Shown: one piece after another, positions 1-43,991 of the stretch
Layout: each line of letters starts with the position of its first letter
How positions within the stretch are numbered: the stretch's first letter is position 1
From: Sulfurovum sp.
GTDB taxonomy: Bacteria; Campylobacterota; Campylobacteria; Campylobacterales; Sulfurovaceae
NCBI GenBank assembly: GCA_027062365.1
Contig: JAMOTK010000030.1
Location: 1-43,991, forward strand
Length of the DNA stretch: 43,991 nucleotides
Direction of reading: 5' to 3'
Translations under genes and position numbers: made by a program
Notes under the pieces: generated by a model
Databases searched by the model: none
Told to the model about the DNA's origin: nothing
What the model saw: only the letters and a program-made list of their open reading frames with translations

Positions 1-68
1 TCTGGTAACTTTTCTAATATCTCTAGGGTCATCTCTATATCTATTAATTCTTTTATATCTATTTTCAT
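1..68 (-). CDS. N-terminal fragment of an unidentified gene, cut by the left edge
   Basis: An ATG on the minus strand at 68 opens a frame of 22 codons that runs off the window without a stop. The peptide begins MKIDIKELIDIEMTLEILEK, acidic and probably helical. There is no strong ribosome binding site; only a weak AATAAG lies upstream. Nothing in the visible part identifies a family. It could be a real gene start or a chance open frame. Confidence 0.3.
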   Translation of the reverse strand, partial: MKIDIKELIDIEMTLEILEKLP

Positions 69-158
69 GGCTTATTTTAAACATAGTTATGCTTTGTTAT
101 TGCTTAGAATTGTATGAAAATGACCTAATAACAAGGACGTAATCTTCTTCAATCTACT

Positions 159-275
159 CTAATACGAAAAATTATACCCTCGTCTTCTTACCGTATGTAT
201 TACTTGAAAGCCAAGAATACTTTTGAGTCTTTTTCTAAGTTGGAGTGGTCTACCCCAACCAATGTAGCCATACAT
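159..275 (-). pseudogene. Remnant of an OmpR/PhoB-type response regulator (C-terminal winged helix)
   Basis: Directly behind the SulP stop codon, a 38-codon minus-strand frame ends LRKRLKSILGFQVIHTVRRR then GYNFSY and a TAG stop at 159-161. The run LRKRL...IHTVRxxGYxF is the signature end of the OmpR-family DNA-binding domain (recognition helix end plus C-terminal hairpin). The receiver domain and most of the winged helix are missing, because the SulP gene occupies the sequence where they should be. The first in-frame ATG (273-275) touches the SulP stop. It reads as a truncated scar left by a rearrangement, not a working regulator. Confidence 0.6.
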
Positions 276-1858
276 TACACATTTGTAGCTACCTTATATG
301 TAGGGTCATCTTCTTCGTAAGTACAGAATGGTCCTGCTGAATGTAATGTCTTTTTACAATCTTCTGATAGATGTCTTAGGGTAAGCTTTTTACCTAATTT
401 TCTATATTTATCGGTAAGAGAGTCTATAGCTTCTGAGCCTGATGAGTCCATGACTCTTGCTTTTTTGAAATCTATGATAACTTCTGCGGGGTCATCTTCT
501 ACCGTGAATTGTTCGTTAAACGAAGTAACTGAAGCAAAAAATAGAGGACCATCTAACTCATAAACCTTTTTGCCATATTCATCGGTGGAAGTACGTGCAA
601 ATATTTTGGCATGTTCCCATGCAAAGACAAGAGCAGAGATGATAATACCTGCGATGACAGCTACTGCTAAGTCTTCAAGTACGGTGATGATGGTTACGAT
701 TATGAGTACAAAGGCATCAGAACGAGGCATGTGTTTGATACGTTTGATAGAGGAAAATTCAAAGGTACCGATACTTACCATAAACATAATACCCACAAGA
801 ACAGCCACAGGAATGACAGCAATCACTGAAGAGAAACTCACTACCAATATGATGAGTAAGACAGCCGCTGTAAAAGAGGAGAGACGACCTAAGCCTCCTG
901 ATGTGAAGTTAATCACTGATTGACCAATCATTGCACATCCTGCCATTCCTCCAAATAATCCTGAAGTGGTATTTCCTACACCCAAAGCGATACACTCTTG
1001 GTTACCAGAACCACGTTCTCCACCCATTTCATCGAGTACAGAAAGAGTAAGCAGTGATTCTATCAAACCTACAAGAGCCACGATGAGTGCTGTAGGTAAG
1101 ATAATAGCCATCGAAGCCCATGTAAACAATGCTCCTACAGGCAAAATAAAGGACGGCATAGAGACATTAGAAAGGTCGGCTAAATCGCCTACTATTTTGG
1201 TGTCTATGTGCATAAAATACGTAAGCAATGTCAGCACCACAATAGCCACAAGACCCGCAGGTACGGCTTTAGAAAACTTAGGCAAAAAGTGCATCGTTGA
1301 CATCGTAATAAGGATAATAATATACATGATATAATTCTCATTCAATGAGGCGAAGAGTATCTCTATCCATCCATGATACTGTTCCATATTTTGAGGTGCA
1401 AGGAAAGGAAGCTGTGCTAAAGCGATGACGATAGCCAAACCATTGACAAAGCCAAAAAGAGCAGGTTGAGGAACAAGACGGATAAACTTACCCATTTTCA
1501 TAAGCCCAATGCTTATTTGTATGAGTCCTGCGATGATGGAGGTGAGTAAGATATAATTGAGTATCATGATAGAAAGGTCTTCTTTGCCTAAGTCTGGATA
1601 CATCTGGGCTACAGAGAGACCTAATCCTACAAATACTACGGCTACAGCACCCGTAGCACCAGAAATCATCCCTGGTTTACCACCTAAGATAGAAGTGATA
1701 AGACCAATAATAAAAGCCCCATAGAGACCAACCACGGGAGAGACCCCAGCGATAAATGAAAAAGCAATAGCTTCAGGCACAAGTGCTACTGCAACCAATG
1801 CCCCTGAGAGTACATCATTTTTGATGTTTTGTTTTGAGTAATTTTGAATGTTAAACAA
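275..1858 (-). CDS. SulP-family anion transporter with STAS domain
   Basis: Inner-membrane secondary transporter of the SLC26/SulP family, which moves sulfate, bicarbonate or other inorganic anions. The 527-aa product has the usual N-terminal SulP pattern (VPEAIAFSFIAGVSPVVGLY, then GAxGAVAVVF), about 10-12 hydrophobic segments to roughly residue 415, and a C-terminal cytoplasmic STAS domain (about 435-520, with VIIDFKKARVMDSSGSEAI). The start is TTG at 1858, chosen because AAGGA sits 6-7 nt upstream. The substrate cannot be read from sequence; both sulfate and bicarbonate make sense in an autotrophic sulfur oxidiser. It stands alone, followed by a response-regulator scar. Confidence 0.93.
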   Translation of the reverse strand: MFNIQNYSKQNIKNDVLSGALVAVALVPEAIAFSFIAGVSPVVGLYGAFIIGLITSILGGKPGMISGATGAVAVVFVGLGLSVAQMYPDLGKEDLSIMILNYILLTSIIAGLIQISIGLMKMGKFIRLVPQPALFGFVNGLAIVIALAQLPFLAPQNMEQYHGWIEILFASLNENYIMYIIILITMSTMHFLPKFSKAVPAGLVAIVVLTLLTYFMHIDTKIVGDLADLSNVSMPSFILPVGALFTWASMAIILPTALIVALVGLIESLLTLSVLDEMGGERGSGNQECIALGVGNTTSGLFGGMAGCAMIGQSVINFTSGGLGRLSSFTAAVLLIILVVSFSSVIAVIPVAVLVGIMFMVSIGTFEFSSIKRIKHMPRSDAFVLIIVTIITVLEDLAVAVIAGIIISALVFAWEHAKIFARTSTDEYGKKVYELDGPLFFASVTSFNEQFTVEDDPAEVIIDFKKARVMDSSGSEAIDSLTDKYRKLGKKLTLRHLSEDCKKTLHSAGPFCTYEEDDPTYKVATNV

Positions 1859-1918
1859 GAGAATTCCTTATTATATAATGCTATATATGCGTGGAATTTT
1901 ACCATAATAGTTTGATAC

Positions 1919-2389
1919 TTAGAGTAAGCCCATCGCTAATTTGGCTTCATCGGTCATGTTTGCTTGTCCCCATGGTGGGTCAAAGACAATATCTACATCT
2001 ATATTTTCAAGTCCAGATTGTCGACTGACGATACTTTTGACCAAATCTACAATGACTTGTGAAAATGAACACGTAGCAGAAGTAAGTGTCATCGTAATTT
2101 TACACATTTTAAGCATAGAGACTTCATTTGTCCAACACTCTATACGATAGATAAGCCCCAAGTCATAGATATTAACAGGAAGTTCTGGGTCATAGATTTG
2201 TTTGAGATGTTCTACAATTTTTTCTTCCATTTCTCCATCGGAGGGTTGTTTATCTATAAATTTTTGACGTTCCTCTAACATTTTAGCATTGATGTTGCTT
2301 TGTATTGTTTTAGGAAACTTAGCCTCATAGGCTTCTAGTTCGGCTGATGTAGTAGGTACATCATCTTCTTTAATATTATGTATATCCAT
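1919..2389 (-). CDS. sufT: SufT-like MIP18/DUF59 Fe-S cluster assembly protein
   Basis: A small cytosolic protein of the MIP18 (DUF59) family, which helps mature Fe-S proteins. The 156-aa product has an acidic N-terminal extension and then the DUF59 core: IYDPELPVNIYDLGLIYRIE, a TLTSATCSFSQ segment with the conserved cysteine, and DIVFDPPWGQANMTDEAKLA near the C-terminus. Start chosen at 2389, where AAGGAG lies about 6 nt upstream; an in-frame ATG at 2422 would overlap sufE and has no such site. It begins 1 nt past the sufE stop, so the two are translationally coupled. The pairing fits SufE handing sulfur to a cluster-assembly pathway. Confidence 0.88.
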   Translation of the reverse strand: MDIHNIKEDDVPTTSAELEAYEAKFPKTIQSNINAKMLEERQKFIDKQPSDGEMEEKIVEHLKQIYDPELPVNIYDLGLIYRIECWTNEVSMLKMCKITMTLTSATCSFSQVIVDLVKSIVSRQSGLENIDVDIVFDPPWGQANMTDEAKLAMGLL

Positions 2390-2390
2390 C

Positions 2391-2813
2391 TTAAACTCCT
2401 TGTTCTTGACATTTTTGTGCATAGGTATAGACCATTTTCAAAAAAGCTTCTAAGCTTTGTTGACGTACAGGTGAAAGCAGTTCTATAATACCCAATGATT
2501 GTAGTGTGGCTACATCAAAGTCTAGTATTTCTTTTGCTGGACGATTGCCAAATATATCTAATAGTAAGATAAGCATCCCTTTTGCCATAGCAGACGAACC
2601 CTCTCCACGTAATATCAGGACACCATCCCTACACTCACCCACAAGCCACGCAGGAGAAGCACAGCCATGTACAAAGGTTGCATCATTTTTTTCTGTATCA
2701 AGAAGGGGTGTATGTCTATCTCCTAAGTCAAAGATATATTCTAGTTTTTCATTTGCCGTAATAAAGAGATCAAAATCCTCTTTATATTTTGCGATAGTTT
2801 CTTGCATATTCAT
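2391..2813 (-). CDS. sufE: SufE-type cysteine desulfuration protein
   Basis: SufE accepts persulfide sulfur from a cysteine desulfurase (SufS/IscS type) and passes it to the Fe-S scaffold. The product is 141 aa from the ATG at 2813, which has AAAGGA 7 nt upstream; the in-frame ATG at 2846 is less well placed. The acceptor cysteine falls at residue 51 in VHGCASPAWL, the same position as Cys51 of E. coli SufE. The family motif is usually GCQSxVW, so the SPA residues are a mild divergence. First gene of the sufE-sufT pair, divergent from the DUF445 gene at 2907. Confidence 0.9.
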   Translation of the reverse strand: MNMQETIAKYKEDFDLFITANEKLEYIFDLGDRHTPLLDTEKNDATFVHGCASPAWLVGECRDGVLILRGEGSSAMAKGMLILLLDIFGNRPAKEILDFDVATLQSLGIIELLSPVRQQSLEAFLKMVYTYAQKCQEQGV

Positions 2814-2906
2814 AGATAATTCCTTTAATAAAGCATATCCTAACATATATGATATTATAATTTACATAATTGTCTCTATATTTAAAAAACCTACAGAAAG
2901 TGTACC

Positions 2907-3611
2907 ATGTCCAAATCTTTATTCACTGATATTATCTCTATCTTATTGATTGCTTTGTCTTTTGCTGTGCCTCCTGCCTATCATGATATATTGCTTTTTA
3001 CTGGGCTTTTTGCTCTTTCTGGAGCGATTACCAATCAACTAGCGATACACATGCTCTTTCATCGTGTGCCTTTTTTGTATGGCTCAGGAGTAATAGAAAA
3101 GAATTTTGCTACATTTAAATCTTCTATCCATACTATGATTATGAAACAGTTTTTTAATAAAGAGCAGTTGGCTCATTTTTTTACTAAAGAAGAGCAAAAG
3201 ATAGACTTAGCACCTTTGGTAGAGGGGGCTGATTTTTCTCCTGCTTTTGATGCACTTTCTAAGACAGTCATGGAATCTAAGTTTGGAGGGGCTATCAATA
3301 TGTTTGGTGGAGAAGAAGCGTTAGAAGGACTACGTGAACCTTTTGGTAAAAAGCTAAAATCGGCTGTAATTTCTATTGTCTCTTCTGATTCTTTTAAGGC
3401 TCAATTAGACCATCACATCCAACATTCAGCACTTTCTGATGACATGATAAATTCTGTAGATACCCTTATCACAGAACGTCTTGATGACCTCACTCCCCAA
3501 ATGGTCAAAGAGTTAGTACAAGAATTCATCAAAGAGCATTTAGGGTGGCTAGTGGTATGGGGTGGTATTTTTGGAGGCATTATAGGATGTACTTCTTCAT
3601 TGTTTTTATAA
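2907..3611 (+). CDS. DUF445 family membrane protein
   Basis: A 234-aa protein with a hydrophobic N-terminal pair of helices (about 8-50), a soluble helical middle, and a C-terminal membrane helix (about 213-232). The segment SGAITNQLAIHMLFHRVP matches the DUF445 hallmark (GAxTNxxAIxMLF). DUF445 proteins (YheB/YjiN-like) have no assigned biochemical role. The ribosome binding site is weak (GAAAG). It ends 9 nt before the convergent DUF1090 gene. Confidence 0.8.
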   Translation: MSKSLFTDIISILLIALSFAVPPAYHDILLFTGLFALSGAITNQLAIHMLFHRVPFLYGSGVIEKNFATFKSSIHTMIMKQFFNKEQLAHFFTKEEQKIDLAPLVEGADFSPAFDALSKTVMESKFGGAINMFGGEEALEGLREPFGKKLKSAVISIVSSDSFKAQLDHHIQHSALSDDMINSVDTLITERLDDLTPQMVKELVQEFIKEHLGWLVVWGGIFGGIIGCTSSLFL

Positions 3612-3620
3612 ATCTATAGA

Positions 3621-4028
3621 CTATTGTAAGGCCTTTAACTCTTCTTCAAGTTTTTGTATTTTTCTATTTTCTTCAGATATTTTGGTTTTATATTTTTCTA
3701 TTTTTTCAGGTCTATTCTCTTTCACAGATTCTTCATAATTTTCCATATCTTCCTGCAAATCTTTTTTGCTCTCTTCAATTTTTTCTTCTAAGTTTTTAGC
3801 TAATTTATCATCGGTACAATATTTATTAACTTTTTCTAATGCAATTTTCAAACCTTTAACTCTTGAGCTATTTTCCATTTTTTTAGCAATCTGCAAATCT
3901 TTCTTAATATGGCAAGTTTTCTTGTTACATCCAATCAAATCATTACAATCAATCTCTACATTGGCTACAACATTCATACTTAGCAACAATACTCCAAGAA
4001 TTTGCATCTTTAATATCTTTTTTAACAT
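3621..4028 (-). CDS. DUF1090 family periplasmic protein
   Basis: A 135-aa secreted protein with a signal peptide (about residues 1-22, ending VVANV), then a DUF1090 pattern: CxxKxCHIKKDLQIAKKMEN, RVKGLKIALEKVNKYC, and a long charged coiled coil from about residue 75 to the end. The E. coli relative is YqjC; function unknown. Three cysteines in the first 40 mature residues may form disulfides. AAGGA lies 8 nt before the start. The gene sits alone, convergent with DUF445 and downstream of ruvA. Confidence 0.75.
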   Translation of the reverse strand: MLKKILKMQILGVLLLSMNVVANVEIDCNDLIGCNKKTCHIKKDLQIAKKMENSSRVKGLKIALEKVNKYCTDDKLAKNLEEKIEESKKDLQEDMENYEESVKENRPEKIEKYKTKISEENRKIQKLEEELKALQ

Positions 4029-4085
4029 AGTAAATATCCTTTTTTATCTTAAATCATAACAAACTTCAACATAATAGTAGATAAA

Positions 4086-4091
4086 AGTATA
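4086..4091 (-). promoter_or_regulatory. Possible -10 box for the DUF1090 gene
   Basis: TATACT on the minus strand, 58 nt before the DUF1090 start and just after the ruvA stop. Campylobacterota vegetative promoters rely mainly on the -10 hexamer, and no clear -35 is seen. Suggestive only. Confidence 0.3.
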
Positions 4092-4107
4092 TAAACATAC
4101 TCAGCCA

Positions 4108-4665
4108 TTACAATCTTTGTAACTTCTTTAATCCTTCTTTGACGAGGCTACTTGTATCCCCTGAAGCCCCTTGTAATGCTTTTTGGATGGCATCTTTTTT
4201 GAAACCTAAACTTTCTAGTGCCATGATAGCATCAGCTAACTCTGTACTACTGATGCTATTCATATCCGTATCTACGATAAAGTCTGCTAGTTCTACTAAG
4301 ATACGACTAGCAGCCTTAGGGCCTATACCTGGGACACGTTTGAGCATACTCACATCTTTAGAAGCAATAACTTTTGCAAAGGTACTTGGCGTAAATGTTG
4401 AGCATATTGCCAATCCTACTTTAGGACCTACACCGTTGATTTTGAGTACGGTATCAAACATTTTCTTTTCATGGTTATCTATAAATCCAAAAAGAAGATT
4501 GGCATCTTCACGTATCACTTGTGTAACAACGAGTTTGACCCTATCTTGGCTAATAGCATGAGAAGTATTGATAGATATATGTACTTCATGGATAAGTCCT
4601 TGTACATTCAGATGTACAAATGTGGGTTCTTTTTTTTCTATTTGTCCTTCTATTCCAACTATCAT
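4108..4665 (-). CDS. ruvA: Holliday junction branch migration protein RuvA
   Basis: RuvA binds four-way DNA junctions as a tetramer and loads the RuvB motor. The 185-aa product has the N-terminal OB-fold ([19 protein letters not shown], ending [10 protein letters not shown]), two helix-hairpin-helix motifs ([12 protein letters not shown] near 77 and [12 protein letters not shown] near 112), an acidic linker and the C-terminal RuvB-contacting domain ([16 protein letters not shown]). Length is normal for the family. Its ATG overlaps the TGA of the sodium channel gene (ATGA), so ruvA is probably translated from the channel transcript. ruvB and ruvC are not in the window. Confidence 0.96.
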
Positions 4666-5462
4666 GCTTGTCCTTTGATAAGTAATGCTTTGAGTTCTTT
4701 GATGTCATTACGCAAATGTGCTATCTCTTTATGATGTAGCTCTTCTATAGAAAGTACTTCTATTTTTTCTTTTTCTTCATGGTTACTGTTCATTTCATTC
4801 ATGGCGTCTACCACAATAGCAATAATAAGATTGACGATAATAAAAGTAGCCATAAAGATAAAAGGCACAAAAAATATCCATGCGAGAGGATACACTTCCA
4901 TCACAGGACGGACAATCCCCATAGACCATGACTCCAAAGTCATAATTTGAAACAAAGTATAAAAAGATTCTCCTAAAGTACCAAACCACTCAGGAAATTT
5001 TTCGCCATAAAGCTGTGTTGCCATGATAGCAAAGATATAGAAAAAAAGTGTCAATAACCCTGCGATAGAAGCAATACCAGGTATCACACTCAATAATGCT
5101 GTCATAATTTTTTTCATTTGTGGGACAATAGTAATAAGTCTAAAGAGCCTAAGCACTCTTAGTATCCTAAATATCTCAAACCCTGCACTACTTGGGATAA
5201 GTGAAATAGAAACAATCAAAAAATCAAATACAGACCATGAATCTTTAAAGAAATCTATTCTATTAATATAAATACGTAAAATAATTTCAATGGTAAAAAC
5301 ACTCACTACAAAAAAGTTAAAATACTCAAATAAAGTATAGTACTTCGTAGCAAAAATCGTGGATGTTTCAAACCCCATTGTAATACCATTAAGGATAATA
5401 AGCCCCATAATGAAATTTTGAAATTTATTATCTTCTATAAAATTTTTAATTGTCTGATACAT
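4662..5462 (-). CDS. Voltage-gated sodium channel, NavAb type
   Basis: A single-domain six-helix channel that forms a homotetrameric Na+ pore. The 266-aa product carries S4 gating arginines at 99, 102, 105 and 108 ([12 protein letters not shown]), the selectivity filter TLESWSM at 175-181, an S6 helix (about 196-221) and a C-terminal charged coiled coil (about 228-262). Residue numbers coincide with those published for Arcobacter butzleri NavAb (267 aa), which supports the ATG at 5462; the ATG 27 nt upstream has no ribosome binding site, while GAGAG precedes 5462. Its last codons overlap ruvA. Physiological role in such bacteria is unknown; motility or ion homeostasis are guesses. Confidence 0.93.
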
Positions 5463-5501
5463 GATTTTCTCTCTTTTAGTATTATTCAATATGCGAAATT
5501 A

Positions 5502-5972
5502 TTATTCAAAGTATTCATTGATAATTTGAGGGAAAAGCTTCATTGTTTTTCTCGCTTTGTCTATCTTGGGTTGAAAGACTTCTGCTGAATTTGGGTAATC
5601 TCTGATAAATTCGTCATAAATAGATATTTTGTTTTCCATGTGTGCTTCTAGGGCATCTAAAACAGACTGCATATTTTCTTTGCTTGTGGCATATTTCATA
5701 AGAAGTTCAAACATACGTTTACGTGGGTGTATCGCCATAGAGTCACCTGCTACCAATGCAATATCTTTGATGTCCCAACGAGAGATGTAGATACCCGATA
5801 CATGAGGTGCAATGAGTTTGGCATAGAGTGCCTCTGTGTAAGATGGGTAGTCTTTTAAATCTACTTCTTCATCTGATGCACATTGTCCATCAGGACCAAA
5901 AGCTGGTTTACCATTGAAATTTTGCTGACTTATGTTAGCAAATTCTTCTCTTAAATTTTTTATATTATCCAT
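5502..5972 (-). CDS. Uncharacterised protein, last gene of the molybdoenzyme operon
   Basis: I do not recognise this 156-aa soluble protein. It is acidic and mostly helical, with no signal peptide, membrane helix or metal motif; the only cysteine is in DGQCASDEE near residue 31. A central stretch (IYISRWDIKDIALVAGDSMA) is the most conserved-looking part. It starts at an ATG with a good AGGAG and overlaps the gene at 5965 by 8 nt, so it is co-translated with the molybdoenzyme accessory genes. An accessory role in maturing or targeting that enzyme is inferred from position only. Confidence 0.7.
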   Translation of the reverse strand: MDNIKNLREEFANISQQNFNGKPAFGPDGQCASDEEVDLKDYPSYTEALYAKLIAPHVSGIYISRWDIKDIALVAGDSMAIHPRKRMFELLMKYATSKENMQSVLDALEAHMENKISIYDEFIRDYPNSAEVFQPKIDKARKTMKLFPQIINEYFE

Positions 5973-6444
5973 TATTTTCTCCTATAAGTATGGGGATATC
6001 ATCCACATCTATTTTACTGTCAAACCAGCGATTTGCTAATAACATCATCTTTGCAACAAAGAGGATTTGGTCATCAAGAAACTCTGGTTTATCAAACAAT
6101 GCTTTGGCATCATCACTTAGACAATAGCCATATACCTTGCTTTCTTTAATCTCTACAAAATCTACACGCCCTTCTTTAGTTGCACAGGCATCAAGACTGT
6201 TACAATACTGTATTACTTTTTCTGAAAACTCACGCTCTATCATCATCATATCAACTTTAGAACTCCCCACACTTGTCATCGTAATAGCAAAATGTTCATC
6301 TGTGATATTTAGAGCAATAGCCGTAGCATTCATCGCATTATGTTTCATTATTTTATTAAAATAGCGTCTCATATATCCTGTCTGTGCATTGTGACCCAAG
6401 ATAGTACAGAGTTTGGTATCTGGTTTTATTTCATGTGGTTGCAT
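5965..6444 (-). CDS. Uncharacterised protein with a faint AroE N-terminal-like pattern
   Basis: A 159-aa soluble protein between a ferredoxin (TAATG overlap of 1 nt upstream) and the uncharacterised gene at 5502 (8-nt overlap). By eye the order TKLCTILGHNAQTGYMRRYF, then FAITMTSVGSSK, then SKVYGYCLSDDA resembles the substrate-binding half of shikimate dehydrogenase (GNPxxHSxSP, VTxPxK, GxNTDG). The NAD(P)-binding half is absent and the catalytic NTDG is not conserved, so it would be a non-catalytic relative at best. The resemblance is my pattern reading, not a database match. The context points to molybdoenzyme maturation or control. Confidence 0.65.
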   Translation of the reverse strand: MQPHEIKPDTKLCTILGHNAQTGYMRRYFNKIMKHNAMNATAIALNITDEHFAITMTSVGSSKVDMMMIEREFSEKVIQYCNSLDACATKEGRVDFVEIKESKVYGYCLSDDAKALFDKPEFLDDQILFVAKMMLLANRWFDSKIDVDDIPILIGENNG

Positions 6445-7565
6445 TAGTTATTACCTTTACTTTCTTCTTGTAAAGCTTCCATGCGTTTGGCGTTGTTATG
6501 CAAAAACATCGCTTCTTCTTCTTCTACTGCACATCGAGGACAGGTTTGTTCGCCACCCATATAGGTAAAGCTATTGCCACATTCCATACAACGCTTGATA
6601 TTAAATGTAGCCAAGGTGCGTTGTTTAGGCTCAAAAAATTCTTTGATTTCAAACCCTGCTTGTAACTGTATTGCATCAGGTTCACAGACATCATGGCAGA
6701 GACGACACTTCACACAAAGCATCGCATCAAAATGAATTAGCGAAAATTTCGCCGTACTACTCAATGCTCCTGTAGGACAAATACGATAACATATCTGACA
6801 ATTGGTACAACTCTCCTCTACAAATTTTTGAGAAATAAAGCCAATCTCTTCTTCGGGTAAAATCTCAAAACTATCAGGTATGTTTGCATGTTTGAGTGTG
6901 GTCAAAAGTATTTTACGTTTATCTGGTAGATTTTTTTCTTTTATTTTAGAAATAATATCTGGATTAAGTGCAAATACTTTTAGCTCATCAGCTTCTACAG
7001 CTTCATCAAAACTCATCTTATGTTTGACCACCCCTTTGAGAGAGGCATTGCCTAAAAAAGAACGTCTTGAAGAGATTTCTTCTATTTCTTGTTCTTCATC
7101 TTGTTCTATATCTTCAGCATTGCTAGAGAGTTGTTTGGATGAAAAAGAAGAGAGTACAAAATTTGCCTCTTCTATCCGTGCTTTGATTTGATCATACAAT
7201 ATACTTTGACTGTCATAAGAGCTAACATCTAAAGTAATCTCTTCCTCACTTGCCAATGCAAAAGAAATCAGATGTTCTACCGAAAACACAGAGAGACAAG
7301 GTACATTAAACTTAGGACTAATCAGCCTTACTTTAGACTCCAAAAAGGTAAAGAAAAATTCTGTTGTAGAGAACTCTGATAAAGAAAAAGCTTCTGTAGG
7401 ACAAGCACCTACACAAGAAGATGCTTCTACCCCTGTATTGTTGGCAAAGCTTGGTAGATTGTCTACGAGTTGTATAGACTCAGGACAAGCATCTATACAT
7501 TTGGTACAATCAGAAAATTTACTTGTAGCCCTAATACAAGAGGCTATTTCAAGATGTAATGACAT
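6444..7565 (-). CDS. Multi-cluster ferredoxin-like protein of the molybdoenzyme operon
   Basis: A 373-aa Fe-S protein. N-terminal cysteines at 10, 20, 23, 27, 51 and 55 could bind a cluster in a broken ferredoxin pattern. A middle region without cysteine pairs contains an SRRSFLGNAS stretch (arginines 167-168) that looks like a Tat motif inside the protein. Two classical [4Fe-4S] sites follow (C253/256/259/263 and C284/287/290/294), then a zinc-ribbon or rubredoxin-like CxxC...CxxC (326/329/342/345). Start taken at 7565, where ATG overlaps the torD stop as TAATG; an ATG at 7592 is possible. Likely cytoplasmic, for cluster insertion or electron supply to the Mo enzyme; exact role unknown. Confidence 0.82.
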   Translation of the reverse strand: MSLHLEIASCIRATSKFSDCTKCIDACPESIQLVDNLPSFANNTGVEASSCVGACPTEAFSLSEFSTTEFFFTFLESKVRLISPKFNVPCLSVFSVEHLISFALASEEEITLDVSSYDSQSILYDQIKARIEEANFVLSSFSSKQLSSNAEDIEQDEEQEIEEISSRRSFLGNASLKGVVKHKMSFDEAVEADELKVFALNPDIISKIKEKNLPDKRKILLTTLKHANIPDSFEILPEEEIGFISQKFVEESCTNCQICYRICPTGALSSTAKFSLIHFDAMLCVKCRLCHDVCEPDAIQLQAGFEIKEFFEPKQRTLATFNIKRCMECGNSFTYMGGEQTCPRCAVEEEEAMFLHNNAKRMEALQEESKGNN

Positions 7566-8221
7566 TAATTTTCTACTGCCTGTGTTTGGCAATGGCTATC
7601 AAGTTGTGCTGTAATGTATTCAAAATCAGAGAGTAAAAACTCTAAACTAAGCTCTGCTCCATCATGATAAAGTGGTGTACGTGACTCACGCTTTGCATTG
7701 ATAAGAAACAGTGGGGTCCACTCTAAAAGATGTTCTTTAAGAAATGCACGTTGTACTTGAAGTAATTCACAAATACCATCTTTGTCTTCTGCTTCAAGTG
7801 CTTTTTGTAGTGCCATACAAAGCATATACATAAACTCAAGTTCTACACCGATATGGTCTGCACTCACTACCCTAGCCTTGTCTAATTCTACACGGAAATC
7901 AAGCTCATTATAGAGTTCTAGTACAGGATTATCTCCTCCACTCTCTATCATTTGGTCATCGCGTGTATAAAAACTTTCATACGGTACAAGGTGCATCAAA
8001 AAGAGATTGGTAAAATCTACATTATAATGCTCCTCAATAAGTAATTCTTTAGATAAAGTTTTTCTTTTATCCCAGTGCATATAGTTTGGAAATAATTCCA
8101 ATAAATCAGGGTCGCTTTCTATCTGCTCTAAAAATGCAACATCAACTTCTACTAGCATAAGCCGAGAGATGAGTGCATAAATTGCAATACGATTTTCTAT
8201 ATCTTTTTTCATTTGTTCCAT
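7565..8221 (-). CDS. TorD/DmsD-family chaperone for the molybdoenzyme
   Basis: A 218-aa, all-helical cytoplasmic protein. TorD-family chaperones bind the Tat signal of a molybdoenzyme, hold it for cofactor insertion and prevent early export. The hallmark LVPYESFYTRDD (around residue 77-88) and the helical C-terminal half match the family. AAAGG lies 6-7 nt before the ATG. It is encoded 122 nt behind the Tat-dependent catalytic subunit, the natural client, and overlaps the next ferredoxin gene by one base. Confidence 0.85.
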   Translation of the reverse strand: MEQMKKDIENRIAIYALISRLMLVEVDVAFLEQIESDPDLLELFPNYMHWDKRKTLSKELLIEEHYNVDFTNLFLMHLVPYESFYTRDDQMIESGGDNPVLELYNELDFRVELDKARVVSADHIGVELEFMYMLCMALQKALEAEDKDGICELLQVQRAFLKEHLLEWTPLFLINAKRESRTPLYHDGAELSLEFLLSDFEYITAQLDSHCQTQAVEN

Positions 8222-8306
8222 TATTTGCCTTTTTGTGAACTATACTACTTTCAAGATAAATAAAGCTTAATAAGATGAGTTATCTAGGAAATTGTATAGA
8301 ATATGT

Positions 8307-8330
8307 AGGACAGACAGAAATGTCTGTCCT
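8307..8330. terminator. Perfect stem-loop between catalytic subunit and torD
   Basis: AGGACAGACA and TGTCTGTCCT pair perfectly over 10 bp around a 4-nt loop (GAAA on the plus strand, TTTC in the operon transcript). It lies 13 nt past the catalytic-subunit stop, in the 122-nt gap before torD. No U-tract follows on either strand, so full intrinsic termination is unlikely. It more plausibly acts as a partial terminator, an RNA-processing site or a 3-prime stabiliser that keeps structural subunits more abundant than the chaperone. Confidence 0.6.
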
Positions 8331-8343
8331 TTAAGATAAAAGA

Positions 8344-11300
8344 TTATCCTGTAATTTTAACTGCGTATGCTTTGTCCGAAAGAGGCACAGCAGGACGCTT
8401 AATATGTTGAGGACGACGAAGTGTGTCTGTCTCATCAAGAGGACGTGTAAGGTCATCTCTCCATGCTTGATAAATCTTCATGTTGTTCTCGTAGTTGACG
8501 TAAATATCACCGATAACATCATCTTTACCTGCAAGTTCCATGCTGACCTTTTGGTGCCATGCATGGTGTCCTGCAATAGGGTCTGGGTGAGAAGCAGCTA
8601 CAGCATTTTGCCATGAACCACTTAAACCATCCCACCAAATATTGTCAAGGTCTTTGTTGTACTCTTTAAATTGCCAAGACTCTTTACGAGAATTTAATCC
8701 ATCGATAATACTTTGTGTTGGTTTGAGTGTACCAATTTTACCATCCATAGTCATCTCATATAGAGGTGCACCTAAACCTAAGATACCTAATTTATGCTCA
8801 AATCCAGGGATGTCCACTGCATTTTTGAGTTTCCATCTACCTGCATGGTGTGAACACGCTAGTACACCTGGCATAGTAGCTTCTGTTGGTACAGCCATTG
8901 CAATGAAGTATCCTGATTCAAGTCCACAAACAGTATCTTGAATCGTTACTTTAACTGCATCACCTCTTTTGATGTTGAGTTTTTCAGCATCTTTAGTGTA
9001 AATCCATACAGGGTTATGGTTTTGTGAAATCTCCATAAGGTGCTTAGAGTTTACAGAACGTGTATGAATATTGTACGGCAATCTAAAGACTGTGTTGAGT
9101 GCAAAATCATTGTCTGTTTTCATAAAGTCATGGTGTACTTGTGTCACAACATGCGTCATCTTCACTCTACCTTCTTTTGTAGTTGGGTAGATAGGTATAG
9201 CATACTCTGGCCATTTCCAATCTTTGAACCACTCACAGTAGAAGTCTAGCTTTTTGGTAAGTGTATGGAAACCTTGTACAAGCTCTCCATCTACTTCAAC
9301 ACCAATGGCTTTTTCTTTACCATGAGCATCTGTTGCCATAATAACACCAAATTCATCTTTTCTTACATTTTCTTCTGCATACTCATGTCCGTGAGAAATG
9401 TATTTTGTACCCACTTTTTTGAGTGGTCTTTCTTGTGGCTTAAAGATATTATCTTCTTCTAACCATGTTCCTCTATCTCTCATCATCTCATAGTTAGGAT
9501 ACTGTGAATCAGGATAAGCTGCTTTGGCTGCTTTTTTAAGATTAGGAAGTTTATCAAATGCTGCTTGATACCACTCTGGAATCGTTACGGCTCTTGTTGG
9601 ATCTTCTTTTGAAGCCCAATATTTTCTTACGCCTAAGCTTCCATCTGGGTCAACATGATGTACCATGATATTTGCCCAAAATTCTACTTCTTCCCATACT
9701 TCACCAAGACCTGCTTTGATATGTGCTTCAAGCGTAGCTCTTGTTGGATCTTTTGGTTTCCAACCCATTTTTTCTAGTGCTACACGAAGTGCAGGGTTAC
9801 GGAATGACAACCATCTTTTTGGCTCTGTGGCTTCTGAATGTTGGTCATGTCTTTCACCTGCTAATCCTACTGGCAAGATAAAGTCACAATACCAGTTTGT
9901 CTCAGACCATGTAGGAGATAGGTTAAAACTCATCTCAATTTTATCTTCTCTTTTTAGACATTCTATCCATCTAAATCCATCTGGATTAATCCAAACAGGG
10001 TTATACATACGAGGAATCCAAACAGCTAGTTTTTCAGGAACTTTAAGCCCTTTAGAGTTCCATTTATTTCTCCACTCATCATCAAGCAATAAGTGAGGCA
10101 TAATATGACTCATCTCATAAGAAGAAAGAGGATACTCAGGCGGCCAAGCAATTTCATTCCAAACATCTACTTTTGGAGGTCTTGCACCATTTTGAGTGGC
10201 AGCATCACCTTTACCATTGACGGAGATAACATGCCAGTGGTGTAGTCCTACCCCACCTTTGTCTCCAGCCATTGCTCCACGAAGCACAAATGGTAAGAAT
10301 CCTGCACGAGCAATCATCCATCCACCTTTATGCCCAATAGGACCTGCTCTCCAGATATACGTGGCTACTCTAGCACCTGCATCGATAAACATATCATAGA
10401 GTTTTTCTACAATACGTTTTTCAATACGACATTCCTCTGCTACAAAGTCAAGTGTATAAGGAGAATACATTTCAGAAATCATTGTAATAAAGTCTTCATA
10501 GCTATCTCCAGCAGGTACTGCTTTGATATATTCTTTATCTACAAGTACTTGAAGGTACTCTCTGTCTTTCATAAGATGATCCCAGTTAACCCAATTTTTT
10601 ACAAAATTGTGGTTTACAAGGTCTTCACCATTGATACCTTTTTCATTAAGGATACGGTTTGCAAGGTAGAGATAAAGTGCTGTCTCCGTCCCTGGCCAAC
10701 AAGGTACCCATAGGTCTGCCATACCAGCAGAGTTAGAAAGTCTAGGATCCATAACCACAAGTTTTGCACCTTTTTTACGTGCTTCAGCGATACGCCCTGC
10801 TGCTTGTTGGAAATAATGCCCTGCATCTGCTGCATGAGAAGATTGTAAGAAAATCAGTTTGGCATTTGCCCAGTCTGGTGAGTTTCTATCATCATTAGAC
10901 CATTGGATTGTTCCTTGTCTAGCCCCTGCTGAACAGATGTTTGTATGAGAATCATATCCATCAAGACCCATTGAGTGAGGTACTCTATGACCAAAACCGT
11001 TTTCATTTGGACGACCCACATGGTACATGATTGATTTTTTAGAAATCTCATCACCCACTTTAAGTGTATCGTGCATTTTTTTACCGATTTTTGCCATGGC
11101 TTCATCCCATGTCGTTCTTACCCATTTACCCTCACCTCTTTTAGAACCAGGGGCTCTCATAAGTGGGAAAGGTATTCTATCTGGGTCATACATTTGTGAT
11201 TGTGCTGCGTACCCTTTGGCACAGTTTCTACCACGGCTTCCTGAATGTAAAGGGTTACCCATATATTTACGAACGGCTAATTGACCCCCTGCTTTATACG

Positions 11301-11673
11301 TAGAAAGGTCAACCCATGCTGTAAGTCCACAAGAGGCTTCACAGTTTGAACATGAAGTAGGTACAAGCATATATTCAGTGGCTTTAATACCATCTGGATT
11401 TTCTTCGCTTTGTACACCATTTCTACTTGTACCTCCACGTTTCCAGTCATTTCCATCTAATTCTGTAAAAGAATCCCATTCTTCTAATGGTGGATAAAAT
11501 GCCAATGTTTTTGGTGTTGGAGTAAATTTACTCTCAGCTTGTATTTCTGTAGTAGCTACAGTTTTAAATACACCAGTAGCAAGTGTTGCTCCTGCTACAG
11601 AATAGGCTGTACCTTTTAGGAAGCTTCTTCTACCTTCGATAAAATTACTGTCGTTTTTCATTGATTTTGTCAT
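8344..11673 (-). CDS. Tat-exported molybdopterin oxidoreductase, catalytic subunit (DMSO reductase superfamily)
   Basis: A 1109-aa catalytic subunit of a complex iron-sulfur molybdoenzyme. A Tat signal (GRRSFLKG, arginines 15-16) indicates export across the inner membrane. C108/C111/C115/C151 form the [4Fe-4S] site, followed by the MGD-binding core; SHTNICSAGAR places a cysteine at 247 as likely Mo ligand, the class used by polysulfide, thiosulfate, tetrathionate and arsenate enzymes and by formate dehydrogenases. The protein is longer than PsrA or PhsA (about 760 aa) and closer to TtrA in size. With ferredoxin and NrfD partners a quinone-linked sulfur-compound reductase or oxidase is likely, but the substrate cannot be fixed. 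AAGGAG precedes the start. Confidence 0.9.
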   Translation of the reverse strand: MTKSMKNDSNFIEGRRSFLKGTAYSVAGATLATGVFKTVATTEIQAESKFTPTPKTLAFYPPLEEWDSFTELDGNDWKRGGTSRNGVQSEENPDGIKATEYMLVPTSCSNCEASCGLTAWVDLSTYKAGGQLAVRKYMGNPLHSGSRGRNCAKGYAAQSQMYDPDRIPFPLMRAPGSKRGEGKWVRTTWDEAMAKIGKKMHDTLKVGDEISKKSIMYHVGRPNENGFGHRVPHSMGLDGYDSHTNICSAGARQGTIQWSNDDRNSPDWANAKLIFLQSSHAADAGHYFQQAAGRIAEARKKGAKLVVMDPRLSNSAGMADLWVPCWPGTETALYLYLANRILNEKGINGEDLVNHNFVKNWVNWDHLMKDREYLQVLVDKEYIKAVPAGDSYEDFITMISEMYSPYTLDFVAEECRIEKRIVEKLYDMFIDAGARVATYIWRAGPIGHKGGWMIARAGFLPFVLRGAMAGDKGGVGLHHWHVISVNGKGDAATQNGARPPKVDVWNEIAWPPEYPLSSYEMSHIMPHLLLDDEWRNKWNSKGLKVPEKLAVWIPRMYNPVWINPDGFRWIECLKREDKIEMSFNLSPTWSETNWYCDFILPVGLAGERHDQHSEATEPKRWLSFRNPALRVALEKMGWKPKDPTRATLEAHIKAGLGEVWEEVEFWANIMVHHVDPDGSLGVRKYWASKEDPTRAVTIPEWYQAAFDKLPNLKKAAKAAYPDSQYPNYEMMRDRGTWLEEDNIFKPQERPLKKVGTKYISHGHEYAEENVRKDEFGVIMATDAHGKEKAIGVEVDGELVQGFHTLTKKLDFYCEWFKDWKWPEYAIPIYPTTKEGRVKMTHVVTQVHHDFMKTDNDFALNTVFRLPYNIHTRSVNSKHLMEISQNHNPVWIYTKDAEKLNIKRGDAVKVTIQDTVCGLESGYFIAMAVPTEATMPGVLACSHHAGRWKLKNAVDIPGFEHKLGILGLGAPLYEMTMDGKIGTLKPTQSIIDGLNSRKESWQFKEYNKDLDNIWWDGLSGSWQNAVAASHPDPIAGHHAWHQKVSMELAGKDDVIGDIYVNYENNMKIYQAWRDDLTRPLDETDTLRRPQHIKRPAVPLSDKAYAVKITG

Positions 11674-11686
11674 AGATATTTTCTCC

Positions 11687-12637
11687 TTAACTTAATGGTA
11701 GCATTTGTGGAATTTTGAGCCATACATCTTTGACCAAGAATAACCCTACCAATGCTAAAAGTGCTGCGAAGTTAAGCAGCGTTTTGTTGTCACTCTTCAT
11801 ATTGCCAACAGCAATAAAGAATGGGATAATAAATCCTAGAACCATACCTATCCAAAATTCGATATTGTATGATCCACCTGCGTGAACATACGCTAAAATT
11901 GCTTCTGCTTCTGCTGATTTGAATGAGAAAAAGTACTCAGACATATACATGCCAAATGAGAAGAATGTAGAAAGTGCTAAGACAAGAGATAAATCTTTTC
12001 TAGCTTCTTTTGTCCACGAAGATGAAACAAAAATAAGTGCTGCTGAACCTGCTAAAAGTGCTGCCCACATCATTTGCATGACTTCTGTAGGTGCTTGCCA
12101 TAGTTCACGTGCTGAAGCTTGAGCCATGATAATCGCTGTATAGGTTGTCACAGGGATAGCTAAAAATACAAGAAAAGGCATGATTTTTTCATACAGTCCT
12201 GCATTGTTTCTACCAAACTTAGTAAGTAAACATCCTTTGAATGGTACACCTGGAAATTTCTCACCAACAGCAATAAACATCAGTACAGAAACCAGTCCTA
12301 AGAAAATAGAAGCTAACCATGCACCCACAGTAATAGATGAAGTCCAATGAGGATGTAAGAAAATATTTACCATTCTATACGGCTGATGTAAATCTATCAG
12401 TGTAAACAATAAGAAAACATTGAGTGCTAAAAATGCAATGACTGGCATTGTCCATTTAAGGTTTGGCATATCTTCTTTGCTATGTCTAAACCATAAAAAT
12501 GATGCTAAAAACACAACACCTGTCCCGATACTTTTTGCCCACATGTTCACAGTAATAATACTACCCCAAACAATACCTTGAATAGGCACATCTAATGTTA
12601 CAACAGCTTGTGTTGCGTGAATTGTACTCTCTACCAT
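11687..12637 (-). CDS. NrfD/PsrC-type membrane anchor subunit
   Basis: The membrane subunit that exchanges electrons with the quinone pool. The 316-aa product has about eight to nine hydrophobic helices and an NrfD-like layout, including LIDLHQPYRMVNIFLHPHW in the second to third helix region and an ELWQAPTEVMQ loop. Start chosen at 12637, where GGGAGG lies 8 nt upstream and the ATG follows the ferredoxin stop by one base; an upstream in-frame ATG at 12688 would add 17 polar residues inside the ferredoxin gene. The catalytic gene follows after 13 nt. Confidence 0.88.
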   Translation of the reverse strand: MVESTIHATQAVVTLDVPIQGIVWGSIITVNMWAKSIGTGVVFLASFLWFRHSKEDMPNLKWTMPVIAFLALNVFLLFTLIDLHQPYRMVNIFLHPHWTSSITVGAWLASIFLGLVSVLMFIAVGEKFPGVPFKGCLLTKFGRNNAGLYEKIMPFLVFLAIPVTTYTAIIMAQASARELWQAPTEVMQMMWAALLAGSAALIFVSSSWTKEARKDLSLVLALSTFFSFGMYMSEYFFSFKSAEAEAILAYVHAGGSYNIEFWIGMVLGFIIPFFIAVGNMKSDNKTLLNFAALLALVGLFLVKDVWLKIPQMLPLS

Positions 12638-12638
12638 A

Positions 12639-13394
12639 TTAGTGTCCTCCCTCTTGCTCGTGTGAATCTTCAGATGTTGCTGATTCAATTAAACTTTTAT
12701 TATCAAGTGCATCATGCCCTACAAATGGTGCTAGAAATCTATCTAAAATACCATGATTTTTATCACCTACGTGATCTAAATGTGTAATATTATTAAAGAG
12801 GTTATAGCCTTCAATTCTTTGATGTGCTAAAGGATTAAGCGTTTGATTACCACCACCGACATAGAAATGTGTTGGAGAAGTATGCTTTTCGGGCTTACGT
12901 ACTTGAACAGCACCACGATGCTCCATAATATACAATGAAATATTAGAATGGTCATCTTCAAGGTCACCAAAGATATTGGCTTCAACAGGACACGCCACGA
13001 CACACGCTGGCATCATACCAGATTCAATTCTATGTGCACAATACGTACATTTATCAGCCGTATTTGTCTCAGGATCCATATAAATCGCTCCATAAGGACA
13101 CGCCATCATACATCCTGCACACCCAATACATCTAGCACTATCAATATTGACAATACCATTTTCTAGGTAATGCAACGCAGATACTGGACAGATACGTTCA
13201 CATGGTGCAGATTCACAGTGATTACAACGTAAAGGTGTAAAACTTCTACTTGTATCTGGGAATATTCCCAAATCAATATATTTTACACGTAAACGCCAAG
13301 TACTTAGTGGTACTTCATTTTCTACTTTACAAGCAATCTCACAACCTTTACAACCCATACATAGGTTAAGGTCAACTAAAAAACCTAATTTCAT
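12639..13394 (-). CDS. Four-cluster ferredoxin electron-transfer subunit (PsrB/DmsB type)
   Basis: The 251-aa subunit carries electrons between the Mo catalytic subunit and the NrfD anchor. Four [4Fe-4S] cysteine groups are visible: C12/15/18/22, C57/60/65/69, C89/92/95/99 and C116/119/131/135, the standard arrangement for this family. The C-terminal 100 residues are histidine-rich and less conserved. No signal peptide, as expected for a subunit exported with its Tat-bearing partner. First gene of the operon, with a near-ideal TAAGGAGG ribosome binding site. Confidence 0.92.
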   Translation of the reverse strand: MKLGFLVDLNLCMGCKGCEIACKVENEVPLSTWRLRVKYIDLGIFPDTSRSFTPLRCNHCESAPCERICPVSALHYLENGIVNIDSARCIGCAGCMMACPYGAIYMDPETNTADKCTYCAHRIESGMMPACVVACPVEANIFGDLEDDHSNISLYIMEHRGAVQVRKPEKHTSPTHFYVGGGNQTLNPLAHQRIEGYNLFNNITHLDHVGDKNHGILDRFLAPFVGHDALDNKSLIESATSEDSHEQEGGH

Positions 13395-13420
13395 GCTTCC
13401 TCCTTAAATTTTAGCTTAAT

Positions 13421-13437
13421 CTTATAATTATTATAAG
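13421..13437. promoter_or_regulatory. 17-nt perfect palindrome at the molybdoenzyme operon promoter
   Basis: CTTATAAT-T-ATTATAAG has 8-bp perfect arms and lies 27-43 nt before the start of the first operon gene. On the transcribed strand it contains TATAAT, a good -10 box, so a protein bound here would overlap RNA polymerase. AT-only palindromes can also arise by chance. The 192-nt gap upstream shows no other clear signal and no intrinsic terminator for the gene before it. Confidence 0.4.
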
Positions 13438-13586
13438 TACCCTTGAAAAATATTTCATTTTTTGAGTAAACGCATAGAATAATAATATATAAAATTGAAT
13501 TAAAAAACGATTATTTACAGTAATATTCTTTAACTTTTACCTATTATGCTCCCTATTGAAATAGATAAGTAGATATAATTGGGATA

Positions 13587-14984
13587 CTAAAAGCTATATG
13601 AAATATCCATAAATACCATATCGTTATTTTCAATGGCATCAAAGAGTATGTTTCCTCCGATGTAATCTACTATGCCTACATTCATATTGATAGCGTCTGC
13701 TAGTTCGTACTTGACCCATGCTCTTTGGAAGCCTCCTTCGTCTAGCTTTTCTCCGTAGAGAGAGAGGAGATAGTTTGCTGTGAGTGTGGCATTTAAAAAA
13801 TCTGAACTTACTCTAAAGGCATGTTGATAATAATGTTTTTGAAGGGGATTAAACTCTTCTAAAAGTCTTTTATCATAGTTGTTTATCTGTCGTGATACAA
13901 TATCGTAGCTGATTAAAGTATCACTAAATCCATTATATTCTACACCCAAAAGTGCATCTGTACGGCTAAAGGTTTTTTCTGCTGTAGCTGTATATTTTAG
14001 TCCATCAAAATAGGCTAATTCTGTTTTAAAAAGCCATGAACCAGAGAGGATGTTGAGGGCTGTACCAAACATCGTTACTTTGTCATGCTTTATTTGTGCG
14101 ATACCTGACCTTTTGTCTATATACCCTGCATCATCATGTGTGTTGGCTGCGTAAAAATTAATATCCCAACCCGAAAACTCTGCACCCACACTCAAAGCAT
14201 ACGTTACATCATCATAACTCTCATCTGAGGGTATCGCAATAGGCGAAGGATTGAAGTCTCCTCCAAAAGGAGGATTTTTAGAAAAGCGTTGTTCTACGAT
14301 AGCAATAGGGGTAATACGCCAATCGCCTACAAAATAGTCAAGCTTTACCATCGTAACAGGTAAACGCAAGTCTTCTATGTCTGTCATGGCAGGGTTACGA
14401 TTGTCTAAGGGGTTAAGTATATCTGTGACACGGATAGTATCACTTCTACCCCATACGACCACTTGACGACCTATTTTATAATCAAAGTTATCAGTGATTT
14501 TACCTTCTATATACGCATCAAAGAGTTCTAGTTCTGATTCGAGTTCATTCAATGTATCTGAGGCGAAATCTCCTCTATCTTTGAGGCTATAAATAGCATC
14601 ATAGTAGGCTTTGGCATTGATTTTGATACGGATACCATTATCAAATTTATGCTCATAGTCTAAAAATAATGAACTCTTCAGCGATGTGACATCCTCATAA
14701 GGAGCATCATTATCCCATGAGAAGGCAACTTGTTCTGTGAGCTTACCTGTAAACCCTGAAAGGACGTTAGGCGTAGTCTCTTGGGCAACCACTTCTGTAG
14801 AAGATTCAGTAGAAGAAGGTTCATCATCAAAGCCATCCATGATTTCATCTTTGGCTTCTGTGTTTACACTTGGAGTACTTGTGCTAGGGGCATCATCAAA
14901 GCCTTCTAAATCAGCATCGATACTTTGGGCATTCAAAAGTGTAAAAAGAGAGGCTAGGAGTAAAACCTTGCTACGTTTTTGCAT
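13587..14984 (-). CDS. DUF1302-family outer-membrane beta-barrel protein
   Basis: A 465-aa secreted protein: signal peptide (about 1-19), an acidic low-complexity N-terminus with two copies of a GFDDxPS motif (28-34 and 51-57), then a beta-barrel ending in the outer-membrane-type SYSF. The segment IGRQVVVWGRSDTIRVTDIL is the DUF1302 signature. In other bacteria DUF1302 proteins are encoded with MMPL exporters and are thought to serve envelope transport, without a defined substrate. It starts 3 nt after the LolA-like gene, with AAAGGA upstream. Confidence 0.8.
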   Translation of the reverse strand: MQKRSKVLLLASLFTLLNAQSIDADLEGFDDAPSTSTPSVNTEAKDEIMDGFDDEPSSTESSTEVVAQETTPNVLSGFTGKLTEQVAFSWDNDAPYEDVTSLKSSLFLDYEHKFDNGIRIKINAKAYYDAIYSLKDRGDFASDTLNELESELELFDAYIEGKITDNFDYKIGRQVVVWGRSDTIRVTDILNPLDNRNPAMTDIEDLRLPVTMVKLDYFVGDWRITPIAIVEQRFSKNPPFGGDFNPSPIAIPSDESYDDVTYALSVGAEFSGWDINFYAANTHDDAGYIDKRSGIAQIKHDKVTMFGTALNILSGSWLFKTELAYFDGLKYTATAEKTFSRTDALLGVEYNGFSDTLISYDIVSRQINNYDKRLLEEFNPLQKHYYQHAFRVSSDFLNATLTANYLLSLYGEKLDEGGFQRAWVKYELADAINMNVGIVDYIGGNILFDAIENNDMVFMDISYSF

Positions 14985-14987
14985 CTT

Positions 14988-15785
14988 TTATAGTCCTTTT
15001 TCGATACGTCTTGTGGTAAATAAAGCATCATCTAATGGCTTATTTACTTTGATATTTTTAAAATTCAAGGCTGTTTTATGTGTCATTGTTTTACCTTTTT
15101 TGGTAGTCATTGTCATCTCATCTATGACCCATACACCACCTTGTTTGTGCATTTTTTTAATATCAAGATACTTTTTCTTACCATTTTTCATGTAGTTAAT
15201 CGCTCTTACGAGTACATAATTATCTTTACGCACGATAGCCACTGTTTTGGTATATCCTGATTCTTTGATAGTCTTTTTGTTACGAGGTATAGATTCTATC
15301 ATCCATGCATCTTTGCCACGAACTTTGGTCTCTTTGATGAACTTAAAGTTATAATCTTCTAAGTCTCTATCTGTCATATCATAGTAAGAAAAATCTGAAC
15401 CCATGAAGCTACCACTTTTATCGGCACTTGGGATACGCTTGACTTTTTTCAACGCAGGAAGATAGAGCCATTGGTCATCATCTTTAGACGCATCATCATA
15501 ATCATAGGTCAAAAATGCTGTATTTTTGACATCTGATGGAGATTTAAAAAACATTGTTTGATGCTCATCTTCTCCAAAATCTTTGCTATATGATTTCATA
15601 TCTCTGATTCTTTTTTTACCATTTTTATCGATGAGTACCATCATCATGTCTTGTTCAATCGTTTTTCCATCATCTCTAGCATCTACCTTTTCCATGATAG
15701 CTCTGGCTTTGGCATCATCTGCGATGGTATGTGTTGTCATGAGAGAAAGCCCTAAAGTCAGTCCAATTAGTAATTTTTTTGTCAT
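14988..15785 (-). CDS. LolA-like outer-membrane lipoprotein-sorting family protein
   Basis: A 265-aa periplasmic protein with a signal peptide (about 1-22, ending TIADD). The body matches the LolA-like (TP_0789-type, COG2834-like) family: DDQWLYLPALKKVKRIP, then GSFMGSDFSYYDMTDRDLEDY, and a basic C-terminal half. Family members have a half-barrel that can shelter an acyl chain. Encoded between an MMPL exporter (26 nt upstream) and DUF1302 (3 nt downstream), it is a candidate periplasmic shuttle for what the exporters release. AAAGGA lies 6 nt before the start. Confidence 0.82.
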   Translation of the reverse strand: MTKKLLIGLTLGLSLMTTHTIADDAKARAIMEKVDARDDGKTIEQDMMMVLIDKNGKKRIRDMKSYSKDFGEDEHQTMFFKSPSDVKNTAFLTYDYDDASKDDDQWLYLPALKKVKRIPSADKSGSFMGSDFSYYDMTDRDLEDYNFKFIKETKVRGKDAWMIESIPRNKKTIKESGYTKTVAIVRKDNYVLVRAINYMKNGKKKYLDIKKMHKQGGVWVIDEMTMTTKKGKTMTHKTALNFKNIKVNKPLDDALFTTRRIEKGL

Positions 15786-15811
15786 TTTATTTCCTTTTAT
15801 TATGTGTATAT

Positions 15812-18208
15812 TTATTTTATCCAGCCACGTTTGGCCACCACTATCATCAACGCAGGAGCGAGTAATAAATCAGACAACAGTGCCATGATGATGACCGTTC
15901 CTGTGAGTAGTCCGAAGTTTTGTACCGAAATCATATTGGCAAAGAGATAGGCATAAAAACCTAAAGAAAGTACGATAGTCGTAATCACCAAGGCTTTACC
16001 TGCTGTAAAGAATGTCTGTTCTATTGCGTACGATGCATCTCCACTTTCTAGGTAGTATCTCCTAAAATTGTGCATGAAGTGAATGGTATCATCCACGGCT
16101 AACCCTATTGCAATGCTTCCAATAAGTAGGGTAAACATATCCAATGGTATGTTCATGATATACATAAGAAGCAGTCCCATGATAATAGGTACAAGGTTTG
16201 GTATCATCGTCAAAAGTCCTACACGAACAGAACCCATGATAAGCATCATCATAAAAGAGATACCCACAAATGCCATGAGGTAACTACTGACCGAGGAGCT
16301 AATCGCTTGTGAAAAGGTATTGATAAGCAACGGTATCATCCCCGTAGTGACAATCGTGTCTTTTGGGAATGCTTTTTGTGCTTCTTTTTGTACATATCCC
16401 AATACTTCTACAGCTTTGACTGCGTCCGTCCATGGTAGCTTGATAGAGATACGTGCTTTTGAAAATTGAGAATCAACCACGTCTTCTAAGTCATCTGAAC
16501 CTGAGTTTTCAAAGAGAAGTAACTCTTGTGAAACAAGGTCTGCATTATTTGGTATCGTATAGTATGCTTCATCATTTTCATGTAAAGCTCTATTTGTCTC
16601 TTTGATAATTGTTGCAAGAGAAATCACTTTACCGATATGTGTATTAGTGTCTACATATTTTTCCATATTTTCAGAGAGTGTATTGAGTGTATTGAGTCTT
16701 TCAGGGTCATTCCAACCGTTTTCTGTTTTGGTATCAATGATAAGTTCTATCGTAACTGAACCATTGAGACTCTCATCTATCACTTCGGTAGAGATACGGT
16801 CATAGCTATCTGGCTGAAACCATTTAAGAGGATTGTGAGAAAGCTCTATTTGTGTGGCAGCTGTGAGTGAGATGGCTACAAGAATAGCACTTCCTACTAA
16901 AATACTCTTATAATGATTTATCGGTAAACTAGCCAATCGTTTCATGATAAGGTCTAATTTGTCTGATTCTGTTTTTACTTTTTGTTTGAGTTTAGTCAGA
17001 CTCAAAAGTGCGGGTAAAAGTGTCAAGGTTAAGACCAATGAAATAAGTACACCCAAAGAAGCATACATACCCAAATCAGAGATAGGTGCGACTTCCGAAC
17101 CAGAAAATGACCCTACCCCAATGGCTGTGGTAAAAGATGTCATGATAATAGCCAAACCAGAATGCCTTAGTGTATAAGACAAGGCTTCTTTTTTGTCTCC
17201 AATAGTATTGAATTTATCAAAAAAGATAGAGAGGATATGTACCGTTGCACCTATACTAACAGCCATCAATAAAGAAGGCACTATCTGCGTAGGAAGCTTA
17301 AACGCCACCCCTGCCCATCCCATCGTACCAACGGTAGTTAGTAATGCAAGGACAATCACAATCACAGGATAAAATACTGCTGATGCACGTCTAAACATGA
17401 TAAATAAGAAAACAACAATAATCAAAAAAGTAATACGCATAAATTTTTGCATATCTGCTTGCATTTGAGATTTGAGTGCATGATTTACAGCAGGTGACCC
17501 TGCTACATAGATTTCAAAACTATCACTTTTATACTTTTGAGTGATTTCATGGATAGCATTAACCAGTGTTGCATTTTCTTTATCGCTAAGAAATGCTCTT
17601 TCTTTCGCTACAGTAGGTGACTCTTCAGCAAAGCCCTCATCAAAGGCATCTTCATCAGACACTTCGACCAAACCTTCATGAGAATATGCATCTGTTTCTA
17701 TGATAATAGTCGTCATCTTGCCATCTTGGGAAATAAATAAATCTTTATAAAAATGAGATGCCATAGTCTGTTGTTTGATGATAGCTACGTCTTCTTTAGT
17801 CTTAGGAAAATGCTCCAACAAATCATCCGTGATAAGCTTATCACCCTCACCTCTGGTGTTTCTTACGTTATAGAGTGAGGTAATATCTTCTAAAAAAGGT
17901 ACATTGCTTTCTAGCTCTTCATGGAGTGATTTAAGGGTATTTAAGAACTTCAAAGAAAAGATATTGTCACTTTTAATTGCGATAAGCACACGCTCATCAC
18001 GACCAAACTGCGCTCTAAAATCATTATAGGCTAAAAGGACTGGGTCATCAGGATGCATAAATCCTTCTGTAGAAGTATCCATCTTTATCTGAGGGACATG
18101 AGAAAGAGGAAAGGCAAGTATTAGCATGATAAAAACAATCACTTTAAAAGGATTATCATGGATAAACCCTCCAAATCTCCCCATAAGATTTTCTAATTTT
18201 TTGTGCAT
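15812..18208 (-). CDS. MMPL/RND-family exporter (first of a tandem pair by position)
   Basis: A 798-aa inner-membrane protein with the RND half-repeat layout: one N-terminal helix (about 22-40), a large periplasmic loop, helices 2-6 (about 258-405), helix 7 (about 437-455), a second loop, and helices 8-12 (about 660-795). The segment GLAVDDTIHFMHNF near residue 715 is typical of the MMPL/HpnN branch. A direct link to hydrophobic cargo is inferred from the LolA-like and DUF1302 neighbours. AAAGGA precedes the start. Separated from the second exporter by 60 nt. Confidence 0.88.
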   Translation of the reverse strand: MHKKLENLMGRFGGFIHDNPFKVIVFIMLILAFPLSHVPQIKMDTSTEGFMHPDDPVLLAYNDFRAQFGRDERVLIAIKSDNIFSLKFLNTLKSLHEELESNVPFLEDITSLYNVRNTRGEGDKLITDDLLEHFPKTKEDVAIIKQQTMASHFYKDLFISQDGKMTTIIIETDAYSHEGLVEVSDEDAFDEGFAEESPTVAKERAFLSDKENATLVNAIHEITQKYKSDSFEIYVAGSPAVNHALKSQMQADMQKFMRITFLIIVVFLFIMFRRASAVFYPVIVIVLALLTTVGTMGWAGVAFKLPTQIVPSLLMAVSIGATVHILSIFFDKFNTIGDKKEALSYTLRHSGLAIIMTSFTTAIGVGSFSGSEVAPISDLGMYASLGVLISLVLTLTLLPALLSLTKLKQKVKTESDKLDLIMKRLASLPINHYKSILVGSAILVAISLTAATQIELSHNPLKWFQPDSYDRISTEVIDESLNGSVTIELIIDTKTENGWNDPERLNTLNTLSENMEKYVDTNTHIGKVISLATIIKETNRALHENDEAYYTIPNNADLVSQELLLFENSGSDDLEDVVDSQFSKARISIKLPWTDAVKAVEVLGYVQKEAQKAFPKDTIVTTGMIPLLINTFSQAISSSVSSYLMAFVGISFMMMLIMGSVRVGLLTMIPNLVPIIMGLLLMYIMNIPLDMFTLLIGSIAIGLAVDDTIHFMHNFRRYYLESGDASYAIEQTFFTAGKALVITTIVLSLGFYAYLFANMISVQNFGLLTGTVIIMALLSDLLLAPALMIVVAKRGWIK

Positions 18209-18268
18209 AAGTATCCTTTGAAATTTTAATTTAACATTGTATCATGTGTATATATATCGTTTATGAAT

Positions 18269-20584
18269 TTATTGCTCTATTTCTATTTTTGTGTACCTTT
18301 TTTGACTATCCATCACAGAAAGTAAAGCAGGTAACAAGAGCATATCAATAATCAGTGCCAAGATAAGAGCTGTAGCTGTCACTACACCAAAATTTTGATT
18401 GGGTGTAAAAGTTGAAAATGCAAAAATAGAAAACGACAAACTTAGCACCACAGTAGTAAAGAAGATAGCACGTCCTGCGTAATGTAACACCTCATCAAAA
18501 GTATCTTCCATAGATAGACCTCGTTTACGTGCATCAAAATATTTGACCAAGAAGTGAATACTGTCATCAACTGCCACCCCAATGATAATTGCCCCAGCAA
18601 TAGCCACCCCCATATCAATAGTCATACCAAGCCACCCCATAAGCCCAATGACCAAGACAACAGGCAAGATATTGGGTAAAATGAGTATCCACAATATCTT
18701 GAAGCGTTTGAAGATAAGCAACATCATCAAAGAGACAATCAAGATACTCAATGACAAAGAGTATATCAACGTATCTGTTACATCTTTTGCCATAGAAGCA
18801 TACATAGACGTTTGCCCTGTTAGCGTGAGGACGTAAGGGGTTTTAGCCCACCATGCTTTGGCATAGTGTATCATCTGCATATCTTTAGAATTGTCTACAA
18901 TATTGGTAAGGACGGTAATCCTTAATTTACGTTGGTCAAAGTCCATTTGGTCGGTTATCTCCATCCCCTGAGCTAAACCCATCGAGTAGAGTAAGAGATA
19001 CTGAGCGACTAGATTTCTATTGGTTGGGACGACATCTTTGTCATCCATAATTTTATTATAACGCTTGATAATATCGAGCAAAGAAGAGATATGACGGACA
19101 TCTTTAGGAAACTGTGCTGTATAATCTTTGTAAAATTCTTCTACCGTAAGTAAAAAGTGAGGCTCTTTAATCCCATCTGTTTTAGTACTATCGACTATCA
19201 AGACATACGACATAGACCCTGTGAGATTGTCCATGGTAAACTCCGAGGATTGACGTATCTCTACTTCTTTATCAAAATACTTAATCGTGTTAGAGTCTAC
19301 TTTTACAAAAAATAGACCCATCCCCATTACAAGCATCATCAGCGTAGAAATTACTATAATTTTTTTATCATTTTTGACGATAAATGCTCCATATCCAAAG
19401 GATTTTAATGCTTTTTTTGCTACATTATTTTCTTTCTTATTTTCTTTTTTAATAGGCTTTTTGAGTAACAACAATACAGCAGGCATCCAAAATATAGAAA
19501 TCACAAATGCCAATACTGCCCCACTAGCTGTAGCAATACCCAGTGTAGCTACAGGTACTATCTTGGAAATAGCCAAAGTACCAAAGCCTACCATCGTAGT
19601 AAGTGACGTGAGAAATATTGCCAAAAAATTCTTCTGTATAGAATGCAAGACGGCTTCTTTATTTTCTAAGCCTTCTTTTTTTCCCATAAGCCATACAGAG
19701 TAGATATGCACAGCATCAGCGATACCAATCGCTACGATAAATACAGGGATATTGGCTGTAAAGTTATTGAGTTTGTAGCCTAAAAGTGTTTGTACTGCCA
19801 ATACCGATAAAAAAGTAAAAAATACCACACCCAGAGGGATAAATGCCCCACTCAAACGCCTAAAAAGCACCAAAAGAAGTATCATAGAAATCAAAAAGAC
19901 CAAAGGGGTAAATACCATAGCATCATGCCCAGCTATATCTACAAAAGCTTGTGTCATCGGCGGCCCACCATTGAGCCAATACTTATAGCCTGTACGTTGG
20001 GTCTCAGGGTTGATAATAGCGTAAATATCTTCCATCACTTCTGCTGAAATATCTCCATTTTCATTGGCTTGGGCTTCAAGTCGTGCAAAAATCATCGTAG
20101 TCGTAGCATCTTTAGAGACAAACCTATCTTTAATCATACTATCTTGTGTTGCTATATCTTGACGGTTTTGTAAGTATGTCGTTGTAGCTTCTGCTAAATC
20201 TTCGATGATAAAATCATTCACAAGCACATCATCTGGCTTAGAAGCTTCATTATGTACATACTGATAATTTGTAATACTATCTACCCTATCAATATGTGGC
20301 ATATCCCATAAGGCTTCAGTGATACGCTGTATACTTCCTAGTGCCTTTTTATTGAAGATACCATTCTCATCTTTAAAGACAATCGTTACCCCATCATCAT
20401 TAGAAAATGCTTCTCTAAACGCATCATAATCTTTTAGCGTTTTAGAATCTTTTTCAAACCAAATACGATAAGAACCATCTATCTCCAAATGCTTAAGACT
20501 CGAAGCCAAAAACAATACAAACAAAGGCACTAACAAAACAATCGCCCATCTAAATCTGTATAAAAATTGTATATATGTTCGCAT
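18269..20584 (-). CDS. MMPL/RND-family exporter (second of the pair)
   Basis: A 771-aa relative of the neighbouring exporter with the same twelve-helix layout and paired signatures IGIADAVHIYSVWL (first half) and GVAVDDSIHFLVKYFDA (second half). The two differ widely in their periplasmic loops, so they are an old duplication or separate subunits and not a recent copy. Likely first gene of the exporter, LolA-like and DUF1302 operon; AGAGG lies 7 nt before the ATG. Confidence 0.88.
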   Translation of the reverse strand: MRTYIQFLYRFRWAIVLLVPLFVLFLASSLKHLEIDGSYRIWFEKDSKTLKDYDAFREAFSNDDGVTIVFKDENGIFNKKALGSIQRITEALWDMPHIDRVDSITNYQYVHNEASKPDDVLVNDFIIEDLAEATTTYLQNRQDIATQDSMIKDRFVSKDATTTMIFARLEAQANENGDISAEVMEDIYAIINPETQRTGYKYWLNGGPPMTQAFVDIAGHDAMVFTPLVFLISMILLLVLFRRLSGAFIPLGVVFFTFLSVLAVQTLLGYKLNNFTANIPVFIVAIGIADAVHIYSVWLMGKKEGLENKEAVLHSIQKNFLAIFLTSLTTMVGFGTLAISKIVPVATLGIATASGAVLAFVISIFWMPAVLLLLKKPIKKENKKENNVAKKALKSFGYGAFIVKNDKKIIVISTLMMLVMGMGLFFVKVDSNTIKYFDKEVEIRQSSEFTMDNLTGSMSYVLIVDSTKTDGIKEPHFLLTVEEFYKDYTAQFPKDVRHISSLLDIIKRYNKIMDDKDVVPTNRNLVAQYLLLYSMGLAQGMEITDQMDFDQRKLRITVLTNIVDNSKDMQMIHYAKAWWAKTPYVLTLTGQTSMYASMAKDVTDTLIYSLSLSILIVSLMMLLIFKRFKILWILILPNILPVVLVIGLMGWLGMTIDMGVAIAGAIIIGVAVDDSIHFLVKYFDARKRGLSMEDTFDEVLHYAGRAIFFTTVVLSLSFSIFAFSTFTPNQNFGVVTATALILALIIDMLLLPALLSVMDSQKRYTKIEIEQ

Positions 20585-20648
20585 TAAAAAACCTCTTCTT
20601 ACCTCATACCCTCTTGATATGTATTAAATTTGGCTTTATTATATTATT

Positions 20649-20771
20649 TTAACTATAGTTTATCATTAAAGGGTGCTCATGCATCTCAAAGTAGTTGAAG
20701 CTATACTCTTCTATGGCTGTATTTAAGGGGATGACAATAGCTTTAGAAAGTACCGTAGAATTTAGGGGCAT
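20649..20771 (-). CDS. Possible 40-aa small protein
   Basis: A minus-strand frame MPLNSTVLSKAIVIPLNTAI... of 40 codons lies between the small secreted gene and the MMPL gene. AAGGGG sits only 3 nt before the ATG, and the ATG is inside a GC-rich stem-loop. No family recognised; it could equally be the decayed tail of a longer gene or a chance frame. Confidence 0.25.
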   Translation of the reverse strand: MPLNSTVLSKAIVIPLNTAIEEYSFNYFEMHEHPLMINYS

Positions 20772-20779
20772 CTGCCCCT
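20764..20779. terminator. Stem-loop behind the small secreted protein gene
   Basis: AGGGGCA-TC-TGCCCCT forms a 7-bp GC-rich stem 9 nt past the stop of the gene at 20789. The sequence beyond it on the transcribed strand is AAATT, not a proper U-tract, so termination strength is uncertain. Confidence 0.45.
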
Positions 20780-20788
20780 TAAAAAGTG

Positions 20789-20998
20789 TTATTTACACTT
20801 GATGTAGTCACCGTTACGACCTAAGTCTCTAAACTTTACTACTGCTTTACTCTCTGCTTGAGATTTATTGTCTGCTACAACGTATGTCATCTTCCATGGT
20901 TTACCACCTTTATATGTCCAACACTCATACTTCATACCAGCATTCGCTACACTCGCCAACATCCCTAAAGCCATCACGGCTACTAACACTTTTTTCAT
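20789..20998 (-). CDS. Small secreted protein, unknown function
   Basis: A 69-aa product with a clear signal peptide (MKKVLVAVMALGMLASVANA, predicted cut after residue 20) and a basic 49-residue mature chain with two cysteines (MKYECWTY... and ...YIKCK), probably joined by a disulfide. AAAGGA lies 6 nt before the ATG, so it looks genuinely translated. No family recognised. Neighbours are another secreted protein upstream and a stem-loop downstream. Confidence 0.7.
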   Translation of the reverse strand: MKKVLVAVMALGMLASVANAGMKYECWTYKGGKPWKMTYVVADNKSQAESKAVVKFRDLGRNGDYIKCK

Positions 20999-21081
20999 CG
21001 TTTTTCCTTTGTATTGTTTTGGTAGATACTAGGTATCTCCACAGAATTTTGCATTCAAAACTCTATGCAAATGCCAACTTC

Positions 21082-21094
21082 TCCCCTTAGGGGA
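21082..21094. terminator. Weak stem-loop behind the Lcl-domain gene
   Basis: TCCCC-TTA-GGGGA lies 17 nt past the stop of the gene at 21112. It is a short GC stem without a U-tract on the transcribed strand, so it may be only a weak terminator. Confidence 0.35.
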
Positions 21095-21111
21095 AAAAGC
21101 AAAGGGACAAA

Positions 21112-21681
21112 TTACTGTCCTGCTCTCACACAACGCACATACCTACTACCGTTCTTACCGTTGTAGCTCGTATCGCCACCGTAGAAATAGACAGTCCAAG
21201 CATAGCTAGGACTACTCGCATAACTCGTCGAACTCCAATAGTTGCTAGAGGCAACAAAACCTTTACGCTTATAGCAAGATTGGTAATTGGGGTCGTCCCT
21301 GTTTTCAGTATGCGCACTATCACTATTAGCCGTATTACCACCACAGTCTGAGATGACAGAGAGCAGTTCACTTTTACTAGGCAGTCTTCCACCACTAGCA
21401 CGGCAGATATTTTTGGCTTGTTGCCACTTTGCATCACATACACCTTTGTAGAGTTTACCTCCCTTGCTTCGGCAGGTGCTGTTACTTGGAGTTATCCACT
21501 TGCTTTTGGGCTTAGCTGTGGTGGTAGTAGTTTTACTTGGTGTTTCACAGATGCTATTTATGAGGTCTTTGCTAACTCCCTTGTCTATGAGTTTCATCAC
21601 CTCTTGTTTGCTACAGGTGGCGTAGCTATAGGTGCTTAGTACTGCTAATGCGATACATAGCCATTTTAGTTTTTTGTTCAT
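21112..21681 (-). CDS. Secreted Lcl/DUF1566-type C-type-lectin-fold protein
   Basis: A 189-aa exported protein: signal peptide (about 1-21), a helical CSKQEVMKLIDKGVSKDLINSIC module, a Thr/Lys-rich linker, and a C-terminal domain (about 70-186) with WQQAKNICRASGGRLPSKSEL, NYWSSTSYASSPSYAWTVYF and RYVRCVR. This is the Lcl (Legionella collagen-like C-terminal, DUF1566) pattern, a C-type-lectin-like fold. Cysteines are numerous, suggesting disulfides. A surface or periplasmic binding role is inferred. No good ribosome binding site is visible. Confidence 0.7.
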   Translation of the reverse strand: MNKKLKWLCIALAVLSTYSYATCSKQEVMKLIDKGVSKDLINSICETPSKTTTTTAKPKSKWITPSNSTCRSKGGKLYKGVCDAKWQQAKNICRASGGRLPSKSELLSVISDCGGNTANSDSAHTENRDDPNYQSCYKRKGFVASSNYWSSTSYASSPSYAWTVYFYGGDTSYNGKNGSRYVRCVRAGQ

Positions 21682-21693
21682 TTTGTTTTCTAC

Positions 21694-21927
21694 TTATGTT
21701 TTGTGAATAGACATCTTGTAAAATCTATCAGATACGATGGCTTTATTGGAATGTATCCCTTTAGGGGTAGCCTCGTCAAAGGGCGACGCTAAAGCATCAC
21801 TTCCGAGTTTTGCAAGAAGGTTAATATACTTAGCAACCTCTGCTTGTGTATATCCATCTTCTATAGCTTCGATTATAACAATATTTCTTTCTATTTTATC
21901 TTTATTACTAAAATTGTAGCACCTAAA
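21694..21927 (-). pseudogene. Decayed C-terminus of a REP-associated tyrosine transposase
   Basis: A start-less minus-strand frame reads FSNKDKIERNIVIIEAIEDG then YTQAEVAKYINL. That is the C-terminal helix-turn-helix tail (KDKxERD...GYTxxEIAxYLxL) of REP-associated tyrosine transposases (RAYT, IS200/Y1 relatives). It is preceded by an in-frame stop at 21928-21930, and the tail is replaced by the 49-bp direct repeat and unrelated codons. The catalytic HUH domain is absent, so it cannot function. Its presence beside a REPIN-like element fits the known RAYT-REPIN partnership. Confidence 0.6.
21771..21819. repeat. 49-bp direct repeat, copy 1
   Basis: A 49-bp stretch beginning CCTCGTCAAAGGGCGACG and ending GTTTTGCAAGAAG is repeated identically, in the same orientation, at 22096-22144. 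This copy interrupts the transposase remnant frame. The two copies flank a 276-bp segment that holds the transposase tail and the REPIN-like hairpins. Confidence 0.9.
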
Positions 21928-21964
21928 TTAAGGGTCAGTTGTTGAATATACACTTTTTACTAAC

Positions 21965-22063
21965 TTGTAGGGTGCGATTGCTATCGCACCTTTTAACATA
22001 TCATTATATATGTAACTTTATTTCACACAATATTTAAGGTGCTATGGCAATAGCACCCTACAA
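21965..22063. repeat. REPIN-like pair of inverted hairpins
   Basis: TTGTAGGGTGC... at 21965-21990 and its inverted partner at 22038-22063 share 22 of 25 positions. Each half folds on its own: GGTGCGAT-TGCT-ATCGCACC (21971-21990) and GGTGCTAT-GGCA-ATAGCACC (22038-22057). Two of the three differences form one compensated pair (G-C in one hairpin, T-A in the other) and the third is in the loop, so the stem is under selection. The GTAGGGTGC start resembles REP elements moved by RAYT transposases. Confidence 0.7.
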
Positions 22064-22095
22064 AAAAAGCTTAATTCATTGGCATTGGGCTTTAA

Positions 22096-22144
22096 CCTCG
22101 TCAAAGGGCGACGCTAAAGCATCACTTCCGAGTTTTGCAAGAAG
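22096..22144. repeat. 49-bp direct repeat, copy 2
   Basis: Identical to 21771-21819. This copy begins 4 nt past the stop of the kinase gene at 22149 and so sits in the 3-prime region of the thiamine operon transcript. Confidence 0.9.
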
Positions 22145-22148
22145 TTTA

Positions 22149-22880
22149 CTAAATTGACATTGACCCCAAACTCTCCAAAAACCAAGCCTCACACAAGGCT
22201 CTATAGATTATTTTATAGGCTTCTAATTTCTCTTTAAAATAGCTTTTATCTTCAAAATAATATGCTAAGGCTTCTTTATCTTCTTTAGATGATAGTTTAA
22301 ACTCTATACTGATACACGCTAAATCAAAATAGACATCCATCCTCCCTGCGTATTCAAAATCAATACATTTTAGCGTCTCATTATCCCACAATATATTTTG
22401 AGGATTGAGGTCATTATGACATAGAGCATACTGTGGAGGGTAAGATTCTATCGTGTGTAGGGCTTCTGATATGGCTGGGCTATGGGGTGTAGTAAATAAT
22501 GATTTGAGAGATTTCAAGGGGTATTGGGTAGGAGATATTTCGATACTGTGTAAGGTCTTTAGGAGTGAGAGTAATCGTTTTATCTCATCTTGCTCCAATG
22601 CTACTTTATGATACCCCTCTATAAACTCAAACACCATATACTTCGCTACTTTGTCATAATAATAAAGCTTTGAAGTAACTTCTTTTTGATATGCCAAACA
22701 ATGGCTATGATATTCTAATTCTCTATCTATATCTTCTCTCAAAAGTTTACGCACTATATATTTGACACCATCAGCAAAGAGTAGATAGTTTTCATTACAA
22801 TAGCCTTGATACGCTAATCTTTCGCAAGATTCTATCGTTTTATCTGTAAAAAAGGGATGCTTTTTAAGTAGCTTTATCAT
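22149..22880 (-). CDS. APH-fold small-molecule kinase, probable thiamine kinase
   Basis: A 243-aa soluble kinase of the aminoglycoside/choline phosphotransferase fold. The catalytic loop ALCHNDLNPQNILWD (around 152-166) and the metal-binding CIDFEYAG (around 172-179) are intact. Sequence alone would allow choline, ethanolamine or thiamine. It is the last gene of the TPP-riboswitch operon and overlaps thiQ by 4 nt (ATGA), so phosphorylating imported thiamine, as E. coli ThiK does with the same fold, is the best reading. An alternative is a LicA-like choline kinase. Confidence 0.8.
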   Translation of the reverse strand: MIKLLKKHPFFTDKTIESCERLAYQGYCNENYLLFADGVKYIVRKLLREDIDRELEYHSHCLAYQKEVTSKLYYYDKVAKYMVFEFIEGYHKVALEQDEIKRLLSLLKTLHSIEISPTQYPLKSLKSLFTTPHSPAISEALHTIESYPPQYALCHNDLNPQNILWDNETLKCIDFEYAGRMDVYFDLACISIEFKLSSKEDKEALAYYFEDKSYFKEKLEAYKIIYRALCEAWFLESLGSMSI

Positions 22881-23518
22881 GTGAGTTCAAGCCTATTATT
22901 TTCCATCATATACACATGATGTGCAATGCGTTCACAATCTTCTTTTTCATGGGTGACCATGATAGTGTGTAGATGATGCTCTTTACTAATCTTAGCTACG
23001 AGATCGAGCATCTCTAGTCTTGTCTTCTTGTCTAATCCTGCAAAGGGTTCATCGAGGAGTAAGATAGGCTCTCTTCTTATCAAAACACGTGCCAATGCCA
23101 CTCGCTGTTGTTGCCCTCCTGATAGTTCTGACGCTATTGTGTGTTCATAGGCTTCTAAGCCTACTTCTTTGAGGATGGCTTGGACTTTTTCTACCTCTTC
23201 GATACTGTCTTTGAGGACTTTACTGACCCCTAACAAGATATTTTTTTGTACGCTTAGATGCTCAAAAAGGTTATGCTTTTGAAAAAGTATCGTCATAGGT
23301 CTTTGCTCTACACGCAAAGATACTATCTCTTTGTCATCCAAAACAATCGTCCCCTCACTAGGCGTGATGAACCCTGCGATGATGTCTAACAAGGTAGATT
23401 TACCACTGCCACTCTCACCCAATATCGCTACAATTTCTTGAGGTTTGACTTCCATAGTGTAATGATAAAAGGGCTTTTTTTGTGCATATTGGTACATGAT
23501 ATTTGTAATCTTAAGCAT
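22877..23518 (-). CDS. thiQ: Thiamine ABC transporter ATPase ThiQ
   Basis: A 213-aa ATPase driving thiamine/TPP import. Walker A (GESGSGKS), the LSGGQQQR signature and Walker B (ILLLDEPFAGLD) are complete. Start set at 23518, with AGGAG 5 nt upstream, giving MLKITNIMYQ; an upstream in-frame start at 23557 would extend into thiP. It overlaps the thiP end by 8 nt and the kinase start by 4 nt. Confidence 0.92.
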   Translation of the reverse strand: MLKITNIMYQYAQKKPFYHYTMEVKPQEIVAILGESGSGKSTLLDIIAGFITPSEGTIVLDDKEIVSLRVEQRPMTILFQKHNLFEHLSVQKNILLGVSKVLKDSIEEVEKVQAILKEVGLEAYEHTIASELSGGQQQRVALARVLIRREPILLLDEPFAGLDKKTRLEMLDLVAKISKEHHLHTIMVTHEKEDCERIAHHVYMMENNRLELT

Positions 23519-25142
23519 GTTTACTCCTAAATAGTAACGGTACAGATACAAACACAAACAACACTATCACAAGAAGTATCAGTGCTACCCCTGATGCATC
23601 GCTCGTACGGTATGACCCCATGAGTTGGTATAAGTACCATGGTAGCGTAGTAAAAGTATCTGAACCAAAGAGTGCTATGATACCCAAATCTCCCAAAGAA
23701 AAACAAAATGCCAATGCCAATATATAGCCCAATGCTGATTTGATATAAGGGTACTCCACATAGACCCAACGTTGCCATGGGGTAAGTCCTAAAGAGAAGA
23801 CTACTTTGTCATATCTTTGGGCTGTATGTTGCATAGCAGGGCTAAGGATGGCAAGAGCAAAGGGCAACGACATCAAGATATTGGCTGTAAGTATGGCAAT
23901 GGTTGACCATATCCACATAGGCGATTCGTACGATTGAGCGATAAGAAAAAAACCTAGCCCTAAAACAAGCGAGGGTATCGCTAGATAAAGATTGCCAGAA
24001 AATGCCACGATACCCTGCACGATACTAGCAAAAGGCTTGTTGCCTAAGCGTGTTTTGAGGCTCAATTCACGTAGCGTATTGCTCAACACCAATGCGATAC
24101 CTACGGTCAATAGACTCGATACCAATGCCAAAGATAAAGAAGTAAACAAGGATTTGATAAATAAAGGTTCAGCCATGATACGCATAAAATCAGCCCCTAA
24201 TCCATCTATAATGATGACTGCTAAAGGTGAGATAAAAAAGAGTGCAAAAATCATAATAATCGCCCATTGTATCCATTGGATAGAGCGATACTCTTTCCAT
24301 GGTATCTGTGTATGGCTTGTTTTTAGATTAGAGACATTGATCTTAAAACGTGAAGATAAGACCACAAGTATCGCAGAGATACCTAACTGTATGAGTGCTA
24401 ATTTCAGTGCCAGAGCGATGTCAAAATCTAGCTTCACTGCCTCATAAATCGCCACTTCTAAAGTATTGTAACTAGGCGACCCACCCAAGAGAAGTACCAC
24501 AGCAAACGAGGTAAAACACAAAAGAAATATCGTAGCCCCAATATGAAGAAGTGTCGATTTAATCGCAGGATATTCTACATAGATAAAGCGTTGAAATACT
24601 GTAAAATTCAAACTCTTGGCAAGTTTGTACTTCTCTTTTGGGATAGACTCAAAGGCATGAAGCAAGGCACGAGAAGCAAAAGAAGCATTGAGATAGACAT
24701 GAGCCAATAAGATACCACCCAAACCATAAAGATACGAGCCAAAAGAATCATCAAAAAGAAAAAGGCTTAGTTGATTAAGATAGCCATGACGACCAAAAAT
24801 ACCGATAATCCCAAACACCACAATCAAGGTAGGCAAAACCAAAGAAGAAGAAAAAAGTGCCACCAAAATAGAACGCCCCCGAAATGCCGATTGATGAGCC
24901 AAAGCCCAAGCCAACAAACCCCCTACCCCCAAAGACAAAAGCATAGACAAAAAAGCCTGATACAAAGTAAACCTCAAAAGCCCCCAAACACGTTTATCTA
25001 TCTGTGTAAAAATAGTACTATCATCAAAGGTGTATAAGGTGTAGAAAATGCCAAATGCAAACGAAAGGAGAGAGAGGGTTAAAAGCATACCCAAAATAAA
25101 GGAAGTTTTGAAAAAGAAAAAATTAAAAGAAGTTTTATACAT
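23511..25142 (-). CDS. thiP: Thiamine ABC transporter permease ThiP
   Basis: A 543-aa permease with about twelve membrane helices in two homologous halves, close to E. coli ThiP in length (536 aa). Each half carries an EAA-like coupling loop (LAKSLNFTVFQRFIYVEYP and FSLGLTPWQRWVYVEYP), which docks with ThiQ. Part of the thiBPQ set under the TPP riboswitch. Start is 6 nt after thiB. Confidence 0.93.
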   Translation of the reverse strand: MYKTSFNFFFFKTSFILGMLLTLSLLSFAFGIFYTLYTFDDSTIFTQIDKRVWGLLRFTLYQAFLSMLLSLGVGGLLAWALAHQSAFRGRSILVALFSSSLVLPTLIVVFGIIGIFGRHGYLNQLSLFLFDDSFGSYLYGLGGILLAHVYLNASFASRALLHAFESIPKEKYKLAKSLNFTVFQRFIYVEYPAIKSTLLHIGATIFLLCFTSFAVVLLLGGSPSYNTLEVAIYEAVKLDFDIALALKLALIQLGISAILVVLSSRFKINVSNLKTSHTQIPWKEYRSIQWIQWAIIMIFALFFISPLAVIIIDGLGADFMRIMAEPLFIKSLFTSLSLALVSSLLTVGIALVLSNTLRELSLKTRLGNKPFASIVQGIVAFSGNLYLAIPSLVLGLGFFLIAQSYESPMWIWSTIAILTANILMSLPFALAILSPAMQHTAQRYDKVVFSLGLTPWQRWVYVEYPYIKSALGYILALAFCFSLGDLGIIALFGSDTFTTLPWYLYQLMGSYRTSDASGVALILLVIVLFVFVSVPLLFRSKHA

Positions 25143-25148
25143 ATTGAA

Positions 25149-26138
25149 TTAGTTCACCCCATCCAACCACTCCCTCACAATAGTCCTCCGTTGGGCTTCT
25201 ACTTTCTTCCCATCCATAAGAAATGTTTTACTAGGTTGGGTGAGTGTTTCAAAGGCTTTTGGTAGAGGATTGGCTTTGATTACTGGGTATACCCAGTTGG
25301 CTGTGGGGATGATGTTTGCAAAGGTTTTACTGTGTAAAAAGTGTAAAAACTTTTGGGCTAAGGCTTGGTTTTTGGAGCTTTTTAGGATACCTGCTACTTC
25401 TATTTGGCTGTAGTGTCCTTCTTTAAATAAGGCTGATTTGATATTGGTTTTATGCTCTTCTATGATATGGTAGGCAGGGGATGTGGTAAAAGAGAGTACC
25501 ATATCGGCTTCACCTTTGAGGAACAGTCCGTATGCTTCTGACCAGCCTTTGGTAATGGTAAGGATGTATGGAGAGAGGCGTTGCCAGTAGTCTCCTGCTT
25601 TGTCGCCATAAATGGATTTCACCCAAAGTAGTAGTCCCAATCCTGCTGTAGAAGAGCGTGGGTCTTGGATGACTATCTTGAAATCTTTGGGCATAGAGGC
25701 TAAGTCTTCAAAGGATTTAGGTACATTTTTGAGTCTATTTGCATCATAGACAAAGGAAAAATAGGAGTAATCAAAAGGCACAAAGGTATCATCATGATAG
25801 GCAATAGGTACATCCAAACCTTTGGTATCTAGTGTATGAGGTACAAAGAGATTGGTTTTTTTGGCAACTTGTGCGATGCTTGTATCTAGTCCTAAAAGTA
25901 TATCGGCTTTGCTACGTTTACCCTCTAGCTGTATCTTGCGTAATGCCCCAATAGAGCTAGAGACCCCTACAAATTTGACGGTACAATTATGTTCTAATTC
26001 AAACGCTTTTTTGATTTTGGGTCCTGCACCCCATGAAGCTGAAAAGGCATCATAGGTATAGATAGTAAGGGTAGGTTTATCATTGCCTAAGAGTAACGAT
26101 GCACAAAGAAGCAAAGCAAAAAACATCTTAGAAATCAT
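25149..26138 (-). CDS. thiB: Thiamine/TPP-binding periplasmic protein ThiB
   Basis: A 329-aa exported binding protein with signal peptide (about 1-19). It contains the ThiB-specific blocks DPRSSTAGLGLLLWVKSIYG, TKGWSEAYGLFLKGEADMVL, SFTTSPAYHIIEE and GHYSQIEVAG, all near-identical to E. coli ThiB. It delivers thiamine and its phosphates to ThiPQ. The ribosome binding site is weak (GGCAAG). It lies 58 nt behind the TonB-dependent receptor. Confidence 0.95.
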   Translation of the reverse strand: MISKMFFALLLCASLLLGNDKPTLTIYTYDAFSASWGAGPKIKKAFELEHNCTVKFVGVSSSIGALRKIQLEGKRSKADILLGLDTSIAQVAKKTNLFVPHTLDTKGLDVPIAYHDDTFVPFDYSYFSFVYDANRLKNVPKSFEDLASMPKDFKIVIQDPRSSTAGLGLLLWVKSIYGDKAGDYWQRLSPYILTITKGWSEAYGLFLKGEADMVLSFTTSPAYHIIEEHKTNIKSALFKEGHYSQIEVAGILKSSKNQALAQKFLHFLHSKTFANIIPTANWVYPVIKANPLPKAFETLTQPSKTFLMDGKKVEAQRRTIVREWLDGVN

Positions 26139-26196
26139 TGTTTACTTGCCATAAATTACAAAAATATACATCACAAAAATCTTCATCACTTAAACC

Positions 26197-28287
26197 CTAA
26201 AAGTCATAAGAGAGCGTAAGCCCTACTGTACGTGGTGAGCCTTGTTGGGTGTAAAGCTCTGTAGCATATCCATTGGATGGATTGTTACCGAAGCTTCCAA
26301 ATCCTCTGGTTTGATACTCTGTATCTGCAATATTTCGTACCCACATTACAGCACTCCAACTTCCATTGGTATATTCAAGACTAGAGTTTATAAGTGCATA
26401 GGCATCAGATTCTTCATTGTGTCTATTAGAGAAATAGTAAGAGCCTTTTCCCTCTACATTGGACTTAAATATCCAACCATCCCACAAGGTCACATCAAAG
26501 CCAATATTATACTGATATTCAGGTGATTGTGCAGGTGTTCTATCTGTGACATCTATCGCTGAAGGATTAGGGTCTTTATATTCATCGAATGTTGATTTGA
26601 GTAATCCTATACTAGAAAAAATATGTAATCTTTCGTTAGGATACCAATCAATTTGTGACTCTATCCCATAATAGGTACTTTCTGCTGCATTGGCTAAATA
26701 ATCTACAAAACTTGTACTCCCATCAGAACGCTCAGTAACCACAGAACTTTTGACCTGTTGGTCTTTTCTCTTGCCATAAAAGACATTAAGACGGTTGATA
26801 AGTGTATTATCAAGGTGATTTGAGTTCATCCCTAGCTCTAAATTCCACAAGTTTTCAGTTTGGTACTCTTTGGCTTTTGGGCTTAGGCTATTGTCTGCAT
26901 TAACCCCCCCTGGTTTGTACCCTTTAGAAAGATAGGTATAATACAATCTATCAGGAGTCTCTTGATAATTAATACCAAATTTACCACCGACTAAGACCTC
27001 ATCCGTGTCAATAGCCACGCTATCAGAATCTCTATATTCAGCATCCCATGCTTCTATTCTAAGCCCTGATACTAACGTAAGTTTATCCGTTATCATCGAA
27101 TCTAACTGTCCATAGATTGCTTTATTAATCGTCTTATAATCAGCTGTAAAAGGGGTGTCAAGGTAGGTATAGTTACGTGTAAGGTCTTCACTGTAGTCTT
27201 TGTAATATGCCCCAATCGTCCAATCTGTAGTAGAAGAAAAGATACGCCCTTCTGTGTCGGAGACCAAACGTACATCAATATCTGTTTGCGTTCTATCTCT
27301 TAGGTACTCATCAAAAGAGCTATAAGGATAAAGGCTCTCATCAAATTCACCCACATAAGACCAATCTTCATCATACGAATAAGTCACATCTGATTGACTG
27401 TGACTGAGTTTGGAGATAAGGTGCATTCCATTATTGATTTGATAATTAGACTTAATAGCAAAAGCATTGGTCAGTTGTGCATCCGTACCCACTTCATCTG
27501 CATGAGAAGTCCTAGAATTATCAAAAGTAAAGGCATCATAGCCATTGTCAACATCGAGGTGTATAAAATTAAAATCTATCACATGATTGTCAGAGGCATA
27601 CCAACGTAATTGTAGTTTGGCTGTAAGTTCATCTATATTTTGCGTATCATCACGCTTTAAAAAACTGTTTTCCATCGTACCATCAGAACTATTTTGATAG
27701 ATTGAAACTCTCGCTTCTAACGTATCTTCGATAAGTGTACCACCCAAAGCCACACCATACGCTTGGGTATTGTAGTTACCCACAGTCGCTTCGATATGCC
27801 CTTCAAAGGCTTCGCTAGGTTCATTACTTTGGATATTGACAACCCCTGCCATACCATTGGCACCAAACATTGTCCCTTGTGGACCTTTAAGTACTTCTAT
27901 ATGCTTCGTGTCAAAAAGTGTCACCCCCAAAGCTGATTGAGAAAAGTCAATACCATCAATACTGATACCCACAGAAGGATTAATAGGTGTCGTAAATTGA
28001 CTGCGTTCACCTATCCCACGAATCTGAATATAGTGTGCTCTTGATGCTCCTGAAGAGAAATTGACATTAGGTACTTGCCCTACAACTTCTTCAAAAGAGT
28101 GTGAAGCCTTATCATAAAGCTCTTCTTCTCCTACAACTGTGAGTGAAGTAGTCGTCTCTGAGAGTTTCTTTTCACGAAAATCTGCCCCTACTACGATGGG
28201 GTCTAGTGTTATCTCTTCTGCCAATGTTGCTACACTCAAAAGTACAGAAGATGCAATAATAGAAATGCTTAAAAGTTTAGATGTCAT
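26197..28287 (-). CDS. TonB-dependent outer-membrane receptor, probably for thiamine
   Basis: A 696-aa receptor: signal peptide (about 1-23), a likely TonB box just behind it (TLDPIVVGA), the plug domain (about 40-155, with HIEVLKGPQGTMFGANGMAG), and a beta-barrel ending LSYDF. Family members import metal chelates, vitamins or sugars. First gene after a TPP riboswitch and ahead of thiBPQ, so thiamine or a phosphate ester is the natural substrate. AAGGGA lies 5-6 nt before the ATG. Confidence 0.9.
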   Translation of the reverse strand: MTSKLLSISIIASSVLLSVATLAEEITLDPIVVGADFREKKLSETTTSLTVVGEEELYDKASHSFEEVVGQVPNVNFSSGASRAHYIQIRGIGERSQFTTPINPSVGISIDGIDFSQSALGVTLFDTKHIEVLKGPQGTMFGANGMAGVVNIQSNEPSEAFEGHIEATVGNYNTQAYGVALGGTLIEDTLEARVSIYQNSSDGTMENSFLKRDDTQNIDELTAKLQLRWYASDNHVIDFNFIHLDVDNGYDAFTFDNSRTSHADEVGTDAQLTNAFAIKSNYQINNGMHLISKLSHSQSDVTYSYDEDWSYVGEFDESLYPYSSFDEYLRDRTQTDIDVRLVSDTEGRIFSSTTDWTIGAYYKDYSEDLTRNYTYLDTPFTADYKTINKAIYGQLDSMITDKLTLVSGLRIEAWDAEYRDSDSVAIDTDEVLVGGKFGINYQETPDRLYYTYLSKGYKPGGVNADNSLSPKAKEYQTENLWNLELGMNSNHLDNTLINRLNVFYGKRKDQQVKSSVVTERSDGSTSFVDYLANAAESTYYGIESQIDWYPNERLHIFSSIGLLKSTFDEYKDPNPSAIDVTDRTPAQSPEYQYNIGFDVTLWDGWIFKSNVEGKGSYYFSNRHNEESDAYALINSSLEYTNGSWSAVMWVRNIADTEYQTRGFGSFGNNPSNGYATELYTQQGSPRTVGLTLSYDF

Positions 28288-28358
28288 AATATTCCCTTAA
28301 ATTAATGATAGTAAGAAAAGGAGAAATATAAAAAACCAAAAATAATTTAGCTAAAAAG

Positions 28359-28438
28359 TCTCTTCCCTACGCTGGTGTTATCCAGTTCAAGTTCAACGGG
28401 TTTCTTATCTCAGCTACATCACATAGCACCCCGAGAGA
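28359..28438 (-). promoter_or_regulatory. TPP riboswitch (THI element)
   Basis: The minus-strand leader carries the conserved thiamine-pyrophosphate aptamer: a GGGGTGC start, CTGAGAT (28407-28413), AAACCCGTTGAAC, CTGGATAA and CAGCGTAGGGAA, closed by a perfect 5-bp P1 (TCTCT with AGAGA). It lies 71 nt before the receptor start. No GC-rich terminator follows; a CU-rich stretch (TTTCTCCTTTTC) could pair with the AAGGGA ribosome binding site, so translational control is my inference. High TPP should switch the operon off. Confidence 0.96.
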
Positions 28439-28449
28439 TTGATGGCTTA

Positions 28450-28455
28450 GTTATA
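28450..28455 (-). promoter_or_regulatory. Likely -10 box of the thiamine operon
   Basis: TATAAC within TTGTATAAC on the minus strand, 12 nt before the riboswitch P1 stem, which would place the transcript start at the aptamer edge. No convincing -35 box, as is common in Campylobacterota. Confidence 0.45.
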
Positions 28456-28486
28456 CAAAAAATTTGTTTTGATAATGCTGAAATAA

Positions 28487-28515
28487 TTGACTAACAAATC
28501 AAACTTTGATACAAT
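28487..28515 (+). promoter_or_regulatory. Sigma-70-like promoter abutting the RNA methylase start codon
   Basis: TTGACT (28487-28492) and TACAAT (28510-28515) are separated by exactly 17 nt. Transcription would begin about 6-8 nt past the -10, at 28521-28523, which is the ATG of the methylase. No ribosome binding site lies between, which fits a leaderless mRNA. Confidence 0.55.
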
Positions 28516-28520
28516 ACCCT

Positions 28521-29303
28521 ATGAATTATATACATATCACAGACATACACGCCACAGAACTTAATATCTACCATCAATTTAGAGAACATGCCTTTAAAGC
28601 AGATGGTTCATTCGTAGCAGACAGCCCTAAAGTGGTCAACCTACTCTTAGAAGAGAAGATAGAAGTGTGTAGTATCTTAGCCACACAAGAGTACTATGAT
28701 AGCAATCTTACACTTATCGCCCAACAACAAGATGCTACCCTCTATATCGCTACCAAAGAGCAAATGCAAAATATCGTAGGACATAAGATACACCACAATG
28801 TCATGATGCATGGCATACGTCCCAAAGAGACCCCATTAGATAAATTGGGCAATCATATCCTCATGCTAGATGAAATAAGCTCTACCCAAAATATCGGTGC
28901 TATCGCTCGTTCGGCTGCGGCTTTGGGGATAGACTCTTATCTCTTGCCTAGCTATGGACCTCATCCCTATTCTCGCCGTGCTTTACGTGTGAGTATGGGG
29001 CATATTGCGATGCTAAAGACACATATTTATAGCAATCTAGCCCAGACCATAGAGACACTAAAAGACCATGGATACCGTATCTATGCAGCAGAAGTAACCG
29101 AAGATTCAACGCCCTTAAGTGATGTAAAAGTAGTCGATAAATGGGTGATTCTCATGGGGCATGAAGGACATGGACTTACGCCAGAGATATTGGCTATGTG
29201 TGATGAAGTAGTGAGTATAGAGATGATAGAAGGGGTCAAAAGCTTCAATGTAGGTATCGCCGCTTCTATCATGATGTATCAGTTTAAATATCGTACTATT
29301 TAA
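28521..29303 (+). CDS. SpoU/TrmH-family RNA 2-prime-O-methyltransferase
   Basis: A 260-aa SAM-dependent methylase of the SPOUT class acting on tRNA or rRNA ribose. An N-terminal substrate-binding domain (HQFREHAFKADGSFVADSPK) precedes the SPOUT motifs: ISSTQNIGAIARSAAALGID, ILMGHEGHGLTPEIL and IEMIEGVKSFNVGIAASIMM, with the catalytic arginine in IARSA. The start is the ATG at 28521; the in-frame TTG at 28506 would lie inside the promoter. The target nucleotide cannot be read. It ends in a 4-nt convergent overlap with hisD. Confidence 0.88.
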   Translation: MNYIHITDIHATELNIYHQFREHAFKADGSFVADSPKVVNLLLEEKIEVCSILATQEYYDSNLTLIAQQQDATLYIATKEQMQNIVGHKIHHNVMMHGIRPKETPLDKLGNHILMLDEISSTQNIGAIARSAAALGIDSYLLPSYGPHPYSRRALRVSMGHIAMLKTHIYSNLAQTIETLKDHGYRIYAAEVTEDSTPLSDVKVVDKWVILMGHEGHGLTPEILAMCDEVVSIEMIEGVKSFNVGIAASIMMYQFKYRTI

Positions 29304-30592
29304 TCCCTCAATCTCATCCTCACACTCTCTTCATGTGCTGTTAACCCCTCTGTATGGGCTATCAATGCACATGATTCTCCTATTTCTTCCATGCCTTTTT
29401 TAGACATAGAGATAATAGAAGATTTTTTTAAGAAGTTATCGACACTAAGTGGCGAATAAAATTTTGCTGTGCCACCTGTAGGGAGGGTATGGTTAGGGCC
29501 TGCTACATAGTCGCCTATAGGCTCTGGGGTATTTTCACCCAAGAAGATAGCACCTGCGTGTTTGATAGAATCGAGCAATGACATGGGGTCAGAAGTAATA
29601 ATTTCTAAGTGTTCAGGGGCTATCTCATTCATGAGGGCTATGGCTTCTTCCATTGTATTGGTGACGATGATAGCACCTCGTTCTTCTATAGACTTCCTTG
29701 CTATACTTTCACGGCTTAGTGTTTTGAGAAGTTCTTCTACTTTATCACTTACTTTATTCGCTAGTTCGCTATCGGTAGTAATGAGGATAGAGGATGCCAT
29801 CTCATCGTGTTCTGCTTGGCTTAGTAAATCTATGGCTACATAGTCTTCTCTTGCTGTCTCATCGGCTAAGATACCTATCTCAGACGGCCCTGCTATCATG
29901 TCTATGTTCACTTCACCATACACTAGCTTTTTAGCAGTTGCTACAAAGATATTACCCGGCCCTGTGATGACATCTACTTTAGGTATCGTTTCTGTACCAT
30001 ACGCCATCGCTCCAATCGCTGAAGCACCCCCTACCCTATAGACTTGTGTTACTTTACAAAGGTGACAAGCAGCGAGTAAAAGTTCGTTTAGTTCATTATC
30101 AGGTGATGGAGTACAGATTACAATTTCTTCTACACCTGCAACTTGGGCAGGAATGACATTCATCAGTAGTGAGCTAGGATAGGCTGCTTTTCCTCCAGGG
30201 ATATAAAGCCCTGCACGGTCAACAGCTGTCACTTTTTGCCCCAATATACTGCCATTGGCTTCTGTATCCATCCAACTTTTGGGCATAAGTTTTTGGTGAT
30301 AATTTTCGATACGGTTATAGGCTAAGTGTAAGGCATCACGTAAGGCAGGGTCTATGTTAGCATAAGCTTTTGCCATATCCTCTGTAGAGACCAATAGTTC
30401 AGCATCCTCTTTGGGTTCCCATCTGTCAAACTTGGCTATCTGTGCTTTAAGTGCCACATTACCCTCTGTTTGTATCTCTTTAAGAAGACCTGAGACTATG
30501 CTTGTCACACCCTCTATATCCATCTTCCCACGTGCTAAAAGTGTATTAAAATTTGCTTCAAAAGTTTCATCGTTACTGTAAAATATTTTCAT
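29300..30592 (-). CDS. hisD: Histidinol dehydrogenase
   Basis: HisD oxidises L-histidinol to histidine in two NAD-linked steps, the last reactions of histidine synthesis. The 430-aa product has the family blocks YIPGGKAAYPSSLLMN, VITGPGNIFVATAKK, AGPSEIGILAD, LSQAEHDEMASS (zinc ligands Q and H), GDYVAGPNHTLPTGG and a C-terminal AHEESVRMR with the last zinc-binding histidine. Its ATG overlaps the stop of the PLP enzyme (ATGA). No other his gene is in the window. Confidence 0.96.
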   Translation of the reverse strand: MKIFYSNDETFEANFNTLLARGKMDIEGVTSIVSGLLKEIQTEGNVALKAQIAKFDRWEPKEDAELLVSTEDMAKAYANIDPALRDALHLAYNRIENYHQKLMPKSWMDTEANGSILGQKVTAVDRAGLYIPGGKAAYPSSLLMNVIPAQVAGVEEIVICTPSPDNELNELLLAACHLCKVTQVYRVGGASAIGAMAYGTETIPKVDVITGPGNIFVATAKKLVYGEVNIDMIAGPSEIGILADETAREDYVAIDLLSQAEHDEMASSILITTDSELANKVSDKVEELLKTLSRESIARKSIEERGAIIVTNTMEEAIALMNEIAPEHLEIITSDPMSLLDSIKHAGAIFLGENTPEPIGDYVAGPNHTLPTGGTAKFYSPLSVDNFLKKSSIISMSKKGMEEIGESCALIAHTEGLTAHEESVRMRLRD

Positions 30593-31485
30593 TTTATATC
30601 CTGTGTATATTTTCGTTCATATCTAGGGAGCATACTATCATTACCCAATAGTCCACCCTGATGTAGATAGAGTATCGGCTTAGAATATACTTCAGGATGA
30701 GCCAACAAAGTTCGCCATCCTAACGCATCATAAAGTAAGTCAAATTGTATCCCTGTTTCTTCTTGTAATTTTAGCCAAATTTTATAGTTTTCTTTATAAA
30801 GTTTTCCAAAATGATGTTTTTTTTCTAGTGTAATAATAGTAGGATGGTATCTTTGGTCGCTCTCTAAGCCTAAAAATTGCAATTTGAGATAAGCACTATC
30901 TCCTACACAAGGGCAAGTAAAAACTTTTGTATCAAACATCTCTTTTTGGACTAATGCCTTTTGCAAAAAAAGTGCTGTACTTCCTGTACCTGAGGGTAAA
31001 AAGATATTTAATGCTTCTATATGATGTTCTTTTTGCCATGTAAGTATCTCTTTGGCTAATATATTTAGACCAAATTGTGCTTCTTTTTGTCGTCCACCCT
31101 CTTCTACTAGAAGTATCTCTTTTGTCACTATAGGAAGTGTTTTATCAATATGTATTTTCATACCATTATCTAAAGAAGCCTTATAGTTTCCATGAGGATT
31201 ATCTTTGAGATACGCAGCAATATGACTCACATAATACTCAAATTTCCACCCTCTCATTTTTGCCAATACAGACAATGAATACATAGCATTAGACTGTGCC
31301 GAACCATAAGAGATGAGTGTGTCTACCAAAGGAAAGTCATGGTGGAGAAAATAATGAAATTTACGTGCTTTATTGCCAGAAAAATCAGTATGAAGTAAAT
31401 CATCACGCTTTATATAAAAAAGGTGATGATTAAAAGAGACATGCTCAATAGGAGAAGTAGAGAAGATACTAGATGAAAAAGAGAT
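30589..31485 (-). CDS. ACC deaminase/D-cysteine desulfhydrase-like PLP enzyme, probable ATC start
   Basis: A fold-type II PLP enzyme. The standard-start frame (TTG at 31329, 246 aa) begins at ISYGSAQSNAMYSLS and lacks the cofactor lysine. The same frame continues open upstream and encodes PIEHVSFNHHLFYIKRDDLL and SGNKARKFHYFL, the family's N-terminal strand and NKxRK motif with the PLP lysine (residue 39). No ATG, GTG or TTG lies there. An ATC at 31485 overlaps the fba stop (TAATC) and has AGGA 8 nt upstream, giving 298 aa, normal for the family. Substrate (D-cysteine, ACC or other) is undetermined. A sequencing error at the start codon remains possible. Confidence 0.8.
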   Translation of the reverse strand: MSFSSSIFSTSPIEHVSFNHHLFYIKRDDLLHTDFSGNKARKFHYFLHHDFPLVDTLISYGSAQSNAMYSLSVLAKMRGWKFEYYVSHIAAYLKDNPHGNYKASLDNGMKIHIDKTLPIVTKEILLVEEGGRQKEAQFGLNILAKEILTWQKEHHIEALNIFLPSGTGSTALFLQKALVQKEMFDTKVFTCPCVGDSAYLKLQFLGLESDQRYHPTIITLEKKHHFGKLYKENYKIWLKLQEETGIQFDLLYDALGWRTLLAHPEVYSKPILYLHQGGLLGNDSMLPRYERKYTQDIK

Positions 31486-32558
31486 TAATTTCGTCCTATA
31501 CAGTTCAAGTCATCAAAGGCTTGTTCTAATCTTTTTACCATTGAAAGTTCTCCTGCACGTGTCCATTTACGTGGGTCATAATACCCTTTATTTGGTTTAT
31601 CTTCACCATCTGGATTGCCTATTTGACCTTGTAGGTATGCTTCATGTTCTGCTACATACCCTCGGACACCATCCCAAAATGCCCATTGGGTATCTGTATC
31701 GATATTCATCTTAATAGCCCCATAAGAGATGGCTTCACGAATATCTGATATTTCAGAACCTGACCCACCATGAAAGACAAAATCTACAGGTTTTGTAGAA
31801 GTAGCATATTTTTCTTCTATATACTTTTGTGAATTATCCAATATTTTAGGCGTAAGACTTACATTGCCTGGTTTATAGACACCATGTACATTACCAAAAG
31901 AAGCAGCAATTGTAAATTTATCAGACACTTTCATGAGTTCTTCATACGCATAGGCGACTTCTTCAGGCTGTGTATAAAGTAGTGCATTGTCAATCTCTGT
32001 ATTATCTACACCATCTTCTTCGCCACCTGTGACACCGAGTTCTATCTCTAGTGTCATACCGATTTTAGCCATACGCTCCAAATAGAGCTTACACGTAGCA
32101 ATATTCTCTTCGATAGGCTCTTCAGATAAATCTATCATGTGAGAAGAAAAAAGAGGAATACCATGTACCTTAAAATGTGCTTCACTTTCATCTAATAAAG
32201 CATCTATCCATGGCAAAAGTTTTCTTGAAGCGTGGTCTGTATGAAGTACTACAGGAATACCATAAGCCTTAGCCACAGTATGTACATGCTGTGCCCCTGA
32301 AATAGCACCTAAAATAGCTGCCTTATCAGAAGGCAATCCTTTTCCTGCGTAATATATACCACCACCATTAGAAAACTGTACAATCACAGGAGAGTTTATA
32401 TTCTTAGCAGATTCAAGCACAGCATTGATAGAAGAGGTACTCACTACATTGACAGCAGGTAAGGCAAAGCCTTCATCCTTGGCTATTTTAAATAACTTTT
32501 GAAGCTCATCACCTGCTACTACTCCTGCGTCAATTACGTTTAAGACTTTTGTTGACAT
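31485..32558 (-). CDS. fba: Fructose-bisphosphate aldolase, class II
   Basis: A zinc-dependent aldolase joining or splitting dihydroxyacetone phosphate and glyceraldehyde 3-phosphate, for gluconeogenesis or glycolysis. The 357-aa product has the FbaA-type blocks VVLHTDHASRKLLPW (D108, zinc-binding H109), EIELGVTGGEEDGVDN, ASFGNVHGVY (zinc histidine) and FVFHGGSGSEISDI (zinc histidine). It overlaps the gene before it as TAATG. The placement behind a PEB4-type foldase matches Campylobacter gene order. Confidence 0.96.
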   Translation of the reverse strand: MSTKVLNVIDAGVVAGDELQKLFKIAKDEGFALPAVNVVSTSSINAVLESAKNINSPVIVQFSNGGGIYYAGKGLPSDKAAILGAISGAQHVHTVAKAYGIPVVLHTDHASRKLLPWIDALLDESEAHFKVHGIPLFSSHMIDLSEEPIEENIATCKLYLERMAKIGMTLEIELGVTGGEEDGVDNTEIDNALLYTQPEEVAYAYEELMKVSDKFTIAASFGNVHGVYKPGNVSLTPKILDNSQKYIEEKYATSTKPVDFVFHGGSGSEISDIREAISYGAIKMNIDTDTQWAFWDGVRGYVAEHEAYLQGQIGNPDGEDKPNKGYYDPRKWTRAGELSMVKRLEQAFDDLNCIGRN

Positions 32559-33040
32559 TATTTAACTTTTATTTTTGCTTTTTTCATGAGTTCACCCACT
32601 ACTTTTTGCTGTGCCATTTGCATTTTAATATTTGCTTTTGCTTTTTCAAATGATGGGATAGCTTGTTTGTTTTTTGCTTTTGCAGCCGCTTTTTTCATAT
32701 TTTCATAGGCTTTTTTAGCTTGTTCATCTGAAATTTTTATTTCAGCCATTTTTTTCTGCATCCAAAATCCTGAAAGTGCTGATTCTCTCTCTCTTTTAGA
32801 CAAAGTTTTCTTTGCCGCTTCTGCTACCAATTTAGAAGGTGCCATCATTTGAATCAATTGTTCTTTACCCTCAGTAGGTAAAGTTTTCCATTTCTTTTTA
32901 CCTTTGGTAAGAATATCTAATGCTTTATTGGCTTCTTCTACTGTAATAATATTACCATTTACCGTAGCAGCTGTTTTTGCCATTGTAGCTGTTGTACTAA
33001 GAGCTAAAATTAATCCAAGTGTTGTAAGTGTTTTTTTCAT
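32558..33040 (-). CDS. SurA N-domain-like periplasmic chaperone without PPIase domain (160 aa)
   Basis: A 160-aa exported, very basic protein (signal peptide about 1-21). The body (TAATVNGNIITVEEANKALD, then ALSGFWMQKKMAEIKISDEQ) parallels the N-terminal helical region of the PpiC protein two genes upstream, but the parvulin domain is absent. A holdase role for outer-membrane proteins is inferred. ATG has AAAGGAAAAAT upstream; the stop overlaps fba. Confidence 0.72.
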   Translation of the reverse strand: MKKTLTTLGLILALSTTATMAKTAATVNGNIITVEEANKALDILTKGKKKWKTLPTEGKEQLIQMMAPSKLVAEAAKKTLSKRERESALSGFWMQKKMAEIKISDEQAKKAYENMKKAAAKAKNKQAIPSFEKAKANIKMQMAQQKVVGELMKKAKIKVK

Positions 33041-33064
33041 ATTTTTCCTTTTTTAATGTTGTAG

Positions 33065-33688
33065 TTATTTATCTACAATCTTTATTTTTATGTCTTTCAT
33101 AAGCTTATCCATCATTAACTTTTCAACCATTTGTATATGTAATCTATCTTGAATATCTACAAAAGGAGGGATAGGTCTTGTATCATTCCTATCCAAAGCA
33201 TCTTGCTTAAGGCTTTCATATACTTTATTTACTTCTGCTACTGTTACTTTGATATTACGGGCTTCTTTTTGCATCCATCCACGTGTGAGTGCCGTCTCTT
33301 GTTCGATAGCACTCAACTCTTTTTTAGCCACGTCATGGGCTAAGATAGGTAAAGCAAACTCATAAATAAGACGTTTTTGTTGAGGCTTAGGTAAAAGGTC
33401 AAAATTTTTGACCTTACCTTTGGTACGCTGTGCTAAATACGTATCTGCTTCTTTTTTACGAATTTTATGCGTATTAATAGTCGCAACCACTGCTTTTGAC
33501 GACCTCTTCTTAGGTGTTCTTTTTTGTACTTTAGGCTTGGCATCAAGATTAAGATGACTCAAATTAACCATTTGTGTTGAATCATCTGTGTGCATCATAC
33601 TATTCAAACTATTTTTAAGTGCATCTGCATTGGCAACATTCATACCTACAAGTACTGTAACGGCTATAGAGAAAAGAAACTTTTTCAT
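33065..33688 (-). CDS. SurA N-domain-like periplasmic chaperone without PPIase domain (207 aa)
   Basis: A 207-aa exported protein: signal peptide (about 1-21), a basic low-complexity stretch (KVQKRTPKKRSSKAV), then a helical SurA-N-like region (VATINTHKIRKKEADTYLA, ALTRGWMQKEARNIKVTVAE). It shares the WMQKxxxxIKxxxxE block with its downstream neighbour and resembles the N-terminal part of the upstream PpiC protein, without any parvulin domain. Its start overlaps the PpiC stop by one base. Confidence 0.72.
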   Translation of the reverse strand: MKKFLFSIAVTVLVGMNVANADALKNSLNSMMHTDDSTQMVNLSHLNLDAKPKVQKRTPKKRSSKAVVATINTHKIRKKEADTYLAQRTKGKVKNFDLLPKPQQKRLIYEFALPILAHDVAKKELSAIEQETALTRGWMQKEARNIKVTVAEVNKVYESLKQDALDRNDTRPIPPFVDIQDRLHIQMVEKLMMDKLMKDIKIKIVDK

Positions 33689-34533
33689 TATTTTGTACTA
33701 TTTACTTCTGTACTCATATCTACAATCTTCGCTTTACTTTTTAGCTCTTTGGCTACTTCTGAAATTTTAGCGGCAAATTGCTTTTGCTTCAATGATGCGA
33801 TAATCTTTTCTTTCACACTCTCATAGGCGATAGTCGTTGCAGGTGTTTTTGTCTCTACATAAATCACATGAAAACCAAACTGTGTTTTGACAGGTGCTAT
33901 AGTGACTGTTCCATCCTCTAATGCCCATGCAGCTTTTGAAAACTCTGGTACCATTTGACCTTTTTTAAATGTACCTAAGTCTCCACCTTTAGGGCCTGAA
34001 GGTCCTGTAGATTTTGTTTTGGCAAGTTCTATAAATTTTGTTTTTAGTGCTTCACCCTGAAGTACTTTGAGTGTATCGACTATTTCTTGGGCTGATTTTT
34101 CAGTTTTTACCAAAATATGTCTCGCATGCATAGAGCCTGTATCCATAAATTTATCCATATTTTTATCATAAAATTCTTTCGCCTCGCTATCGCTTACGAC
34201 TGCACTATCCATCTGCTCTTTCATCCACATATTTACCAGAAGTTCATCTTTGATTTTATCCATATTTCTTTTAAATTCTGGTTTAGCAGCGATGCCTTCT
34301 TTGTCTGCTAATTCGATGAAAAGTTGTCTTTCAATTAGTCTATCGGTAATCATCTTCTTTTCTTCAGGCTTAAGCTCAGCAAATTTTGCTTGTGGCACTT
34401 GTGCTGTTACAAATGTTTGTGCATCTTGTTTTGTAATATTTTTACCATTAACAGTGACCAAGACATCAGAAGCAAGTGCTGATGAAGCAATAAGTGAAAG
34501 TGTAAGTAGTGACGTTTTTGCGAGTTTTAACAT
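33688..34533 (-). CDS. Periplasmic parvulin-type peptidyl-prolyl isomerase, PEB4-like
   Basis: A 281-aa exported foldase: signal peptide (about 1-21), SurA-like helical N-domain (VLVTVNGKNITKQDAQTFVT, LIERQLFIELADKEGI, NMWMKEQMDSAVVSD), then a parvulin domain (about 133-232: HARHILVKTEKSAQEIVDTL, GDLGTFKKGQMVPEF, VKTQFGFHVIYVE), and a C-terminal helix. It assists folding of exported and outer-membrane proteins. The gene order to fba is as for C. jejuni PEB4. Confidence 0.9.
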   Translation of the reverse strand: MLKLAKTSLLTLSLIASSALASDVLVTVNGKNITKQDAQTFVTAQVPQAKFAELKPEEKKMITDRLIERQLFIELADKEGIAAKPEFKRNMDKIKDELLVNMWMKEQMDSAVVSDSEAKEFYDKNMDKFMDTGSMHARHILVKTEKSAQEIVDTLKVLQGEALKTKFIELAKTKSTGPSGPKGGDLGTFKKGQMVPEFSKAAWALEDGTVTIAPVKTQFGFHVIYVETKTPATTIAYESVKEKIIASLKQKQFAAKISEVAKELKSKAKIVDMSTEVNSTK

Positions 34534-34570
34534 GTTTAAATTTCCTTAGATAATATGATTTTATTCCAAA

Positions 34571-34576
34571 AGTATA
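34571..34576 (-). promoter_or_regulatory. Possible -10 box of the PpiC-fba-hisD operon
   Basis: TATACT on the minus strand 38 nt before the ppiC start, in the divergent gap shared with nth. No clear -35. Confidence 0.35.
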
Positions 34577-34648
34577 ACTCTATTGGGTAAATCATTCATT
34601 AATGTGTTACTATTCTAATTGGTATTTTATTAAAACAAGGTATAAATC

Positions 34649-35299
34649 ATGATAAAAGTTAAAAAAGCCACCAAGAAAGAGATTAGTGAGATAAAAGAAC
34701 TCTTTTTACAACACTATCCTCACTCTATTACAGAACTCAACTATAACAATCTTTATGAACTACTCATATCTGTAATGCTCTCTGCCCAATGTACAGATAA
34801 GCGTGTCAATATCATTAGCCCTGCTCTTTTTGCAAAATATCCCAATCCTATAGCCCTAGCCAATGCCGATTTGGACGAGGTAAAATCTTTCTTAAATACC
34901 TGTTCTTTCTTTAACAACAAATCCAAAAATCTCATCAAGATGGCACAAGCTGTCATAGAAAACTTTGAAGGAGAAATCCCCCTAGACCGAGATGCACTCA
35001 TGACACTAGCAGGGGTAGGACAAAAAACAGCCAATGTAGTAATGATAGAATACGCAGAAGCCAACCTCATGGCAGTCGATACGCATGTCTATAGAGTAGC
35101 ACATCGTTTGGGATTGAGTGATGCCAAAACAGCCACAAAATGTGAAGAAGAGTTGACGAAGAAATTTAAGACCGATTTACATCTACTACATCAAGCCATG
35201 GTGCTTTTTGGTCGCTATAGATGTAAAGCCATCAAACCAGAATGTGAGGGGTGCTTCATGGAAACACTATGTAAAACCTCACAAACTTTTAAGGTATAG
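34649..35299 (+). CDS. nth: Endonuclease III
   Basis: A DNA glycosylase/AP lyase removing oxidised pyrimidines. The 216-aa product has the helix-hairpin-helix LAGVGQKTANVV with catalytic lysine 126, the catalytic aspartate 144 in AVDTHVYRV, and the [4Fe-4S] loop C192-C199-C202-C208 (C-x6-C-x2-C-x5-C). Length is typical. AAGG lies 8 nt before the ATG. Convergent with the RND pump, 10 nt apart. Confidence 0.96.
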   Translation: MIKVKKATKKEISEIKELFLQHYPHSITELNYNNLYELLISVMLSAQCTDKRVNIISPALFAKYPNPIALANADLDEVKSFLNTCSFFNNKSKNLIKMAQAVIENFEGEIPLDRDALMTLAGVGQKTANVVMIEYAEANLMAVDTHVYRVAHRLGLSDAKTATKCEEELTKKFKTDLHLLHQAMVLFGRYRCKAIKPECEGCFMETLCKTSQTFKV

Positions 35300-35309
35300 G
35301 TTCTTCTAT

Positions 35310-38300
35310 CTACACCTTTCCTACTTCATACCATTTTCTCAGCCAGTTATCTATAGGATAAATCAATCTATAGATAACAGGAACAACCAAAAGCGTTAGA
35401 ACCATAGAACTAAGAAGTCCTCCTATGACAGCAATTGCCATAGGGGCTTTGGTTTCGCTTCCTAGTGAAGTGCTAATCGCTAAAGGTAACATAGCAAATA
35501 CCATAGCAACCGTAGTCATAAGAATAGGTCTAAGTCGCTTTTCTCCTGCTTCGAGTAGGGCTTCATCTGCTGTTTTTCCTTTTTTCATGGCTTCATTGGC
35601 AAAGTCAACTAAGAGTACGGCATTTTTTCCCACCATACCCATGAGTAACATAAATCCAATCATGACAAAAAGACTAAAGTGTTGTTCAGTTAAAAAAAGT
35701 GCTATCATAACCCCAATAATACTCATAGGTAAAGCTATCATGATAATAATTGGCTGAATAAGTGACTCATAAAGAATAGCTAAGATGATAAACATCAAGA
35801 CAATAGAAAGCCCTAGAGCAGTACCAAAGGCTTGACCTGTTTTGACCATCTCATCGGCAAAACCTGTAAATTTATAGCTCACACTAGGAGGCATCAATGC
35901 GTCGATACCCTCTTTAGTGTAGTTTACAGCACCTCCTAAATCTAGTCCAAAGAGGTCAGCATAAATACTAACTTGTCGTTGTCTGTTGTAGTGATATATA
36001 GATGATAAAGATTTAGTATTTTTAAAGATTAGCAACCCATCAAGATAAACCAATTCTCCCGAAGCATTACGGACTTGAAGCCGTTTTATATCTTCTATAG
36101 AGGTACGGTGTGAATCATCCAAACGTAGGGTAATATTGTACTGTTTTCCATTCTCTTCTAAGTAAGAAATCTCAATATCACTAGAAAATGCCACAGCTAT
36201 GGTTTGTGAAATTTGTGTGGCTGTGATACCCATGTTATTGGCTCTAGCTCTATCAATCACAATATCTATTTGAGGTTTCCCCTCATCAAGGTTGGTATCA
36301 ATATCGACAAATCCTTTTTTCTTTGCTAAGTAGTCTGTTAGTTTCTTAGTTGCTAGTTCCAAATCACTAAAAGAGTCTGATTTAAGTACAATTTGATACG
36401 GTACAGAAACACCTGCTCCTTTGATATTGGGAATAGCAGCAGCGGTGATAAACATCTCTTTTTGATAAGGCTTTAATTTCCCTCTAAAATTTTGAATAAT
36501 CTGTTCTTGATTAATGGCTCTTTTATCTTTGGCTAAAAGTTTGACATAAATCATCGCTTTATTTTTCTCTTGTACGGCATTGTACCCTACACTAAGCGTC
36601 GTAAATTTAACATTTTTATCTTTTTTGACAAGATTTTCTATTTTTTTGGCTTTAACAATCATCTCTTCAAGAGAGATACCAGTATCGGCTTTCATTTTTA
36701 TCTCAAACTCTGCCTTGTCCTCTTTTGGGATAAAATCCATGCCTATTTTAGGGAAAAGACTCAATGAACCCACAAAACCAGCCATGACCAAAATCAGGGT
36801 AATGATTTTAAATCGTAGCACTATTTTGAGGATAAACTCATAAATATTATCTATTAATTTAAAAAATGGTTCTGTTATATTATAGAACCAACTCTCCCCC
36901 TTGTGTAACACCCTTGCACTCAAACTTGGCATCAAACTCATAGCCACAAGATAAGAGATAATCACAGCAAATCCAACTGTCATAGCAAATGATTCAAAAA
37001 ACTTCCCCACAATACCACTCATATTTGCCACAGGAATAAAGACGGCTAAAAGCATAGCAGAGATTGCCATAATAGTAAAAGACATCTCTTTGACTCCCTC
37101 ATACGAAGCCTCAAATGCTCCTAATCCATCTTCCATCTTTTTATAAATATTTTCAAGCACAACAATGGCATCATCAACAATAATCCCAATAGATAGAGTC
37201 AATCCAATCAACGTCATTTTATTGAGGTCAAAGCCCATGTAATCCATAAGGGCAATAGTTCCCATAATAGACGCAGGAATTGAAAATGCCGAAACCAAAG
37301 TAATCGTAAAGTTTCGTAAAAAAAAGAATATAACAACAATGGCCAAAATAGCCCCATAGATAAGGTCAAACTGTACATCTTCTAATGAATGAATAATAAA
37401 AGGTGAAGTATCTTGAATCATCGCTATACCATACTTCTCTCCTGCTAGTTTTTTTAATTCAGGAATGACATCTTTGACCTTTTGAATAATATCAATGGTA
37501 TTGGTACCTGAAATTTTTTGGACTTCAAGCATTACACCCTCAACCCCATTATAGGAGGCATAACTTTTAGCATCACTTAGCGTATCTTCTACTCTTGCCA
37601 AATCTTTAAGCTTGATATTTTCTTTGATTTTAATCTCTTTTAACTGCTCCACACTTAATGCATCGGCTTTGGTTTTAAGGGTAAATTCTTTGTCTGTAGT
37701 AATAAGCTTTCCCCCTCCTAACTTGACATTTTCTATAGCAATGATGGCATTGAGTTCCAATATGCTTATACCATATTTATTGAGGGATACAGGGTTAGGA
37801 AAGATTTTTATCTCTCTATCTCGATAGCCTATAATATTGACAGCACCCACACCGTTGAGTTTCTGAATAGCAGTTTTTACTTTGCTATCAGCAAACATCA
37901 TAAGGTGTTGTAAAGTATCATTTTTGGCTGTTAAAAAAATATTGATAACAGAAGCCCCACCGATATCAAGCTTACTTACCAATGGTGTTTTGGAATCACG
38001 AGGTAAAATAATAGCTGAGACTTTATCTCGTACATCATTGGTGGCTTCATTGATATCTCGTTCTAAAAGAAATTTGACCATGACTACACTTGCCCCCTCA
38101 CTAGAAGTAGAGGTAATCTCATCGACCCCACCAATACGTGAAACGGCTTCTTCTATCTTTTCTGTCACTTGTGACTCAATGGTACTTGATTCTGCTCCTG
38201 CATAGATAGTCTTGATAGTGACCATAGGAAAGTCAATATTGGGAAAGAGTGCTGAAGGCATTGATTTAAAACTCATCCACCCAAAGATAAGTAGGGTAAA

Positions 38301-38348
38301 GATAAACATGAGCGTACTAATGGGTCGGTTTATGGCTGTTTTATACAT
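35310..38348 (-). CDS. RND efflux permease (AcrB/HAE-like)
   Basis: A 1012-aa proton-driven inner-membrane pump with twelve helices and two large periplasmic loops. N-terminal NRPISTLMFIF, the helix-4 proton-relay pair in GIIVDDAIVVLENIY, and the C-terminal half motif FMLLMGMVGKNAVLLVDFAN are all present. It works with the MFP and TolC encoded just upstream. Substrate may be drugs, bile-like compounds or metabolites; not readable. Last gene of the tetR-led operon, 10 nt past the MFP gene. Confidence 0.94.
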   Translation of the reverse strand: MYKTAINRPISTLMFIFTLLIFGWMSFKSMPSALFPNIDFPMVTIKTIYAGAESSTIESQVTEKIEEAVSRIGGVDEITSTSSEGASVVMVKFLLERDINEATNDVRDKVSAIILPRDSKTPLVSKLDIGGASVINIFLTAKNDTLQHLMMFADSKVKTAIQKLNGVGAVNIIGYRDREIKIFPNPVSLNKYGISILELNAIIAIENVKLGGGKLITTDKEFTLKTKADALSVEQLKEIKIKENIKLKDLARVEDTLSDAKSYASYNGVEGVMLEVQKISGTNTIDIIQKVKDVIPELKKLAGEKYGIAMIQDTSPFIIHSLEDVQFDLIYGAILAIVVIFFFLRNFTITLVSAFSIPASIMGTIALMDYMGFDLNKMTLIGLTLSIGIIVDDAIVVLENIYKKMEDGLGAFEASYEGVKEMSFTIMAISAMLLAVFIPVANMSGIVGKFFESFAMTVGFAVIISYLVAMSLMPSLSARVLHKGESWFYNITEPFFKLIDNIYEFILKIVLRFKIITLILVMAGFVGSLSLFPKIGMDFIPKEDKAEFEIKMKADTGISLEEMIVKAKKIENLVKKDKNVKFTTLSVGYNAVQEKNKAMIYVKLLAKDKRAINQEQIIQNFRGKLKPYQKEMFITAAAIPNIKGAGVSVPYQIVLKSDSFSDLELATKKLTDYLAKKKGFVDIDTNLDEGKPQIDIVIDRARANNMGITATQISQTIAVAFSSDIEISYLEENGKQYNITLRLDDSHRTSIEDIKRLQVRNASGELVYLDGLLIFKNTKSLSSIYHYNRQRQVSIYADLFGLDLGGAVNYTKEGIDALMPPSVSYKFTGFADEMVKTGQAFGTALGLSIVLMFIILAILYESLIQPIIIMIALPMSIIGVMIALFLTEQHFSLFVMIGFMLLMGMVGKNAVLLVDFANEAMKKGKTADEALLEAGEKRLRPILMTTVAMVFAMLPLAISTSLGSETKAPMAIAVIGGLLSSMVLTLLVVPVIYRLIYPIDNWLRKWYEVGKV

Positions 38349-38358
38349 ACAATACCCC

Positions 38359-39072
38359 CTACCTAACTTCTACTATATTGATAGTACCTTCGCCAAAAAG
38401 TCCTACAGGGATATCTCTTGCTAACACTTCAGCTTTTATTTTTCTATTTTTTATATTTGAACTAGGATAAATTTTAGTAATCTTACTCGTATATTCTTTT
38501 TTATCGCCTGTTAAGTTATATCTAAACACTTGCCCTATTTTAAGTATTTTCCAATATTTTTGGTCGATTTCTAAAACCAATTTTCGCTCATGTGGACTCT
38601 GCACTTTTAAAATAGTACGAATCATAGCTCCACTTACTACATCCCCTAATTCTACAAGTTTTTCATATACGACACTATCAAAAGGTGCTCTCAAAATAGT
38701 TTTATCAAATAAAGACTGTTTATAAATCAGTTGTGCTTTTGCATTTTGGTATTTAAAGGCATAGCTATCCAATTGAGACGCATCGACTAACTTCTTGACT
38801 TTTAACTGTCGTTCATACTCTTTTTTGCTAAAAGCCAAAGCGATAGTAGAGATGGCTAAGGATGCTTTGATTTCACTGTTTTCTAAGGTAGCTAAAATAT
38901 CTCCTTTTTTGACTTTAGAAGACATCTCAACAGTGACACTATTGATTGTACCTGAACTTGTAAATGCCAAATTGGCACTCTTCATAGCTTCTACATTAAA
39001 GGTAGCATAAATCTCTTCAGCATTTACATAAAGGCTCAAAGCCATTATCAGTAAAATTGTTTTTTTTATCAT
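38359..39072 (-). CDS. RND periplasmic adaptor (membrane fusion protein)
   Basis: A 237-aa exported adaptor (signal peptide about 1-18) linking pump to TolC. The split lipoyl domain is visible: SSGTINSVTVEMSSKVKKGD and the second half LRAPFDSVVYEKLVELGDVV, separated by a short coiled coil (about 75-125), then a beta-barrel domain. It is shorter than typical MFPs (350-400 aa), lacking much of the membrane-proximal domain. Overlaps tolC by 4 nt. Confidence 0.88.
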   Translation of the reverse strand: MIKKTILLIMALSLYVNAEEIYATFNVEAMKSANLAFTSSGTINSVTVEMSSKVKKGDILATLENSEIKASLAISTIALAFSKKEYERQLKVKKLVDASQLDSYAFKYQNAKAQLIYKQSLFDKTILRAPFDSVVYEKLVELGDVVSGAMIRTILKVQSPHERKLVLEIDQKYWKILKIGQVFRYNLTGDKKEYTSKITKIYPSSNIKNRKIKAEVLARDIPVGLFGEGTINIVEVR

Positions 39073-40316
39073 TTTATAAACTCCTTAGGGTCTTTTCCTG
39101 CATAATAATAGTAAATAGATTTAGAAATTTCATAATGATACATGGTTTCTTTGTCTCGTGCTATAGCCAATGTCTTTTGTGTCAAAGCATCAAGGAAGTT
39201 AATATTATCGACCAACCCTGCTTCATATTTCTTTTTTACCACATCATAAGTACTGTTGGCTGCTTTAAGTCCACTTTTTGTACTATGTATCTTGGCAAGA
39301 GAAGTTTCAAGACTCTTTTTTGCCAATCTAAAATGCATTTTTTGTTCTCTTTTAGCCTGTTCAATTTCAGAAAGAAGTACCATTTTTTGATATTGTACTA
39401 CCTCACTCTCTTTTGCCATTTTCTTATTGTCAAAAAGTCTCATATTGACAGAGATAGAAAGTGTGTTTTGATGGTCTATCAACAATCCATCACTACTAAA
39501 ATTGGGGACAGAAGCCAAATCATCAAAATCAGAAGTATGATAGGTATCAGACAGTTTCACTTGTGGCATATATCCTGCATCAATAGCCTTAGAATTTTCA
39601 CCTATGGCTTTGGCATTTGACTGCATGACTTTAATCGCATCAAAAAATTCAAATTTTATATGCTTAGGTGTCTTAAAAAGATTAAGTTTTAGTTTCTTAG
39701 CTGAAAGACCAGAAATAAGTTTGAGATTTTCTTGACTTGTTTCAATAGACAGTTCTGTATTGGCTAAAGTATAGGCATTATTCTCATAGGCTGCTTGTAA
39801 TCTATCTACATCTTCTTGTGTTGCCAATCCTGTATTTTGAAATTGTTTAACACGATTTATCTGTGCCTTCAATTCTTTTGACCTTTTTAACAAAGCATTA
39901 TACGTGGCTTGATGTACTTGTATCATATAGTAATGGCGTACAATTTTAAGTGTAATGCTCTTTTGAAAAGCACGTTTCTCAAAGATAGAAGCTTCATGCT
40001 CAAAGGATTTGGCATTTACCAAAGCACTTTTACGTCCCCCATCATACAAGTCCACACTCAAACTTGCCAATAAAGTAGCCGTTTCCCCTGGACTAACTAG
40101 AGCATTGGGTGTTACTTTAGCATAACTAGCACCCACATCTAAAGTAGGCCAATATGCACTTTGAACTGCTTCTATCCCTTTTGCTTTTGCTTGTATTTGT
40201 AACTCTTTAGCTTGAATCAAAGCATTGTTTTTATCTGCATGATTAATAAATGTTTTTAGCCCATAGCTATTTGCAAACATAAAAAATGGCAAGAGTAATA
40301 TCCATAAAATTCTCAT
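39069..40316 (-). CDS. TolC-family outer-membrane efflux protein
   Basis: A 415-aa exported protein (signal peptide about 1-18) with two repeats of long alpha-helical coiled coil (for example YNALLKRSKELKAQINRVKQ and LSEIEQAKREQKMHFRLAKK) and TolC-type strands (YWPTLDVGASYAK). It forms the outer-membrane exit duct for the pump. Its ATG overlaps the tetR stop and its end overlaps the MFP start. Confidence 0.9.
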   Translation of the reverse strand: MRILWILLLPFFMFANSYGLKTFINHADKNNALIQAKELQIQAKAKGIEAVQSAYWPTLDVGASYAKVTPNALVSPGETATLLASLSVDLYDGGRKSALVNAKSFEHEASIFEKRAFQKSITLKIVRHYYMIQVHQATYNALLKRSKELKAQINRVKQFQNTGLATQEDVDRLQAAYENNAYTLANTELSIETSQENLKLISGLSAKKLKLNLFKTPKHIKFEFFDAIKVMQSNAKAIGENSKAIDAGYMPQVKLSDTYHTSDFDDLASVPNFSSDGLLIDHQNTLSISVNMRLFDNKKMAKESEVVQYQKMVLLSEIEQAKREQKMHFRLAKKSLETSLAKIHSTKSGLKAANSTYDVVKKKYEAGLVDNINFLDALTQKTLAIARDKETMYHYEISKSIYYYYAGKDPKEFIK

Positions 40317-40915
40317 TTTGTTTCCTTTATTGTAATAAGTGTAAATAATGTATCTATATACCTATTGAGTTCTTTCTCTAAATTATCTATGCTGTATGTA
40401 GTAAGAGAAGAGATAAACATCCCCTCTCCTATAGCAAAGAGACCTTTGAGCAGTTTTTTACTCTCAGGGATAATTTCATTACGACGAATAGATTCTTCTA
40501 TAATTTGTTCTAACCATTGATAATAGTAATCAAAACATTTGCTCTGAAATATCTTTCTCTCTTCTTGAGGGTTTATCAATGATGTAGCGATGAAATCTTT
40601 ATAAAATATACGTAATTCACGGTCTTCTTCACTATAAAAGAAATTGTAAAATACTTTTATTTTATCTTTAACAGTAGATGCATTAGCGATGTCAAACTCT
40701 TTTTTTAGGTTATGTTTCTCCATCAAAAGAATAACAATTTCAAAAATGAGTTCATCTTTATTTTTAAAATACTCATAAAAAGTACCTTTACCTATCCCTG
40801 CACTCTTTGCTAGTTCGGCTATACTTAAGGCATGAATCCCATTTTCTAATATCAATAGCTTACAAGAAAGAGCAATATCCTTTTTTTTCTGTATTTTATC
40901 TATTATAATTGCCAT
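40313..40915 (-). CDS. TetR-family repressor of the RND efflux operon
   Basis: A 200-aa regulator with an N-terminal TetR helix-turn-helix (ALSIAELAKSAGIGKGTFYE then YFKNKDELIFEI, about 29-60) and a helical ligand domain. It is the first gene of the tetR-tolC-MFP-RND operon, and a large operator palindrome lies just upstream, so it most likely represses its own operon until an efflux substrate binds. AGGAG precedes the ATG by 4 nt. Confidence 0.92.
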   Translation of the reverse strand: MAIIIDKIQKKKDIALSCKLLILENGIHALSIAELAKSAGIGKGTFYEYFKNKDELIFEIVILLMEKHNLKKEFDIANASTVKDKIKVFYNFFYSEEDRELRIFYKDFIATSLINPQEERKIFQSKCFDYYYQWLEQIIEESIRRNEIIPESKKLLKGLFAIGEGMFISSLTTYSIDNLEKELNRYIDTLFTLITIKETK

Positions 40916-40923
40916 AATACTCC

Positions 40924-40964
40924 TAAAATTTTAAATGACCGACGGTCAGTCATTTAAAATTTTA
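40924..40964. promoter_or_regulatory. 41-bp near-perfect operator palindrome for the TetR repressor
   Basis: Centred at 40944, 19 of 20 base pairs match; the only mismatch is 40940 against 40948. The core ATGACCGAC-G-GTCAGTCAT (40935-40953) is the TetR-operator-like part, and AT arms extend it. It begins 9 bp before the tetR ATG and covers the leader up to the ribosome binding site. TetR autoregulation is inferred from site, family and position. Confidence 0.75.
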
Positions 40965-41040
40965 CCTTATTTTACCTTAAAGTGTATGATTTTAAAAATA
41001 ATTTTAAAAGAAATTTTGTTTGAAGTCTATAGAGATAATA

Positions 41041-41069
41041 GATAGTAGAGGCATGGTAGCTCTACTATC
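41041..41069. terminator. Stem-loop behind polyphosphate kinase 2
   Basis: GATAGTAGAG and CTCTACTATC pair perfectly over 10 bp with a 9-nt loop, 22 nt past the ppk2 stop. The sequence that follows on the transcribed strand (TATTATCTC) is only moderately T-rich, so it may be a partial terminator. Confidence 0.55.
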
Positions 41070-41091
41070 ATATATAAAACCATAAAAAGGT

Positions 41092-42000
41092 CTAGCTCTC
41101 ACTATGTGAACGTCTGTGGTAACGCTCTACTATATCTGGGTCATGGTGTATGTTGATACTGGCATCTTCTCTTCCCTCATAAGGAATCTTAGAAAGAATA
41201 TAACGTATAGACTCTAGTCTTGCTCGTTTTTTATCATTACTATTTACTATAATCCATGGGGCATAGCCTGTATGTGAACGAGAAAACATCTCTTCTTTAA
41301 AGTGTGTGACTTTATCCCACATCTCTTGGGCTTTTTGGTCAATAGGGCTAAGTTTCCAGTGTTTGAGTGGATTGGTCATACGCTCTTTAAATCGTTTTTG
41401 CTGTGTCTCTTTACTAATAGAAAACCAAAATTTAATAAGAATAATACCATCATCAATCAACGAATGCTCTATCTCTGGTACTTGCTTCATAAATTTTTCA
41501 TACTGATCAGGTGTACAAAAATCAAATACAGGTTCTACAATCGCACGGTTATACCAAGAACGATCAAAAAATGTAATTTCGCCTTCATTAGGAAGATGCT
41601 TAAAGTAACGCTGAAAATAAAATTGTCCTGTCTCAATCTCGGTAGGCTTTTGTAAGGCAACGACTCTAAATTTTCTAGGGTTAAGATACTGTGTAAAACG
41701 CTTGATAGACCCCCCTTTACCTGCTGCATCACGCCCTTCAAAGATAATCATCACACGTTTTTTATTGTCATACACCCAATTTTGTAACTTAATCAGCTCT
41801 ACTTGTAAATCTTTCAACTCTTCTTCATAGATAACATTGCGTGTAATTTTTGCAATCTTTTTTTTGTTCATAAGTTGTGTTAATCCACTTTTTGTTTTTA
41901 GTTTTTTAAGATTATTTTCAAGATTTTCGACAACCTTTTTAGATTTTTCATCTTCAAGTTCTTGTTTCAAATATTCTAAATCTTCAAATATTGTTTTCAT
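41092..42000 (-). CDS. ppk2: Polyphosphate kinase 2
   Basis: PPK2 transfers phosphate between polyphosphate and nucleoside di- or monophosphates. The 302-aa product has a charged N-terminal coiled coil (about 1-75), Walker A EGRDAAGKGG (88-97), Walker B FFDRSWYNR (144-152) and the lid region (QQKRFKERMTNPLKHWKLSP). The single-domain length fits class I-type enzymes that make GTP or ATP from the diphosphates, but class is not certain. Transcribed alone. Confidence 0.93.
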   Translation of the reverse strand: MKTIFEDLEYLKQELEDEKSKKVVENLENNLKKLKTKSGLTQLMNKKKIAKITRNVIYEEELKDLQVELIKLQNWVYDNKKRVMIIFEGRDAAGKGGSIKRFTQYLNPRKFRVVALQKPTEIETGQFYFQRYFKHLPNEGEITFFDRSWYNRAIVEPVFDFCTPDQYEKFMKQVPEIEHSLIDDGIILIKFWFSISKETQQKRFKERMTNPLKHWKLSPIDQKAQEMWDKVTHFKEEMFSRSHTGYAPWIIVNSNDKKRARLESIRYILSKIPYEGREDASINIHHDPDIVERYHRRSHSES

Positions 42001-42076
42001 TTATTTCCTTTTAAATTAGTATATACCTTTATTTTACTCCAAACAAACTATAAAAATATTGATATAAGTCAGAAAA

Positions 42077-43351
42077 CTATACTCTTTTGATAATTGCTTC
42101 TAAAACGCTATATATACGCTCCACTGAAGCCACATTCACTTTTTCTCTAGTAGAGTGTGGATAGCATATCGTAGGACCAATGGAAGCAAATTTGATATGT
42201 GGGTATTTTTCTGCTATCACGCCACACTCTAGCCCTGCGTGGATTGCCATGAGTTTGCTTGTTCCAAACTCTTTTTTCATTTGTGTATTTACTAGCTCGG
42301 TAAAGTCACTAATATCAGGTTTCCATGCTGGGTATTTGTCTTCTACTTGTACGCTAAAGCCATAAGATATAAACATCTGTACTGTCTCTTGTGTCAAGCA
42401 TTCTAAAGCATCTGCTTCCATGGCTCTAGCAGAAGTCTCTACCTTGAGTCCTCCTTTTTCATCGCTTGTGATAATCGCTAGATTAATACTCACATCAGGA
42501 ATACCCAAATCATCATTCATGGCATGAACCCCATGTCTAAAGGCTTCTATCATCTCTAATGTTGCTTTGCCATGTGTCAATACTTTGGGGCTTTCATTCA
42601 AAATACGTACCGATACTTCGCCTTGACTCTCCAAAGGCTTAGTACTTCTAACAATCGCCACAGCATTCGCAGGGATAGAGTTTCGTCTTTCTCCTGCGTA
42701 GAGTGATGCTAATTGTGTGACAGTATTTTCATGCAAATACCCACCCAATACTTTGATAGCAGAAGCAATACCCTTGTCTATATCCACACCAGAGTGACCA
42801 CCTACAAGCCCTTTGACAGCAACTTCATAGCATTGACCTTTGCCCTCACTATAGGTATCTTGTTTCATGGCTGTAATATCAGCCCCACCTGCACACCCTA
42901 TATACACTTCAGCTTCATCTTCACTGTCAAGATTGAGCATAACCTTACTTTGAATATCAAAAGCCACTTCATTTGCTCCAATTAAGCCTATCTCTTCATC
43001 TGAAGTAAGCAAAAATTCTAACGCTTTACCCTCATCCATCAGTTGCATCATCATCGCAATGGCAATACCATTGTCTGCACCCAATGAACTCTCTTTTGCC
43101 TTCATCCACCCTTCTTCGATATAAGTTTCTATCTTTGGGGCTTTGCCCATACAGACCATATCGTAGTGTGCTTGTAAACATAGTGTAGGGTTGCCTTTAC
43201 TAATAAAAATATTTTTGATAGCATCTACCTCTACCTCATAGCCTCGTTCTTTTGCAAAGTGTACTAAAAATGCTAAGAGCTTATCGGCTTCTTTACTACA
43301 ATGGGGTATTTGCGTAAGTGTTTGAAAGTGTTCTATAATATTTGACATCAT
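42077..43351 (-). CDS. pepD: Aminoacyl-histidine dipeptidase, M20 family
   Basis: A cytosolic two-zinc dipeptidase. The 424-aa product has LQAHYDMVCM (zinc histidine and catalytic aspartate), LGADNGIAIAMMMQLMD (bridging aspartate), LLTSDEEIGLIGANEV (catalytic and zinc glutamates) and a C-terminal FASIGPTICYPHSTREKVNV (last zinc histidine). It is somewhat shorter than E. coli PepD (485 aa). Two adjacent ATGs (43351 and 43348) both follow GAAGAG; the second has the better spacing. Confidence 0.92.
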   Translation of the reverse strand: MMSNIIEHFQTLTQIPHCSKEADKLLAFLVHFAKERGYEVEVDAIKNIFISKGNPTLCLQAHYDMVCMGKAPKIETYIEEGWMKAKESSLGADNGIAIAMMMQLMDEGKALEFLLTSDEEIGLIGANEVAFDIQSKVMLNLDSEDEAEVYIGCAGGADITAMKQDTYSEGKGQCYEVAVKGLVGGHSGVDIDKGIASAIKVLGGYLHENTVTQLASLYAGERRNSIPANAVAIVRSTKPLESQGEVSVRILNESPKVLTHGKATLEMIEAFRHGVHAMNDDLGIPDVSINLAIITSDEKGGLKVETSARAMEADALECLTQETVQMFISYGFSVQVEDKYPAWKPDISDFTELVNTQMKKEFGTSKLMAIHAGLECGVIAEKYPHIKFASIGPTICYPHSTREKVNVASVERIYSVLEAIIKRV

Positions 43352-43407
43352 TCTCTTCTTTTTTACAAATTATAGTACAATGATATAAAAATTCAAGGAT
43401 ATACGTC

Positions 43408-43629
43408 ATGTGCCTCATCGTTACCTTTGTTATGTTTACCCTCGCAATTCAAAGCTTTTTACAAGCACAATATAAAGCAGGGGCAATACAACTTATCATT
43501 GCTTTAGGATTTTTAGCCCTACTCATACGCAATATTGTAGCCGTACGCAACCACAAACAAAGCTGTAGCACGTCAACATGTGCTGGGACAAATTGGTTCA
43601 ATAATTTATTTAAAAAGAAAGAAAAATAA
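43408..43629 (+). CDS. Small membrane protein with a cysteine-containing tail
   Basis: A 73-aa product with two hydrophobic segments (about 2-18 and 26-45) and a basic tail holding CSTSTC. No family recognised. AAGGA precedes the ATG by 9 nt. Its stop overlaps the next gene by one base (TAATG), so the pair is co-translated, divergent from pepD. Confidence 0.65.
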   Translation: MCLIVTFVMFTLAIQSFLQAQYKAGAIQLIIALGFLALLIRNIVAVRNHKQSCSTSTCAGTNWFNNLFKKKEK

Positions 43630-43811
43630 TGGAACATTTTTTTACCTGTCCCTACTGCTGGGAACGTATCTCTATGGTACTAGACAACAGCGAAAAGACT
43701 GCTGACTATATAGAAGACTGTGAAATTTGTTGCCGACCTATAGAGTTGGACTTTACATTTTCAGGCGATACACTCATACATTTTCATACCCAAGTGATGG
43801 AAGGCATTTAG
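43629..43811 (+). CDS. CPXCG motif-containing cysteine-rich protein
   Basis: A 60-aa protein with CPYC near the N-terminus and YIEDCEICCRPIELDF, the two cysteine pairs of the CPXCG family, probably a zinc ribbon. The residue after the first pair is Trp (CPYCW) where family members usually have Gly. Function unknown; coupled to the small membrane protein upstream. Confidence 0.82.
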   Translation: MEHFFTCPYCWERISMVLDNSEKTADYIEDCEICCRPIELDFTFSGDTLIHFHTQVMEGI

Positions 43812-43867
43812 CCTAATAGAGAGCGTACAATATAAATTTCATATATTCCAGTCAAAACAGAGAGAAG

Positions 43868-43991
43868 TTATCTTATAGATTTTATCTCTGCTACAGTTAA
43901 TCCTGTTGTTTGAGATATAAACTCCATATCCATATTGGCATTTAATAGGTTTTTTGCAATTTCTATCTGTTTATTTTTTTCTCCTTTTACT
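43868..43991 (-). CDS. C-terminus of an Rpn-family PD-(D/E)XK nuclease, cut by the right edge
   Basis: The last 40 codons of a minus-strand gene: EKNKQIEIAKNLLNANMDME then FISQTTGLTVAEIKSIR and a TAA at 43868-43870. This is the conserved tail of Rpn-type recombination-promoting nucleases (formerly called putative transposases), in which IAKxLLxxGxxxExIxxxTGLxxEEI is a hallmark. The nuclease domain lies outside the window, so intactness cannot be judged. Confidence 0.7.
   Translation of the reverse strand, partial: VKGEKNKQIEIAKNLLNANMDMEFISQTTGLTVAEIKSIR

Follow-up and report, generated by a model that had tools for sequence, protein, structure and literature searches.

A Tat-exported molybdoenzyme of Sulfurovum and a probable maturation cassette encoded beside it

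Organization of the gene set

We assign a probability of about 60% to the reading that seven genes on the minus strand of a Sulfurovum-type genome, in the order B-C-A-TorD-Fd-s2-s1, encode a periplasm-facing molybdoenzyme (A-B-C) acting on a sulfur compound and a cytoplasmic cassette (TorD-Fd-s2-s1) for its maturation. The genes lie within the window, the whole 43,991-nucleotide stretch of DNA that was analysed, and the hairpin described below is on the same strand. The seven open reading frames were all confirmed, in agreement with the operon of three structural genes, TorD, a ferredoxin and two small genes proposed by a sequence-only reading. Because the set recurs in related genomes, it represents more than a chance arrangement. 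The neighboring DUF1302, LolA and MMPL genes (13587–20584) were rejected as members of the system, as they are absent at the other loci compared.

The Fd reading frame spans 6444–7592, with the ATG at 7565 as the better start. With this start, TorD and Fd overlap by 1 nt, Fd and s2 by 1 nt, and s2 and s1 by 8 nt, exactly the overlaps reported previously. Their interpretation as binding all the genes into one function did not hold, however, as they link the accessory genes only to each other. Between A and TorD there is a gap of 122 nt that contains a hairpin, and overlap alone therefore does not connect the accessory genes with A-B-C. The hairpin (8307–8330) has a perfect 10-bp stem and a 4-nt loop, starts 13 nt past the stop codon of A and is not followed by a U-run. 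A hairpin is found within 60 nt after A at 47 of 79 loci, a count that omits loci with less than 60 nt after the gene. This conserved element separates the structural from the accessory genes. An intrinsic terminator was considered and discarded, with five or more T residues in the next 8 nt in only 3 of the 47 cases.

The structural subunits

Subunit B (12639–13394; 251 aa) is the electron-transfer subunit, with 16 Cys arranged in four CxxC...C groups that correspond to four [4Fe-4S] clusters, and no signal peptide was seen in its sequence. Subunit C (11687–12637) is a membrane anchor of the NrfD/PsrC type (PF03916, 73.5 bits; cut-off 25.8), for which a 316-residue protein starting at ATG 12637 is preferred to one of 333 residues starting at TTG 12688. 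Its charge pattern, counted over 65 C sequences with those shorter than 280 aa left out, predicts that the N-terminus is outside.

Subunit A (8344–11673; 1109 aa) is a Tat-exported molybdopterin catalytic subunit with the signal GRRSFLK. It matches PF00384 (47.7 bits; cut-off 24), PF04879 (36.3; 22.7) and PF01568 (28.7; 26.8), and contains the Cys ligands of the FS0 cluster (108, 111, 115 and 151) and the molybdenum ligand, Cys247. The Tat motif RRxF[LI] is present in 72 of 80 A sequences; of the other eight, six are truncated and lack the start, one (L077) is a mis-called frame overlapping C, and one (L064) reads RRSFM. A Mo-pterin subunit with FS0 Cys, a four-cluster B and an NrfD anchor are the components of complex iron-sulfur molybdoenzymes (CISM). 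A-B-C is thus an enzyme of a known kind, accompanied by an unusual candidate maturation set.

Phylogenetic position of the catalytic subunit

A was found in all 11 sampled genomes of the window's genus, and the bacteria that carry it appear to be sulfur oxidisers of vents and sediments. Orthologs of A are at least 63% identical; the next relatives within the phylum align only along the N-terminal third, where identity is about 35%. A reaches none of the curated family cut-offs, with 47.6 of 1750 bits for TtrA (NF011567) and 61.5 of 1600 for ArrA (NF041714). Two trees were built, the second with five long-branch or redundant sequences of the first removed and two sequences added. The TtrA sequences form their own clade apart from A in both trees, and so do the ArrA-like and ArxA sequences in the second. 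TtrBCA and ArrABC share a larger branch with A as separate clades, and tetrathionate reductase has the gene order B-C-A, as here. The reference sets comprise no SoeA or SreA. SoeA was sought in four plasmid regions, where no gene could be assigned to it; one region contained an arx operon that contributed the ArxA sequence, and another (L210) contributed an unassigned sequence to the second tree. Judged by trees and family scores, A is a separate, Campylobacterota-specific subfamily. This agrees with the distinct enzyme that the sequence-only reading had suspected. The superfamily tree that it had suggested as a check clusters A firmly with no characterised enzyme, among references that do not include SoeA and SreA.

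Among the closest known systems, PsrABC and PhsABC share with A-B-C a Tat-exported molybdenum subunit with a Cys ligand, a four-cluster B, an NrfD anchor and the quinone link. They differ in that A forms a separate clade, is about 350 aa longer than PhsA of P. mirabilis, and has its own TorD-Fd-s2-s1 cassette. It is possible, but on balance unlikely, that A-B-C is no more than an ordinary Psr, reducing polysulfide or sulfur, and that the accessory genes are a lineage decoration. The Cys ligand is that of PsrA and PhsA, the best match of A in the PDB is PsrA from Thermus (2vpw, 117 bits), and papers on Sulfurovum use the name PsrABC. Against this, A scores 109.8 bits with the PhsA model (NF012032), far below its cut-off of 694, and the AU test rejects a single clade of 13 A and 8 PhsA/PsrA3-type sequences (p 0.0023). 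The published 'PsrA' of Sulfurovum is apparently A, so that a conserved enzyme seems to have been read as a polysulfide reductase though it lies outside that clade.

A published transcriptome of S. indicum also bears on this point. It gives the name PsrABC to what we presume to be A-B-C, the equation with A being our own reading. The psrA1B1C1 genes are not significantly induced by sulfur reduction, and their transcripts are high under both conditions. The gene induced in sulfur reduction was a different one, psrA3, which is probably of the PhsA type judging by the position of its Cys.

Sister group and predicted membrane orientation

The nearest relatives of A are uncharacterised molybdoenzymes of Rhodococcus, Thermomicrobium and haloarchaea, which are 34–38% identical over 94–97% of A and form its sister clade (SH-aLRT 100). 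Unlike A, which has a Tat signal and a separate B, these proteins have no Tat signal, and their B is fused to the anchor. The charge of the anchor is reversed relative to C. The absent Tat signal and the opposite anchor charge therefore predict that the whole complex lies on the other face of the membrane in the sister group. In Rhodococcus and two Natrinema, Mrp is found nearby instead of TorD, Fd, s2 and s1. Genes for TusA, DsrE, rhodanese or TauE/SafE adjoin the sister-group genes at three of five annotated loci, and no sulfur genes were found near the other two (Thermomicrobium and N. halophilum). The predicted opposite orientation would provide a natural experiment on turning quinone-linked enzymes around.

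A second reading, which we consider unlikely, is that A-B-C would be a quinone-reducing oxidase (a sulfite, polysulfide or sulfur dehydrogenase) in lithotrophy, resembling SoeABC but periplasmic. SoeABC is likewise a quinone-linked CISM of sulfur oxidisers. SoeAB has been hypothesised to lie on the cytoplasmic side (PMC8076601), whereas A is Tat-exported. The oxidase is favored by the sulfur genes beside the sister group, by the high transcript level in S. indicum under both conditions and, in our reading of the taxa, by the restriction of A within the phylum to families that resemble sulfur-oxidising lithotrophs. However, the sequence gives no direction of the reaction, and SoxB is absent or below the cut-off in 39 of the 85 genomes with A. 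Because SoxB passes the cut-off in only 46 of these 85, A is not a simple Sox partner; another 45 genomes have SoxB and no A, and the pairing was rejected on this mismatch.

The accessory cassette

TorD (7565–8221; 218 aa) is a chaperone of the TorD family (PF02613, 62.2 bits; cut-off 22.2). Fd (6444–7565; 373 aa from the ATG) is a polyferredoxin with two C-terminal [4Fe-4S] motifs and a CxxC..CxxC arrangement, in which the second N-terminal cluster is degenerate in the window's genome. Its two canonical [4Fe-4S] motifs are kept in 32 of 32 sequences. Fd resembles NapF, likewise a ferredoxin with several clusters that stays in the cytoplasm and serves a Tat-exported molybdoenzyme, and both contain an SRRxxL motif (SRRGIL in NapF of K-12, SRRSFL in Fd). 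The twin-arginine motif is N-terminal in NapF and internal in Fd, and Fd scores only 25.6 of the 102.2 bits set by the NapF model (TIGR00402). No signal peptide was found at the N-termini of Fd, s2 and s1, and because the accessory proteins are devoid of export signals, a cytoplasmic maturation kit is proposed.

Among the 85 Campylobacterota genomes with A, s1 was found in 82 and s2 in 80. Genuine absences are those of s1 in G210 and of s2 in G139, G250 and G251; as they are truly missing in some genomes with A, neither protein is indispensable everywhere. In both Sulfurimonas genomes examined (loci L121/L122 and L123/L124), TorD-Fd-s2-s1 is intact but apart from BCA. In all six Sulfurimonas genomes with only BCA-TorD-s1, Fd and s2 are encoded together elsewhere. 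Several Sulfurovum loci (L021, L025, L027 and L054) have BCA with no adjoining cassette. The four accessory genes thus behave as a cassette: when parted from BCA, they remain whole or persist as pairs. A second cluster, encoding a type-II-like molybdoenzyme, comes with a separate TorD, Fd and s1 paralog.

The sequence-only reading had supposed a maturation set proper to the enzyme, and the co-occurrence of the small genes and the movement of the accessory genes as a cassette support it. It had asked whether the small genes always accompany A; they do so in nearly all genomes, the genuine exceptions being G210 for s1 and three genomes for s2. Their absence beside orthologs of A was to count against the proposal, and they are not absent from the orthologs' genomes.

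Identity of s2 and s1

The predicted structure of s2 (5965–6444; 159 aa) shows the fold of the substrate domain of shikimate dehydrogenase. A Foldseek search gave a shikimate dehydrogenase match with an E value of 6.3e-10, and s2 superimposes on 2hk8_A with a VIA Z of 18.2 and an rmsd of 3.0 Å over 152 aligned residues. The catalytic motifs of shikimate dehydrogenase, HSxSP, NVTxPxK and VNT...GYNTD, are all lost in an alignment of s2 with 8 genomic AroE. The NADP-binding domain is deleted from the window's s2 and present in the full-length s2 of other lineages, some of which retain the nucleotide-binding motif GAGxxA. A true AroE is encoded elsewhere in the window's genome. Predicted fold and alignment indicate that s2 is a dead, cut-down shikimate dehydrogenase domain, and the protein, earlier held to be unassignable, is therefore recognizable. 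A literature search found no paper joining shikimate dehydrogenase with a molybdoenzyme, TorD and an operon, and a search on three S. denitrificans locus tags returned nothing.

The s1 protein (5502–5972; 156 aa) is small and all-helical, with an invariant Cys31, and belongs to no recognised family; its only recognised relative is the paralog beside the second molybdoenzyme. Comparison of s1 with TorD by hhalign gave a probability of 0.6%, no better than an unrelated control, and no TorD structure is among the listed PDB matches of the s1 model. Pfam matches of s1 and s2 to RhoGEF and DUF3877 are under the curated cut-offs and were dismissed. No homologs of s1 or s2 were found among hypothetical proteins of Azoarcus KH32C.

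A role of Fd and s2 outside maturation, as a module for electron input or linked to NAD(P) that feeds the enzyme or senses redox, is improbable: the GAGxxA motif and the invariant [4Fe-4S] pair would suit this role, but the export signal is on A and on neither Fd nor s2, the window's s2 wholly lacks the NADP domain, and in the genomes Fd and s2 both go with TorD or s1, or remain paired.

Proposed function

In the proposed model of a periplasmic enzyme with a cytoplasmic maturation cassette, A-B-C would be a quinone-linked complex that exchanges electrons with menaquinone via B and the NrfD anchor. The substrate is most likely an inorganic sulfur compound (elemental sulfur or polysulfide, sulfite, or a polythionate). 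The sulfur genes at three of the five annotated sister loci and the published name PsrABC speak for this, and the two sister loci without such genes and the lack of significant induction of psrA1B1C1 in S. indicum speak against it. We infer a maturation role for the cassette and an order of steps in which TorD would bind the Tat signal and the core of A, and Fd, in the manner of NapF, would act prior to export by donating electrons or an Fe-S cluster. The twin-arginine motif of Fd may be a docking site for TorD or a competitor of the signal of A. The dead domain of s2 and s1, as a helical adaptor, likely scaffold or gate A, and the hairpin after A may control how much structural mRNA there is relative to accessory mRNA.

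A far-reaching version of this model is quite doubtful. According to it, the cassette would be a new Tat quality-control machine in which the internal twin-arginine motif of Fd, as a decoy Tat signal, holds TorD until clusters and cofactor are in, with s2 and s1 as the gate; the enzyme would be an oxidoreductase of a sulfur compound that Campylobacterota need in order to grow lithotrophically or disproportionate sulfur, and the whole complex of this catalytic family would have switched membrane face between phyla.

Much of the primary production at vents and redoxclines is due to Sulfurovum and Sulfurimonas. Passages in two papers (PMC9948710, PMC12998232) describe their routes of sulfur reduction and disproportionation as still unassigned. 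With this cassette one can ask whether the maturation of molybdoenzymes requires more than TorD and the insertion of the molybdenum cofactor, and s2 would clearly exemplify a domain of a metabolic enzyme that is dead yet kept in an assembly operon.

The operon and its catalytic subunit

As contig 30, the window belongs to a 2.3-Mb genome that is 99.8% complete, and the closest named contigs to it in a scan of a genome-contig collection belong to Sulfurovum. The operon lies on the minus strand and begins with the structural genes B (12639–13394), a four-cluster ferredoxin with 16 Cys in four groups, C (11687–12637), an NrfD anchor, and A (8344–11673), a 1109-aa molybdoenzyme with the Tat signal GRRSFLK, FS0 cysteines 108, 111, 115 and 151, and Cys247 as the Mo ligand. 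After a gap of 122 nt follow TorD (7565–8221), the polyferredoxin Fd (6444–7565), s2 (5965–6444, 159 aa) and s1 (5502–5972, 156 aa). The overlaps of 1, 1 and 8 nt noted earlier are those of TorD/Fd, Fd/s2 and s2/s1, with Fd read from its ATG start. Directly upstream of B (13587–20584) are encoded a DUF1302 beta-barrel, a LolA-like/DUF1329 protein and two MMPL/RND-type exporters, a row that is not conserved beside the operon in other loci.

Judged by its sequence, A is a distinct molybdoenzyme subfamily of the Campylobacterota, set apart among tree rows that include neither SoeA nor SreA, to either of which it may be closely tied. No NCBIfam cut-off was reached; A scores 109.8 bits against PhsA (cut-off 694), 109.5 against DmsA/YnfE (777.7), 61.5 against ArrA (1600) and 47.6 against TtrA (1750). 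The collection scan returned 104 relatives among 108 candidate stretches, and of the 80 retained, 78 are titled Sulfurovum, Sulfurimonas, other Campylobacterota or Epsilonproteobacteria, and two just "bacterium". Of 397 Campylobacterota genomes, 85 have an ortholog with 63–100% identity, in two cases only a partial one at a contig end. All 11 sampled genomes of the window's genus are among the 85, and the first match below the orthologs shows 35% identity over about 270 residues.

Two maximum-likelihood trees were computed (48 and 45 rows, quick search, support by SH-aLRT only; name-verified Wolinella PsrA is likewise outside the row set). In both, the 13 A rows form a single group (support 100), with the rows of Thermomicrobium, Rhodococcus and Natrinema together as its sister (100). 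Azoarcus KH32C and a Campylobacterota type of 842–854 aa come next outward (99 for the whole set with A and sister), within a larger branch shared with ArrA/ArxA and TtrA (98–99). PhsA and the PhsA-like "Psr3" rows occupy a different branch, and forcing them into one clade with A was rejected (p-AU 0.0023). The 842–854-aa enzyme (loci L140:5774–8900 and L177:6445–9667), which branches as sister to A and Azoarcus combined, has a B subunit and no anchor gene, and may be the psrA2B2 of the literature. The Azoarcus KH32C plasmid operon (L144:7275–15588), a non-orthologous relative ordered B-C-A-TorD-hypothetical-hypothetical-rhodanese-Fd-hypothetical, adjoins ars genes and a PhnD/two-component trio. 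In Sulfurovum mangrovi ST1-3 (L145:8401–11738), A is matched by three tblastn pieces where no gene is annotated, possibly through frameshifts or sequencing errors; B likewise lacks annotation.

The accessory cassette

TorD-Fd-s2-s1 is a mobile four-gene cassette with a predicted maturation role. Among the 85 genomes with A (of 397 searched), s1 was found in 82 and s2 in 80. Two of the genomes without s1 are cut at contig ends (G389, G047) and the third (G210) retains TorD-Fd-s2; s2 is missing in G047, G389, G139, G250 and G251. Matches to s1 and s2 with no match to A occur in two and three genomes, respectively, comprising two fragmented assemblies (G199, G388) and one with a weak s2 match only (G165). 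Two Sulfurimonas-type genomes (G318, G252) carry B-C-A at one locus and the complete cassette at another, and in all six Sulfurimonas-type genomes with only TorD and s1 after A, Fd adjoins s2 elsewhere. Four Sulfurovum-type loci with enough sequence (L021, L025, L027, L054) have A with no cassette behind it.

No signal peptide was found at the N-terminus of Fd, s2 or s1, in contrast to A with its Tat signal. Tat substrates fold and acquire their cofactors in the cytoplasm. Because the three proteins would stay inside and travel with TorD, they are best read as maturation factors. The sequence-only reading had proposed a distinct enzyme with its own maturation set; the trees and NCBIfam scores bear out the former, and the lack of signals and the co-movement with TorD argue for the latter.

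Two small proteins had been left unassigned. For s2, the structure model (46 sequences, pLDDT 92.3) matches AroE structures (Foldseek E 6e-10) and superimposes on 2hk8_A with a VIA Z of 18.2 and an rmsd of 3.0 over 152 residues (model 5–156, chain 1–266), corresponding to the AroE substrate domain without the NADP domain. Full-length s2 of other lineages matches TIGR00507 with E values of 1e-9 to 1e-12 (about 39–48 bits, cut-off 200). In an alignment with eight of the ten AroE found, the motifs HSxSP, NVTxPxK and VNT...GYNTD, which we take to be catalytic, are gone from every s2 shown, and GAGxxA is kept in one full-length group and gone in another. A true AroE is additionally present in 10 of 10 genomes searched. 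By its modelled fold and lost motifs, s2 is a dead shikimate dehydrogenase, and its decay reads as stepwise, from the catalytic residues through the nucleotide motif to the whole domain. The other protein, s1, keeps its unassigned status: its model is helical (pLDDT 83.3) and has no convincing match among known structures.

Fd carries two C-terminal [4Fe-4S] motifs, a CxxC..CxxC pair and an internal twin-arginine motif ([SDT]RRxxx) in 32 of 32 rows; its second N-terminal cluster is missing in 13 of them, that of the window included. NapF of E. coli K-12 differs in having its motif, SRRGIL, at the N-terminus; NapF is reported to be active in NapA cluster assembly (PMC10609526).

Another molybdoenzyme cluster of Campylobacterota, at seven loci (L125, L127, L129, L131, L132, L134, L138), encodes a secreted rhodanese, a 955-aa type-II DMSO-reductase-like A, B, C, a lipoprotein, TorD, Fd, an LRV-repeat protein and an s1 paralog that adjoins an Mrp-type Fe-S carrier. 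Its A scores 756.6 bits against TIGR03479 (cut-off 984.75), its B exceeds its own cut-off, and the cluster looks uncharacterised.

Predicted opposite membrane faces

Outside the phylum, A has its nearest relatives in Rhodococcus, Thermomicrobium and haloarchaea, at 34–38% identity with 94% or more of A covered. In this sister group B is fused to NrfD and A has no Tat signal: no Tat pattern was found in A of L142, L143, L245 or L246, and the single match in L141 lies just ahead of the Fe-S motif, outside any signal. Anchors were scored as charged residues in the loops on the N-terminal side minus those in the other loops. All 65 Campylobacterota rows give a negative difference (mean -5.0), and all seven sister-group rows a positive one (9–13 versus 0–3). 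By the positive-inside rule, the two kinds of anchor are predicted to be oppositely oriented, in agreement with the presence and absence of the Tat signal. Since Azoarcus KH32C, which has its own TorD and Fd, combines a Tat signal with the Campylobacterota charge pattern, the cytoplasmic form is probably derived, as judged from few rows. TorD, s1 and s2 had no match in the stretches around L141–L143; in their place, Mrp genes lie near A in Rhodococcus and two Natrinema.

A hairpin between A and TorD

A strong hairpin (8307–8330 in the window) is possible within 60 nt past the A stop at 47 of 79 loci, where shuffles expect 0.3, and at 60–120 nt in none of 78. After the other genes it is rare (B 1/65, C 1/67, TorD 5/66, Fd 1/51, s2 2/43, s1 4/51). 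It occurs in 39 of 56 Sulfurovum-like rows versus 8 of 23 more distant ones. The 47 hairpins have 44 distinct 5' arms; the stem is thus conserved and its sequence variable. A T-rich tail follows three of the 47. Its inferred role is mRNA stabilisation or processing, by which BCA would be raised above the accessory genes.

Substrate and naming

A is restricted to families resembling sulfur lithotrophs. The sister-group genes of Rhodococcus adjoin TusA and DsrE, and two haloarchaeal loci have a rhodanese and a TauE/SafE exporter nearby; none of these four was found in the neighbourhoods of Thermomicrobium and N. halophilum. As indirect evidence, taxon range and sister-group neighbours, the last two excepted, make sulfur chemistry likely for A-B-C, for which a respiratory sulfur-compound enzyme had been proposed. 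By its distribution A has no fixed link with the Sox system: SoxB exceeds its cut-off in 46 of the 85 A genomes, and 45 genomes with SoxB have no A.

Four "PsrA" proteins are described in S. indicum ST-419, of which PsrA1 is present in all Sulfurovum, with 81–89% similarity to "PsrABC" of Sulfurovum NBC37-1 (PMC10045233). The Mo-ligand Cys is printed there as 171, 247, 183 and 195 for ST-419 and 257 for NBC37-1. Untruncated A rows have this ligand at 231–258, and the sampled Sulfurovum G225 has it at 183 and 195 in its PhsA-type rows; from this we infer that NBC37-1 PsrA and one ST-419 protein correspond to A. The ST-419 protein may be PsrA2, by the printed Cys order, or PsrA1, by the all-species presence and the similarity. 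In the same source, psrA1B1C1 transcripts are high in both conditions without significant induction, psrA3 and not psrA1 is induced during sulfur reduction, and all four PsrA are reported to lack a typical twin-arginine motif (PMC10045233). The Tat motif RRxF[LI] is present in 72 of 80 A rows; of the other eight, six are missing their start, one comes from a mis-called frame and the last has RRSFM in its place.
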